Source of the DNA: an uncultured Eubacteriales bacterium
GTDB taxonomy: Bacteria > Bacillota > Clostridia > Christensenellales > Aristaeellaceae
DNA: 49,150 nt
Direction: 5' to 3'
NCBI GenBank assembly: GCA_944349855.1
Contig: CALVNS010000020.1
Coordinates: 1-49,150, forward strand
Shown here: positions 1 to 49,150 of the stretch, in pieces
How positions within the stretch are numbered: position 1 is the stretch's first letter
Layout: each line of letters opens with the position of its first letter
The notes under the pieces: model-generated
Databases searched by the model: none
Seen by the model: the letters and a program-made list of their open reading frames with translations, nothing else
What the model was told of the DNA's origin: nothing
Program-made: the position numbers and the translations under genes

Positions 1-1
1 G

Positions 2-1690
2 GAGCGCGAGCAGATCTTCGGCGCGATCCCGTTCCTGGACGCGATCCTCAGCCCCGCGGGCGATCCCGGCGAGCTGCAGCCCCGCCAGTTCTTCCAGGTC
101 GCGGGCCGCATGATGGCCGTGGCGCATCGCTTCCACCCGCAGGCGAAGGTCTACGTCGCGCCCCAGTCCTTCGCGCCCGAGGCAGACTGGTACGACGCCT
201 TCTACCGCGAGGTCAGCCGCGAGCCCGACTGGCTCTACGGCGTGTGCTACGCGCCCTGGGTGCGCGACACCCTGCCCGAGATGGCCGCGCGCCTGCCTGA
301 AAAGTACCGCGCGCGCATCCGCCACTACCCCGACATCACGCACACGGCCTCCTGCCAGTTTGAGGTGCCGCTGTGGGACGGCCCGCTCTCCATCGTGCAC
401 GGCCGCGAGAGCTGCTGCCCCCGCCCGCGCGCGATGAAGGCCATCCACAACCTGCACGCGCCCTACTGCATCGGCTCGCTGACCTACAGCGAGGGCATCC
501 ACGACGACGTGAACAAGTTCCTGTGGACCGACCAGGACGTGGACCCGGACCGCGACGCGCAGGGCCTCGTGCGCGACTACGTGCGCCTGCTGATCGATCC
601 CGAGCACGTGGACGAGCTGACGGACCTGATCTTCGCGCTGGAGGACAACTGGAAGGGCCGCCTGGCGGACAACGGGGCCATCGAGCAGGTCTTCGCCCGC
701 TTTGAGCGCCTGGACGCGGCCCTGCGCCCGCAGGTGCGGGACAACTACCGCTACCGGATGCTCTACCAGCGCGCGATGCTCGACGCCTATGCCCGCCGCC
801 GCTTCCTGAGCGACGCGCGCCTGGAGCGGGAGGCGCTGGAGGAGCTGCGCCGCGCGCCCCAGACCGGCGCGGACGCGGCCGTGCGCGCGGCGTGGGCGAT
901 CTTCAACCGCACCTTCAACGAGCCCGTGGCGGAGGATCTGCGCTTCCGGCTGCAGGAGCTGGGCCAGAAGCTGTACGAGACGCCCGGCTGCCGCATGCAG
1001 CAGAGCACCTCCATGCACAACGCGCAGGCGTGGATCCGCGGCGCGTGGCTGGACACGCTGGACACGCCGCTCAACGACATGCAGTTCTACACCTGCCACT
1101 TTGGGCGCATCCTGCGGCTGCACGGCGAGGAGGAGAAGCTGGAGGCCATCCGCGCGCTGCTGCACCGCACCGACCCCGGCCCGGGCGGGCGCTACGTCAA
1201 CCTGGGCGACCTGGACGACTTCCAGCGCTACGTCGTGCCCGGCAAGCCCTACGAGCAGGACCCCGGCATGCTCCGCTCGCCGCACCTGTTCCACGACCTG
1301 TACGGCCTGATGATGCGCTTCTACGCCGGGCGCGGCTGGGCGGGCGAGTTCCCCATCCCCATGCGCTGGGTGCACCGCGCGCGCACGATCTACGGCACGC
1401 CGCTGACGGTGCGCGTGGACGGCCTGGAGCCCGGCGCGCGCTACCGCCTGCGGGTGACCTACCCGGACATGATCGGCCAGACGCGCGAGCGGCTTGAGGT
1501 CGCGCTCTACGCCGACGGACGGCTCATCCACGACGCCGTGCGCCGCGACGAGGCCGGCCCCGGCGAGCCGGTCTACGGCTACGACCTGCCCGCGCCCGTC
1601 GGCCCGGACGGCGCGGTGACCCTCACCTGGCAGGCCTATGACACCCTGTATCCCACCGCCGTGTCCGAGCTGTGGCTGATCCGCGCCTAA
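2..1690 (+). CDS. Glycosidase-like TIM-barrel protein, paralogue 1 (5' partial)
   Basis: This reading frame is open from the left edge, so the true start lies outside the window. The visible ~562 residues align along their whole length with residues ~250-797 of the next gene. Shared blocks include GDPGE near the left edge, FAPEADWYDAFYREV, RIRHYPD, the GRE-CC-PRPRAMK block, and YSEG-HDDVNKF. The parallel with the complete paralogue suggests a TIM-barrel glycoside-hydrolase core related to the alpha-glucuronidase/GH20-like group, followed by a helical region and a C-terminal beta-sandwich. The specific substrate cannot be read from sequence. A 13-base gap with a GAAGGAGG ribosome site separates it from its paralogue, so the two are almost certainly co-transcribed. 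Confidence 0.75.
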   Translation, partial: EREQIFGAIPFLDAILSPAGDPGELQPRQFFQVAGRMMAVAHRFHPQAKVYVAPQSFAPEADWYDAFYREVSREPDWLYGVCYAPWVRDTLPEMAARLPEKYRARIRHYPDITHTASCQFEVPLWDGPLSIVHGRESCCPRPRAMKAIHNLHAPYCIGSLTYSEGIHDDVNKFLWTDQDVDPDRDAQGLVRDYVRLLIDPEHVDELTDLIFALEDNWKGRLADNGAIEQVFARFERLDAALRPQVRDNYRYRMLYQRAMLDAYARRRFLSDARLEREALEELRRAPQTGADAAVRAAWAIFNRTFNEPVAEDLRFRLQELGQKLYETPGCRMQQSTSMHNAQAWIRGAWLDTLDTPLNDMQFYTCHFGRILRLHGEEEKLEAIRALLHRTDPGPGGRYVNLGDLDDFQRYVVPGKPYEQDPGMLRSPHLFHDLYGLMMRFYAGRGWAGEFPIPMRWVHRARTIYGTPLTVRVDGLEPGARYRLRVTYPDMIGQTRERLEVALYADGRLIHDAVRRDEAGPGEPVYGYDLPAPVGPDGAVTLTWQAYDTLYPTAVSELWLIRA

Positions 1691-1703
1691 CGAAGGAGGT
1701 ATC

Positions 1704-4097
1704 GTGATGAACAAGTTGGTGTCGGTCCGGCCGGTGCTCGTGTGCCCCCCGGACGCAGCCCCGCTGACCGCCCGCGCCGCGCAGGTCTTCGCTGAGGAGA
1801 TCCAGCTGCACACCGGCCTGCGCCTTGCCACCTCCGCCTGCCCTGTCGGGGGCGTCGAGATGGCCGCCATCCTCACTGAGACGGACTTTTGCCGCCTCTT
1901 CCCCGAAAAGGTCGCCCTGCTGGAGCGCCTCCCCGCCCCCGGCCCCGAGGGCTTCCGCCTCTTCTTCGAGCAGGAGGACGGCGTGCGCCTCAACCTCTTT
2001 GCCGTCGGCTGCGACCCGCGCGGCGCCTTCTACGCCATGGGCAAGCTGCTGCGCCTGCTGCGCCTTTACGAGGGACGCATCTGCGCCGACTGGCTCTTTG
2101 ACGGCCTGAGCAGCACCCCCCGCTACGCCATGCGCGGCCATCAGCTGGGCTACCGCGACAAGCAGAACACCCTGCCCTGCTGGTCCGAGGCCCAGTTCGA
2201 CCGCTACATCCGCGATCTGGCGCTCTTCGGCTCCAACAGCATCGAGCTGCTCCCGCCCCGCACGGACGACAACCTCTTCTCCCGCGAGATGCAGCTCGAT
2301 CCCTTTGACATGATGGTCCGCGTCGCCCGCATCGTCAAGAGCTACGGCCTGGACCTGTGGCTCTGGTATCCCAACATGGGCAAGGATTACCCCGCCTGCC
2401 TGCCCCAGGAGCTGCAGGAGCGCGAGCAGGTCTTCGCCGCGCTGGACGAGATCGACGGCATGCTCATCCCCGCCGGCGATCCCGGGGAAATATTTCCTGA
2501 ACAACTCTTTCCAATTGCGGAACAATGTGCTACACTATTGCACAAGCACCATCCCCATGCCAAGGTCATGCTCGCGCCGCAGTGCTTTGCGCCCGAGCCG
2601 GGCTGGTATGAGGCCTTCTACCGGGAGGTTCAGAAGGAGCCGGCCTGGCTGTGGGGCGTGTGTTTCGCGCCGTGGGAGAAGGACTCCATTCAGGAGATGG
2701 TGGACAAGCTGCCGCCGGTCTACCGCGGACGCATCCGTCACTACCCGGATGTGACGCACGACATGGGCTGCCAGTTCGCGCTGCCAAACCGCGATCCCGC
2801 GTTTGCGATCGTGGAGGGGCGCGAGTGCTGCGACCCGCGGCCGCGGGCGATGAAGCACATCCACAACGCGTTCGCGCCCTACTGCGTGGGCTCGATCACC
2901 TACTCCGAGGGCGTGCACGACGACGTGAACAAGTTCGTGTGGGGCCTGCAGGACTGGGACGACGCCCAGTGCGCGCAGGACACGGTGCGCGAGTACGTGC
3001 GCTACTTCATCGACCCGGCGCTGGAGGAGGAGCTGACGCGCGGCATCCTGCTGCTGGAGGACAGCTGGGCCGACCCGCACCCCATCGGCGAGAACGGGAG
3101 CGTGCAGGAGGCCTATCGCCTGTTCACGGACGTGGACGCCCGCGCGAGCGAGGCGGTGCGCGGCAACTGGCGCTATCAGCTGCTGCTGCTGCGCGCGCTG
3201 GCCGACCGCTACATCCAGCAAAAGCAGCGCTATGACGACGGCCTGGAGCGCCAGGCGCGCGAGCGGCTGGCGGGGGCCGCGCAGGAGGGCGCCGTGCAGG
3301 CCATCCGCGGCGCGTTCGCCCTGCTGGACCGCGGGCGGGACGAGCCGTGCGATCCGCTGCTGCGCGCGCGGCTGCTGCGCCTGGCCGACGCGCTGCACGC
3401 CTCGTGCGGCATCAAGCTGACCACGCGCCGCCACGGCGGACAGCGCTGGGGCCGCGGCGCGTGGCTGGACCTGATCGATGTGCCGCTCAGCGACGCGCAG
3501 TACCTGCGCGTGACGATGAAGCGCATCCTGCGCCTGGAGTCGGAGCAGGAGCGCCTGGCGGCGATTGAGGCGATGCTCACGCGCACGCAGGTGCGCCCGG
3601 GAGACGTCTACGTGGATGTGGGCAGCGTGCAAAGCCGCGCGCTGATCCGCACCGACAGCTGCTGGGCGCGCGACCCCTCGCTGCTGCGCACGCCCTTCAC
3701 GAGCGTGGACACGCAGGCGCTGGACCGGCTGCACATGCTCACCGGCACATGGCGCGAGGCGCCCGTGCCGCGCGCGCTGCTGACCTGCGCGCTGTCCTAC
3801 TACGACACGCCGCTCACGCTGCGCATCCCCGGCGTACAGGAGGGGGCGGACTACCTGCTGCGCGTGGCGTATGGCGACGGCGGCCGCGGGCAGGACGTGC
3901 GGCTCACCTGCGGGGAGACGGTGATCCACGAGCGGATCGAGCCCTGCGACCCGGCTGCGCCGTGGCGCGAATACCGCGTGTCCGCCGCGTGCGTGCAGGA
4001 CGGCGCCCTGACGCTGACCTGGCAGCCCTACGGCCAGGTGCACGGGGTGCGCGTGAGCGAGATCTTCCTGATCCGCCAGGACGGCCGGCAGGCCTGA
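1704..4097 (+). CDS. Glycosidase-like TIM-barrel protein, paralogue 2
   Basis: A 797-residue protein without signal peptide or membrane segment, so probably cytosolic. Residues ~1-125 resemble the small alpha/beta domain that precedes the barrel in GH67 and GH20 enzymes (PRGAFYAMGKLLRLLRL is the typical end of that domain). Residues ~135-420 form a probable TIM barrel, starting at the RGHQLGYRDKQNT block and containing NSIELLPPRTDD and the acidic run YSEGVHDDVNKF. The remainder is helical plus a C-terminal beta-sandwich. It is a tandem duplicate of the preceding gene and lies just upstream of an IclR regulator and sugar genes, which supports a role in oligosaccharide cleavage. The exact activity and catalytic residues are not assigned. 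A strikingly AT-rich patch of about 80 bases lies inside the gene at 2485-2560. Confidence 0.75.
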   Translation: MMNKLVSVRPVLVCPPDAAPLTARAAQVFAEEIQLHTGLRLATSACPVGGVEMAAILTETDFCRLFPEKVALLERLPAPGPEGFRLFFEQEDGVRLNLFAVGCDPRGAFYAMGKLLRLLRLYEGRICADWLFDGLSSTPRYAMRGHQLGYRDKQNTLPCWSEAQFDRYIRDLALFGSNSIELLPPRTDDNLFSREMQLDPFDMMVRVARIVKSYGLDLWLWYPNMGKDYPACLPQELQEREQVFAALDEIDGMLIPAGDPGEIFPEQLFPIAEQCATLLHKHHPHAKVMLAPQCFAPEPGWYEAFYREVQKEPAWLWGVCFAPWEKDSIQEMVDKLPPVYRGRIRHYPDVTHDMGCQFALPNRDPAFAIVEGRECCDPRPRAMKHIHNAFAPYCVGSITYSEGVHDDVNKFVWGLQDWDDAQCAQDTVREYVRYFIDPALEEELTRGILLLEDSWADPHPIGENGSVQEAYRLFTDVDARASEAVRGNWRYQLLLLRALADRYIQQKQRYDDGLERQARERLAGAAQEGAVQAIRGAFALLDRGRDEPCDPLLRARLLRLADALHASCGIKLTTRRHGGQRWGRGAWLDLIDVPLSDAQYLRVTMKRILRLESEQERLAAIEAMLTRTQVRPGDVYVDVGSVQSRALIRTDSCWARDPSLLRTPFTSVDTQALDRLHMLTGTWREAPVPRALLTCALSYYDTPLTLRIPGVQEGADYLLRVAYGDGGRGQDVRLTCGETVIHERIEPCDPAAPWREYRVSAACVQDGALTLTWQPYGQVHGVRVSEIFLIRQDGRQA

Positions 4098-4163
4098 GCC
4101 GGCGCCCAGGGCGAGGAGGGGACGCCCCGGGCGTTCGAACGAGATGAAAAGGAGCGCGGAGCC

Positions 4164-4934
4164 ATGCTTCAAGCCAATCTTCAAACCAATGAGTGCAAAG
4201 TCAAGTCGCTGGCCAAGGCCATGCACGTGCTGGAATGCTTCTCCGTCAAGGCCCGGGAGATGGGCGTTTCGGAAATTGCGCAGCAGCTGGGCTATCAGAA
4301 GAGCACGGTGTTCAACATCCTCTCCACGTTTGAGGACCTGGGATATGTGGAGCAGAACCCGCAGACCGGAAAGTACTACCTGTCGCTGAAGATCATGCAC
4401 TTCAGCTACATCGTCAACAGCCACCTCGACTTCCGGCGCATGTTCCAGGAGCCGATCAACCAGATCGCTCACGAGGCCGGCGAGGTCTGCTACCTGGGCA
4501 TGCCCTACGACCACAAGGTGCTCTACCTCGACTCGGCCTTCCCCCAGGGCGGCGGCAACTACCGCTCCATTGCCGGCGAGACCGCGCCCATGTACTGCAC
4601 CGGCCTGGGCAAGGCCATGCTCGCCTTCCTGCCAGAGGACGAGCGCGAGCTGGTCCTGCGCGAGCCGCGCGTCAAATACACCGACAACACCATCGTCGAG
4701 GAGAGCATCCTGCGCGAAAACCTGGACGAGGTGCGCAAGAACGGCTTCTCCGTGGACAACATGGAGCACGAGTTCGGCATCCGCTGCGTGGCCGTGCCCG
4801 TCTTCGGCGTGAACCGCGACGTCGTCGCCGCGGTCAGCGTCTCCGGCCCGTCGCTGCGCTTTGACCCCGTGTCGATCCTGCACAACTATCAAACAATCGC
4901 CAGAATCATCCAGCCGATGCAGTACAGGCTGTGA
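4164..4934 (+). CDS. IclR-family transcriptional regulator
   Basis: A 256-residue protein of normal IclR length. Residues ~12-75 form the winged helix-turn-helix, with VKSLAKAMHVLECF and GVSEIAQQLGYQKSTVFNIL followed by the wing TGKYYLS. Residues ~85-250 form the GAF-like effector domain, with the usual TAPMYCTGLGKAMLAFLP and NGFSVDNMEHEFGIRCVAVPVF blocks. The start follows AAAAGGAGCGCGGAGCC. It sits between the glycosidase-like pair and the ribokinase/SIS/RbsD genes with short gaps, so it probably controls this sugar locus in response to a sugar or sugar acid. The effector is unknown. Confidence 0.92.
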   Translation: MLQANLQTNECKVKSLAKAMHVLECFSVKAREMGVSEIAQQLGYQKSTVFNILSTFEDLGYVEQNPQTGKYYLSLKIMHFSYIVNSHLDFRRMFQEPINQIAHEAGEVCYLGMPYDHKVLYLDSAFPQGGGNYRSIAGETAPMYCTGLGKAMLAFLPEDERELVLREPRVKYTDNTIVEESILRENLDEVRKNGFSVDNMEHEFGIRCVAVPVFGVNRDVVAAVSVSGPSLRFDPVSILHNYQTIARIIQPMQYRL

Positions 4935-4962
4935 TGTCCGGCAGACCAAAGGAGCGTTTTCC

Positions 4963-5961
4963 ATGAACCGCAAACCCCGAATCCTGGTGGTCGGCAGCTT
5001 CGTGATGGACCTGATCACCTCCACGCGCGTCTTCCCCGGCCCCGGCGAGACCGTGCTGGGCGAGACCTTCACCACCGCGCCCGGCGGCAAGGGCGCCAAC
5101 CAGGCCGTGCAGGCCGCCCGCCTGGGCGCGGATGTGACGATGGTGGGCAAGGTCGGCCGCGACGCGTTCGGCCAGGCGCTGACCGGCTCCATGCAGGGCG
5201 CCGGCGTGCACACCGAGCACGTGGCCCTGGACGAGCGCGCGCCCTCCTCCATCGGCAACATCACGCTGGAGCGCTTCCCCGACGGCTCCAGCCGCAACCG
5301 CATCATCGTCGTGCCCGGCGCGAACATGACCATCACGCCCGAGGACATCGCCTTCCTGGAAAAGGAGATCGCCTCCTTTGACATGGTGATGCTTCAGTTT
5401 GAAATCCCGATGGACATCGACGTGCGCGTGGCCAGGCTGGCTCAGAGGGCCGGCGTGCCCGTCATGGTCAACCCCGCGCCCGCCGCGCCCATCCCCGAGG
5501 CGCTCATGGCCTGCGCGACGTACCTGTCGCCCAACGAGCATGAGGCCGCCGCGATCACCGGCATCCCCATCCGCGTGGAGGGCGGCGTCAACCTGCAGGA
5601 CGTGCAGGCCGTCGCAGACGCCCTGCGCAGCCGCGGCGCGCGCAACCTGCTGGTGACGCTGGGCGAAAACGGCGCGGCCATCGCGGGCGAGGGCGGCGTG
5701 ACCCACGTGCCCAGCGTGCCGGACGTCGCCGTGGCCGACCCCACCGCCGCGGGCGACAGCTTCGTCGCCGCCTTCTGCACCGGCGTGTGCGCCGGCCTGG
5801 ACCCGCGCCAGGCCATCGACTTTGCGCGCAACACCGCCGCCATCACCGTCTCGCGCATGGGCGCGCAGCCCAGCCTGCCCACGCTGGACGAGGTGATCGC
5901 CGCCATGCAGGCCCACGCAGAACCCGGCTTTGACTTTGCCAAACTCGACTGCCTGCGCTGA
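4963..5961 (+). CDS. rbsK: Ribokinase (PfkB-family sugar kinase)
   Basis: A 332-residue PfkB/ribokinase-family kinase that would phosphorylate a pentose or related sugar with ATP in the cytosol. Visible hallmarks are VVGSFVMDL at the N-terminus, the substrate motif PGGKGANQAVQAARLG (residues ~43-58), and the C-terminal signature DPTAAGDSF with the catalytic base at Asp265. The second motif normally reads DTTGAGD, so Gly to Ala is a mild variation. The start at 4963 follows CAAAGGAGCGTTTTCC and removes a spurious 34-residue extension overlapping the IclR gene. The downstream SIS and RbsD genes support a ribose-like pathway, but a deoxyribokinase or other pentose kinase cannot be excluded. Confidence 0.9.
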   Translation: MNRKPRILVVGSFVMDLITSTRVFPGPGETVLGETFTTAPGGKGANQAVQAARLGADVTMVGKVGRDAFGQALTGSMQGAGVHTEHVALDERAPSSIGNITLERFPDGSSRNRIIVVPGANMTITPEDIAFLEKEIASFDMVMLQFEIPMDIDVRVARLAQRAGVPVMVNPAPAAPIPEALMACATYLSPNEHEAAAITGIPIRVEGGVNLQDVQAVADALRSRGARNLLVTLGENGAAIAGEGGVTHVPSVPDVAVADPTAAGDSFVAAFCTGVCAGLDPRQAIDFARNTAAITVSRMGAQPSLPTLDEVIAAMQAHAEPGFDFAKLDCLR

Positions 5962-5998
5962 CGCGCGGCATGCCAATTCGAAAGGAAGCGTCTTTGTC

Positions 5999-6613
5999 AT
6001 GAACCACGATGCGTGCAAACCGGCCCTGGAGGCCTTCAAGCGCTCGGCCCGTCAGGAGGTCGACCGCTTCATCGACGGGATGGACTACGAATCGTTCCTG
6101 CCCGCGGCCGAACTGATCCTGCAGGCGCAGCAGCGCGGCAACCGCGTGCACATCACGGGCATCGGCAAGCCCGGCCACGTGGCCAGCTACATGGCCTCGC
6201 TGCTCTCCTCCACCGGCACGCCCACCTACTTCCTGCACGGCACCGAGGCCGTGCACGGCTCCTGCGGCCAGCTCGTGCCCGGCGACGTGGTGATCTGTAT
6301 CTCCAACAGCGGCGAGACCGCCGAGATGAAGGCCACGGTCACGGCCATCCACAACAACGGCTGCCAGGTCATCGCCGTGACCGGCAACCCCGCCTCCTGG
6401 CTGGCCCAAAACGCGCAGGCGCACGTGTTCGCCGGCGTGGGGGAGGAGGGCGGCCCGCTCAACCGCGCGCCCCGCAACTCCATCCTCGCCGAGTGCCTGG
6501 CGCTGCAGGGCCTGAGCGTCGTGCTGCAGGTCAACCGCGGGCTGGATCCCAAGCAGTACGTCAAGTGGCATCCCGGCGGAACGCTGGGCCACCTGCGCGA
6601 CAACGAAAAGTAA
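5999..6613 (+). CDS. SIS-domain sugar-phosphate isomerase (KpsF/GutQ-like)
   Basis: A 204-residue protein made almost entirely of one sugar isomerase (SIS) domain. ITGIGKPGHVASYMASLLSSTGT, FLHGTEAVHGSCGQL and ISNSGETAEM are the phosphosugar-binding features seen in arabinose-5-phosphate isomerases, but the paired CBS domains of KpsF are absent. The start at 5999 follows GAAAGGAAGCG. An in-frame start 69 bases upstream would overlap the kinase gene and lacks a ribosome site. Co-transcription with ribokinase and RbsD suggests isomerisation of the phosphorylated sugar made by the kinase. Arabinose 5-phosphate isomerase is one option, a related aldose/ketose phosphate isomerase another. Confidence 0.87.
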   Translation: MNHDACKPALEAFKRSARQEVDRFIDGMDYESFLPAAELILQAQQRGNRVHITGIGKPGHVASYMASLLSSTGTPTYFLHGTEAVHGSCGQLVPGDVVICISNSGETAEMKATVTAIHNNGCQVIAVTGNPASWLAQNAQAHVFAGVGEEGGPLNRAPRNSILAECLALQGLSVVLQVNRGLDPKQYVKWHPGGTLGHLRDNEK

Positions 6614-6625
6614 GGAGGCGCGACC

Positions 6626-7033
6626 ATGTTCAAGGACGGATGCATCCACCCCGGCATCATGCAGGCCCTGTCCCGCTGCGGACACGGCGACAAGATCCTC
6701 ATCGCAGACGGCAACTACCCGCTGCAGGGCCGAACCGGCGCATGCGAGCGCGTCTACCTGGGCGTGCGCGCCGGCCTGCCGCAGGTCACCGACGTGCTGG
6801 ACGCCCTGCTCAAGGAGATCAACGTCGAGGCGGCGCAGGTCATGCAGCCCGCCGACGGCTCCGAACCGCCCATCTTTGCCGACTTCCGCGAGCGCCTGCC
6901 CGGCCTGCGCCTGGAGATGCTCGACCGCTACGCCTTCTACGACGCCTGCTGCGAGCCGGACGTGCGCCTGGCCATCTCCACCGGCGAACAGCGCGTGTTC
7001 GCCAACATCCTGCTCACCGTCGGCGTGGCCTGA
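6626..7033 (+). CDS. RbsD/FucU-family sugar mutarotase
   Basis: A 135-residue protein of normal RbsD/FucU length. The N-terminal CIHPGIMQALSRCGHGDKIL with its histidines and IADGNYP is diagnostic of the family. Members interconvert pyranose/furanose forms or anomers of ribose or fucose so that the kinase receives the right form. The start follows AAGGAGGCGACC, 12 bases after the SIS gene. A strong terminator follows at 7047, making this the last gene of the operon. Sequence alone does not separate the ribose (RbsD) from the fucose (FucU) branch, so no symbol is given. Confidence 0.9.
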   Translation: MFKDGCIHPGIMQALSRCGHGDKILIADGNYPLQGRTGACERVYLGVRAGLPQVTDVLDALLKEINVEAAQVMQPADGSEPPIFADFRERLPGLRLEMLDRYAFYDACCEPDVRLAISTGEQRVFANILLTVGVA

Positions 7034-7046
7034 GCCGCGCCGCCAC

Positions 7047-7077
7047 GGCCGCAAACGCTGCGTTTGCGGCCCTTTTT
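7047..7077 (+). terminator. Rho-independent terminator after the ribokinase/mutarotase operon
   Basis: A perfect 11-bp stem (GGCCGCAAACG / CGTTTGCGGCC) with a CTG loop is followed by CTTTTTC. It ends the operon that began upstream of the window. Confidence 0.92.
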
Positions 7078-7098
7078 CAGTGATGGGAGGAAAATGCA

Positions 7099-8007
7099 AT
7101 GCGCCGTGCAAACGCGCTCCTGGGCCCGCGGGTTCTGCTCGCCGCGGCCATGGTGATCTTCGGTACAATCGGCCTGATGCGCCGCGCGATCCCGCTGGGC
7201 TCCGCCACGCTGGCCGCCGTGCGCGGCCTGACGGGCATGCTCTTCCTGCTGCTCGTGCTGCGCGCGCGCGGCGAGCGCCTGCGCCCCTGCGCCCTGCGCG
7301 CAGAGGCCGGGCTGCTCATCGCCTCCGGCGCGTGCCTGGGCATCAACTGGATCCTGCTGTTTGAGGCGTACAACCACACGAGCGTCGCCGTGGCCACGAT
7401 GTGCTACTACATGGCCCCGACGATCGTGCTGCTGCTCTCGCCGCTGCTGGGCGAACGCCTGGGCATGCGAAAGGCGCTGTGCGCGCTGGCGGCGCTGGCC
7501 GGCATGGCGGCGGTGAGCGGCATCCGGCCCGGAACGGGCACCGGCACGGCGGGGGATATGGCGGGCGTCGCGCTGGGGCTGGGCGCGGCGGTGTTCTACG
7601 CCGGGGTGATGCTGCTGGGAAGGCGCATCCGCCGCACGACGGCCCTGGAGCGCACGATCTGCCAGCTGGGGGTATCGGCGGCGATCGTGCTGCCCTACGC
7701 GCTGCTGCGCGAGGAGCTGGTGGCGCTGAACGCCGGGCAGGTCCTGGCCGTGGCGGCGGTGGGCGTGGTGCACACGGGGCTGGCCTACGCGCTCTACTTC
7801 AGTGCGCTGGCCCGCGTGCGCGCGCAGACGGCGGCGCTGTACGGCTACATCGACCCGGTGGTCGCGCTGGCGCTGTCGGCGCTGGCGCTGGGCGAGCGGC
7901 TGGACGGCTGGCAGGCGGCGGGCGCGTGCTGCATCCTGCTGGCGACGGCGGTGGGGGAGTGGCGGCCCGAAAAAGCGCGCTCCGGCAGGAATTTGTGCGC
8001 AAAATGA
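7099..8007 (+). CDS. EamA/DMT-superfamily transporter
   Basis: A 302-residue membrane protein with about ten hydrophobic segments arranged as two EamA repeats (residues ~5-140 and ~150-285). Typical features are IFGTIGLMRRAIPLGSATLAAVRGLTG in the first helix pair, LGINWILLFEAYNHTSVAVATMCYYMAPTIVLLLSPLLGERL at the end of repeat one, and the matching YGYIDPVVALALSALALGERL near the C-terminus. DMT proteins of this kind export amino acids, nucleosides or other metabolites; the substrate is not evident. The start follows GGGAGGAAAATGCA. It lies after a terminator and before the promoter of the GH112 gene and seems to be transcribed alone. Confidence 0.88.
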   Translation: MRRANALLGPRVLLAAAMVIFGTIGLMRRAIPLGSATLAAVRGLTGMLFLLLVLRARGERLRPCALRAEAGLLIASGACLGINWILLFEAYNHTSVAVATMCYYMAPTIVLLLSPLLGERLGMRKALCALAALAGMAAVSGIRPGTGTGTAGDMAGVALGLGAAVFYAGVMLLGRRIRRTTALERTICQLGVSAAIVLPYALLREELVALNAGQVLAVAAVGVVHTGLAYALYFSALARVRAQTAALYGYIDPVVALALSALALGERLDGWQAAGACCILLATAVGEWRPEKARSGRNLCAK

Positions 8008-8028
8008 CTATAAAACGGGATGAAAATA

Positions 8029-8037
8029 TGGTATAAT
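8029..8037 (+). promoter_or_regulatory. Extended -10 promoter of the GH112 phosphorylase gene
   Basis: TGGTATAAT is a perfect extended -10 element (TGn-TATAAT) in an AT-rich pocket between the transporter and the phosphorylase gene. No good -35 box lies 17 bases upstream (TATAAA at 8009), as is common for extended -10 promoters. Transcription should start near 8044. Confidence 0.75.
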
Positions 8038-8068
8038 GGGGAAAAAGACGCCCAAGGGAGGCGAGCAG

Positions 8069-10240
8069 ATGAACGGCGAGGAGCGGCGGCGCGGCCGCGT
8101 GACGATCCCCACCGACCTGGACGTGGTGCCCCAGACGCTGGAACTGATGGAGCGCTGGGGCGCGGACGCGATTCGCGACTGCGACGGCACGGACTTCCCC
8201 GCGGCGCTGCGGGAGACGGGCGCGAAGGTGTACGCTACCTATTATACGACGCGCAAGGACAACGAATGGGCGCGGCAGAACCCGGACGAGGTGCAGCAGT
8301 GCTACATCATGACGGGCTTTCACGCGGCGGGGGAGGGACCGCTGGCCATCCCGCTGATGCAGGGCGTCAGCCCGGAGCTGATGCGGGTCAACGACCGGGA
8401 CGACATCGCCCGCTGGTGGGAGGTGATCGACCGCACGAGCGGCGAGGCGCTGCCGCCGGACGGCTGGCGCTACGACGCGCAGGGCGGCTGCGTGGTGATC
8501 GAGCGCCCGCGGCGCATGCACGAATACACGGTCAGCTTCCTGGCCTACCTGATCTGGGACCCGGTGCACATGTACAACGCCGTGACCAACGGCTGGACGG
8601 ACGTGGAGCACCAGATCACCTTCGACGTGCGCCAGCCCAAGACGCACCGCTACTCGATGGAGCGCCTGCGCCGCTTCATCCGCGAGCACCCGTACGTGGA
8701 TGTGATCCGCTTCACGACGTTCTTTCATCAGTTCACGCTCGTGTTTGACGAGCTGCGCCGCGAGAAGTACGTCGACTGGTACGGCTACTCCGCGTCGGTG
8801 TCGCCCTACATCCTGGAGCAGTTCGAGCGCGAGGCGGGCTACCGGTTCAGGCCGGAGTTCATCGTCGACCAGGGGTACTACAACAACCAGTACCGCGTGC
8901 CCTCGCGCGAATTCCTGGACTTTCAGGCCTTCCAGCGCCGCGAGGTCGCGCGGCTCGTGCGCGAGATGACCGACATCGTGCACGAGGAGGGCCGCGAGGC
9001 CATGATGTTCCTGGGCGATCACTGGATCGGCACGGAGCCGTTCATGCCCGAATGGCGCGGCGCCGGCGTGGACGCCGTGGTCGGCAGCGTGGGCAACGGC
9101 TCGACGCTGCGCCTGATCTCCGACATCCCCGGCGTGCGCTACACCGAGGGCCGCCTGCTGCCCTACTTCTTCCCCGACACGTTCCACCCCGGCGGCGACC
9201 CCGTCGGCCAGGCCCGCGAAAACTGGCTGACCGCCCGCCGCGCCATCCTGCGAAAGCCCATCGACCGCATCGGCTACGGCGGCTACCTCAAGCTGGCGTG
9301 CGAATTTCCCGCGTTCCTGGACTACGTGCAGCAGGTGTGCGACGAGTTCCGCGAGCTGTACGACAACGTGCGCGGCGCCACGCCCTGGTGCGCCCGCCGC
9401 GTGGCCGTGCTCAACTGCTGGGGCCGCATGCGCGCCTGGGGCTGCCACATGGTGCACCACGCGCTGTACTACAAGCAGAACTACAGCTACGCCGGCGTGA
9501 TCGAGGCGCTCTCCGGCGCGGCGCTGGAGGTGGACTGGGTCAGCTTTGAGGAGATCCGAAGGGACCCGGACCGCCTGCGGGGCATCGACGTGCTGATCAA
9601 CGTCGGCGACGCGGACACCGCCCACACCGGCGGCGTCTGGTGGGAGGACCCCGACGTGTGCGCGGCCGTGCGCGGCTTCATCCACGGCGGCGGCGGGTTC
9701 ATCGGCGTGGGCGAGCCCTCCGGCCACCCAAGGCAGGGCCGCTTCCTGCAGCTGGCCGCCGCGCTGGGCGTGGAGAAGGAGACCGGCTTCACGCTGGGCT
9801 ACGACAAGTACAACTGGGACGAGCACCGCGATCACTTCATCCTGGCGGACGCCGGCGGGGCCGTCGACTTCGGCGAGGGGAAGAAGGGCATGTACGCCCT
9901 GCCGGGCGCGCAGGTGCTCGTGCAGCGCGAGCGCGAGGTGCAACTGGCCGTCAACGCATATGGAAGCGGCCGGTGCGTCTACCTCAGCGGACTGCCCTAC
10001 AGCCGGCAAAACGCGCGCCTGCTCTACCGCGCCGCGCTCTGGGCCGCCCACGCCGAGGGCGAGCTGCGCCGCTGGCTGAGCGAAAACCCCGACGCCGAGG
10101 TACACGCCTACGTGCAAAACGGCAAGTACTGCGTGGTCAACAACACCTACGCACCGCTGGACACCACCGTCTATCGCGGCGACGGGTCGAGCTTTGACGT
10201 GCATCTGGAGCCCGGCGGCATCCGCTGGTACGCCATCTGA
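8069..10240 (+). CDS. GH112 beta-galactoside phosphorylase (galacto-N-biose/lacto-N-biose type)
   Basis: A 723-residue enzyme matching GH112 end to end from memory of the Bifidobacterium longum enzyme. Shared blocks include RVTIPTDLD at the N-terminus, HEYTVSFLAYLIWDPVHMYN, VDVIRFTTFFHQFTL, EGREAMMFLGDHWIGTEP (general acid at about Asp317), YTEGRLLPYFFPDTF, the glutamine-amidotransferase-like GGGGFIGVGEPSGHP, and GRCVYLSGLPYS. GH112 enzymes phosphorolyse a terminal beta-galactosyl bond in the cytosol, giving galactose 1-phosphate. Known acceptors are GlcNAc/GalNAc (milk and mucin glycans) or L-rhamnose, and sequence alone does not decide between them. The start at 8069 follows AAGGGAGGCGAGCAG. 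The protein is short in the loop just before VDFGEG compared with the bifidobacterial enzyme. Confidence 0.92.
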   Translation: MNGEERRRGRVTIPTDLDVVPQTLELMERWGADAIRDCDGTDFPAALRETGAKVYATYYTTRKDNEWARQNPDEVQQCYIMTGFHAAGEGPLAIPLMQGVSPELMRVNDRDDIARWWEVIDRTSGEALPPDGWRYDAQGGCVVIERPRRMHEYTVSFLAYLIWDPVHMYNAVTNGWTDVEHQITFDVRQPKTHRYSMERLRRFIREHPYVDVIRFTTFFHQFTLVFDELRREKYVDWYGYSASVSPYILEQFEREAGYRFRPEFIVDQGYYNNQYRVPSREFLDFQAFQRREVARLVREMTDIVHEEGREAMMFLGDHWIGTEPFMPEWRGAGVDAVVGSVGNGSTLRLISDIPGVRYTEGRLLPYFFPDTFHPGGDPVGQARENWLTARRAILRKPIDRIGYGGYLKLACEFPAFLDYVQQVCDEFRELYDNVRGATPWCARRVAVLNCWGRMRAWGCHMVHHALYYKQNYSYAGVIEALSGAALEVDWVSFEEIRRDPDRLRGIDVLINVGDADTAHTGGVWWEDPDVCAAVRGFIHGGGGFIGVGEPSGHPRQGRFLQLAAALGVEKETGFTLGYDKYNWDEHRDHFILADAGGAVDFGEGKKGMYALPGAQVLVQREREVQLAVNAYGSGRCVYLSGLPYSRQNARLLYRAALWAAHAEGELRRWLSENPDAEVHAYVQNGKYCVVNNTYAPLDTTVYRGDGSSFDVHLEPGGIRWYAI

Positions 10241-10295
10241 TGCGCCGGGGCCCAAAAATGACGTACGATTTCCAGCAGATTTGGCCGATGCCGTA

Positions 10296-10324
10296 TTGCG
10301 CGGTGTTCGCATTTATGCTACAAT
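10296..10324 (+). promoter_or_regulatory. Promoter of the propeller-type Opp operon
   Basis: TTGCGC at 10296-10301 and TACAAT at 10319-10324 are separated by exactly 17 bases, and TG at 10316-10317 makes the -10 extended. It lies in the only AT-rich stretch between the phosphorylase and the binding-protein gene. A leader of roughly 50 bases follows. Confidence 0.75.
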
Positions 10325-10382
10325 GTACGGTAAACAGGGATAGCGATATCCGTGTATTTCACTTTTTGAAGGGGGAAACTTC

Positions 10383-12302
10383 ATGAAGAAGCTGCTTGCC
10401 ATGCTGCTTGCGTTGGCGATGCTCTTCAGCGTAGCCCTGGCCGAAGAGGCCGCGACCTCGGAAAAGGGCGTCGTTATCTACGGCTCCACCACCGAGATCA
10501 CCGGCGACTTCGCGCCCGGCGCCTGGTGGTCCAACGGCGCCACCGACATGATGCTGCGCGATCTGACCAACGACTATGCCACCGTCGTCACCAACCAGGG
10601 CGGCGAGCTGGTCGTCAATCCGACGGTCACCAAGAGCCTGGAGACCACGGAGAATGAGGATGGCACCAAGACGTACACCATCCAGATCAACGAGGGCCTG
10701 GTGTACAACAACGGCGACGCCATCACCGCGAAGGACTTCGTGTGGCATCAGGTGCTGCTCAGCAGCCCGCTGATCACCGATCTGGCCATCACCTCCTCCG
10801 CCTATCTGAACTACGTGGGCGGCCAGGCGTTCTATGACGGCGAGGCCACCGCGCTCAGCGGCGTGCGTCTGATCGACGACTACACGTTCTCGCTGACCAT
10901 CGCGGCCGACAAGCTGCCCTACTTCTACGACCTGAACTACGCCGCTGTCTACGCGTTTGACATCGAGTACTGGCTGGGCGAAGGCTACGACGTGGCCGAC
11001 GACGGCGAGGGCTGCTACATCACCGGCGGCGAGTTCACCGCCGCGGCGATCCAGGAGCACCTGAACAACGCCCGCTTCTACGCCGGCCCCGACCGCGTGT
11101 CCGCCGGCCCGTACAACCTGGTGGAGTTCGACCAGGCCGCCCTGCAGGCGACCCTGGAGATCAACCCCAACTACGCCGGCAACTTTGAGGGCCAGAAGCC
11201 TTCCATTGAGAAGATCGTCGTCGTGCGCGCCGAGGATGCCACCTGGGCCGACGCGATGAAGACCGGCGCGTTCAACTTCTACGACACCATCACCGACGGC
11301 ACGCAGATCAACACCGCCATGGACATCATGGAGGACGAGGCTGTCGCCGCTCAGCTGGGCTACGGCTTTGACTACGTCACCTTTGACCGCCCGGGCTACG
11401 GCAAGATCCAGTTCCAGTGCGACTTTGGCCCGACGCAGTTCGTCGCCGTGCGCCAGGCGGTCGCCATGCTGCTGGACCGCAACGAGTTCGCCAACACGTT
11501 CTGCCAGGGCTGGGGCAGCGTCGTCAACGGCCCGTACGGCACCGGCCTGTGGCAGTACATGGACTCCGAGGAGTGGCTCAACGAGAACCTGAACGCCTAT
11601 GCCTATGACGCCGCCGGCGCTGTGCAGCTGCTGGTGGACGACGGCTGGGTGTACAATGCGGACGGCTCCGACTACACCGAGGGCGTGCGCTACAAGAAGG
11701 TCACCGCCGAAGAGGCCGGCACCTACGCGCACAACGTCACCCTCGAGGACGGCACCATCCTCATGCCGCTGATCATCGAGTGGTCCTCCTCTGAGAACAA
11801 CTCCGTCTCCGACCTGCTCAACGTCATGCTCGTGCAGAACCCCGACGTGGCGGCCGCCGGCATGGAGATCCGTCAGAACATCATGACGTTCGACGAGATG
11901 CTCAACTTCATCTACCGCGATGCGACCCAGGGCGAGAAGTACGGCGTGCCGACCTACGGCATGTACAACCTGGCCACCAACTGGACGCCCATCTATGACG
12001 TGGCCTACAACTTCACCGACGATCCCGAGATGGTCGCCGCCGGCTGGAATACCAACTACCTCTTCGACGAGACGATCGACCAGCTGACCATGGACATGGT
12101 CTATGGCGTGGAGTCCGACGACGTGGATACCTACCTGAGCATCTGGCAGCAGTACGTCCAGCGCTGGAACGAGCTGCTCCCCGAGATCCCGCTCTACTCC
12201 AACGTGTACGTGACCATGTACCCCGATTGGCTCGAGGGCTATACGCAGGATTCCTTCTGGGACTTCCAGCAGGCGATTCTGTACTGCACGGTCGCCGAAT
12301 AA
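10383..12302 (+). CDS. ABC transporter substrate-binding protein, family 5 (OppA/DppA-like)
   Basis: A 639-residue secreted binding protein. Residues 1-20 are a classic signal peptide (MKKLLAMLLALAMLFSVALA) ending in an A-L-A cleavage site before EEA. There is no lipobox cysteine, unusual for a Gram-positive binding protein. The mature part shows family-5 features: VTKSLETTENEDGTKTYTIQ, ITAKDFVWHQVLLSS, VSAGPYNLVEFD, and the C-terminal NELLPEIPLYSNVYVTMY. Family-5 proteins bind oligopeptides, nickel complexes or oligosaccharides. It is followed by a terminator-like hairpin and by the matching permeases and ATPases, so it delivers substrate to that importer. The adjacent GH112 phosphorylase hints at a galactoside ligand, but peptides are equally possible. 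Confidence 0.93.
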   Translation: MKKLLAMLLALAMLFSVALAEEAATSEKGVVIYGSTTEITGDFAPGAWWSNGATDMMLRDLTNDYATVVTNQGGELVVNPTVTKSLETTENEDGTKTYTIQINEGLVYNNGDAITAKDFVWHQVLLSSPLITDLAITSSAYLNYVGGQAFYDGEATALSGVRLIDDYTFSLTIAADKLPYFYDLNYAAVYAFDIEYWLGEGYDVADDGEGCYITGGEFTAAAIQEHLNNARFYAGPDRVSAGPYNLVEFDQAALQATLEINPNYAGNFEGQKPSIEKIVVVRAEDATWADAMKTGAFNFYDTITDGTQINTAMDIMEDEAVAAQLGYGFDYVTFDRPGYGKIQFQCDFGPTQFVAVRQAVAMLLDRNEFANTFCQGWGSVVNGPYGTGLWQYMDSEEWLNENLNAYAYDAAGAVQLLVDDGWVYNADGSDYTEGVRYKKVTAEEAGTYAHNVTLEDGTILMPLIIEWSSSENNSVSDLLNVMLVQNPDVAAAGMEIRQNIMTFDEMLNFIYRDATQGEKYGVPTYGMYNLATNWTPIYDVAYNFTDDPEMVAAGWNTNYLFDETIDQLTMDMVYGVESDDVDTYLSIWQQYVQRWNELLPEIPLYSNVYVTMYPDWLEGYTQDSFWDFQQAILYCTVAE

Positions 12303-12333
12303 TCCCGGCCGGCCGCCAAGCATAGGTTCCCAG

Positions 12334-12368
12334 GAGAGGGTGGGCATCGCTTGCCCGCCCTCTCTTTT
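12334..12368 (+). terminator. Intra-operon hairpin between binding protein and permease genes
   Basis: A 13-bp stem (GAGAGGGTGGGCA / TGCCCGCCCTCTC, one G-U pair) with a five-base loop is followed by TTTTAC. In binding-protein operons such hairpins give partial termination or protect the 3' end of the binding-protein mRNA, so that it is made in excess over the membrane parts. Confidence 0.75.
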
Positions 12369-12395
12369 ACGGGGCCTGAGAAGGGATGGAAAACG

Positions 12396-13415
12396 ATGGG
12401 CAAATACGTGCTCAAGCGCATCGGGTACATCGTGCTGGTCTTCCTGATCATCTCGCTGCTGATGTATGCGCTGTACAATCTGATTCCCTCCGACCCCGCG
12501 CGCGCGCAGCTGGAGGGTGTCAGGCAGACCCTGCGCCCCGATGAATACGAGACCATGTACCGGCAACTGCGCGCTCAGCTGGGCCTGGATGATCCGCTGA
12601 TTGTGCGCTATCTGCGCTGGATGGGCCTGTGGACGGACGTGGACGGAACGTTCAACGGACTGCTGCAGGGCAATCTGGGCTATTCCCAATTCTTCAAAAA
12701 GGACGCCGTCGACGTCATCGTCGAGCCGATGAAGAACACGATCTTCATCAACATCTTCTCCACGATCCTCTCGCTGGGCATCACGATCCCGGTGGGCATC
12801 TACTGCGCCGTGCGCAAGGGCAAGAAGTTCGATCAGAGCATGCAGGTGGTCACCATCCTGGGCTACAGCATCCCGATCTACATCATCTCGCTGATCTTCA
12901 TGTTCTTCTTCTGCGTGCTGTGGCGCATCTTCCCCATCATGGGCAGCCGTACTGCCGGCATCACCTACGCAAACGACTGGGAAGCGTTCGTGGACAAGCT
13001 CTACCACATCACGCTGCCCGTTATCGTCATGACGTTCGCCTCCCTTGGCGGCATGACGCGCTACGTGCGCTCCGCCATGATCGAGGCGCTGAGCATGGAC
13101 TATATCCGCACCGCGCGCGCCAAGGGCCTGCGCGAAAAGGTCGTCATCTACTCCCACGCCTGGCGCAACGCGCTGCTGCCGGTCGTCACCAGCATCTTCG
13201 GCTGGTTCCTGAGCATCTTCAGCGGCTCGGTCATCATCGAGAACACGTTCGCGCTCAACGGCATGGGCCGCCTCTACTGGCAGGGCCTGAACAATCAGGA
13301 CTTTGAGCTGGTACTGGCCATCCAGATGTTCTATACGGTCGTCTCGCTCGTGGGCAACCTGCTCATCGACGTCAGCTACGGCCTGGTCGACCCGCGCGTG
13401 CGCGTGGACAAGTGA
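12396..13415 (+). CDS. ABC transporter permease, OppB/DppB family
   Basis: A 339-residue inner-membrane permease with about six transmembrane segments. The N-terminus MGKYVLKRIGYIVLVFLII followed by NLIPSDPARAQL is the OppB signature. The large extracellular loop is followed by IVEPMKNTIFINIFSTILSLGITIPVGI, and the cytoplasmic EAA-type coupling loop reads YIRTARAKGLREKVVIYSHAWRNALLP. The C-terminus SYGLVDPRVRVDK is canonical. The start at 12396 was chosen because it follows GAAGGGATGGAAAACG and the usual N-terminus; an upstream in-frame start would fall inside the hairpin. Unlike its partner permease it has no inserted domain. Confidence 0.93.
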   Translation: MGKYVLKRIGYIVLVFLIISLLMYALYNLIPSDPARAQLEGVRQTLRPDEYETMYRQLRAQLGLDDPLIVRYLRWMGLWTDVDGTFNGLLQGNLGYSQFFKKDAVDVIVEPMKNTIFINIFSTILSLGITIPVGIYCAVRKGKKFDQSMQVVTILGYSIPIYIISLIFMFFFCVLWRIFPIMGSRTAGITYANDWEAFVDKLYHITLPVIVMTFASLGGMTRYVRSAMIEALSMDYIRTARAKGLREKVVIYSHAWRNALLPVVTSIFGWFLSIFSGSVIIENTFALNGMGRLYWQGLNNQDFELVLAIQMFYTVVSLVGNLLIDVSYGLVDPRVRVDK

Positions 13416-13431
13416 GAGAGGAGGAAGACAA

Positions 13432-15285
13432 GTGGCAAAGAGCAAGAAAAAGGGCTTCTTCCTCTGGCGCTGGCTTCGCCGCGGCGTGATGGGCGGCGAC
13501 GCCGAGGTGCGCGACATCCTGCAGGAAGAGCAGGTGCAGACCCCGCTGCGCACCGTCGTCAACAACTTCCTGCACAAAAAGCTCGCCATGACCGGCCTGA
13601 TCGTGTTCCTGTGCATCTTCCTGCTGGTGCTCATCGGGCCCCGCTACTGGGTGCTCGACCTGAGCGAGCAGGATAGCACGCTCACCAACCTGCCCCCCGG
13701 ATACAACATGATGAGCCTGCCCAAGGAGATGATCGGCAACGTCGCCGACATCGCCGCCGGCCGCACCTACGGCATCGGCATCGACCGGGACGGCCACATG
13801 TACACCTGGGGCCACACCCGCATCACCGACAAGATCGACCTGGCCGACATCCCCGACGAGGTCCGCGAGGCTGACCTGACCATGATCGCCGCCGGCGAGG
13901 ACCACGCCGTCGCCCTGGCCGAGGACGGGCAGCTCTACGTCTGGGGCAACACCCGCCTGCGCCAGGACCAGTTCTCCTCCGACATGAAGCGCGCCATGCA
14001 GAGCGGCGAGGACTGGGACATCGTGCAGCTGGAGGCCGGCAACCAGTTCTCCGCGGCCGTGTCCGCCGAGGGCACGCTCTACCTGTGGGGCAACACCAAC
14101 ATGGCCGACGCCAAGATCCGCAGCGAGTACCAGGGCAACATCCAGAAGGTCGCGCTGACCTCCAACGAGTACATCGCCCTGCTCAAGGACGGCACCGTCG
14201 CCTACACCGGCTACAAGGGCAGCGGCAACCCGCTGGCCAGCATCCCCGCGGGGCTGGAGGGCAAGAAGGTCGTCGACATCGCCTCCACCGCCAAGACCGC
14301 CGCCGCGCTCACCGAGGACGGCGAGGTGTACGTGTGGGGCAACACCGGCTCCGGCGAGGGCAACATCCCCGCCTTTGAGGCCAGGGTCACGCACCTGTAC
14401 GGCGGGCGCGCCCACTACACCGCGCTACTCGAGGACGGCTCCGTCGTCTCCTGGGGCAACAACAAGTACGGCCAGACCGACGTGCCCGACAGCCTGGAGG
14501 GCAAGCAGGTCACGGCCATCTACACCGGCAACTTCCAGAACTACGCACTCGACGCCGACGGAAACGTCTACACCTGGGGCCTCAAGGGCTTCCCGCTGGG
14601 CACCGACGACCTGGGCCGCGACATGCTCACCCGCATCATCAACGGCGGACGCGTCACCATGACCGTCGGCGCCATCTCCGTGGTCATCGCCACGCTCATC
14701 GGCGTGATCCTGGGCGGCCTGGCCGGCTACTTCGGCGGCAAGGTCGACATCCTCGTCATGCGCATCTCCGAAATCGTCGGCGGCCTGCCCTTCATCCCCT
14801 TCGCGATGATCCTCTCCGCCGTCATCGGCACGCGCATCGACCCCACCCGACGCATGTACCTCATCATGGTCGTGCTCGGCGTGCTCAGCTGGACCGGCAC
14901 CTGCCGCCTCATCCGCGCGCAGATCCTCGCCCAGCGCGAGATGGAATACGTCACCGCCGCCAAGGCCATGGGCATTCGCGAGGTCTCCATCGTCTTCCGC
15001 CACATCCTGCCCAACGTGTTCTCCCTGCTGCTGGTGAGCATGACGCTCGACTTCGCCACCTGCATGCTGACCGAGTCCACGCTCTCCTACCTGGGCTTTG
15101 GCATCCCGCTGCCCACGCCCACCTGGGGCAATCTGCTCGACGGCGCCAACAACTCCGTCGTCATCCAGCAGTACTGGTGGCGCTGGGTCTTCCCCGCCGC
15201 CATCTTCGGCGTGTGCACCATCTGCATCAACCTCGTCGGCGACGGCCTGCGCGATGCGATCGACCCCAAGTCCAATGAACGCTGA
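13432..15285 (+). CDS. ABC transporter permease, OppC/DppC family, with an inserted RCC1-type beta-propeller
   Basis: A 617-residue protein, about twice normal OppC length. Residues 1-50 are a basic cytosolic tail and residues ~53-71 are TM1 (MTGLIVFLCIFLLVLIG). Normally a short extracellular loop then leads to GTDDLGRD; here that motif starts at residue ~390 and the space holds seven repeats of the form D-G-x-(V/L/M)-Y-x-W-G-N. The Trp positions are 126, 171, 219, (Thr259), 302, 341 and 382, spaced 39-48 residues, which fits a seven-bladed RCC1/ATS1-like propeller at ~103-386. The rest is ordinary OppC, with the coupling loop EYVTAAKAMGIREVSIVFRHILPN and the end DGLRDAIDPK. Standard topology puts the propeller outside the cell. 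The start is GTG at 13432 after GAGAGAGGAGGAAG. The gene is intact, with no stop or frameshift at the junctions. Confidence 0.93.
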   Translation: MAKSKKKGFFLWRWLRRGVMGGDAEVRDILQEEQVQTPLRTVVNNFLHKKLAMTGLIVFLCIFLLVLIGPRYWVLDLSEQDSTLTNLPPGYNMMSLPKEMIGNVADIAAGRTYGIGIDRDGHMYTWGHTRITDKIDLADIPDEVREADLTMIAAGEDHAVALAEDGQLYVWGNTRLRQDQFSSDMKRAMQSGEDWDIVQLEAGNQFSAAVSAEGTLYLWGNTNMADAKIRSEYQGNIQKVALTSNEYIALLKDGTVAYTGYKGSGNPLASIPAGLEGKKVVDIASTAKTAAALTEDGEVYVWGNTGSGEGNIPAFEARVTHLYGGRAHYTALLEDGSVVSWGNNKYGQTDVPDSLEGKQVTAIYTGNFQNYALDADGNVYTWGLKGFPLGTDDLGRDMLTRIINGGRVTMTVGAISVVIATLIGVILGGLAGYFGGKVDILVMRISEIVGGLPFIPFAMILSAVIGTRIDPTRRMYLIMVVLGVLSWTGTCRLIRAQILAQREMEYVTAAKAMGIREVSIVFRHILPNVFSLLLVSMTLDFATCMLTESTLSYLGFGIPLPTPTWGNLLDGANNSVVIQQYWWRWVFPAAIFGVCTICINLVGDGLRDAIDPKSNER

Positions 15286-15298
15286 GGAGGTGTGACGA

Positions 15299-16277
<979 letters not shown>

Positions 16278-16291
<14 letters not shown>

Positions 16292-17849
16292 CGACAACCC
16301 GCGCGTGCTGCTGCGCATCACCAACCTCAAGCAGTACTTCCCCCTCAAGCGCAGGGGCCTGTACGTGCGCGCCAACGACGGCATCACGCTGGACATCTAC
16401 GAGGGCGAGACGCTCGGCCTGGTCGGCGAGTCCGGCTGCGGCAAGTCCACCTTGGGCCGCACGCTGCTGCAGCTCTACCGCCAGACCGACGGGCGCACCA
16501 TGTACTATGGCCGCACGCTGGACGACCTGGCCCCCAAGTACGTCGGCCAGACCCTCGCGACGCTTGACAAGCGCCGCGCGCAGCTCAAGACGCTGCGCGA
16601 GCGCCGCGACGCCGTGCGCCGCGAGTACGACGCCCTGCCCGACGGCAAGGCCAAGTACGCCAAGTACAACGACCTCACCCGCGCCGAAAAGGAGGCCAAC
16701 GACGCCTTCCTGGACATGGCGAATCTGATTGGCGGCTTCATCAACGCGCCCGACCTCAAGCCCGTGTCCGAGGCGTTTCTCAAGGTCTACCGCATCTCCT
16801 CCAGGCTGTGCGCCGCCGAGCGCAAGCTGGAGGACCTGCGCCTCGCCTTTGACGACGCCGACTTTGCCGCCGCCGAGGCCGTGCGCGCCGGCAAGAACCC
16901 CGCCGCCCAGCGCGCCCGCGCCGAAAAGCGCAAGGCCGCCGTGCGCGCGCAGGAAAAGGCCATCGAAGACCTGCGCGCGCAGGTCGCCCAGGCCCGCGGC
17001 GAGATCGAGCGCATGCGCGAGCAGTACCGGGACGACCCCGAGTTTCAGCGCCTGGAGGCCTTCCGCGACGAGGGCGTCGACTTGGCCCGCCTGCGCTACG
17101 ACGAGATCCGCCGCCTGCGCCGCGACCTGCAGATGATCTTCCAGGACCCCTACTCCTCGCTCAATCCCCGCATGACCGTCGGCCAGATCGTCGGCGAGGG
17201 CATGCGCGCGCACAAGTTCTTCAAGCGCAACGACAAGCGCATGCAGGACGAGATCCTGCGCGTGATGGACGAGGCCGGCCTGGCCAGCTACTTCCTGCAC
17301 CGCTATCCGCACCAGTTCTCCGGCGGCCAGCGCCAGCGCATCGGCATCGCCCGCTCGCTGGCCGTGCGCCCCAAGTTCGTCGTGTGCGACGAGGCCGTCA
17401 GCGCGCTGGACGTATCCATCCAGTCCCAGATCATCAACCTGCTGCGCGACCTCAAGGAGCAGCAGCACCTCACCTACCTGTTCATCACGCACGACCTGTC
17501 GGTCGTCAAGTACATCTCCGACCGCATCGGCGTCATGTACCTGGGCAACCTCGTCGAGCTCGCGCCCGCGCAGGAGCTGTTCGACCACCCGCGCCATCCC
17601 TATACCGAGGCGCTGATGGCCGCCATCCCCACCACCGACGTGGACAACCCGCGCGAGATGCGCATCCTCGAGGGCGACATCCCCAGCCCCGTCAACCCGC
17701 CCGCCGGCTGCAAGTTCCACACCCGCTGCCGCTACTGCACCGAGATCTGCGAGCACGCGGTGCCCGACTGGACCCAGGTCGGCCCCAATCACTTCGTCGC
17801 CTGCCACCATATGCTCGGCGCGCAGGACGGGGCCAAGGCCGGCGACTGA
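16278..17849 (+). CDS. Oligopeptide-type ABC transporter ATPase, OppF/DppF family, with a long helical insertion
   Basis: A 523-residue ATPase; the family is usually ~310-340. Walker A GESGCGKST is at 50-58, the Q-loop MIFQDPYSSLNP at ~286-297, signature FSGGQRQR at ~347, and Walker B FVVCDEAVSALD ends at ~378. Between Walker A and the Q-loop there are ~230 residues instead of ~45. The extra segment (~88-272) is rich in Arg, Lys, Glu, Ala and Leu, with heptad-like stretches (KRRAQLKTLRERRDAVRREY; KRKAAVRAQEKAIEDLRAQV) typical of coiled coils, plus a middle hydrophobic helical section. All ATPase residues are intact, so the insertion is not obvious damage. It is encoded with OppD and the propeller-bearing OppC. 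The insertion site faces the arm near the Q-loop, where ATPases contact permease coupling helices. Confidence 0.93.
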
Positions 17850-17864
17850 CGAAAGGAGCCTCCC

Positions 17865-18080
17865 ATGATCTTTCAGCGCAAATACGAGCGCGCCATCCGC
17901 TTCCTGCGCGAGCGGCGCGGCAATTCGCCCGCCGCGCTCACGGACGAGACCCTCGGCGACCAGATCGAAAAGGGCGACGTGCCCGCGCTGATCCTCTCCG
18001 CGCTGCTGGTGATCGTGCCCGTGTGCCTTTTGCTGCTGGGCGGCGCGTCGCTGCTGGCCTACTTCTTCCTCGTGCGCTGA
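17865..18080 (+). CDS. Small single-pass membrane protein of unknown function
   Basis: A 71-residue protein with a basic N-terminal half (MIFQRKYERAIRFLRERRG, then an acidic stretch DETLGDQIEKGD) and one long hydrophobic segment at ~44-70 ending in FFLVR. No family is recognised. The ATG follows GAAAGGAGCCTCCC, 15 bases after the OppF-like gene and just before the operon terminator, so it is the last gene of the importer operon. It might be an accessory subunit of the transporter or an unrelated small membrane protein. The ribosome site, codon use and operon position support it as a real gene. Confidence 0.7.
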   Translation: MIFQRKYERAIRFLRERRGNSPAALTDETLGDQIEKGDVPALILSALLVIVPVCLLLLGGASLLAYFFLVR

Positions 18081-18096
18081 GGAAGGTCCACACAAA

Positions 18097-18132
18097 ATCC
18101 CCCCGCCGGTCGGCGGGGGGATCTTTTTTTTT
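18097..18132 (+). terminator. Strong terminator of the Opp operon, probably bidirectional
   Basis: A perfect 12-bp stem (ATCCCCCCGCCG / CGGCGGGGGGAT) with a two-base loop is followed by CTTTTTTTTTT. On the minus strand the same stem is followed by TTTTG, so it can also stop transcripts from the convergent DAHP synthase gene. Confidence 0.92.
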
Positions 18133-18169
18133 CGGCAGACGTCGCGGGATGGGGCAGAGGGCATTGCCC

Positions 18170-19183
18170 TCAGCCCATGTGCTTGCCCTCGAACGCCACG
18201 CGCCGGCGCACGTCCTGCATCACCTGCGCGAAGGACGGCATGTCCAGCGACTGCGCGCCATCGCACAGCGCGCATGCGGGGTTATTGTGCACCTCGATCA
18301 GCAGGCCGTCCGCGCCCGCGGCGATCGCCGCGCGAGAGAGCGGCTGCACCATGCGCGCCATGCCCGCCGCGTGGCTGGGATCCACGATCACGGGCAGGTG
18401 CGACTTCTCCTTGATGAGCGGAATGGCCGAGATGTCCAGGTTGTTGCGGATCATCTTCTCAAACGTGCGGATGCCCCGCTCGCACAGGATGACGTTCGGG
18501 TTGCCGCCGGCCAGGATGTACTCCGCGCTCATGAGCAGCTCCTCGATGGTGTTGGCCAGGCCCCGCTTGAGCAGCACTGGCTTGCGGCTGCGCCCCAGCT
18601 CCTTGAGCAGCCGGAAGTTCTGCATGTTGCGCGCGCCCACCTGCACGATGTCCACATCCGCAAAGTCGTCCAGCTGCGACTCGCCCATGATCTCCGTGAC
18701 GATGGGCAGGCCCGTCACCCGCCGCGCCTCCCGCAGCAGCCGCAGCCCGTCCGTCTCCAGCCCCTGGAACGAATACGGCGACGTGCGCGGCTTGAACGCG
18801 CCCCCGCGCAAAAACGTCGCGCCGCTCTCCTTGACCGACTGCGCCACCGTCAGCAGCTGCTCCTCGCTCTCCACCGAGCACGGGCCCGCGATCACGTGGA
18901 AGAATCCCTCGCCCACCGTGCGCCCCGCCACCGACACGTGCGTGTCGTCCGGGTGGAAGCGCCGGTTCGCCGCCTTGTACGGCTCCGAGATCCGCCGCAC
19001 GTCCGCCACGACCTCGTTGGCGCGCAGCGTGTCCGGGTTCACGTGCGACGTGTCGCCCACCAGGCCCAGAATCGTCGACTGCGTGCCCGCGCTGTAGTGC
19101 ACCTTCACGCCCAGCTGCTCTACGTCCCGGATGAGTTCGTCAATCTTCGGTTGCGGGGTTCCGTGTTTTACGATGATGATCAT
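18170..19183 (-). CDS. aroF: 3-deoxy-7-phosphoheptulonate (DAHP) synthase, AroF/AroA(beta) type
   Basis: A 337-residue enzyme that condenses phosphoenolpyruvate and erythrose 4-phosphate, the first step to aromatic amino acids. Residues 1-~65 form the ferredoxin-like regulatory domain (MIIIVKHGTPQPKIDELI). The catalytic barrel carries VIAGPCSVES, LRGGAFKPRTSPYSFQG, VQVGARNMQNF, LLKRGLANTIEE, VILCERGIRTFE and IVDPSHAAG. The start at 19183 is preceded by GGAAGGAGACGCGCAC; an ATG 18 bases further upstream would place that ribosome site inside the gene. It is preceded by a tyrosine-rich leader peptide and terminator, so expression is probably attenuated by tyrosine supply. No other shikimate genes are adjacent. 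Confidence 0.95.
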   Translation of the reverse strand: MIIIVKHGTPQPKIDELIRDVEQLGVKVHYSAGTQSTILGLVGDTSHVNPDTLRANEVVADVRRISEPYKAANRRFHPDDTHVSVAGRTVGEGFFHVIAGPCSVESEEQLLTVAQSVKESGATFLRGGAFKPRTSPYSFQGLETDGLRLLREARRVTGLPIVTEIMGESQLDDFADVDIVQVGARNMQNFRLLKELGRSRKPVLLKRGLANTIEELLMSAEYILAGGNPNVILCERGIRTFEKMIRNNLDISAIPLIKEKSHLPVIVDPSHAAGMARMVQPLSRAAIAAGADGLLIEVHNNPACALCDGAQSLDMPSFAQVMQDVRRRVAFEGKHMG

Positions 19184-19217
19184 GTGCGCGTCTCCTTCCA
19201 TCCTGCGTCGTCAAATG

Positions 19218-19248
19218 AAAAGGCAGCCCCGATGAAACGGGACTGCCT
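19218..19248 (-). terminator. Attenuator terminator in the DAHP synthase leader
   Basis: Read on the minus strand, an 11-bp stem AGGCAGTCCCG / CGGGGCTGCCT (one G-U pair) with loop TTTCAT is followed by TTTTCATTTG. It lies between the stop codon of the leader peptide (19270) and the aroF start (19183). A competing antiterminator is visible: ACGGGCTG at 19293-19286 can pair with CAGTCCCGT at 19245-19237, the 5' arm of the terminator, with one bulged base. Confidence 0.85.
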
Positions 19249-19269
19249 GTGCCGCGAAGCCCTGTGCCG

Positions 19270-19344
19270 CTACGCGCAACGCAAACAGCCCGTACTGCCA
19301 AAGCAATACAGGTACACGTAAGCATAGCGCGAAGCGTACGTCAT
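19270..19344 (-). CDS. Tyrosine-rich leader peptide of the aroF attenuator
   Basis: A 24-codon ORF on the minus strand starting MTYASRYAYVYLYCF and ending in TAG. It has five Tyr codons in its first 13 positions plus one Phe, far above chance. It is preceded by GGGAGGACCGCGCC, an excellent ribosome site, and lies ~23 bases downstream of a near-perfect promoter. The Tyr run is followed by alternative hairpins and a terminator, and then aroF. This is the layout of classical ribosome-mediated attenuation: stalling at Tyr codons when Tyr-tRNA is scarce would favour the antiterminator. A possible 1:2 pause hairpin is GTACCTG...CAGTAC around codons 10-18. Confidence 0.82.
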   Translation of the reverse strand: MTYASRYAYVYLYCFGSTGCLRCA

Positions 19345-19373
19345 GGCGCGGTCCTCCCTCTGTTGATGGGTTC

Positions 19374-19402
19374 AGTATACCCCGCGCGCGCGCCGGTGTC
19401 AA
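19374..19402 (-). promoter_or_regulatory. Promoter of the leader peptide/aroF transcript
   Basis: On the minus strand TTGACA (19402-19397), 17 bases, then TATACT (19379-19374). Start of transcription is expected near 19367, giving a short leader with the ribosome site of the leader peptide. Confidence 0.88.
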
Positions 19403-19409
19403 TCCCCCT

Positions 19410-19445
19410 TGTCCTGGGAGGCCCGTGCCCGGGGCATTTTTTTTT
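19410..19445 (+). terminator. Terminator-like hairpin between divergent promoters
   Basis: TGTCCTGGG and CCCGGGGCA can pair over 9 bp (two G-U pairs), followed by nine T. There is no plus-strand gene just upstream, so its role is unclear; it may insulate the two divergent units. The rest of the 354-base gap 19184-19537 is the aroF leader (minus) and the GntR promoter (plus). Confidence 0.4.
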
Positions 19446-19454
19446 GCAAAGGAC

Positions 19455-19499
19455 TTGACAGTGCGGTGAAACGATGCTATACTTAATTACACAAGTAAT
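19455..19499 (+). promoter_or_regulatory. Promoter and likely operator of the GntR/ABC operon
   Basis: TTGACA (19455-19460), 17 bases, TATACT (19478-19483) with TG at 19475 giving an extended -10. Immediately downstream ATTAC-N4-GTAAT (19486-19499) forms an inverted repeat at the expected transcription start, and CAAGT...ACTTG overlaps it. YtrA-type regulators commonly repress their own operon from such sites. Confidence 0.8.
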
Positions 19500-19537
19500 G
19501 AACCACTTGACGAAAGAACCGGAAAGGGGGAGCGTCC

Positions 19538-19918
19538 ATGGCCTTCGAGGAGGGCGTGAGCATCTACCTGCAGGTCGCCCGCATGGTCGAGGACGACATC
19601 CTCGCCGGACGGCTGGGGGCGGAGGACCCGGTGCCGTCGACCAACGCGTTTGCGCGGCACTTCAACATCAACCCGGCGACGGTGGCCAAGGGCTTCGCGC
19701 TGCTGGTGGACGAGGGCATCATCTACAAGCGGCGGGGACTGGGCATGTTCGTGACGCCGCAGGGGCGCGAGATCGTGCGCGGCAAGCGACGACGCACGTT
19801 CTTTGAGACGCGCATCCCGGCACTGTGCGCGGAGGCGCGGGCGCTGGGCGTCGAGCCGGCGCAGTTTGCCGCGGCGGTTCGCAATTGCATGGAGCAGAAC
19901 GGAGGAGAGCAGACATGA
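19538..19918 (+). CDS. GntR-family regulator, YtrA type
   Basis: A 126-residue protein made of a GntR winged helix (residues ~3-70) and a short helical tail, the YtrA architecture without an effector domain. Visible signatures are EGVSIYLQVARMVEDDILAG, PSTNAFARHFNINPATVAKGFALL (recognition helix) and the wing EGIIYKRRGLGMFV. The start follows GAAAGGGGGAGCGTCC. It overlaps the ABC ATPase gene by ATGA, the usual arrangement in which a YtrA regulator represses its own ABC operon and is relieved by envelope stress, antibiotics or other signals. The signal here is unknown. Confidence 0.92.
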   Translation: MAFEEGVSIYLQVARMVEDDILAGRLGAEDPVPSTNAFARHFNINPATVAKGFALLVDEGIIYKRRGLGMFVTPQGREIVRGKRRRTFFETRIPALCAEARALGVEPAQFAAAVRNCMEQNGGEQT

Positions 19919-20814
19919 CGGACATTCCGGCGATCGAGGCGCGCGACCTGTCCATGCGCTTTGGCAGGACGCAGGCGCTGGATCACTTCAATTGCAGGAT
20001 GGAGGGCGGGCACATCTACGGCCTGCTGGGGCGAAACGGCGCGGGCAAGTCGACCTTCCTGCGCCTGCTGACGGCGCAGGCGTTCACCCGCACGGGCGAG
20101 GTGCGCGTGCTGGGGCGCCGGCCGGGCCTGGGCACGCTGGGCGAGATGTGCTTCATCAGCGACACGCCGGACTTCGGCGGGCTGACGCGCGTGCGCGACG
20201 TGCTGAGCGCCGAGCGCAGGCTGCACCCCAACTGGAGCGACGCGGTGTGCAGCCGCATGGTCGAGCGGTTCGAGCTGGACGTGCGGCGCAAGACCAAGGG
20301 CCTCTCGCGCGGCATGCAGACCGCCGTGGGCCTGGTGTGCGGGCTGGCCTCGCAGGCGCAGATCACGATCTTCGACGAGCCGAGCCTGGGCCTGGACGCC
20401 GTCAGCCGCGAGCGCTTCTACGACGCGCTGATCGACGCCTATGCCGAAAGGCCGCGCACCATCGTGCTCAGCACGCACCTGATCGACGAGGTCGCGCGCG
20501 TGCTGGAGACGGCGGTCATGATCGACCACGGCAAGCTGATCCTGCAGCGCGACGTGGACGAACTGCGCCAGCTGTGCGTGACCGTCAGCGGCGCGCCCGA
20601 GGCGGTGACGGCCGCCACGCGCGGCCTGCGCGTGCTGCACGAGGAGAGCTTTGCCGGGGCGATGGCGCGCAGCGTCTTTCTGGACGCGCCGCGGCAGTTC
20701 CCGCAGGACGTGAAGACGGAGCCGATCGGCCTGCAGCGCCTGTTCGTGCTGCTGACCGACGCGCAGAGAGGGGGAGAGGCCGATGGTTTCGGCAATGCGG
20801 CAATCGCGCTTTGA
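19915..20814 (+). CDS. ABC transporter ATP-binding protein (YtrB-like)
   Basis: A 299-residue ATPase. Walker A GRNGAGKST, the Q-loop region replaced by CFISDTPDFGG (no canonical glutamine, common in the YtrB/EcsA-like group), signature LSRGMQTAV in place of LSGGQ, Walker B ITIFDEPSLGLDA and switch LSTHLIDE. The C-terminal ~80 residues form the small domain found in drug or stress exporters. The start at 19915 is set by the ATGA overlap with the regulator gene. It would power the membrane protein encoded next, with which it overlaps by 32 bases. Confidence 0.92.
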   Translation: MTDIPAIEARDLSMRFGRTQALDHFNCRMEGGHIYGLLGRNGAGKSTFLRLLTAQAFTRTGEVRVLGRRPGLGTLGEMCFISDTPDFGGLTRVRDVLSAERRLHPNWSDAVCSRMVERFELDVRRKTKGLSRGMQTAVGLVCGLASQAQITIFDEPSLGLDAVSRERFYDALIDAYAERPRTIVLSTHLIDEVARVLETAVMIDHGKLILQRDVDELRQLCVTVSGAPEAVTAATRGLRVLHEESFAGAMARSVFLDAPRQFPQDVKTEPIGLQRLFVLLTDAQRGGEADGFGNAAIAL

Positions 20815-21601
20815 GGGAACGGCCCGATACCTGTGGGCCAAGGGCTGGAAGCTACTGCTGCCCGGGGCGGCGGCGATATTCGTAATGGAGCTGCTGATCT
20901 ATCTGATGCCGGCGCTGGGCCTGGGCACGGCGGAGCAGGGCGTCTCGACGGTGTTCTGGTATGTGAGCGTGTGCGCGCTGATCCTGATGTACCGTGCGGC
21001 GAATGTGGACGCGCGCTTCCTGATCACGCGCCTGACGCCGCGCCCGTCGGTCTACGCCGGTGTGGTGCTGGAGATCCTCACATTCACCGCGCTGGGCGTG
21101 CTGCTGGCCGCCGCCGTCACGCTGGCGGAGACGGGGCTGGTGGCCGCGCTGTCCGGCCTGGCCCCGGGCCGCTACTCGGTTTCGATGTGGGATTTGCTTG
21201 GCCAGGCGCGCGCGACGGCGACGGGTGAAGTTGTGGGCTTCCTCGTGCCCTATACGGGCCGGTTCTTCCTTTCTACGGTGGAGTACTGCTGCTTCTACTA
21301 CCTGTACTTCTGCCTGCTGCGCCGTTGGAAGGTGCAGACGTTGGCGGTGACGATCGGCGTGCCGGTGCTGATGGTCGTGCTGGTGGTCGTGCCTGCGGTC
21401 AACGGCTTCTTTGACCAGATTGCGAGCATGAGCGAGCAGGAACTTTGGCAGTCGATGCCGGTATTGATGAACCTGCTTCGTTTTATGGAAGAAGCGGTTC
21501 GGTTCATGATCGAGCGTTGGCCCGCCATTCGCGCGGTCGCGGCGGTCGCCTGCCTGGCGCTGAGCTATCCGGTGATGGCGGGCACGCCGCAGCCCAAGTG
21601 A
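20783..21601 (+). CDS. ABC-2-like membrane subunit of the YtrA-regulated transporter
   Basis: A 272-residue protein with about six hydrophobic helices (near residues 27-45, 60-75, 92-118, 145-160, 170-215 and 250-268) and no signal peptide. No strong family motif is seen, as usual for these permeases. Its 32-base overlap with the ATPase gene, in a GntR-ATPase-permease order, identifies it as the membrane partner. The start follows AGAGAGGGGGAGAGGCCG. Function in efflux or envelope-stress defence is inferred from the operon layout only. Confidence 0.8.
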   Translation: MVSAMRQSRFEGTARYLWAKGWKLLLPGAAAIFVMELLIYLMPALGLGTAEQGVSTVFWYVSVCALILMYRAANVDARFLITRLTPRPSVYAGVVLEILTFTALGVLLAAAVTLAETGLVAALSGLAPGRYSVSMWDLLGQARATATGEVVGFLVPYTGRFFLSTVEYCCFYYLYFCLLRRWKVQTLAVTIGVPVLMVVLVVVPAVNGFFDQIASMSEQELWQSMPVLMNLLRFMEEAVRFMIERWPAIRAVAAVACLALSYPVMAGTPQPK

Positions 21602-21653
21602 TTCCGCTTCCCCTGGCATACGCCCGAGAAACAATAGAAAGGATGGAGAAGAC

Positions 21654-23156
21654 ATGCGAAACGGACTGAAAAAGGGAACGCAGAAAATGCTGGCGCTGCT
21701 CACGGCGCTGATGCTGTGCCTGCTGCCGGCCTGCGCGCCGGCGGAGGAGGCCCAGCCCACGCCCGGCACGCTGTACACGCAGCTGATGCTGAACGCGCTG
21801 GCGGCCGGTCGCGAGGTGTACGGCGACATGAGCATGCAGATCAGCATGCCCACCGTCGCGGACGTGGGCGACGACGAGCTGGAGGTCGTGCAGGCCGTGC
21901 TGGACCTGCTCTCCTGCGGCAGCGTGACCTACAGCGGCGCGGTGACGGCCGAAGGATTCGACGGGCGCATGGGCCTTTCGATGAAGGATGGCGACGGCCT
22001 GACGAACGTCGCGGACGTCGCGATCTCGCTGAACGGCGAGCGCGCGCTGCTGACCACCAGCCTGATGCCCAGCACCGCGCTGGAGGTGCGCTATGACGAG
22101 ATCGTCCAGCTGCTGGGCCTGGACCAGATCGACTGGGAGGCGCTGGGCGCCGCGCTGGGCGAATCGCTGGCTGGCTATACCGATGCGCTGATCCAGTGGG
22201 CGGCGACGCTGCCTGCGCCTGTCGAAGGCGGCGCGGTTGCGGCGACCGACACCTGCGACGCGGCGGCCTCCACGGCGACGATCCAGCTTACCGGCGACGA
22301 ACTGGCCGCGCTGGGCCAGGCGCTGGGCGAGGCCGCGAAGAACGACGGCTTTACCTCCAGCCTGTACGCGATGACGAACGGCGGCGACTGGAGCGAGGCG
22401 GTCGACGAGGCCGTCGAGAACTGGCGGATGAGCACGAGCGGCGCGGAACTGGAACTGCGCATGCTGCTGAACGACGCCGGCTCGCCCGTGGCCTTCTACC
22501 TGAGCGGCAGCGGCGACGTGCTCGGCCTGGAGAGCAAGACGACCGAGAACGGCGCTCTGGTGCGCCTGTGCTTCGCCAGCGGCGGCGAGACGCTGTTTGA
22601 CCTCGTGCTGGATGTGAGCGCGCTGCTGGACGAGACCTTCCGGACCGACGTGCGCGTGGCGATGGTCGCCGGCGAGGCAGACGATCGCGTGACGGTCAGC
22701 GAGCAGATCAGCACCGAGGCGGCCATTGTGGACGGCGTGGAGACCATCACCGGCAGCGGCACCGTGGAGTCGGTCGCAGAGCAGGGAACGGACGAGGCGG
22801 CCACCCAGGTGCGCACGACCGGCACGTATCAGAGCGAGCAGGTCACCAAGCCCGTGGGCGACGTGGACTTTGAGACCGTCAGCACTGCCAACATGCAGAT
22901 GACGGTGGCACAGGACGGCACGGAGCTGATGACGATCGCCTATGACGTGCGCTCGAACCTGGCCTCCCGCGAGTATGTGCCGGCGGACCTGTCCGGCGTG
23001 AAGACGATCGGCCTGACCGACCTGCTGGACGAGGCGACGCTCACCTCGCTGACTGCGGAGCTGACCTCTGGCGGCATGCTCGCGCTGAGCAAGGCCATGA
23101 GCCTGCTGCCGCAGGAGACTCTGACCCACATCATGGAGCTGGGCGCGGCGCTGTAA
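21654..23156 (+). CDS. Secreted, probably lipid-anchored protein of unknown function
   Basis: A 500-residue exported protein. Residues 1-~25 form a signal peptide (MRNGLKKGTQKMLALLTALM...) ending in LLPAC, a plausible lipobox with the lipidated cysteine near residue 27. The mature part is acidic, rich in beta-strand patterns (repeated T-x-T/V-x-V runs, EQISTEAAIVDGVETITGSG) and otherwise unrecognised. The start follows GAAAGGATGGAGAAGAC, 52 bases after the ABC membrane gene, so it is likely part of the same YtrA-controlled unit. It might be a surface sensor or accessory protein of that transporter; this is a guess. A terminator follows. Confidence 0.8.
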   Translation: MRNGLKKGTQKMLALLTALMLCLLPACAPAEEAQPTPGTLYTQLMLNALAAGREVYGDMSMQISMPTVADVGDDELEVVQAVLDLLSCGSVTYSGAVTAEGFDGRMGLSMKDGDGLTNVADVAISLNGERALLTTSLMPSTALEVRYDEIVQLLGLDQIDWEALGAALGESLAGYTDALIQWAATLPAPVEGGAVAATDTCDAAASTATIQLTGDELAALGQALGEAAKNDGFTSSLYAMTNGGDWSEAVDEAVENWRMSTSGAELELRMLLNDAGSPVAFYLSGSGDVLGLESKTTENGALVRLCFASGGETLFDLVLDVSALLDETFRTDVRVAMVAGEADDRVTVSEQISTEAAIVDGVETITGSGTVESVAEQGTDEAATQVRTTGTYQSEQVTKPVGDVDFETVSTANMQMTVAQDGTELMTIAYDVRSNLASREYVPADLSGVKTIGLTDLLDEATLTSLTAELTSGGMLALSKAMSLLPQETLTHIMELGAAL

Positions 23157-23177
23157 GCGCGGCCCGGACATACCAAA

Positions 23178-23208
23178 GCCCTCCCGGCTGGACCGGGAGG
23201 GCCTTTTT
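23178..23208 (+). terminator. Terminator after the secreted protein gene
   Basis: A perfect 10-bp stem (GCCCTCCCGG / CCGGGAGGGC) with a five-base loop is followed by CTTTTTG. On the minus strand the tail is TTTGG, so it may also stop transcripts from the convergent GH43 gene. Confidence 0.9.
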
Positions 23209-23223
23209 GCTGCGATGGAGGCG

Positions 23224-24096
23224 TCAGGCCAGGTCCGTGCGCTCCAGGCGGCCGCCCACCTCGCGCAGCGGATAGAAGTGCGGCCGCTCCTGCGGGTTCG
23301 CGTTGGGGCTGTGCAGCGTCAGGTACAGCTGCCCATCCAGCGCACGGAACACCATGCCATGCCCGCCGTCCCGCCTGAACAGCGGCTCCACCTGCGTGAA
23401 GCGCCCATCCAGATCGCCCGTGTCCGACACGGCCAGCGCCTGCGTGTAGCCGCCCTCGGAAAAGCTGGCCCACAGGCACAGCAGCGTCCCGTCCGCCGTG
23501 CGCCACAGGAACGGGCCGTCCGTCACCAGGCCCGTGCGGCCATCCTGCTCCACCGGCCGCGCCCACGGCGCATCCGACGCGTGGAACAGCACCCGCGGCG
23601 CGCCTGCCGCCGCGCGCAGGTCGTCCGTCAGCGGCACCGCGCAGACCTCGCCGTCGCCCACCTGCAGCCACTCGTGGCAGAACACCATGTGCGGCCGGCC
23701 CGCGCGGTCGACGAAGAACGTGCCGTCCAGGCACTCCCAGTCCGCCGGCGTCACCGGCCCCTGCGAGTGCGGCACGAACGGGCCCATGGGGCTGTCCGCG
23801 CACAGGATCGCCGTGCCGCGGCACACGCCCTCCGCCTTGAAGCTGGCGAACAGGTAGAACCGGCCCTTCCACGCGTGCACCTCCGGCGCCCAGTAGTGCC
23901 GGTCCGCCCAGAACGTGCCGTCGTTTTCAAAGCACGCGTGCGGGCCGTCCCAGTGCCCCAGGTCGTCCCCGACATACACGTCAAAGCCCGTCGCCTTGCC
24001 CCAGCACGTCTTCCCGCGCGTGCCATATAGATAGTACCGCCCTCCGTGCACGAGCACGAACGGGTCCCGAATGTTGATGTCCGACCGATTGAGCAT
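23224..24096 (-). CDS. GH43-family glycoside hydrolase (beta-xylosidase/arabinofuranosidase-like)
   Basis: A 290-residue five-bladed beta-propeller hydrolase without signal peptide. INIRDPFVLVHGGRYYLYGT gives the catalytic base at Asp11, WAPEVHAWKGRFYLFAS is the second-blade signature, and CLDGTFFVD carries the modulating Asp124. The usual general-acid motif EGP appears here as VTDGPFLW, so the acid may instead be the Glu of CHEW (142); this pattern recurs in one branch of GH43 as I remember it. The start follows AAGGAGGCGTAATGC and lies three bases after the MFS gene, so imported arabino- or xylo-oligosaccharides are the likely substrates. Precise specificity is not decided. Confidence 0.88.
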   Translation of the reverse strand: MLNRSDINIRDPFVLVHGGRYYLYGTRGKTCWGKATGFDVYVGDDLGHWDGPHACFENDGTFWADRHYWAPEVHAWKGRFYLFASFKAEGVCRGTAILCADSPMGPFVPHSQGPVTPADWECLDGTFFVDRAGRPHMVFCHEWLQVGDGEVCAVPLTDDLRAAAGAPRVLFHASDAPWARPVEQDGRTGLVTDGPFLWRTADGTLLCLWASFSEGGYTQALAVSDTGDLDGRFTQVEPLFRRDGGHGMVFRALDGQLYLTLHSPNANPQERPHFYPLREVGGRLERTDLA

Positions 24097-24099
24097 GCA

Positions 24100-25266
24100 T
24101 TACGCCTCCTTCATTTGCGCGGCCTGCCGCTCCAGCGCGCTCATGCGCCGCGCCGGCGCCAGGAAGACCGCCAGACCGCACGTCAGCAGCGCCCCGCACA
24201 CGCCGAACACCGCGCCCGTCCCGATCGCGTCGCTCAGCGCGCCGCCCAGCAGGCCGCCCACCACCCGCGCCACGCCGAAGGTCACGAAGTTGAGCGTCGT
24301 CTGCGCAGAGCTGAGCAGCTCCGGCGCCACGCGCTCGCTCAGGTACAGCGCGGGGAAGTACTCAAAGCACGCCAGCACCGACACGCCCAGCAGCTGCAGC
24401 GCCAGCAGCGCCAGCACGTCCCGCGTCAGCGCCACGCCGATCCAACGCACGGCGTTTACCGCCATGCCCAGCAGCATCCACTGCCAGACCGTCAGCTTGC
24501 GGTACAGCCGCCCCGAAAAGAGCAGGAACGGCAGCTCCATGCCCACGGAGATCACCGACATCAGCCCCACCATCGCGTTGGATGCGCCGCAATCCGCAAA
24601 GTGCTTGGCGAAAAACGACTGATAGAACATGGACGTGATCGTGCCCGTGAAGACCATGCAAAGCAGCAGCAGCACCCGGCGGTCCCGCAGCAGCAGCGCC
24701 GGCGAAACCCGCACGCCCCGCTCCCGCTGGTGGCCCGCAATGGGCGGCATCAGCAGCGAGAGGCCCGCCGCCAGCAGCAGGAACACGCCCACCAGCCGGT
24801 ACAGCCCCCGCACGCTGCCCGCAAACAGCACGCCCGCCAGCAGCGCCGACACCTGATAGCCGATGCTGCCCGCCATGCGGATCGGCCCGAACGACCGCCC
24901 CACGCCCGCGGTGTACTCCATCGCCAGGCTGGAGGAGAGCGGCAGCACCGGCTGACTGAACAGCGCCGTGCCCGTGCAGATGACCATCAGCAGCGCAAAG
25001 CGGTCCGTCAGATCGTACAGGAACGAAAAACACGCGCTCAGCGCCAGCGCAAGCGTGATCACGCTGCGCCGGCGCGCCGCGCTGTCGCTGGCGATGCCCC
25101 ACAGCGGCATGGCCAGCATGCCCAGCAGCACCGGCAGCGACATGAGCATGCCGATCTGCGTGTCGTTCAGCCCGATCTCCTCATAAAAGATCGCCGCAAA
25201 GCTGGCCGTCGGCCCCATGGACATGAAGTAGACGGCATAGTAGGCGTACAGGATGCAAAGACGCAT
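24100..25266 (-). CDS. MFS transporter, sugar-type (MFS_1-like)
   Basis: A 388-residue membrane protein with twelve predicted helices in two halves. The N-terminus MRLCILYAYYAVYFMSMGPTASFAAIFYEEIGLNDTQIGML, the loop PLWGIASDSAARRR between helices 2 and 3, and its counterpart LFSGRLYRKLT in the second half are typical of the LacY/nucleoside-symporter-like branch. The start at 25266 follows GGAGGGGGCGCGCGTC; a longer reading to 25404 would run through the promoter. Co-transcription with the GH43 enzyme suggests it imports the oligosaccharide that enzyme cleaves. Confidence 0.9.
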   Translation of the reverse strand: MRLCILYAYYAVYFMSMGPTASFAAIFYEEIGLNDTQIGMLMSLPVLLGMLAMPLWGIASDSAARRRSVITLALALSACFSFLYDLTDRFALLMVICTGTALFSQPVLPLSSSLAMEYTAGVGRSFGPIRMAGSIGYQVSALLAGVLFAGSVRGLYRLVGVFLLLAAGLSLLMPPIAGHQRERGVRVSPALLLRDRRVLLLLCMVFTGTITSMFYQSFFAKHFADCGASNAMVGLMSVISVGMELPFLLFSGRLYRKLTVWQWMLLGMAVNAVRWIGVALTRDVLALLALQLLGVSVLACFEYFPALYLSERVAPELLSSAQTTLNFVTFGVARVVGGLLGGALSDAIGTGAVFGVCGALLTCGLAVFLAPARRMSALERQAAQMKEA

Positions 25267-25300
25267 GACGCGCGCCCCCTCCGCGATTGTCGCTACGTCC

Positions 25301-25309
25301 AGTATACCA
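25301..25309 (-). promoter_or_regulatory. Extended -10 promoter of the MFS-GH43 operon
   Basis: Minus-strand TGGTATACT, an extended -10 element about 35 bases before the MFS start codon. The -35 region is weak (TACCGG at the 17-base position). Confidence 0.65.
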
Positions 25310-25424
25310 CGCCCGCGCCCCCGCCGGTAGGGGAATTTTGCACGCGCTCCCAATTTTGCAGGGATGCGCCCGCCTCGCGGCGAATATATCCCGTCGGTAT
25401 CCACGCGCGCAAAGGAGGCACAAT

Positions 25425-25646
25425 ATGGACGAACGCGAAACCCTGCACTATGTATGTCCCAAGTGCGGCTGCACCCGCTTTGAACACGACCAGTTTCAGG
25501 CCACGGGCGGCAACCTGGCCAGGCTGCTGGACGTGCAGAACAAGAAGTTCATCACCGTCAGCTGCGCGCAGTGCGGCTATACGGAGCTGTACAGGGCGCA
25601 GACCAGCACTGGATGGAATATCCTGGACGTACTGCTCGGCGGCTGA
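25425..25646 (+). CDS. Small zinc-ribbon protein (DUF2082-like)
   Basis: A 73-residue protein with two CxxC knuckles, CPKC (11-14) and CAQC (~47-50), separated by a conserved-looking stretch with FEHDQFQATGGNLARLLDVQNKKFITVSC. This fits the family described as nucleic-acid-binding zinc-ribbon proteins; the role is unknown. The start at 25425 follows AAAGGAGGCACAAT. The chromate-transporter genes follow 34 bases later, perhaps in the same transcript. Confidence 0.82.
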   Translation: MDERETLHYVCPKCGCTRFEHDQFQATGGNLARLLDVQNKKFITVSCAQCGYTELYRAQTSTGWNILDVLLGG

Positions 25647-25680
25647 GCCGGGCTTACCTTACATCATGAGGAGGCATACC

Positions 25681-26220
25681 ATGCGAGAACTGCTGCAACT
25701 GTTCGGCACGTTCTTCTCCATCGGCGCGCTCACGTTCGGCGGCGGCTACGCCATGCTGCCCATGCTCCGCCGCGAGGTCGTGCAAAAGCACGGCTGGGCC
25801 ACCGAGGAAGAGCTGCTCGACTACTTCGCCATCGGCCAGTGCACCCCCGGCGTCATCGCCGTCAACACCGCCACATTCGTCGGCTACAGGCAGCGCGGCG
25901 TCGCGGGCGGCATCGTCGCCACGGCCGGCGTCGTCGCGCCCTCGTTTATCATCATCACCCTGATCGCAATGCTGCTGCAAAACTTCATGGACATCGCCTG
26001 GGTTCAGAATGCCTTCGCCGGCGTGCGCGTGGCCGTGTCCGCGCTGATCGTCATGAGCGTGTGGCAGCTGGCCCGCAAGAACGTCAAGAGCCCCCTGCAG
26101 ATCGCCCTGGCCGTCGTCGCGTTCGCGCTCGTGGCCGTGCTGGGCGCCTCGCCCGTCTATGTCGTGATCGGCTGCGTGCTGCTCGGGCTCATTCTCGACC
26201 GCGCGGGGGTGAAGGCATGA
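25681..26220 (+). CDS. Chromate transporter, N-terminal-half homologue (ChrA family, short form)
   Basis: A 179-residue membrane protein corresponding to one half of ChrA. It starts MRELLQLFGTFFSIGALTFGGGYAMLPMLRREVV and carries FAIGQCTPGVIAVNTATFVGYRQRG, the family signature. The start at 25681 follows TGAGGAGGCATACC; any longer upstream reading would run through the antisense MFS gene. It overlaps the second half by ATGA, the standard arrangement of two short CHR subunits acting as a pair. Chromate export or another anion transport role is inferred from the family. Confidence 0.92.
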   Translation: MRELLQLFGTFFSIGALTFGGGYAMLPMLRREVVQKHGWATEEELLDYFAIGQCTPGVIAVNTATFVGYRQRGVAGGIVATAGVVAPSFIIITLIAMLLQNFMDIAWVQNAFAGVRVAVSALIVMSVWQLARKNVKSPLQIALAVVAFALVAVLGASPVYVVIGCVLLGLILDRAGVKA

Positions 26221-26813
26221 CGACGATTCTGCTGCTGTGCTGGGAGTTCTTCAAGACCGGCCTGTTTGCCGTGGGCGGCGGCCTGGCCACGCTCCCCTTC
26301 CTCACCCAGATCCAGGCCCGCTACGGCTGGTTTTCTGCCGACATGCTCGCCAATATGATCGCCATCTCCGAGTCCACCCCAGGCCCGATTGGCATCAACA
26401 TGGCCACCTACGTCGGCTACACCACCTGCGCCGCCCTGGGTGGCGTACCCCTGGGCATCCTCGGCGCGCTACTGGCCACGACGTTCCTGGTGCTGCCCTC
26501 CGTGATCGTCATCCTGATCATCGCGCGCTTCCTCAAGGCCTATCAGCAGAACCGGCTCGTCCAGGGCGCCTTCGCCTGCCTGCGCCCCGCCGTCGCCGGC
26601 CTGATCGGCGCTGCCGGCTTCTCCGTGCTCAAGATCGCCCTGCTCACCGGCGCGCCGCTCGCCGACGGCCTGTTTGCCGCCTTCAACCTGCCCGCGCTGG
26701 CGCTGTTTGCCGTGCTGCTCGTGTTGCTCAACGTCAAACGCGTCAAAAACCTGCATCCCATTCTCTTCATCGCCGCGGGCGCGGTGGCCGGCGTGCTGCT
26801 GCGCATGCACTGA
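26217..26813 (+). CDS. Chromate transporter, second short subunit (ChrA family)
   Basis: A 198-residue partner of the preceding gene. TTILLLCWEFFKTGLFAVGGGLATLPFL and MIAISESTPGPIGINMATYVGY are the matching family signatures for the second half. It has about six hydrophobic segments. The start is fixed by the ATGA overlap. A terminator directly follows the stop codon. Confidence 0.92.
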   Translation: MTTILLLCWEFFKTGLFAVGGGLATLPFLTQIQARYGWFSADMLANMIAISESTPGPIGINMATYVGYTTCAALGGVPLGILGALLATTFLVLPSVIVILIIARFLKAYQQNRLVQGAFACLRPAVAGLIGAAGFSVLKIALLTGAPLADGLFAAFNLPALALFAVLLVLLNVKRVKNLHPILFIAAGAVAGVLLRMH

Positions 26814-26838
26814 GGGGCTTTACGCCCCTCTTTTTTTA
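26812..26838 (+). terminator. Terminator after the chromate-transporter pair
   Basis: A 7-bp GAGGGGC / GCCCCTC stem with loop TTTAC, starting inside the stop codon, followed by TTTTTTTATC. Confidence 0.9.
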
Positions 26839-26849
26839 TCTGCGCATGC

Positions 26850-26878
26850 TTGTCTGCTGCTCCGCACGCGCCTATAAT
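26850..26878 (+). promoter_or_regulatory. Promoter of the GH32 gene
   Basis: TTGTCT (26850-26855), 17 bases, TATAAT (26873-26878). The leader of ~50 bases ends in the ribosome site GAGAGGG. Confidence 0.85.
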
Positions 26879-26935
26879 AGGGGATAGGAGAAAGGCGGCC
26901 TTGCGCCGCACAGCTTTGCAGAGAGGGTGTTCCGC

Positions 26936-28375
26936 ATGCTCCAGAAGGCCGAAGCGTACGTCCGCGCGCACGCCAAGCAGGTCGATCCCACGTTCAGGCC
27001 CCATTTCCACCTGGCCGCGCCCGTCGGCTGGATCAACGACCCCAACGGATTTTGCGTGTTCCGCGGCCGCTATCACGTGTTCGCCCAGTTCCACCCCTAC
27101 GACAGCGTCTGGGGCCCGATGCACTGGGGCCACTGGGTCTCCGACGACCTCGTCGCCTGGACCTGGCTCGGCGTCGCGCTCGCGCCCGACAGCCCCTACG
27201 ACGAGCTGGGCTGCTTCTCCGGCACCGCGCTGCAGGACGGCGACCGCCTGCTGGTCATCTACACCGGCGTGCACCGCGACGCCGCCGGCCGCACCGTGCA
27301 GGAGCAGTGCATCGCCGAAAGCCGCGACGGCATCCACTTTGAAAAGTGGGCCTGCAACCCCGTGATCGGCGCAAGGGACCTGCCCCCGGACGGCGCGCCG
27401 GAGGACTTTCGCGACCCCAAGCTGATCCGCACGCCGGACGGCTGGCGCGTCATCGCCGCCAACCGCGGCCCAAAGAACGGACGCCAGCTCTCGTTCGTCT
27501 CGCGCGACCTGATCCACTGGACGTGCGAGGGCGTGCTGCTTCAGGGCGTGGGCCAGATGCCCGAATGCCCCGACTACGGCCCCTGCGACGGGCGCGACCT
27601 CATGCTCACCAGCGTGATGAACCTGCCCCAGGACGGCCTGCGCTTCCAGAACGGCCACCACGACGTCGTCTACCTCGTCGGACAGGAGCGGGACGGCCGC
27701 CTGCTGCCCGAGCGCATGGAGGCCGTCGACCTGGGCCCCGACTTCTACGCGCCCCAGCGCATCCGGACCCCGGACGGGCGCAGCGTCATGATCGCCTGGA
27801 TGGACATGTGGCAGACCGACTCGCCCACGCACTACCTGGGCCACGGCTGGCGCGGCCAGTTCACCGTCGCGCGCGAGCTGTCCATCCGCGACGGCCGGCT
27901 GTTGCAGCGCCCTGTGCGCGAGCTGGAGCGCCTGCGCGGCGAGGTGTTCGAGGCGGACGTGCAGGTCGACGGCGAGACGGCCGTGCCGGGCCTTTGCGGG
28001 CGGCGCTACGACCTGCTGCTCGACATCGCCGTGCGCCCCGGCGCCTGGGCCGAAGTGCGCCTGCTGCAGGACGGCGGCGACTACTTCAGCGTGCGCTACG
28101 ACCCCCAGACGCAGGTGCTCACCGCCGACCGCTCGCGCTGCGGCTACACGATGGGTCCCGGCGGCGGGCCGGAGGTCAAGCCCGCGGGGCGCGCGGTGCT
28201 CGAAGGCGCCACGGACCGCATCTCGCTGCGCATCCTGGTCGACCAGTGCTCCGTGGAGGTCTTTGCCGGCGACGGCGAGGCCGCGCTGACCACGCTGGCC
28301 TTCCCCAAGGGGCCGGCCGAGGGCATCTCGTTTGCCGGGCAGTGCGCCGTTCACGTCAGGAAGTGGGCGCTTTGA
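26936..28375 (+). CDS. GH32 beta-fructosidase (sucrose-6-phosphate hydrolase/levanase type)
   Basis: A 479-residue, leaderless, therefore cytosolic GH32 enzyme. The five-bladed propeller carries the nucleophile motif WINDPNG (Asp35), CFSGTA, the transition-state motif FRDP (Asp160) and the acid/base motif PEC (Glu210). The C-terminal ~140 residues form the beta-sandwich, ending with VDQCSVEVFAGDGEAALTTLAFP. It hydrolyses beta-fructosyl bonds in sucrose, sucrose 6-phosphate or fructo-oligosaccharides. The start at 26936 is eight bases after GAGAGGG; a GTG nine bases upstream overlaps the ribosome site. No PTS or fructokinase gene is adjacent, so sucrose 6-phosphate is less certain as substrate. 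Confidence 0.93.
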   Translation: MLQKAEAYVRAHAKQVDPTFRPHFHLAAPVGWINDPNGFCVFRGRYHVFAQFHPYDSVWGPMHWGHWVSDDLVAWTWLGVALAPDSPYDELGCFSGTALQDGDRLLVIYTGVHRDAAGRTVQEQCIAESRDGIHFEKWACNPVIGARDLPPDGAPEDFRDPKLIRTPDGWRVIAANRGPKNGRQLSFVSRDLIHWTCEGVLLQGVGQMPECPDYGPCDGRDLMLTSVMNLPQDGLRFQNGHHDVVYLVGQERDGRLLPERMEAVDLGPDFYAPQRIRTPDGRSVMIAWMDMWQTDSPTHYLGHGWRGQFTVARELSIRDGRLLQRPVRELERLRGEVFEADVQVDGETAVPGLCGRRYDLLLDIAVRPGAWAEVRLLQDGGDYFSVRYDPQTQVLTADRSRCGYTMGPGGGPEVKPAGRAVLEGATDRISLRILVDQCSVEVFAGDGEAALTTLAFPKGPAEGISFAGQCAVHVRKWAL

Positions 28376-28385
28376 CTCTGGATTC

Positions 28386-28516
28386 CTGGGGGCGCTGCCC
28401 TCAGACCCCCGGCAGGGGCCCCTGGGGGCGCTGCCCCCAGGCCCCCGGCAGGGGGATAACATCCCCCTGCACCCCGAACAGAGGCCCGCGCAACGCGCGG
28501 GCCTTTGGCGTATGCC
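28386..28516 (+). repeat. GC-rich 3'-flanking repeat, copy A (downstream of GH32 gene)
   Basis: It holds two runs of CTGGGGGCGCTGCCC...CCCCCGGCAGGGG, then the hairpin CAGGGGGATAACATCCCCCTG, ACCCCGAACAG and a GCCCGCGC/GCGCGGGC hairpin with GCGTATGCC. Almost the same sequence occurs inverted at 42570-42733. With copy D it fills the 242-base gap between the convergent GH32 and iolE genes. Confidence 0.88.
28483..28507 (+). terminator. Terminator-like hairpin at the end of repeat copy A
   Basis: An 8-bp stem GGCCCGCG / CGCGGGCC with a five-base loop, followed by TTTGG. The T-run is short, so strength is uncertain. Its inverted counterpart lies at 42578-42604. Confidence 0.6.
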
Positions 28517-28546
28517 GGAGGGAAGGGGAAAGGGACGTGTGCAGGG

Positions 28547-28612
28547 CATGGCGCGGGGGCGTCGGGGGAGGGCATCCTCCCCCGACCGGGTCCGGGCAGA
28601 GCCCGGGAAGAC
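28547..28612 (-). repeat. GC-rich 3'-flanking repeat, copy D (downstream of iolE)
   Basis: On the minus strand, just after the iolE stop: GGGCTCTGCCCGGACCCGG then the hairpin TCGGGGGAGG-ATGC-CCTCCCCCGA. The architecture (C-TGCCC block, CCCGG spacer, ~10-bp GC hairpin) is like copies A-C but the sequence has diverged. Confidence 0.6.
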
Positions 28613-28617
28613 CCGGA

Positions 28618-29514
28618 TCACAGCCCGGTCTGCTCGGCGATGTAGCGGCGCGCCTTGACGGCGTATTCGAAGGGATTGGCCTTGGCCGGGTCCTGCTCGG
28701 CCTCGACGACGACCCAGCCCTCATAGCCGCCGGACTGCAGGAGGTCGAAGATCGGCGCAAAGTCCACATCGCCATCGCCGGGCACGGTGAACACACCCGC
28801 GCGCACCGCATCCAGAAAGCTCATGCCCTGGCGGCGCGCCTCGTCGCGCACCTTCAGGCGCACGTCCTTGAGGTGCACGTGGCGCACGCGCCCGATATGG
28901 CGGCGCAGCACCGGCACGGGATCGACGCCGGCGAACGTGAGATGGCCCGAGTCGAACAGCAGGAACACGAGCTCGGGGTCGGTCATCGAAAGGAAGCGGT
29001 CGATCTCCTCGACGGTTTGCACGCCCGTGCCCATGTGATGGTGGCAGCACAGCGTCATGCCCTTCTCGCGCGCCAGGCGGCCCATGTCGTTGAAGCCGCG
29101 CGCGACCAGCGCCCACTGCTCCTCTGTATAGACGGGCTTATCCGGCCCGAAGATGTTCAGCGGCTTGCCCTGGATCGAATTGCCCTGCTCGCTGGCGCCG
29201 ATCACCTTCGCGCCCAGCGCGTGCAGCCGGTCCCGGTGGCGCACGAACGCCTCCAGCGTCTGCTCATAGGGCGCGCTGGTGAACAGCGCCGAAAACCACG
29301 CGTTGCAGATCTGCAGCCCGCGCGCGTCCAGATAGCGCTTGAGCACGGCGGGGTCCTGCGGGTACTTGTTGCCGATCTCGCTGCCCTTGAAGCCGGCCAG
29401 CGCCATCTCGCTGATGCACTGCTCAAACGTGTTCTCCCCGCCCAGGTCGGGCATGTCGTCGTTCGTCCAGCCGATGGGCGCGATGCCCAGGCGGACCTTT
29501 TCCGGGTTGAGCAT
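28618..29514 (-). CDS. iolE: Inosose dehydratase
   Basis: A 298-residue TIM-barrel protein of the sugar-isomerase/epimerase family. The N-terminus [20 protein letters not shown] and [18 protein letters not shown] are characteristic of IolE, with metal-binding residues visible in [15 protein letters not shown] and HVHLKDVR. It dehydrates scyllo-inosose to 3D-trihydroxycyclohexanedione, the second step of myo-inositol catabolism. The start at 29514 follows AAAGGAGGCGACCCT; a longer reading would overlap iolD. It is the last gene of the iol operon. Confidence 0.94.
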
Positions 29515-29542
29515 AGGGTCGCCTCCTTTGCTGCAATGGGTG

Positions 29543-31408
29543 TCAGTAATCCCGCGTGCTGCGGATGTGCGCGGCCATGTCGGCCCAGGCCTGCTGCACG
29601 CGCGGCTGGGTGGAGACCTCGGCCACGCCCACGCGCCACCAGCTCTCATAGCCGGGCGTCATGGAGCCGGGCAGCACCTTGATGTCATAGAGCACGGGCA
29701 GCGGCTGATTGCGCCCCGCCTCCAGCGCCTCGCGCAGCTCCTGCACGGTGCGCACGGTATAGGTCTTCAGGCCATACGCCGCGGCGTTGGCCGCGTAGTC
29801 CACGGGCAGCGGCGCGCCGTCCAGCTCGCCCGTCTCGGGGTTGCGCCGGCGAAACACCGTGCCGAAGGTGTCGTTGCCCTGGTTGTTTTGCAGGTTCTCA
29901 ATGCAGCCCCAGCCGCTATTGTCAAACAGGCAGAAGTGCACGCGCAGGCCCTCCTGCACGCACGTGAGCAGCTCCGAGTGCGCCATGAGGTACGTGCCGT
30001 CGCCGAAGAACGCATACACCTCGCGTTCCGGCTCGGCCAGCTTCACGCCCAGCGCGCCGTTCGTCTCATAGCCCATGTTGGAAAAGCCATACTCCATGTG
30101 GTACGTGCCCGGCTCGCCCGGCCGCCACAGCCGCTGCATGTCGCCCGGCAGGCTGCCCGCCGAGCCGACCGCCACGTCCGTTTCCCGCATGAACCGGTTG
30201 ATCTCGCCCAGCGCGCGCGTCTGCGTCAGGCCCTGCGCGCTCTCGGACGCGTAGTGCGCGTCCATGACGGCGCGCCAGGCGGCCTTTGCGGCCTCGACCT
30301 CGCCGCCATAGGGCGCGCGGTAGCCCGCAAGCGCCGCGCGCAGCGCCTCCAGCCCCTCGCGCGCGTCGCACACGATGGCCTCCGCGTCCATCTTGACCGC
30401 GTCGAACGGGCAGATGTTGAGCGCGACGACCTTCGCCTCCGCGGGGAACAGCCACTTGGAGCAGGTGGTGAAGTCCGTCAGGCGCGTGCCCACGGCCAGC
30501 ACGACATCGGCCTCGCGCGCGATGACGTTGGCCGCCTGGCCGCCCGTCACGCCGATGCCGCCCAGGTTGAGCGGATGCTCCCACGAGACCGTGCCCTTGC
30601 CCGCCTGCGTCTCGCCGAAGGGGATATTCGCCTGCTCGCACAGGCGCAGGAACGCCTCCCCGGCCTCGCTGTAGCGCACGCCGCCGCCCAGGATCGCCAC
30701 CGGCCGCCGCGCGCCGCGCAGGATCTGCGCCGCCCGCTGCGCCTGCGCGGGCGTCATGGGCCGGCGGTCCAGGTGCCACACGCGCGGACGGAAGAACGAG
30801 ACCGGGTAGTCATACGCCTCGCCCTCCACGTCCTGGGGCATGGCCAGGCACACCGCGCCCGTGTCCGCCGGGTCCGTGAGCACGCGCAGCGCGTGGATCG
30901 CCGCCGTCATCAGCTGCTCGGGCCGCTCGATGCGATCGAAATACCGGCACACGCCGCGGAACGCATCCGTCACCGTATGCCCGAAGCTCTCGTAGAACTC
31001 CGCCTGCTGCAGCACGGGGTCCGGCTGGCGGCATGCGAACGTATCGCCCGGCAGCAGCAGCAGCGGAATGCGGTTGGCCGTCGCGCAGCCCGCCGCCGTC
31101 ACCATGTTCATCGCGCCCGGCCCGATGGAGCTCACGCACGGGATGATCTCCCGCCGGTTCTTCTGCTTGGCAAACGCCGTGGCCGCCAGCGCCATGTTCT
31201 GTTCGTTCTTCCCCTGCAGAAAGCGGATCGAATGCCCGCCCTGCGACAGCGCCTGGCCCACGCCCACGACGCACCCATGGCCGAACACGCCGAACATCGC
31301 GCGCACGAACTTCGTCTGCACGCCGTCCAGCTCGACGTACTGGCTGTCCAGAAACCGCACGAGCGCCTGGGCCATCGTCAGGCGCACGCGCTGCATCGCC
31401 CCGGTCAT
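29543..31408 (-). CDS. iolD: 3D-(3,5/4)-trihydroxycyclohexane-1,2-dione hydrolase
   Basis: A 621-residue thiamine-diphosphate enzyme that opens the inositol-derived ring to 5-deoxy-glucuronate. The N-terminal TPP domain begins [15 protein letters not shown]-like ([20 protein letters not shown]). Other features are [28 protein letters not shown], and the C-terminal cofactor motif [19 protein letters not shown] leading to [12 protein letters not shown]. The length is normal for IolD. The start follows AAGGAGGGCTGAGCG, three bases after iolB. Confidence 0.95.
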
Positions 31409-31411
31409 CGC

Positions 31412-32239
31412 TCAGCCCTCCTTCTTTGAACGGCCCTTCGGGTAGCCGTCGCCCCAGTAGGCGGCGTCCGGCGCCTGCACCCACAGGTGCTCGGGCACGA
31501 ACGTGGGCGTGATGTACGGCGCGCCCGGCAGGTGCCGGATGCCCCACAGATACCACAGCGCATAGCCCGGCGGCGTGCAGTGCGGGTGCGTCAGCCCCGG
31601 GCCGATGAACACCGCGTCGCTGTCGTGCACCTTGAGGACCTCCTCGCCCAGCTCCGCATACGCGAACCCGCCGGACGGGTTGAGCTTGTAGTAGTAGATC
31701 TCCGGCTGCGGGTGGTGGTGCGGGGGATAGCTCGACCACTTGCCCGGAAAGCCGATCACCTCGCCCAGCACCAGATTGGCATACGGCGCGGTGGTGTAGT
31801 CGAAGATCGTGCGCACGATGCGCGTGCTCGTCTCGTGCATCAGGCCCGCGCCGCGAAACTCGTCGGGCGTGTCCGCGGGCAGGTACAGCCGCGCGGGGAA
31901 GCGCCGCTCGTTGTCCGTGCGCAGCACGTTGATCTCGCATTCCTCCGACAGGCACGTGACGCTCACCGGCGTATCCGCGTCCGCGTGCAGCGCCGTGGGC
32001 GGCTCGTCAAAGCAATTGCCGCGCGCCTGCTCATGCGATCCCTGCGGCCACTCCAGGCGCACTGCGCCCTGCACGAGCAGCAGCGCCTTTTCCAGCGGCG
32101 CAGCGTCGCGGTACGCCTCCCCGCGGCGCAGGCGCACGACGAAGAAGTCCATCAGCATCTCGGGATGGAGCGCGCCCATCTCGGCGATGCGCGTGACGCC
32201 AAAGGGCAGCGGCCCGCCCGCGCGCGTGATCCGGCTCAT
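31412..32239 (-). CDS. iolB: 5-deoxy-glucuronate isomerase
   Basis: A 275-residue bicupin protein. The metal site is visible in SYPPHHHPQPEIYYYKLNP, followed by FIGPGLTHPHCTPPGYALWYLWGIRH, the typical C-terminal cupin. It converts 5-deoxy-glucuronate to 2-deoxy-5-keto-gluconate. Its start overlaps the iolG stop by ATGA. Confidence 0.95.
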   Translation of the reverse strand: MSRITRAGGPLPFGVTRIAEMGALHPEMLMDFFVVRLRRGEAYRDAAPLEKALLLVQGAVRLEWPQGSHEQARGNCFDEPPTALHADADTPVSVTCLSEECEINVLRTDNERRFPARLYLPADTPDEFRGAGLMHETSTRIVRTIFDYTTAPYANLVLGEVIGFPGKWSSYPPHHHPQPEIYYYKLNPSGGFAYAELGEEVLKVHDSDAVFIGPGLTHPHCTPPGYALWYLWGIRHLPGAPYITPTFVPEHLWVQAPDAAYWGDGYPKGRSKKEG

Positions 32240-33261
32240 GCCTCTCCCTCCAATACCTCGCTCACCCGCACCGGGCGGCGCTCATCCAGCGACTGCTTCG
32301 CGGCCTTGGCCAGCACCACGCTCATCAGGCCCGCGTGGATGCCCACCGGCACCTCGCCACCCTCCAGCACCGCGCGCACGAACTGGCGCATCTCCTCCAC
32401 GAAGGAGTCCATATACCGCTCCAGGAAGAAGTACTTGGGCTTGTCGGAGGCCACGCCCTGCGCCGTGAACACGCGCACGGTCGTATCCCCGTCATTCTCG
32501 CCCGCGGCCATGCCCAGGCTGCCGAAGACCTCCACGCGCTGATCGTACCCGTAGGCCGCGCGGCGGCTGTTGTCGATCACGCCCAGCGCGCCGTTTTCAA
32601 ACGTGAGCGTCACGATGGCGGTGTCCACGTCGCCCGCCTGGCCGATGCGCGGATCCACCAGGCTCGCGCCCAGCGCGTACACCTCCGTCACGTCGCACCC
32701 GGCCAGGAACATGGCCATGTCAAAGTCGTGGATCATCATGTCCAGAAACAGCCCGCCGGACGAGGCCGCATATTCCGGAGAGGGCGGCTCCGGATCGCGC
32801 GAGGTGATCTTGACCAGCTCCACCGCGCCCAGCGCGCCCTCCGCCGCCAGGCGCTGCACGCGCCCGTGGTTGTGGTCAAAGCGCCGGTTGAACCCGACCT
32901 GCAGCTTCATGCCCGTCTCCTGCGCCACGCGCGCCGTCTCCCGGATCTTCGCAAGCGTCAGGTCGACCGGCTTTTCGCAGAACACGTGCTTGCCCGCGCG
33001 CATCGCCTCGATGGCGATCTGCGCGTGCGTGGGCGTGGGGCTGCACACGAGCACCGCGTCGACCTGCGGGTCCCGCACGATCTCCATGTAGTCCGTGCCC
33101 CACGCGGGGATGCCGTAGCGCGCCGCCAGCGCCTGCGCCGCCTGCGCATTTACATCCGTGACGCGCACGACCCGCGCCTGCGGGATGTGGTAGGTGATGG
33201 ACTGGGCGTGCACATTGCCGATGCGCCCCGCCCCGACGATGCCGACGTTCAGCGTCTTCAT
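32236..33261 (-). CDS. iolG: Inositol 2-dehydrogenase (Gfo/Idh/MocA family)
   Basis: A 341-residue NAD-dependent dehydrogenase that oxidises myo-inositol to scyllo-inosose, the first pathway step. The Rossmann motif is VGIVGAGRIGNVHAQ, the catalytic lysine sits in HVFCEKPVDL, and the C-terminal domain has QVGFNRRFDHNH and GGLFLDMMIHDFDMA with the active-site His and Asp. The start at 33261 follows GAAAGGAGCAGGCCAAGCT; an ATG seven codons upstream lacks a site. Confidence 0.94.
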   Translation of the reverse strand: MKTLNVGIVGAGRIGNVHAQSITYHIPQARVVRVTDVNAQAAQALAARYGIPAWGTDYMEIVRDPQVDAVLVCSPTPTHAQIAIEAMRAGKHVFCEKPVDLTLAKIRETARVAQETGMKLQVGFNRRFDHNHGRVQRLAAEGALGAVELVKITSRDPEPPSPEYAASSGGLFLDMMIHDFDMAMFLAGCDVTEVYALGASLVDPRIGQAGDVDTAIVTLTFENGALGVIDNSRRAAYGYDQRVEVFGSLGMAAGENDGDTTVRVFTAQGVASDKPKYFFLERYMDSFVEEMRQFVRAVLEGGEVPVGIHAGLMSVVLAKAAKQSLDERRPVRVSEVLEGEA

Positions 33262-33283
33262 AGCTTGGCCTGCTCCTTTCACA

Positions 33284-34801
33284 TCACAGGGAGCCGTCCC
33301 AGGAATCGACGTGCTCCTTTTTCATCTCTTCCTCGTCAAACCAGCGGGTCGTGACCGTCTTCTCCTCCGTGTAGAACCGGAACGCGTCCTTGCCGTGGCA
33401 GTGCAGGTCGCCAAAGAAGCTCTGCTTGTGCCCCGTGAACGGGAACGCGCCCATCGGCACCGGAATGCCCACGTTCACGCCGACCATGCCCCCGTCCGTG
33501 CGCATGACGAACTCGCGCGCGTAGTATCCATTCTGCGTGAAGATGACCGAGCCGTTGGCAAAGGGGTTGCGGTTCATCAGCTCCAGCCCCTCCTCGAACG
33601 ACTGGACGCGCTTGACGCACAGCACCGGCCCGAACACCTCGCGCTGGCCGATGGTCATCTCCTCCGTCACGTGGTCGAAGATCGTGTGGCCCAGGTAATA
33701 GCCGCCCTCATAGCCCGGCACCTGCACGCCGCGCCCGTCGAGCACCAGCTGCGCGCCCTCGGCGACGCCCTTTTCGATCCAGTCGGTGATGAACTTGCGG
33801 TGCGAGAGGCTGCCCACCGGCCCCAGCCTGGTGGCCTTGTCATACGCCGGGCCGACCTTCTGCGCGCGGCACAGCCGCACCAGCTCCGCCACCAGCGCGT
33901 CGGCGATCTCCTCCTCCACGACCACGCAGGGCAGCGCCATGCACCGTTCGCCCGCGCAGCCGAAGGCGCTGTTCATGATGCCCGCCGCCGTGCGCGTGAT
34001 GGGCGCATCGCGCAGCACCAGCGCGTGGTTCTTCGCCTCGCACAGCGCCTGCACGCGCTTGCCGTGCTGCGCGGCGGTGGAATAGACGTGCAGGCCCACG
34101 GACGTGGAGCCCACGAACGTGACCGCCTTGACCTGCGGATGCGTCAGGATCGTCTCCGCCTCGACGCGGCTGCACGGCACGACGTTGAGCACCCCGCGCG
34201 GAAAGCCCGCCTCCTCGTACAGCCGGGCAAAGCGCAGGCTCGTCATGGGCGTGGTCGACGCGGGCTTGAGCACGAACGTGTTGCCGCACACGATGGCCAG
34301 CGGCGCCATCCAGCCCATGGGGATCATGGCCGGGAAGTTCCACGGCGCGATGCCCGCGCACACGCCCAGCGCCTCGCGGTAGAGCACCGTATCGTAGCCC
34401 GAGGACGTATCCTGCAGGCTCTCGCCCATCAGCAGCGACGGCGCCGAGCACGCCAGCTCCGTCATCTCCAGCGCCTTGCCCACATCCCCGGCCGCCTCCG
34501 ACCAGGCCTTGCCGTTCTCCCGCGCGACGAGCATCGTCAGCTCGTCCATGTGCTGGACGATCAGGTTGCGCAGGTTGTACATCAGCTGCGCGCGCTTGCG
34601 CGCCGGCGTGCGCTTCCAGGCCGGATAGGCGGCGGCCGCCGCCGCGATGGCCGCGTCGACCTCCTGCTGCGTGCAGCAGGGCGCCTGCGCGATGGCCTCG
34701 CCCGTGGAGGGGTCGTAGACGGTCGTGAACTTCTCCGTGCGGCTTTGGACATACGCCCCGTCGATGTACGGGCGCAGCCGTTCCAGGGTCCCTTGCGGCA
34801 T
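33284..34801 (-). CDS. iolA: Methylmalonate-semialdehyde dehydrogenase (CoA-acylating)
   Basis: A 505-residue aldehyde dehydrogenase of the MmsA/IolA type. Visible are GICAWNFP-like GVCAGIAPWNFPAMIPMGW, the nucleotide-binding VTFVGSTSVG, the catalytic cysteine in FGCAGERCMALP, and the C-terminal GHKQSFFGDLHCHGKDAFRFYTEEKTV typical of MmsA. It turns malonate semialdehyde into acetyl-CoA and CO2 at the end of inositol breakdown. The start at 34801 follows CAAGGAGGAGACGCAC. Located between iolC and iolG. Confidence 0.93.
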   Translation of the reverse strand: MPQGTLERLRPYIDGAYVQSRTEKFTTVYDPSTGEAIAQAPCCTQQEVDAAIAAAAAAYPAWKRTPARKRAQLMYNLRNLIVQHMDELTMLVARENGKAWSEAAGDVGKALEMTELACSAPSLLMGESLQDTSSGYDTVLYREALGVCAGIAPWNFPAMIPMGWMAPLAIVCGNTFVLKPASTTPMTSLRFARLYEEAGFPRGVLNVVPCSRVEAETILTHPQVKAVTFVGSTSVGLHVYSTAAQHGKRVQALCEAKNHALVLRDAPITRTAAGIMNSAFGCAGERCMALPCVVVEEEIADALVAELVRLCRAQKVGPAYDKATRLGPVGSLSHRKFITDWIEKGVAEGAQLVLDGRGVQVPGYEGGYYLGHTIFDHVTEEMTIGQREVFGPVLCVKRVQSFEEGLELMNRNPFANGSVIFTQNGYYAREFVMRTDGGMVGVNVGIPVPMGAFPFTGHKQSFFGDLHCHGKDAFRFYTEEKTVTTRWFDEEEMKKEHVDSWDGSL

Positions 34802-34827
34802 GTGCGTCTCCTCCTTGTCTATGGCGC

Positions 34828-35838
34828 TCACAGCGGGAAGACCACCCCGCCGCACGCGCGCTTTTTTTCCTCGATGAAGGCCATCAGCGACGCCTCGTCC
34901 GGCATGTCGCGCGAGCACGCGTGGCTGGCCACGAGCATCGCCGCCGACGCGCTGCCCATCTCCAGCGCCTGCGCAAGCGGACGCCCCGCCATCAGCCCGT
35001 GCAGCAGCGCCGACGCGTACCCGTCGCCCCCGCCGAAGCCCTTGAGCGCCTCCACCGGAAACGGCAGCACCCGGTACGCCTCGCCCGGCGCGTACGCCCG
35101 CGAGCCCTCCCGGCCGTGCTTGATGACCAGCAGCTTCGCGCCCAGCCCCAGCCAGTGCGCGGCGCTGGCCTCGTCCGTGCCCGCCAGGCCCAGCAGGCGC
35201 TCCATGCGGTCAAACTCCTCGCGCGAGCCCAGGATGATGTCGCTGCGCTCGGCCACCAGGCTCGTATATACGGCGATCTCGTCGTCTCCCTTCCAGGTAT
35301 AGGCGCGGTAGTCCGCATCGAAGACGACCGTCACGCCCAGCCGCCGCGCCAGCGCGAGCGCCTTGAGCGCCGCCTCCCGCGATGGGCTCGCGCTCAGCGC
35401 CGTGCCCGAGATCAGCAGCGCGCGCGTGCCGGCGATGTACGCCTCGTCCACGTCGCAGGGGTGCAGGGCAAGGTCCGCCGCGCCCTCGCGGTACATGAGG
35501 ATGCTGCTCTGCGTGGGGGAGAGGATCTCCGTAAAGGTCAGGCCCAGCTTCTCCCCGCCCGTGCAGCGCGTCACGTGGCTCACGTCGATGCCCTCGCGCT
35601 CGAAGAAGCCCTGCACGAAGTCGCCGAACGCGTCGTCCGAGATCTTGGCCAGAAAGCCCACGCGCCGCCCCAGCCGCGCCATGCCCACCGCGATGTTCGC
35701 CGGCGAGCCGCCCAGGTACTTGTTGAAGTGCTCGCTCTGCGAGAGCGGGCGGTTATAGTCCGTCGGATTGAAGTCCACCGCCACGCGCCCCACCGGCACG
35801 ATGTCCAGCGCCCGCGGCGATTGCGTAAACCAGGGCAT
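34828..35838 (-). CDS. iolC: 5-dehydro-2-deoxygluconokinase
   Basis: A 336-residue PfkB-family kinase that phosphorylates 2-deoxy-5-keto-gluconate. Family features are VPVGRVAVDFNP at the N-terminus, KYLGGSPANIAVGMARLG, and GFGGGDGYASAL with the catalytic aspartate (GGGD in place of GAGD). The surrounding iol genes fix its identity over other PfkB kinases. The start at 35838 follows AAAAGGAGGGAATCGGC; an apparent extension upstream runs through the AT-rich promoter region. First gene of the operon. Confidence 0.94.
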   Translation of the reverse strand: MPWFTQSPRALDIVPVGRVAVDFNPTDYNRPLSQSEHFNKYLGGSPANIAVGMARLGRRVGFLAKISDDAFGDFVQGFFEREGIDVSHVTRCTGGEKLGLTFTEILSPTQSSILMYREGAADLALHPCDVDEAYIAGTRALLISGTALSASPSREAALKALALARRLGVTVVFDADYRAYTWKGDDEIAVYTSLVAERSDIILGSREEFDRMERLLGLAGTDEASAAHWLGLGAKLLVIKHGREGSRAYAPGEAYRVLPFPVEALKGFGGGDGYASALLHGLMAGRPLAQALEMGSASAAMLVASHACSRDMPDEASLMAFIEEKKRACGGVVFPL

Positions 35839-35922
35839 GCCGATTCCCTCCTTTTGAATGTCGCCCGTCATATGGCGCGCATGGCCCGCATGGCCTGCGC
35901 CGTCGCCGGCTGTTCTATGGCT

Positions 35923-35951
35923 ATTGTAGAGGTTTTTTCGTCCATTGTAAA
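35923..35951 (-). promoter_or_regulatory. Promoter of the iol operon
   Basis: On the minus strand TTTACA (35951-35946), 17 bases, TACAAT (35928-35923). It lies in an AT-rich stretch and would give a leader of ~80 bases before iolC. Confidence 0.75.
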
Positions 35952-36026
35952 GCAAAAACGGGAGATATTTTGGGCATATGCGCGCATGATGTGCAGAAAT
36001 AACACGAATGCTTTGACAAAACATCC

Positions 36027-36060
36027 AAATCCGCACGGCGCAAATGCGACTTGCGGATTT
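36027..36060. promoter_or_regulatory. Nested inverted repeat, probable operator between iolC and the lyase-like gene
   Basis: AAATCCGCA (36027-36035) and TGCGGATTT (36052-36060) are perfect inverted arms 16 bases apart; the spacer itself contains CGCA-AA-TGCG (36039-36048). The right arm covers the -35 box of the plus-strand promoter. The intergenic region 35839-36139 holds this site and the two divergent promoters and nothing else that I can see. Confidence 0.7.
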
Positions 36061-36079
36061 TCCAGGGCGATGGTATCAT
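36051..36079 (+). promoter_or_regulatory. Promoter of the lyase-like gene
   Basis: TTGCGG (36051-36056), 17 bases, TATCAT (36074-36079) with TG at 36071 forming an extended -10. The -35 box lies in the right arm of the inverted repeat, so a bound regulator would block it. Confidence 0.7.
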
Positions 36080-36139
36080 GATGGCGTATGACGAGGCGGA
36101 CGGGCCCGGGCCTGCCCGACACACATGGAGGAGAAGACC

Positions 36140-37783
36140 ATGCGGGGACATGCGGCACAGCTGCTCACGCGCCTGGATGCGCACATCGAGCGCCTGATGG
36201 CGCGCCAGGTGCTGGATGAGAGCAGCGGGGACTACGGCGGATTCATGGAGGACGACCTGCACGTGGAGAGCCGCCAGTGCGGGTTTGACCTGAGCGCGCT
36301 GGCGTGCGGCTATGTGACGAAGGACAGCGCGCACTACCTGTCCGAGCGGGTGAAGGCGGCGCTGACGGCCGCGCTGGCCTATCTGCGCGCGCACCAGCGC
36401 CCCGGCGGATGCGTCGACCTGCTCAGCTGCAACGTCGCCTCCGCGCCCGATACCGCCTTCATGATCAACGCGGTGCTGAACGCCTGGTGGCTGCTGGAGC
36501 GCTGCGAGGACGCGAGGGCGGCATGGCTGCGCCCGGCGCTGCTGCGCCTGATCGACAGCGCCGCCTCGGGCATCGCGGCGGGCGGCTTCCACACGCCCAA
36601 CCACCGCTGGGCGATCGCGGCCTGCCTGCTGCACTGCGCCAAGATCACCGGCCGGCGCGAGCTGGCCGCGCGTGCGCGGGTGTACCTGCGCGAGGGCCTG
36701 GACATCAACGAGGACGGCGAGTTCGCCGAGCGCAGCGCGGGCAACTACAACCAGGTCAACGACGAGCAGATGCTGCGCCTGTACATGGCCACGGGCGACA
36801 GGACGTTCCTGCAAGCGGCCGAGAAAAACCTGGAGATGATGTACTGCTACATCGACCCGGACGGCTCGGTGTTCACGCAAAACTCCACCCGCCAGGACAT
36901 GGGCAAGAAGGTCTACCTGGACACGTACTACAAGCTCTACCTGCTGGCCGGCCATTTCCTGGGCCGCGAGGACTTCGGCGCGATGGCCGAGTGGATCTAC
37001 CGGGACTGCCGCAGCCGCGGCACGTGGCCCGACGGCGTGGAGTGGCTGCTGCTGCTGCCCCAGATGGACGGCTTTGGCGCACAGGCGCCCTTTGCGCCCC
37101 CGTTCCTGCGCTACGACCGGCTCTTTGAACACAGCGACATCGCCCGCGTGCGCCGCGGCGGCTTCTCGCTGACGCTCATGCGAGGGAAGCCCAACTTCCT
37201 GTACTTCCAAAGCGGCGCGCTGCCTCTGTACATGGCGATCTACCAGAACCTGTGCGACCAGCGCAACTTTGTCCCTGAGACGCTGCAGCGCACCGAGCGC
37301 GGCTTCCGCCTGAGCGGGCGCGCGCCGGTGTGGTACTATCAGCCGTTTGACCAAAAGCCGCAGACCAGCGACTGGTGGCGCATGGACAACGCCGCCCGCG
37401 CGCGCCTGACGGCCGAGGGCCTGCACACCCTCGTCGAGGCCGAGCTGACGGAGGAGGGCGTCAACCTGCACATCCGCACGCAGGGCGTCGACCGCCTGCC
37501 CGTGCGCGTGGAGATCGGCCTGCTGCCCGGCGGGCGCATCCGCACGCAGCACTTTACGCAGCTGATGCGAGCCGGCGAGCAGGTGACCATCCTGGACGGC
37601 GACATCGAGATCACCGGCCCCCGGGGCGACGCCATCGACATCGCCCCCGCGTTTGGCTGCCACGACATCCGCGCCCGCATGGGCGGCGCCTACCCGCTCA
37701 GCGACGCGTGCTACACCGTGCTGCTGACCGATTACACGCCCGTGGACCGCACGCTCTCCATCCGCGCCCGCCCCGCCCGCTGA
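36140..37783 (+). CDS. Heparinase/polysaccharide-lyase-like protein (alpha/alpha toroid), function unassigned
   Basis: A 547-residue protein without signal peptide. Residues ~1-320 show repeated amphipathic helices with motifs such as GGFHTPNHRWAIAACLLHCA, EFAERSAGNYNQVNDEQMLRLYMATG and TRQDMGKKVYLDTYYKLYLLAGHF, as in alpha/alpha-toroid lyases and glycosidases. Residues ~340-547 look like a beta-sandwich. Conserved-looking His, Asn and Tyr in the first motifs could be catalytic, but no family is certain. The start follows ATGGAGGAGAAGACC. It is divergent from the iol operon with an operator-like palindrome between. A role on an inositol- or uronate-linked glycan is speculative. Confidence 0.72.
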   Translation: MRGHAAQLLTRLDAHIERLMARQVLDESSGDYGGFMEDDLHVESRQCGFDLSALACGYVTKDSAHYLSERVKAALTAALAYLRAHQRPGGCVDLLSCNVASAPDTAFMINAVLNAWWLLERCEDARAAWLRPALLRLIDSAASGIAAGGFHTPNHRWAIAACLLHCAKITGRRELAARARVYLREGLDINEDGEFAERSAGNYNQVNDEQMLRLYMATGDRTFLQAAEKNLEMMYCYIDPDGSVFTQNSTRQDMGKKVYLDTYYKLYLLAGHFLGREDFGAMAEWIYRDCRSRGTWPDGVEWLLLLPQMDGFGAQAPFAPPFLRYDRLFEHSDIARVRRGGFSLTLMRGKPNFLYFQSGALPLYMAIYQNLCDQRNFVPETLQRTERGFRLSGRAPVWYYQPFDQKPQTSDWWRMDNAARARLTAEGLHTLVEAELTEEGVNLHIRTQGVDRLPVRVEIGLLPGGRIRTQHFTQLMRAGEQVTILDGDIEITGPRGDAIDIAPAFGCHDIRARMGGAYPLSDACYTVLLTDYTPVDRTLSIRARPAR

Positions 37784-37793
37784 CCCCTCGCGC

Positions 37794-37822
37794 TTGCCAA
37801 GCGCCCGCATTGTTGATATAAT
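37794..37822 (+). promoter_or_regulatory. Promoter of the DUF951/signal peptidase/lyase operon
   Basis: TTGCCA (37794-37799), 17 bases, TATAAT (37817-37822). The -35 box is embedded in the small palindrome GCGCTT-GCC-AAGCGC (37790-37804). Confidence 0.85.
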
Positions 37823-37870
37823 AGATCAATGAGTTGCCCGTCCGAAGACGGGACGCGAGGAGGCGGCGGC

Positions 37871-38095
37871 ATGGACGACCTACAGCTGGGCGATCTGGTG
37901 CAGATGCGCAAAACCCATCCCTGCGGCAGCGACCGGTGGACCGTCATCCGCGTGGGCGCGGACGTCAAGATCCGCTGCGCGGGCTGCGGGCGCATCGTCA
38001 TGATGGACCGCGCCGCGTTTCTCAAGCGCATGAAAAAGCGCGTCGCGCGCGCCCCGCAGGACGCCGCGCAGGCAAATGGAAAAGAGGAGATTTGA
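37871..38095 (+). CDS. DUF951-family protein
   Basis: A 74-residue protein matching DUF951 from memory: LGDLVQMRKTHPCGSDRWTVIRVGADVKIRCAGCGRIVMMDRAAFLKRMKKR, with a Cys pair CAGCGR plus the CGS cysteine. The family is common in Bacillota and its function is unknown; a nucleic-acid or metal-binding role is possible. The start at 37871 follows GAGGAGGCGGCGGC. Immediately upstream of the signal peptidase gene. Confidence 0.9.
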   Translation: MDDLQLGDLVQMRKTHPCGSDRWTVIRVGADVKIRCAGCGRIVMMDRAAFLKRMKKRVARAPQDAAQANGKEEI

Positions 38096-38096
38096 C

Positions 38097-38771
38097 ATGG
38101 CGGAAAACGAATCCGAACGCATGGAGAAGGCGGCCCCCGCAACCGAGGAGGCAGCCGAGGCGGCCTCCAAGGCCGAGGCGGCCTCCAAGGCCGAGACCGG
38201 CGGGCAGGAAAAGCCCAAGAAGGGCTGGAAGCGGGAAGTGTTTGAGTGGGTGATGGTCTTTGTCGTGGCGGGCGTGATCGCCTTTGTGGTGCGCACGTTC
38301 CTGTTCGTGCCGGTGATGGTGGACGGCGAGTCGATGCTCAACACCCTGCAGGACCACGAGTACCTGATCGCCACCAAGTATGACTACCTGCTGGGCGACC
38401 CGGAGCGCTTCGACGTGGTGATCTGCCACTACCCCGGGCGCATGCGCGCGGGCCTGCTGGGCATCGGCCAGATGCAGGAGGACTTCGTCAAGCGCGTCGT
38501 CGGCCTGCCCGGCGAGACGATCGAGCTGCGCGACGGCGAGCTGTACGTGAACGGCGAATTCGTCGAGCAGGACTTCGCCCGCACCGAGAGCACCGCCGAC
38601 TTTGGCCCCTACACCGTGCCCGAGGGCCATTACTTCGTCATGGGCGACAACCGCGACCGCTCCAACGACAGCCGCAACCCCGAGGTCGGCGCGCTGGAGC
38701 GCTCACAGATCATCGGTCACGTGCAGTATATCATCTATCCGCTGGACAACATGCGCAGGATCGACGAGTGA
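38097..38771 (+). CDS. lepB: Signal peptidase I, first copy
   Basis: A 224-residue type I signal peptidase that removes signal peptides at the outer face of the membrane. A charged Ala/Glu/Lys-rich cytosolic tail (1-45) includes an 18-bp tandem duplication (38157-38192) encoding EAASKA twice. One transmembrane helix follows (~47-68). The catalytic Ser79 is in DGESML, the general-base Lys132 in FVKRVVGLPGE, and box E is MGDNRDRSNDSR. The start at 38097 follows AGAGGAGATTTGAC; an ATG seven codons earlier overlaps DUF951. Confidence 0.94.
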   Translation: MAENESERMEKAAPATEEAAEAASKAEAASKAETGGQEKPKKGWKREVFEWVMVFVVAGVIAFVVRTFLFVPVMVDGESMLNTLQDHEYLIATKYDYLLGDPERFDVVICHYPGRMRAGLLGIGQMQEDFVKRVVGLPGETIELRDGELYVNGEFVEQDFARTESTADFGPYTVPEGHYFVMGDNRDRSNDSRNPEVGALERSQIIGHVQYIIYPLDNMRRIDE

Positions 38772-38799
38772 TCCCCGCACGCCGCGAAGGGGGAAGAGC

Positions 38800-39393
38800 A
38801 TGCGCGAGGAGAGCGTGCGGGGCGCGTCCTTCGCCCCGCAGGAGCCCGCGCGGGATCCCCAGGGCGGCTTGGGCGCGCGCGAATTGCTGGAGTGGCTGCT
38901 CGTCTTTACGGCGGTGCTGCTCACCGCCGCTTTTGTGCGCGCCTACATCGCCGAACCCGTGCGCGTCGACGGCCGGTCCATGCTCGAAACCCTGCACGAC
39001 GGCGAATACGTGATCGTGGAAAAGTATCCCTACCTCTTCGACGATCCCGTGCGCTTTGACATCGTCGCCTGCTTTTACCCCGGCGACGGGCAGACCCTCA
39101 ACGTCAAGCGCGTGCTCGGCCTGCCCGGCGAGACGATCGAGCTGCGCGACGGCGTGCTCTACGTCGACGGCGAATACGTCGCGCAGGATATGCTCCAGCA
39201 CCTGAGCCTGGACAACCTGGGCCCCGTCACCCTCGCGCCCGGCTACTACTTCGTCCTGGGCGACAACCGCCCAAACAGCCTGGACAGCCGCCACGTCGGC
39301 CCCATCGCCCGCGACGCCATCCTCGGCCGCGTGCGCCAGGTCTTCTTCCCCCTGAGCGCCATCCGCTCCGTCGAATATACGCCCGGCCTTTGA
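38800..39393 (+). CDS. Signal peptidase I, second copy
   Basis: A 197-residue paralogue of the preceding gene. One transmembrane helix (~28-48), catalytic Ser60 in DGRSML, Lys103 in NVKRVLGLPGE, and LGDNRPNSLDSRHVG as box E. It lacks the long acidic tail and the loop around RMRAGLLGIGQMQ. The start at 38800 follows GAAGGGGGAAGAGC, 28 bases after the first copy. Two adjacent copies suggest gene duplication with possible division of substrates. Confidence 0.93.
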   Translation: MREESVRGASFAPQEPARDPQGGLGARELLEWLLVFTAVLLTAAFVRAYIAEPVRVDGRSMLETLHDGEYVIVEKYPYLFDDPVRFDIVACFYPGDGQTLNVKRVLGLPGETIELRDGVLYVDGEYVAQDMLQHLSLDNLGPVTLAPGYYFVLGDNRPNSLDSRHVGPIARDAILGRVRQVFFPLSAIRSVEYTPGL

Positions 39394-39414
39394 GCCCTGG
39401 GGAGGTGCGTTGCC

Positions 39415-41244
39415 TTGTTTGGGGCATTCTTCGCGCGCCATCCGCTGCGCGCCCTGCTCGCCGGCCGGCCCGGCTGTCCCTTCCCCCGCGCGGGAGAGCC
39501 CGCCTGGCAGGCGCTGGATCCCGACCTGCGCGCCCAGGCGCTGGGCCTCGCGGATCAATACCGCGATCAGCCCTATGCGCTGCTGACCGCCGGGCAATAC
39601 ATGGCCTTCGTGCGCGACGGCAGCCGCCGCGCCTTTGAGGAGCCGTACTTTCAGCGCCGCCGCAAGCTCTGCGCGGCGCTGTTGGGCGTGTGCGCAGGCG
39701 GCGATCCGCAGGACGTGCTGCAGGCCGCCGACGGCCTGTGGACCCTGTGCGAGGAGACCTCCTGGGTCATCAGCGCGCACAACGACTCCACGCTGGAGCG
39801 CCCGCTGCCGGATCCCGACCGGCCCGGCCTGGACCTGTTCGCCGCGCAGACCGGCATGATCCTCGCGCTCGCATGCGAGCTGTTGCACGATCCGCTGGAC
39901 GCCCTCACGCCCATGCTGCGCCAGCGCGCCTGGCGCGAGATCGACCGGCGCGTGCTGCGCCCCTTCGACACGCGCGACGACCTGTGGTGGATGGGCCTGA
40001 CCCGCAGGGATCTCAACAACTGGACGCCCTGGATCGTCTCCAACGTCATGCTCTGCGCGCTGCTCGCCCCGGACGGCCCCGACCGCCTGTGCGCGCGCCT
40101 GGAGCGCGGCTGCGAGATGCTCGACCGCTACCTCGCGTGCCTCCCGGACGACGGCGGCTGCGACGAGGGCGCGGGCTACTGGAACATGGCCGGCGGCGCG
40201 CTGCTGGACTGCCTGGAGCTGCTGGCGCTGGCCACGGACGGCCGCGCGGCCTTCTGGGACGACGCCAAGCTGCGGCGCATCCTCGCGTTCCCCGCGCGCG
40301 CATACCTGGGCGGCGGATGGTTCGTCAACTTCGCCGACTGCGACGCGCGCCCGCTGCTCAGCGGCGAGCGCCTGGAGCGCGCGGGCGAGCTGACCGGCGA
40401 CGACGCCCTGCGCGCGCTGGGCCGCGCCACGCGCGGCACGCTGGCGGATCAGCTGGCCGATACGCCCCAGCTGTGGCGCGCGCTGAACCTGCTGCTTCAT
40501 CCGGCGCGCACGCCGCTGCCCGCGCCCGCGCCCGCCCGGGACGTGTACCTGCCTGACCTGCAGCTGCGCGTGCGCGCCCTGGACGGGCTGACGCTGTGCT
40601 GCAAGGGCGGCCACAACGGCGAGAGCCACAACCACAACGACGTGGGCTCGTTCATGCTCTACGCCGGGGACGAGCCGTTGATCGTCGACGCGGGCAACAT
40701 GACCTACACGCAAAAGACCTTCTCCGACGCGCGCTACACGCTGTGGAACGTGCGCGCCGCCTGGCACAACGTGCCGCTGATCGGCGGGCGCGAGCAGCAG
40801 CCCGGCCGCGCGCACGCCGCGCGCGCCGTGCGCCCCACGCCCGGCGGCCTGGAGCTGGACATCGCCCCCGCCTACGGCCCCGAGGCCGGCGTCAAAACCT
40901 GCCTGCGCAGCCTGGCGCTGGAGGCCGGCCCTGAACTGCGCCTGCGCGACCGGATCGACCTGGACGCGCCGCGCGAGGCCGCCTGGGTGTTCCTGCTGCG
41001 CGAGCGGCCGGCGGAGATCGGGCCGGGGCTGCTGCGCGCCGGACGCCTGCGCCTGCGCTTTGACCCCGACCTGCAGGCGCGCGTCGACGAGCGGCCCGTG
41101 GACGACCCGCGCATGGCCCGCTGCTTCCCCGGCAGCCTGTACCGCCTGACGCTGCAGGCCCCGCCCGCCGCGCGCCACGACCGCACCTTCACCGCGCAGG
41201 CCGACGCCCGGCCCGCGCCCACTACCGACCGACAGGAGGCATGA
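39415..41244 (+). CDS. Heparinase II/III-family polysaccharide lyase
   Basis: A 609-residue protein with an N-terminal alpha/alpha toroid (~20-340; motifs SWVISAHND, RRDLNNWTPWIVSNVM, DEGAGYWNMAGGALLDCLELL) and a C-terminal heparinase II/III-like beta-sandwich. The signature CCKGGHNGESHNHNDVGSFMLYAG lies near residues 394-418. Such enzymes split uronate-containing glycosaminoglycans or alginate by beta-elimination. No signal peptide is seen, so it would act inside the cell on imported oligosaccharides. The start is TTG at 39415 after GGGGAGGTGCGTTGCC. The following GH88 gene would process the unsaturated products, which supports a lyase role. Confidence 0.87.
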   Translation: MFGAFFARHPLRALLAGRPGCPFPRAGEPAWQALDPDLRAQALGLADQYRDQPYALLTAGQYMAFVRDGSRRAFEEPYFQRRRKLCAALLGVCAGGDPQDVLQAADGLWTLCEETSWVISAHNDSTLERPLPDPDRPGLDLFAAQTGMILALACELLHDPLDALTPMLRQRAWREIDRRVLRPFDTRDDLWWMGLTRRDLNNWTPWIVSNVMLCALLAPDGPDRLCARLERGCEMLDRYLACLPDDGGCDEGAGYWNMAGGALLDCLELLALATDGRAAFWDDAKLRRILAFPARAYLGGGWFVNFADCDARPLLSGERLERAGELTGDDALRALGRATRGTLADQLADTPQLWRALNLLLHPARTPLPAPAPARDVYLPDLQLRVRALDGLTLCCKGGHNGESHNHNDVGSFMLYAGDEPLIVDAGNMTYTQKTFSDARYTLWNVRAAWHNVPLIGGREQQPGRAHAARAVRPTPGGLELDIAPAYGPEAGVKTCLRSLALEAGPELRLRDRIDLDAPREAAWVFLLRERPAEIGPGLLRAGRLRLRFDPDLQARVDERPVDDPRMARCFPGSLYRLTLQAPPAARHDRTFTAQADARPAPTTDRQEA

Positions 41245-41247
41245 TCC

Positions 41248-42357
41248 ATGGAGCCACGCTATGAGGACGCCCTGGACCTGGCCGCGCGCAAGCTGCGCCG
41301 CGCGATCCCCCTGGCCGCGCGCGAGCCGGCCATCCCCTACGGCAGCGAGGGGCCGCGCTTCACGCCCCCGCCCTACGACGGCAACAGCTGGTGGACCGCG
41401 GGCTTCTGGCCCGCGCTGATGTGGCAGATGTACGCGCTGGGGGGCGACAACGCCTTTTTGCAGGAGGCGCGCCGCGCCCAGGCGCTGCTGGGCGAACAGC
41501 TGCGCCGCTTCACGCTGCTGCACCACGACGTGGGCTTCATGTACCTGCTCTCGGACGGCGCGGACTTCAAGCTCACCGGCGACGAGTCCGCGCGCGTGGA
41601 CACGCTGCACGCCGCCACGCTGCTGATGGGCCGGTTCAACCCCGCGGGCTTCGTGCGCGCCTGGAACGGCCCCGACCAGGCCGGCGTGGTCATCATCGAC
41701 TGCATGATGAACATCCCGCTGCTCTTCTGGGCCACGCGCCAGACCGGCGACCCGCGCTTCGCCCGCGCCGCCTGCATCCACGCGGACACGACGCTGCGCG
41801 CGTTCATCCGCCCCGACGGCTCCGCCTGCCACATCGTCGAGCTGGACCCGAACACCGGCGCGCGCGTGCGCGAGCCTGGCGGACAGGGCTACGGCCCCGG
41901 CTCCAGCTGGTCCCGCGGGCAGGCCTGGGCGCTGTACGGCTTCACGCTGGCCGCCATCAACGCCGGCAGCGACGCCTATCGCGAGGCTGCCGGGCGCATC
42001 GCCCGTTACTTCATCCAGAACATCCGCCCCGACGGGCTGACCGACTGCGACTTCCGCCAGCCGCCTACGCCCGAGCGCATCGACAACATCGCCGGCGCGG
42101 TGGCCGCCTGCGGCCTGATCGAGCTGGCGCGCCTCACCGGCGAGGACGACTACGCCGCCGCCGCCCGCCGCCTGCTGGACGGCCTGATCGCGCACTGCTG
42201 CGACCCCGACCCCGACCACCCCGGCCTACTGACGCGCTGCACCGCCAGCTACCACGACGACAGGGCCGGCGTACACACGAACATCCTGTACGGCGACTAC
42301 TTCTTCGTCGAGGCGCTATGCAAGCTCAAGGGCACTGATCCGATGCTCTGGACGTGA
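41248..42357 (+). CDS. GH88 unsaturated glucuronyl hydrolase
   Basis: A 369-residue cytosolic alpha/alpha-barrel enzyme. The two key acids match those of known unsaturated glucuronyl hydrolases: Asp94 in LHHDVGFMYLLS and Asp151 in IIDCMMNIPLLFWA. SSWSRGQAWALYGF and DGNSWWTAGFWPALMW are also diagnostic. It removes the unsaturated uronic acid from the non-reducing end of oligosaccharides released by polysaccharide lyases such as the one encoded three bases upstream. Substrate could be chondroitin, hyaluronan or heparin fragments. Confidence 0.94.
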   Translation: MEPRYEDALDLAARKLRRAIPLAAREPAIPYGSEGPRFTPPPYDGNSWWTAGFWPALMWQMYALGGDNAFLQEARRAQALLGEQLRRFTLLHHDVGFMYLLSDGADFKLTGDESARVDTLHAATLLMGRFNPAGFVRAWNGPDQAGVVIIDCMMNIPLLFWATRQTGDPRFARAACIHADTTLRAFIRPDGSACHIVELDPNTGARVREPGGQGYGPGSSWSRGQAWALYGFTLAAINAGSDAYREAAGRIARYFIQNIRPDGLTDCDFRQPPTPERIDNIAGAVAACGLIELARLTGEDDYAAAARRLLDGLIAHCCDPDPDHPGLLTRCTASYHDDRAGVHTNILYGDYFFVEALCKLKGTDPMLWT

Positions 42358-42361
42358 GCTT

Positions 42362-42421
42362 TTCCGGGGCGCTGCCCCGGCCCCCGGCAGGGGAGGCAGT
42401 GCCTCCCCTGCACCCCGCCGC
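42362..42421 (+). repeat. GC-rich 3'-flanking repeat, copy C (downstream of GH88 gene)
   Basis: It reads GGGGCGCTGCCCC-GGCCCCCGGCAGGGG-AGGCAGTGCCT-CCCCTGCACCCCG: the same scheme as copies A and B with different loop bases. It begins five bases after the GH88 stop codon. Between it and copy B (42422-42569) I see no gene, only the hairpin-prone GGGCCGCGCAGACGCGCGGCCCTG followed by TTCTTTTG near 42510-42535, which may be the terminator for the GH88 operon. Confidence 0.75.
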
Positions 42422-42509
42422 CAAGGGGCCTGCGCTTCGCTGGGCCCCTGGGGCACGAGGTGTTGGCAGGGCCAATCCGGCGGGCACATCTTTGATGAAA
42501 CAGGGCCGC

Positions 42510-42536
42510 GCAGACGCGCGGCCCTGTTCTTTTGCA
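42510..42536 (+). terminator. Probable terminator of the lyase/GH88 operon
   Basis: CAGGGCCGCGC / GCGCGGCCCTG form a perfect 11-bp stem with a short AGAC loop, followed by TTCTTTTG. It is placed between copies C and B of the repeat. Confidence 0.75.
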
Positions 42537-42569
42537 TGGAGACACAGGTGGGGGAGAGGGGAAGGGCTG

Positions 42570-42733
42570 GGCATACGCAAAGGCCCGCGCCTTTGCGCGG
42601 GCCGCTGTTCGGGGTGCAGGGGGATGTTATCCCCCTGCCGGGGGCCCTGGGGGCGGCGCCCCCAGGGGGGCCCCTGCCGGGGGCCCGGGGGGCAGCGCTC
42701 CCAGGGAGGCCTGGGGCAGCGCCCCCAGGGGAG
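42570..42733 (-). repeat. GC-rich 3'-flanking repeat, copy B (inverted; downstream of larA-like gene)
   Basis: Read on the minus strand it matches copy A: CTGGGGGCGCTGCCCC, CCCCCGGCAGGGGGATAAC, ATCCCCCTGCACCCCGAACAG, GGCCCGCGC hairpin, GCGTATGCC. It starts right after the stop of the LarA-type gene. The GCCCGCGC/GCGCGGGC hairpin with CTTTGCG (42604-42578) may terminate that transcript. Confidence 0.88.
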
Positions 42734-44227
42734 TTAGCCGCCGCAGGGATGCAGCACGCCGTCGCGGCTGTGATTGTTCAGCGAGGGATCGCGCATGCAC
42801 AGATGCACGGCGGCCGTGGTGAACGTGCGGGGGAGCGCCAGGATGTTCGGATGGGGCCCGACGTACTTGCGCATGGCGTCCTGCAGCGCCTCCTCGAACG
42901 TGGCGCGCGTCTTGAGGCCCATGCCGCGCGCATAGCCGGGCTCGCGCGCGCCGACGATGTAGATGGCGCTGGTGTGCATCTCGGCCAGGTGGCCGCAGCT
43001 CATCATCGAGAAGCCGTGGAACGGGTGGAACGCATTCGCGAACCGGTAGCGGCGCACGTATTCGGCATTGGTGGCAAAGTACTCGCCGTAGCGGTTCATG
43101 TCCGGCAGGGTCTGCATGCCGTCATGCTGGAACATCTCGTATAGCTCGCGCGCATACGGCCAGCGCTCGTCGTGAAAATAGCCGTCGCACAGGCTGGAGA
43201 CGATGAACACGCACCGGTCGGACAGCACGCGCTTGTGCCGGATGACCTGCGCGGAGAGCGCCTGCATCATCTGAATGGGATTGGTGCCCATGCCGTCGCC
43301 GTAGTGGAAGTTGGTCGGCATGCCGAAGACCACCACGTCGTAGGGCTTTTCCGCCCAGTGCACGTACGTGCGCCGGTCCGCCATGCGCCACGAGACCGCC
43401 TGCACTTCCTTCGCCCAGCCGGAGTGGATCTCGATCTGCCGGCTGCAGGTATCCAGCACCGCGTCGCAGCAGAAGAAGCGCTTGCCCATCTTCTCCTCCA
43501 TGAACTGCCCCTGCGTGTCGAAGCGGCTGCGCATCTCGCTGTGGGTGGACACGGGCACGAAGTCCGGCCGGTGCATCACCTGCGGCACATGGTGGGCCGA
43601 GATGCTGCGCCAGTGCGTGATGCCCGTGGCGCAGTGCTTGTACCCGCCCGAGTAGCCCCCGTACGGATTGCCCTGCGTGTGGCCCACGAGCACGGCCACG
43701 TCCGCCTCGTACACCTGCCGGTTCATGATGACCCGGTCGCCCTGCGCGGTGCAGCCCAGATCCACGAGGTGATCCCAATCCTCGCTGTCGTGGCTGGTCA
43801 GCTGTCCGGATGGGTAGAACGCCTCAAACAGCGCGTCGCCCAGAATCGCGCGCATCTCCTGCACCGTCGCCCGCGGGTGCAGGCCGTTGGAGATGAGCAG
43901 CAGCACGTCCTGCGCCCGCACGCCCGCGGCGTACAGCTCGTCCAGGCACGCGCGCACCGCCACCTTGCGATGGCTCGTCGGCTGGCAGCCGCCCTTGACG
44001 ATATCCGGAATCACGATCACCACGCGGCTGCCCGCGTGCGCCTGCTCCCGCAGCGGCGCCATGCCCAGCGGATGGCGCAGGCTGTGCAGCGTGGCCGCGT
44101 AGAGGCTGTCCCAGTCCTGCGGCAGGCAGGGCGGATCCGCCACCGTCTGGCCGGGAATGAACACGTCGGTCGTGTCGGGCAGCTGCGCCTGCATCAGCCC
44201 ATGCCCATATTCGAAGGAAAGCTGCAT
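42734..44227 (-). CDS. LarA-type nickel-dependent racemase/epimerase homologue
   Basis: A 497-residue protein of the LarA (DUF2088) superfamily, somewhat longer than lactate racemase (~420). Recognisable blocks are VVIVIPDIVKGGCQPTSHRK (position of the family's DDxTRP motif), LLISNGLHPRATVQEMRAILG (the NGTHR-like catalytic region, His kept), VLVGHTQGNPYGGYSGGYKHCATGITHWRSIS (lysine that binds the nickel-pincer cofactor) and VVFGMPTN. The substrate is unlikely to be lactate given the motif drift; a sugar acid or polyol acid is possible. No cofactor genes larBCE are nearby. It is co-transcribed with a triosephosphate-isomerase paralogue. Confidence 0.82.
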   Translation of the reverse strand: MQLSFEYGHGLMQAQLPDTTDVFIPGQTVADPPCLPQDWDSLYAATLHSLRHPLGMAPLREQAHAGSRVVIVIPDIVKGGCQPTSHRKVAVRACLDELYAAGVRAQDVLLLISNGLHPRATVQEMRAILGDALFEAFYPSGQLTSHDSEDWDHLVDLGCTAQGDRVIMNRQVYEADVAVLVGHTQGNPYGGYSGGYKHCATGITHWRSISAHHVPQVMHRPDFVPVSTHSEMRSRFDTQGQFMEEKMGKRFFCCDAVLDTCSRQIEIHSGWAKEVQAVSWRMADRRTYVHWAEKPYDVVVFGMPTNFHYGDGMGTNPIQMMQALSAQVIRHKRVLSDRCVFIVSSLCDGYFHDERWPYARELYEMFQHDGMQTLPDMNRYGEYFATNAEYVRRYRFANAFHPFHGFSMMSCGHLAEMHTSAIYIVGAREPGYARGMGLKTRATFEEALQDAMRKYVGPHPNILALPRTFTTAAVHLCMRDPSLNNHSRDGVLHPCGG

Positions 44228-44248
44228 CGTCCGTCTCCTTTCCAGGGA

Positions 44249-45088
44249 TCAATGCCCCAGGTACGCTTCCACGATCTGCAAAAACTCGTCGGGATAAAAG
44301 CCGATCTCGCCCGAAAAGCGCGTGAGCGCGATCAGCCCGCCGTCGATCTCCCCGATGCCGGCGAGCATGCCCGCATTCTCCAGCTTCAGCCCGCCGCCAT
44401 ACACCACCGGCAGGCCGCCCATGCGCGACTTGACCCAGCGCGCCGTCTCCCGGATGCAGCGCGCATCCGCGGGCGTGCGCCCCGGCCCGATCGACCACAC
44501 CGGCTCGTAGCCCAGCACCACGCGCCCCATGTCCGCGCCGTCCAGCCCCTGCGCCAGCTGGTCGCTGAGCACCTCGCGCCACGACGGGCGCTCCTCCATC
44601 CGCTCGCCCACGCAGTACAGCACGCTCAGCCCGGCCGCCTGCGCCGCGCGCACCTCCTGACCCAGCGCGCGATTGACCGCCTGCGCCGCCGCCGCGCCCG
44701 TCACCCCCGCCAGCGACAGCAGCGACAGCTTGCGCACCCGCTCCTCGCAGTGCCCGATCAGCGCCCACGAGCACCCCAGCTCCCGCGCCGCGTTGCCCGT
44801 GCGCGCGCCCGTGAACGCGCCGAAATTGCCCCCGGGCGCCGTGTCGCCCGCGCACACGCCCTGGCACCCCAGCTCCACGGCGACGGGCGCCTCCAGCGCC
44901 GCACGCGCCCCCAGCAGGTGCGCCTCCGGAAAGAACATCACAAACCGCGCGCCGGCGTATCCGCGCAGCGCGTCCTGCGTGGCGCGCACGATGCCCGCGC
45001 CCCAGCGATCCATCGGATACAGCCGGTTCACGCCCCCGCGCGCGGGGGAGATGTCGAAGCGCTTGAGGTTCAAGAAGATGTATTTCAC
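44249..45088 (-). CDS. Triosephosphate isomerase paralogue
   Basis: A 279-residue TIM-family protein. The catalytic residues appear kept: Lys in NLKRFD (usual NWKMN), His in LIGHCEERV (usual IGHSERR), Glu in LGYEPVWSIGPGRTP (usual AYEPVWAIGTGK), and YGGGLKLENAGML for the phosphate loop. The changes around each motif and the extra N-terminal loop (SPARGGVNRLYPMDRWG) set it apart from housekeeping TpiA. Such paralogues can act on other phosphorylated ketoses, for example tetrulose phosphates. The start is GTG at 45088 after AAAGGGAGGGACGCAG. First gene of a two-gene operon with the LarA homologue. Confidence 0.85.
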   Translation of the reverse strand: MKYIFLNLKRFDISPARGGVNRLYPMDRWGAGIVRATQDALRGYAGARFVMFFPEAHLLGARAALEAPVAVELGCQGVCAGDTAPGGNFGAFTGARTGNAARELGCSWALIGHCEERVRKLSLLSLAGVTGAAAAQAVNRALGQEVRAAQAAGLSVLYCVGERMEERPSWREVLSDQLAQGLDGADMGRVVLGYEPVWSIGPGRTPADARCIRETARWVKSRMGGLPVVYGGGLKLENAGMLAGIGEIDGGLIALTRFSGEIGFYPDEFLQIVEAYLGH

Positions 45089-45131
45089 CTGCGTCCCTCC
45101 CTTTGCTTCCCCCATGGGGAAATCATTCGTA

Positions 45132-45176
45132 ATACACTGGTGTGTATAGTATACCACCTTTTCGTCCGGTAGGCAA
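45132..45176 (-). promoter_or_regulatory. Promoter and operator of the TIM-paralogue/LarA operon
   Basis: Minus-strand TTGCCT (45176-45171), 17 bases, TATACT (45153-45148) with an upstream TGG giving an extended -10. The -10 lies within the odd palindrome GTATAGTATAC (45144-45154), and ATACAC-TGGT-GTGTAT (45132-45147) directly overlaps the expected transcription start, a good repressor site. Confidence 0.78.
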
Positions 45177-45260
45177 GACGCTTTGCCCAAAAGCCATGCG
45201 CGCCCCGTCGGCGCTCAGGGCGACTGCGACAAAAAAATGACGCAAAAATATAGAATGTCC

Positions 45261-45289
45261 TTGATTTATTCGAGTGTATCTGTTAAAAT
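45261..45289 (+). promoter_or_regulatory. Promoter of the Lpl-type ABC importer
   Basis: TTGATT (45261-45266), 17 bases, TAAAAT (45284-45289), with TG at 45281 as extended -10. The surrounding 45220-45300 is AT-rich compared with the genes. A ~60-base leader follows. Confidence 0.75.
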
Positions 45290-45356
45290 GGCCCTAAAGT
45301 GAGGGCGCGAGAGGCGCGACCCCCGTCCCATCGATCGCAAGGAGGATGATACCGGT

Positions 45357-46901
45357 ATGAAAAAGCTGCTCTGTATCGTGCTCGCCCTGCTGATGCTGCC
45401 CGTCATGGCCATCGGTGAGAGCACGGCCGTCCTGAACACGGAGGGCGAAATGCCCATCGTCACCGAGCCTGTGACGCTTTCGATCTTCGGTAAGCAGGGC
45501 GCCATCCACGCCGACTGGCAGACGATGGACTTCTTTACCGAATATCAGAAGATGACCGGCGTCACGCTGGACTTCCAGCAGGCGCCTTCGCAGGGCTATG
45601 ACGAGGCCAAGGCGCTGATGTTCGCCAGCGGCGTAGGCGCCTACCCCGACATGCTCGTAGCCGCCGGCCTGAACGGCTCTGAGATCATCCGCTACGGCGA
45701 GGAGGGCGTGCTCATCCCGCTGGAAGAGCTGATGGAGACCTACGCGCCCAACTACACCGCGCTGATGGAGAAGTACCCCGACATTGAGGGGCGCATCACC
45801 GCGCCGGACGGGCACATCTACGCGCTGGCCGCGGTCATTGCCGTGCCTGCCGCCCGCACCGCCAAGATCTGGTGCAATACCGCCTGGCTCGAGGCCAACG
45901 GCCTGGAAGTCCCCACCACCTTTGAGGAGCTGGAGGAGGTCCTGCGCGCGTTCAAGACCTACGACGCCAACGGCAACGGCGAGGCCGACGAGATCCCCAT
46001 CGCCGCCGCCGACCTGCCCAGCTGGCTGACCACCATGGCCGGCATGTTCGGCCTGCAGTACCAATTCGGCCAGGAGATGAACCTCAGCGACGACGGCAAG
46101 ACCCTCACCACCTGGCTGACGAGCGACGAGTTCCGCCAGCTGCTGGAGTGGACCGCCAAGATCTACGCCGAGGGCCTGCTCGACCCCGACATCTTCACCC
46201 AGGAATACTCCGAATTCAACGCCAAGATGAGCGGCCAGATGATGGGCATCTTCTTCAATCAGGCCGACGACGCGTTTGACTCCACCGACTACATCGGCAT
46301 CGCGCCCTTTGCCGGCATGAGCGAGGACATCTACGTGCAGAGCGGCCCCGTCGCCCGCGACATGGGCACCTTCGCCATCACCTGCGACTGTGAATACCCC
46401 GAGGTTGCCCTGCGCTGGATCGACTACCTCTTCAGCGACGAGGGCTCCTACCTGGAGCGCTACGGCATCGAGGGCAAGACCTGGACCCGCGACGAGGACG
46501 GCTACCCCGTCTACGCCGACGGCATCCTGGACAACCCCAACGGCTCCGGCCCCACCATCGCCCAGTTCACCTTCTGGCCCGGCGGCGGCGCGCCCCAGTA
46601 CCTCAACGAGAACAACTGCATCGCCGTCACCTCCGACACCACCCAGGCCGCTCAGGAGGCGCTCAACCCCTACATGGACTACACCCTCTACGCCGAGCCC
46701 CTCTTTGACGCCGACACCAACTCCCGCCTGCAGATCCTGGGCAACGACATCGACACCTACGTGCGCTCCAGCGCCGCCAAGTTCATCCGCGGCGAGATGT
46801 CCTTCGACGAGTGGGATACCTACTGCCAGACCCTGGAGGGCATGGGCCTGCAGGAGTGGGTCGGCATCTACCAGGAGCGCCTGGACTCCTATCAGCAGTA
46901 A
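45357..46901 (+). CDS. ABC transporter substrate-binding protein, family 1 (LplA/LipO-like)
   Basis: A 514-residue secreted binding protein. The signal peptide MKKLLCIVLALLMLPVMAIG precedes ESTAV; there is no lipobox cysteine at the cleavage site (the only Cys is at residue 6). The mature domain has PVTLSIFGKQGAIHADW, YPDMLVAAGLNGSEI, and a calcium-loop-like YDANGNGEADEIPI near residue 205, frequent in this group. Its fold and neighbours match the binding proteins of complex-carbohydrate importers of the YtcQ/YtcP/YteP and Lpl type. The start follows AAGGAGGATGATACCGGT. No ATPase gene is in the operon, so a shared MsmX-like ATPase is expected elsewhere. Confidence 0.92.
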   Translation: MKKLLCIVLALLMLPVMAIGESTAVLNTEGEMPIVTEPVTLSIFGKQGAIHADWQTMDFFTEYQKMTGVTLDFQQAPSQGYDEAKALMFASGVGAYPDMLVAAGLNGSEIIRYGEEGVLIPLEELMETYAPNYTALMEKYPDIEGRITAPDGHIYALAAVIAVPAARTAKIWCNTAWLEANGLEVPTTFEELEEVLRAFKTYDANGNGEADEIPIAAADLPSWLTTMAGMFGLQYQFGQEMNLSDDGKTLTTWLTSDEFRQLLEWTAKIYAEGLLDPDIFTQEYSEFNAKMSGQMMGIFFNQADDAFDSTDYIGIAPFAGMSEDIYVQSGPVARDMGTFAITCDCEYPEVALRWIDYLFSDEGSYLERYGIEGKTWTRDEDGYPVYADGILDNPNGSGPTIAQFTFWPGGGAPQYLNENNCIAVTSDTTQAAQEALNPYMDYTLYAEPLFDADTNSRLQILGNDIDTYVRSSAAKFIRGEMSFDEWDTYCQTLEGMGLQEWVGIYQERLDSYQQ

Positions 46902-46917
46902 ACCCCTGAACGCACGC

Positions 46918-46970
46918 CCCTGAATGAACCCCGAATGAAACCCCGAATGAAACCCGAATGAAACCCGAAT
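46918..46970 (+). repeat. Short tandem repeat (CCCGAATGAAA unit)
   Basis: Immediately after the binding-protein gene, about five copies of an 11-12-base unit C(C)CCGAATGAA(A) stand in tandem, with slightly degenerate ends. Confidence 0.85.
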
Positions 46971-47032
46971 GCACACCCCCCGCGCATCGCCCCGCGCGAC
47001 GCGCGGCCTGACCCCAACGCCCATCCCGCACG

Positions 47033-47061
47033 GGGGAGAGGGGGACTGCCCCCCTCTCCCC
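47033..47061 (+). repeat. GC-rich hairpin before the permease gene
   Basis: A perfect 12-bp stem GGGGAGAGGGGG / CCCCCTCTCCCC with loop ACTGC and no T-run. It lies between the binding-protein and permease genes and probably limits read-through or protects the upstream mRNA end. It resembles the hairpin part of the GC-rich 3'-flanking repeats. Confidence 0.75.
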
Positions 47062-47090
47062 GCTTCGGCTCTATGTAAGGAGGAAACGCC

Positions 47091-48035
47091 ATGCTCGCCA
47101 AGCAATCCGCCGGCCGGCGACTGCAACGGTACCTGCGGCGCGACGTGCTCGCCCACTGGCAGCTGCTCGCCCTGCTCGCCCTGCCGCTGGCCTGGTACAT
47201 CATCTTCTGCTACATCCCCATGTTCGGCGTGCAGCTGGCATTCAAGAGCCACAAGGTCACGCTCGGCATCTGGCACAGCCCCTGGGCCGACCCGCTGCTC
47301 AAGCACTTCTCGCGCTACTTCTCCTCCTACTACGCCTGGAGCACCATCTGGAACACGCTGGCCCTCAACCTGGGCTGCCTGGCCATCGGCTTCCCCGCGC
47401 CGATCCTGCTGGCCCTCATCCTCAACGAGATCGACAACGTGCGCTTCCGCAAGGCGCTGCAAAACGTCACCTACATCCCCTACTTCCTCTCCATCGTGGT
47501 GGTGGTGAGCATGCTCAAGCTCTTCTGCGACGAGCGCTACGGCGTCATCAACATCCTGCTGCAGGCCCTCAACCTGCAGGCCCTGCCCCTCATGGAGTCC
47601 GAGCGCTACTTCCGCCCGCTCTACGTCCTCTCCAACGTCTGGCAGAACATGGGCTGGAACGCCATCATCTACGTCGCGGCCCTCGCCGGCATCGACATGG
47701 CCCTCTACGAGGCCGCCACCATCGACGGCGCTACCCGCTGGCAGAAGATCCTCCACGTCTCCCTGCCCTGCATCCTGCCCACCATCGTCACCATGCTGAT
47801 CCTGCGCATCGGCCAGCTGATGACCATCGGCTTTGAAAAGGCCCTGCTCATGCAAAACGATATGAACATCGGCACGAGCGAGATCATCTCCACGCTCGTG
47901 TACAAAAACGGCATCCAGAACGGCGACTACAGCTACGCCACCGCCGTGGGCCTCATGAACTCCGCCGTCAACCTCGTGCTGATCGTCGCGGCCAACACCT
48001 TCTGCCGCCGCACGCTCAACGAGAGCCTTTGGTGA
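47091..48035 (+). CDS. ABC sugar transporter permease (LplB/YteP-like)
   Basis: A 314-residue membrane protein with six predicted helices. Family traits are LPLAWYIIFCYIPMFGVQLAFKSHK at the N-terminus, FRKALQNVTYIPYFLSIVVVVSM, and the cytoplasmic EAA loop YEAATIDGATRWQKILHVSLPCILPTI. Together with the next permease it forms the channel for oligosaccharides delivered by the binding protein upstream. The start follows GTAAGGAGGAAACGCC. Confidence 0.94.
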   Translation: MLAKQSAGRRLQRYLRRDVLAHWQLLALLALPLAWYIIFCYIPMFGVQLAFKSHKVTLGIWHSPWADPLLKHFSRYFSSYYAWSTIWNTLALNLGCLAIGFPAPILLALILNEIDNVRFRKALQNVTYIPYFLSIVVVVSMLKLFCDERYGVINILLQALNLQALPLMESERYFRPLYVLSNVWQNMGWNAIIYVAALAGIDMALYEAATIDGATRWQKILHVSLPCILPTIVTMLILRIGQLMTIGFEKALLMQNDMNIGTSEIISTLVYKNGIQNGDYSYATAVGLMNSAVNLVLIVAANTFCRRTLNESLW

Positions 48036-48051
48036 AGGGGGTGCGTGCAAC

Positions 48052-48957
48052 ATGATCAAAGCCAAACGCCGTGCCTCCCACATCCGCCAGACGCGCGCAG
48101 ACCGCATCTTCCAGACCGTCATCGTCGCCCTGGGCGTCGTGCTGATGATCCTGGTCGCCTACCCCCTGTACTTCACCATCATCGCCTCCTTCTCCAAGCC
48201 CGAAGATGTGCTCATGGGCCGCGTCATCCTCTGGCCCCGCAACATCTCCTTTGAAAGCTACAAGATGGTCGTGGCAGAGCGCGACATCTGGACCGGCTAC
48301 GGCAACACCATCGTCTATACCGTGCTGGGCACCGCCGTCAACATGGTCCTCACCACCATGATGGCCTACCCCCTCAGCTGCCGCGAAACCCCGTGGCGCG
48401 CCCCGCTGACGTTCATCGCCTCCTTTACGATGCTCTTCTCCGGCGGCCTGATCCCCACCTACCTGCTGGTCCGCCAGCTCGGCCTGTACGACACCATCTG
48501 GGCCATGGTCCTGCCCACGGGCATCACCACCTACAACATGCTGGTGATGAAGTCCTTCTTCCAGTCCAGCATCCCCATCGAGCTCAAGGAGGCCGCCCAC
48601 CTGGACGGCTGCAACGACCTGCGCACCCTGCTGCTCGTCGTGCTGCCCCTGTCCGGCCCCATCCTGGCCGTCATGGTGCTCTTCTACGCCGTCGCGCACT
48701 GGAACGAGTACTTCAACGCCCTCATCTACCTGCGCAACCGCGCCCTCATGCCCCTGCAGGTCGTCCTGCGCGAGATCCTGCTGCAGAATCAGGAGCTCGC
48801 CGCCGGCGACGGCACCGGCCTGTACGAGCGCATGATGGCCGCGGAGACCATGAAGTACGCGATCATCATCATCGCCAGCGTGCCGGTCATCTGCCTGTAT
48901 CCGCTGGTGCAGCGCCACTTCGTCAAGGGCGTCATGGTCGGCGCGATCAAGGGCTGA
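48052..48957 (+). CDS. ABC sugar transporter permease (LplC/YtcP-like)
   Basis: A 301-residue membrane protein, the partner of the preceding permease. The N-terminus DRIFQTVIVALGVVLMILVAYPLYFTIIASFSKP, the middle FSGGLIPTYLLVRQLGLYDTIWAMVLP, the EAA loop ELKEAAHLDGCNDLRTLLLVVLPLSGPI, and the C-terminus KGVMVGAIKG are canonical. The start follows GAAGGGGGTGCGTGCAAC. A terminator follows. Confidence 0.95.
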   Translation: MIKAKRRASHIRQTRADRIFQTVIVALGVVLMILVAYPLYFTIIASFSKPEDVLMGRVILWPRNISFESYKMVVAERDIWTGYGNTIVYTVLGTAVNMVLTTMMAYPLSCRETPWRAPLTFIASFTMLFSGGLIPTYLLVRQLGLYDTIWAMVLPTGITTYNMLVMKSFFQSSIPIELKEAAHLDGCNDLRTLLLVVLPLSGPILAVMVLFYAVAHWNEYFNALIYLRNRALMPLQVVLREILLQNQELAAGDGTGLYERMMAAETMKYAIIIIASVPVICLYPLVQRHFVKGVMVGAIKG

Positions 48958-48977
48958 ACAGCGCGCCTCCTGCGAAG

Positions 48978-49009
48978 ACACCCGCTCCCGAGAGGGGGCG
49001 GGTGTTTTG
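48978..49009 (+). terminator. Terminator of the Lpl-type importer operon
   Basis: A 12-bp stem ACACCCGCTCCC / GGGGGCGGGTGT (one G-U pair) with loop GAGA is followed by TTTTG. Confidence 0.9.
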
Positions 49010-49150
49010 CGCGCGGGGGAGGGGAACGAACGGGGAAGGAGAACGTGCGGGGGGGAGGGAAGGGGCGGGCGGGGGGCCCGCGGGGGGGGGGGGGGACGGT
49101 GCGGGGGAACGGAGGGGGGGGGGGGGGGGGACGGGGGGGGGGGGGGGGGG
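49010..49150. other. Low-complexity poly-G contig end, probable artefact
   Basis: From about 49010 the sequence becomes nearly pure G with occasional A and C, increasingly so to the edge. No gene or element can be supported here. The pattern is what false poly-G calls in two-colour short-read data produce at the end of an assembly. Confidence 0.8.

Follow-up and report, generated by a model that had tools for sequence, protein, structure and literature searches.

We found that an OppC-type permease of an uncultured Eubacteriales bacterium carries a seven-bladed RCC1-like propeller in the loop between its first two transmembrane helices (TM1 and TM2), and that this fusion recurs, as a single clade, in many other genomes. 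The gene lies in the window, the stretch of 49,150 nucleotides that was analysed here, within an operon whose genes all run on the + strand in the order SBP (substrate-binding protein), OppB, OppC, OppD and OppF (Table 1). Architecture, fold, conservation, clade and operon context are established below from sequence and structure prediction.

Table 1. Features of the propeller importer operon (positions in the window; residue numbers refer to the protein concerned).
Feature	Position	Strand	Basis or remark
Substrate-binding protein, SBP_bac_5 (cluster C), 639 aa	10383..12302	+	signal peptide without lipobox
OppB permease partner	12393..13415	+	
Shine-Dalgarno AGGAGGA of oppC	13419..13425	+	
RCC1-propeller OppC permease	13432..15285	+	617 aa; GTG start, stop included
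Cytoplasmic N-terminus, residues 1-48	13432..13575	+	sequence; low pLDDT up to residue 36
TM1, residues about 49-72, within OppC_N	13576..13647	+	helix 50-72 in AlphaFold2; PF12911 37-89
Linker from TM1 to propeller, residues 73-101	13648..13734	+	
Seven-bladed RCC1-like propeller, residues about 102-385	13735..14586	+	Pfam, AlphaFold2 and fold comparison
Blade 1, residues 104-127	13741..13812	+	DSSP of AlphaFold2 model
Blade 2, residues 149-172	13876..13947	+	AlphaFold2
Blade 3, residues 197-220	14020..14091	+	AlphaFold2
Blade 4, degenerate repeat, residues 237-258	14140..14205	+	AlphaFold2; third strand very short
Blade 5, residues 280-303	14269..14340	+	AlphaFold2
Blade 6, residues 319-342	14386..14457	+	AlphaFold2
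Blade 7, residues 360-383, conserved Q369-N370-Y371	14509..14580	+	AlphaFold2 and alignment
OppC core with GTDDLGRD, TM2-TM6 and EAA loop, residues 386-617	14587..15282	+	
OppD ATPase	15299..16291	+	
OppF ATPase, 523 aa	16278..17849	+	
OppF insert of about 180 aa, residues about 85-265, approximate limits	16530..17072	+	breaks in profile coverage

The oppC frame runs unbroken on the + strand from the GTG at 13432 to the stop at 15283-15285, so that the single uninterrupted frame of the original prediction was borne out. Pfam placed OppC_N at residues 37-89 (36.2 bits against a cut-off of 23.9) and BPD_transp_1 at residues 424-613 (107.2 bits, cut-off 26.4). RCC1_2 was matched by six stretches of the protein with 129.7 bits (cut-off 22, E 1.9e-38) and RCC1 with 26.7 bits (cut-off 21.7); WD40_RLD (PF25390) stayed below its cut-off, at 135.6 against 150 bits. 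The best NCBIfam model was Opp4C, matched from residue 387 on with 290.3 bits, below its equivalog cut-off of 350; judged by these scores, the OppC core is closest to Opp4C yet falls outside that equivalog. Seven repeats of the form DG-x-(V/L)-Y-x-WGN had been predicted. The count of seven stood and the consensus proved slightly idealised: WG is present at residues 126, 171, 219, 302, 341 and 382, strict WGN in four of the seven repeats (171, 219, 302 and 341), and the fourth repeat is degenerate, with TG at 259-260. All five RCC1_2 matches (E up to 0.001) in the genome that contains the window lie inside the propeller oppC, and five other OppC-type permeases match in this genome. An OppC on another of its contigs (G000:C8) had been considered as a long-loop case on account of a 607-aa frame; this was rejected, since the OppC itself is of the ordinary type and is preceded by an open frame.

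The expected fold was recovered by AlphaFold2, which gave a closed propeller of seven three-stranded blades (residues 104-383) with pLDDT values of 83-96 per ten-residue block. The OppC model superposes on E. coli OppC (8z21_B) over 276 of 278 residues, and the TM part folds like solved OppC. By fold, the closest solved relatives of the propeller are BLIP-II, to which it is 24-30% identical, and UVR8. Unlike the propellers of BLIP-II, UVR8, HERC and RCC1, however, the one in the window sits inside a membrane permease. The start of TM1 is basic (NNFLHKKLA, residues 44-52), and AAKAMGIREVSIVFRHILP, which begins at residue 509, we take to be the EAA-type segment between the fourth and fifth TM helices. 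Together these two marks indicate that TM1 runs from inside to outside and that the propeller is extracellular, in agreement with the topology proposed before. Excerpts of a study of E. coli Dpp likewise place the TM1-TM2 regions of DppB and DppC in the periplasm (PMC12136057). Nucleotide exchange or chromatin binding of the eukaryotic RCC1 type is unlikely, since the predicted extracellular site argues against it.

We then considered how widely the fusion is distributed. A contig scan gave 175 stretches encoding relatives of the propeller OppC, and the best 80 loci were kept; the propeller was present in 80/80 of these. Their host titles are mostly Clostridia, Christensenella, Lachnospiraceae, Oscillospiraceae and Erysipelotrichaceae. 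One locus (L001, Candidatus Onthenecus intestinigallinarum) is 99-100% identical, so that the window probably belongs to this species or its genus; another (L055) comes from a named strain, Hungatella effluvii DSM 24995, and L068 has no MAG label. Full-length propeller OppC was found in 7 of 60 related genomes (G000, G002, G027, G057, G030, G031 and G035), and a C-terminal fragment of one lies at the edge of a contig in G021. Of 398 genomes that sample the phylum evenly, 14 encode a propeller OppC, with propeller identity down to 30% and the fusion to OppC verified. The best 14 matches to the OppC core alone fell in the same 14 genomes (49-100% identity, at least 267 bits), and the next core match, at 239 bits, was an ordinary OppC. 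Conservation of the fusion in related genomes, which the original prediction had named as support, was observed. Propeller matches occurred in 28 plasmid records, and no permease was named among the 12 matches listed.

A tree was calculated from 74 OppC cores, with the insert excluded from the sequences and the root placed at the midpoint. The 43 propeller-bearing cores (25 of the 80 loci and 18 from other genomes) all lay on one side of one branch, which had a bootstrap of 100 and an SH-aLRT of 98; a single change was required, also in 100% of 200 bootstrap trees. No propeller-less OppC was found within the propeller clade among the 74 rows. The propeller was most likely acquired once by OppC, and it has diversified together with the core.

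The TM1-TM2 loop comprises 305-335 aa in the 80 propeller OppCs, not 19-49 aa as in the 15 plain OppCs listed out of the 20 in the tree. The earlier statement that known OppC proteins have only a short loop there holds for these 15 and fails as a universal: among ten further OppC loci chosen for long frames or strong scores, and thus not at random, L148 was plain and the other nine had long loops, none of them of the propeller kind. These other insert-bearing proteins formed two separate, well-supported clades. The first contains L139, L140, L144, L146 and L147, and the second contains L141, L142, L143, L145 and L181, the last of which was met in the core search. A further insert-bearing OppC, L153, has a very long branch, and its placement is unsure. 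The non-propeller loops measure 214-400 residues (nine measured, all but L146 and L153), and the eight scanned with Pfam (L139-L145 and L147) gave no match at E 0.01. Since different inserts occupy the same OppC loop in at least two separate lineages, the slot has been filled more than once, and the RCC1 propeller is so far the one recognisable type of insert in it. Perhaps this loop is a general plug-in slot in gut Clostridia and their allies, in which different large extracellular domains were placed independently, a generalisation that we regard as doubtful. If it were true, there would be a class of peptide importers with built-in receptor or docking modules, and with extra selectivity beside the SBP.

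Conservation was analysed in an alignment of 80 rows, made up of the window and 79 of the 80 loci. Gaps amounted to 0.7% in the propeller, and mean identity to the window protein was 56% in the propeller and 81% in the core; by this comparison the propeller evolves much faster than the OppC core. We calculated dN/dS for 30 pairs without overlap, taken from a total of 999. Seven of these were close (propeller dN below 0.11) and gave values of 0.03-0.20 for the propeller and 0.01-0.07 for the core. All 30 propeller values were below 1, the distant pairs reaching up to 0.85 (L048/L054); the ratios of distant pairs are regarded as unreliable, since dS is saturated or affected by codon bias. Judged from these ratios, the propeller is under purifying selection. 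With glycine excluded, conservation was stronger on the side formed by the A-B turns and post-C loops than on that of the DG turns (entropy difference -0.69, p 0.0014), also when 16 divergent members were added (-0.47, p 0.014); sides were assigned by strand order and positions treated as independent, and part of the difference may reflect the general RCC1-repeat consensus. In blade 7, Q369, N370 and Y371 are kept in 79/80, 80/80 and 80/80 rows, and in 16/16, 13/16 and 15/16 divergent rows, respectively.

OppB was encoded beside the propeller OppC in 80/80 of the best loci, which were kept from the 175 stretches; the SBP was present in 74/80, OppD in 78/80 and OppF in 73/80, and genes absent from some loci fall beyond contig ends. 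The binding protein in the window resembles OppA/DppA. In 13/80 loci an M3 oligoendopeptidase gene lies about 0.7 kb or less from the operon, and in 7/80 an M42 aminopeptidase gene lies within 1.5 kb, so that one or the other is near the operon in 20/80; three representatives of these peptidases were confirmed in Pfam and the others assigned by BLAST. The OppA/DppA-like SBP and the M3 and M42 neighbours suggest that the propeller system imports peptides. Among the neighbouring genes, no family recurred at more than 13 of the 80 loci.

In a further step, co-variation was investigated by a mirror-tree test with 300 permutations on the 61 of 80 loci in which all five genes were long enough. The expected pairs gave partial r values of 0.60 (OppD-OppF), 0.455 (OppB-SBP) and 0.45 (core-OppB). 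For the propeller, partial r was 0.35 with the core and 0.22 with OppB (0/300 permutations each); the core-SBP value was 0.14 (8/300). Between propeller and SBP, no co-variation beyond the operon background was found in these 61 loci (partial r 0.07, 37/300). The propeller-OppF value of 0.43 (0/300) is not read as contact, since OppF is cytosolic, and it marks the test as noisy. The pattern, to which we give low weight, speaks mildly against strong docking of the SBP and for a role at the OppB/OppC mouth. The earlier proposal had been that an outward-facing propeller could dock the binding protein, capture substrate or gate the channel; its extracellular seven-bladed architecture has held up, and direct SBP docking is the part that the low propeller-SBP value disfavours.

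Comparison with known systems helps to frame a possible role. The solved permeases E. coli OppC (8z21), E. coli DppC (8z1v) and M. tuberculosis OppC (8j5q) share OppC_N, BPD_transp_1 and the GTD-GRD motif with the propeller OppC, and OppC/DppC permeases have the same OppB, OppD, OppF and SBP partners. MalF-P2 of the maltose importer may work in a comparable way, being also a folded extracellular domain in a loop of a type I importer permease; work by Daus in 2009 is said to have found that it interacts with MalE through the cycle. MalF, however, belongs to a different permease family from OppC, and P2 occupies the TM3-TM4 loop and has a smaller fold unrelated to the propeller. In OpuA, substrate-binding domains are linked to the permease. 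A substrate-binding domain is also covalently attached, extracellularly, to the permease in GlnPQ, according to the excerpted text of PMC8025302. The domain attached in GlnPQ and OpuA is thus the SBP, whereas in the propeller OppC it is an RCC1 propeller and the SBP has a gene of its own; with this fold, the insert is not a fusion of the GlnPQ/OpuA type. In DppABCDF, the TM1-TM2 region of DppB bears a scoop motif that reaches into the DppA cleft, grips the SBP and seals the cavity, as given in excerpts of PMC12136057. The scoop lies in the same region as the propeller but in the partner permease subunit, and it consists of two short helices and a loop, whereas the propeller is a whole domain in the C subunit.

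Because the propeller occupies the loop corresponding to that of the DppB scoop, a role where SBP and permease meet is a natural hypothesis. We thus favour, at slightly less than even confidence, an accessory module next to the SBP and the OppB scoop that forms a vestibule or serves in docking. Function and orientation are both inferred in the following model. A type I ABC peptide importer (SBP, OppB, OppC, OppD and OppF) has gained an RCC1/BLIP-II-like propeller in the TM1-TM2 loop of OppC, where it could form a rigid module at the channel mouth, on the OppC side and opposite the OppB scoop motif. There it may take part in the encounter of SBP and permease and help to position the loaded binding protein, and/or it may wall a vestibule that steers released peptide into the channel instead of letting it escape, much as MalF-P2 and the DppB scoop act in their own systems. 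The conserved A-B-turn and post-C side would face the membrane and the OppB/OppC mouth, an orientation suggested by its conservation and by the only about 15 residues that join blade 7 to TM2.

The main rival, possible though less probable, is that the propeller never touches the SBP and binds a third party (a cell-wall polymer, an extracellular peptidase, or a protein or peptide ligand), as a receptor or as a platform for adhesion, which would hold the importer where its food is made. BLIP-II and UVR8, going by the titles of their structures, were both solved bound to other proteins, and the missing propeller-SBP co-variation fits such a role, as do the other large inserts, of no named family, in the same loop of other OppCs, which would be expected of exchangeable binding modules. 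In the phylum sample, other long open frames often give matches too, and the honeybee-gut bifidobacteria described in excerpts of PMC4449606 have diversifying, LPxTG-anchored RCC1-repeat surface proteins that are not permeases; the RCC1 domain is thus used at bacterial surfaces, in quite different proteins. The near-gapless conservation, however, points to a partner that stays the same, and with no family beside more than 13/80 loci, no constant third party is encoded nearby.

Direct binding of peptides by the propeller, for instance in its central funnel, would give the permease a second substrate site of low affinity; we consider this improbable. The peptidase genes nearby and the fold of the SBP do indicate peptide substrates, and conserved polar residues lie on one side, but no peptide-transport receptor is among the RCC1 propeller matches listed. 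Still less likely is a tolerated insertion in a permissive loop, of no importance for transport. This loop did take other inserts in at least two separate lineages, but the close-pair dN/dS of 0.03-0.20, the scarcity of gaps, the retention of the whole propeller down to 30% identity and the lack of propeller-less OppCs inside the clade (74-row tree) argue against it. Finally, an assembly chimera or misread frame, for which the draft assembly of 99 contigs might have spoken, is refuted, since the fusion recurs, near-gapless and beside OppB, in 80 loci in other assemblies, including that of H. effluvii DSM 24995, and in 14 of the 398 sampled genomes.

Peptide importers are well studied, and the usual view of their permease subunits is that of bare channels dependent on a separate binding protein. 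In open-licence full texts we found no literature on an RCC1-bearing permease; the parts are known, and neither their combination nor its age nor the repeated use of the slot appears to be described there. A conserved, anciently acquired propeller together with a refilled loop would mean that commensal gut bacteria have an unexamined layer of machinery outside the cell, and the propeller OppC could show by what means peptides are captured by abundant gut Clostridia.

The binding protein was considered separately. The idea that the propeller substitutes for an SBP lipid anchor was rejected: SBPs of many other propeller operons are lipoprotein-like, so the missing lipobox is not tied to the propeller. 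A lipobox was flagged in 38/74 SBP frames of propeller operons by a crude pattern, which seems to have flagged L024 and L025 falsely and to have missed L051 and L073. In the window's genome, the starts of six out of eight SBPs were readable, five of them without a lipobox and one (L093) ambiguous; Lgt is encoded in this genome. The SBP of the window (signal region 10383-10460) and at least four others there have a signal peptide and no lipobox despite Lgt. Invariable pairing of this SBP family with the propeller was also rejected, as 15 of 16 neighbourhoods of SBP relatives (13 genomes, 27-34% identity; 11 genomes without a full-length propeller permease match) lacked OppB/OppC, two of these contigs being under 7 kb. 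One such relative lies in the window's genome (L102, 6912-8996, +, G000:C30), with no OppB/OppC nearby, and the same is seen among L149-L164. In a divergent propeller operon (L105, G031:C3), the SBP, a 775-aa open frame at 9417-11744 (-), looks circularly permuted: residues 565-633 of the window SBP match positions 120-198 of this frame, its residues 25-550 match positions 201-753, and the SBP_bac_5 match begins only at residue 231 of the 736-aa piece scanned.

The insert in OppF sits between the Walker A region and the remaining ATPase, and matches of the window OppF to other ATPases of the same genome start at residue 263 or later. OppF frames in propeller operons measure 482-623 aa, except for pieces of 292-386 aa in L004, L018 and L028. 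Directly upstream of the operon, 8036-10240 (+) encodes a 1,3-beta-galactosyl-N-acetylhexosamine phosphorylase (TIGR02336, 918 bits), which among the 80 propeller loci is found on the operon strand in L001 alone. Two very long antisense open frames, 7799-10312 (-) and 10359-13634 (-), of 837 and 1091 aa, lie opposite coding genes and are probably a by-product of G+C-rich codon use.
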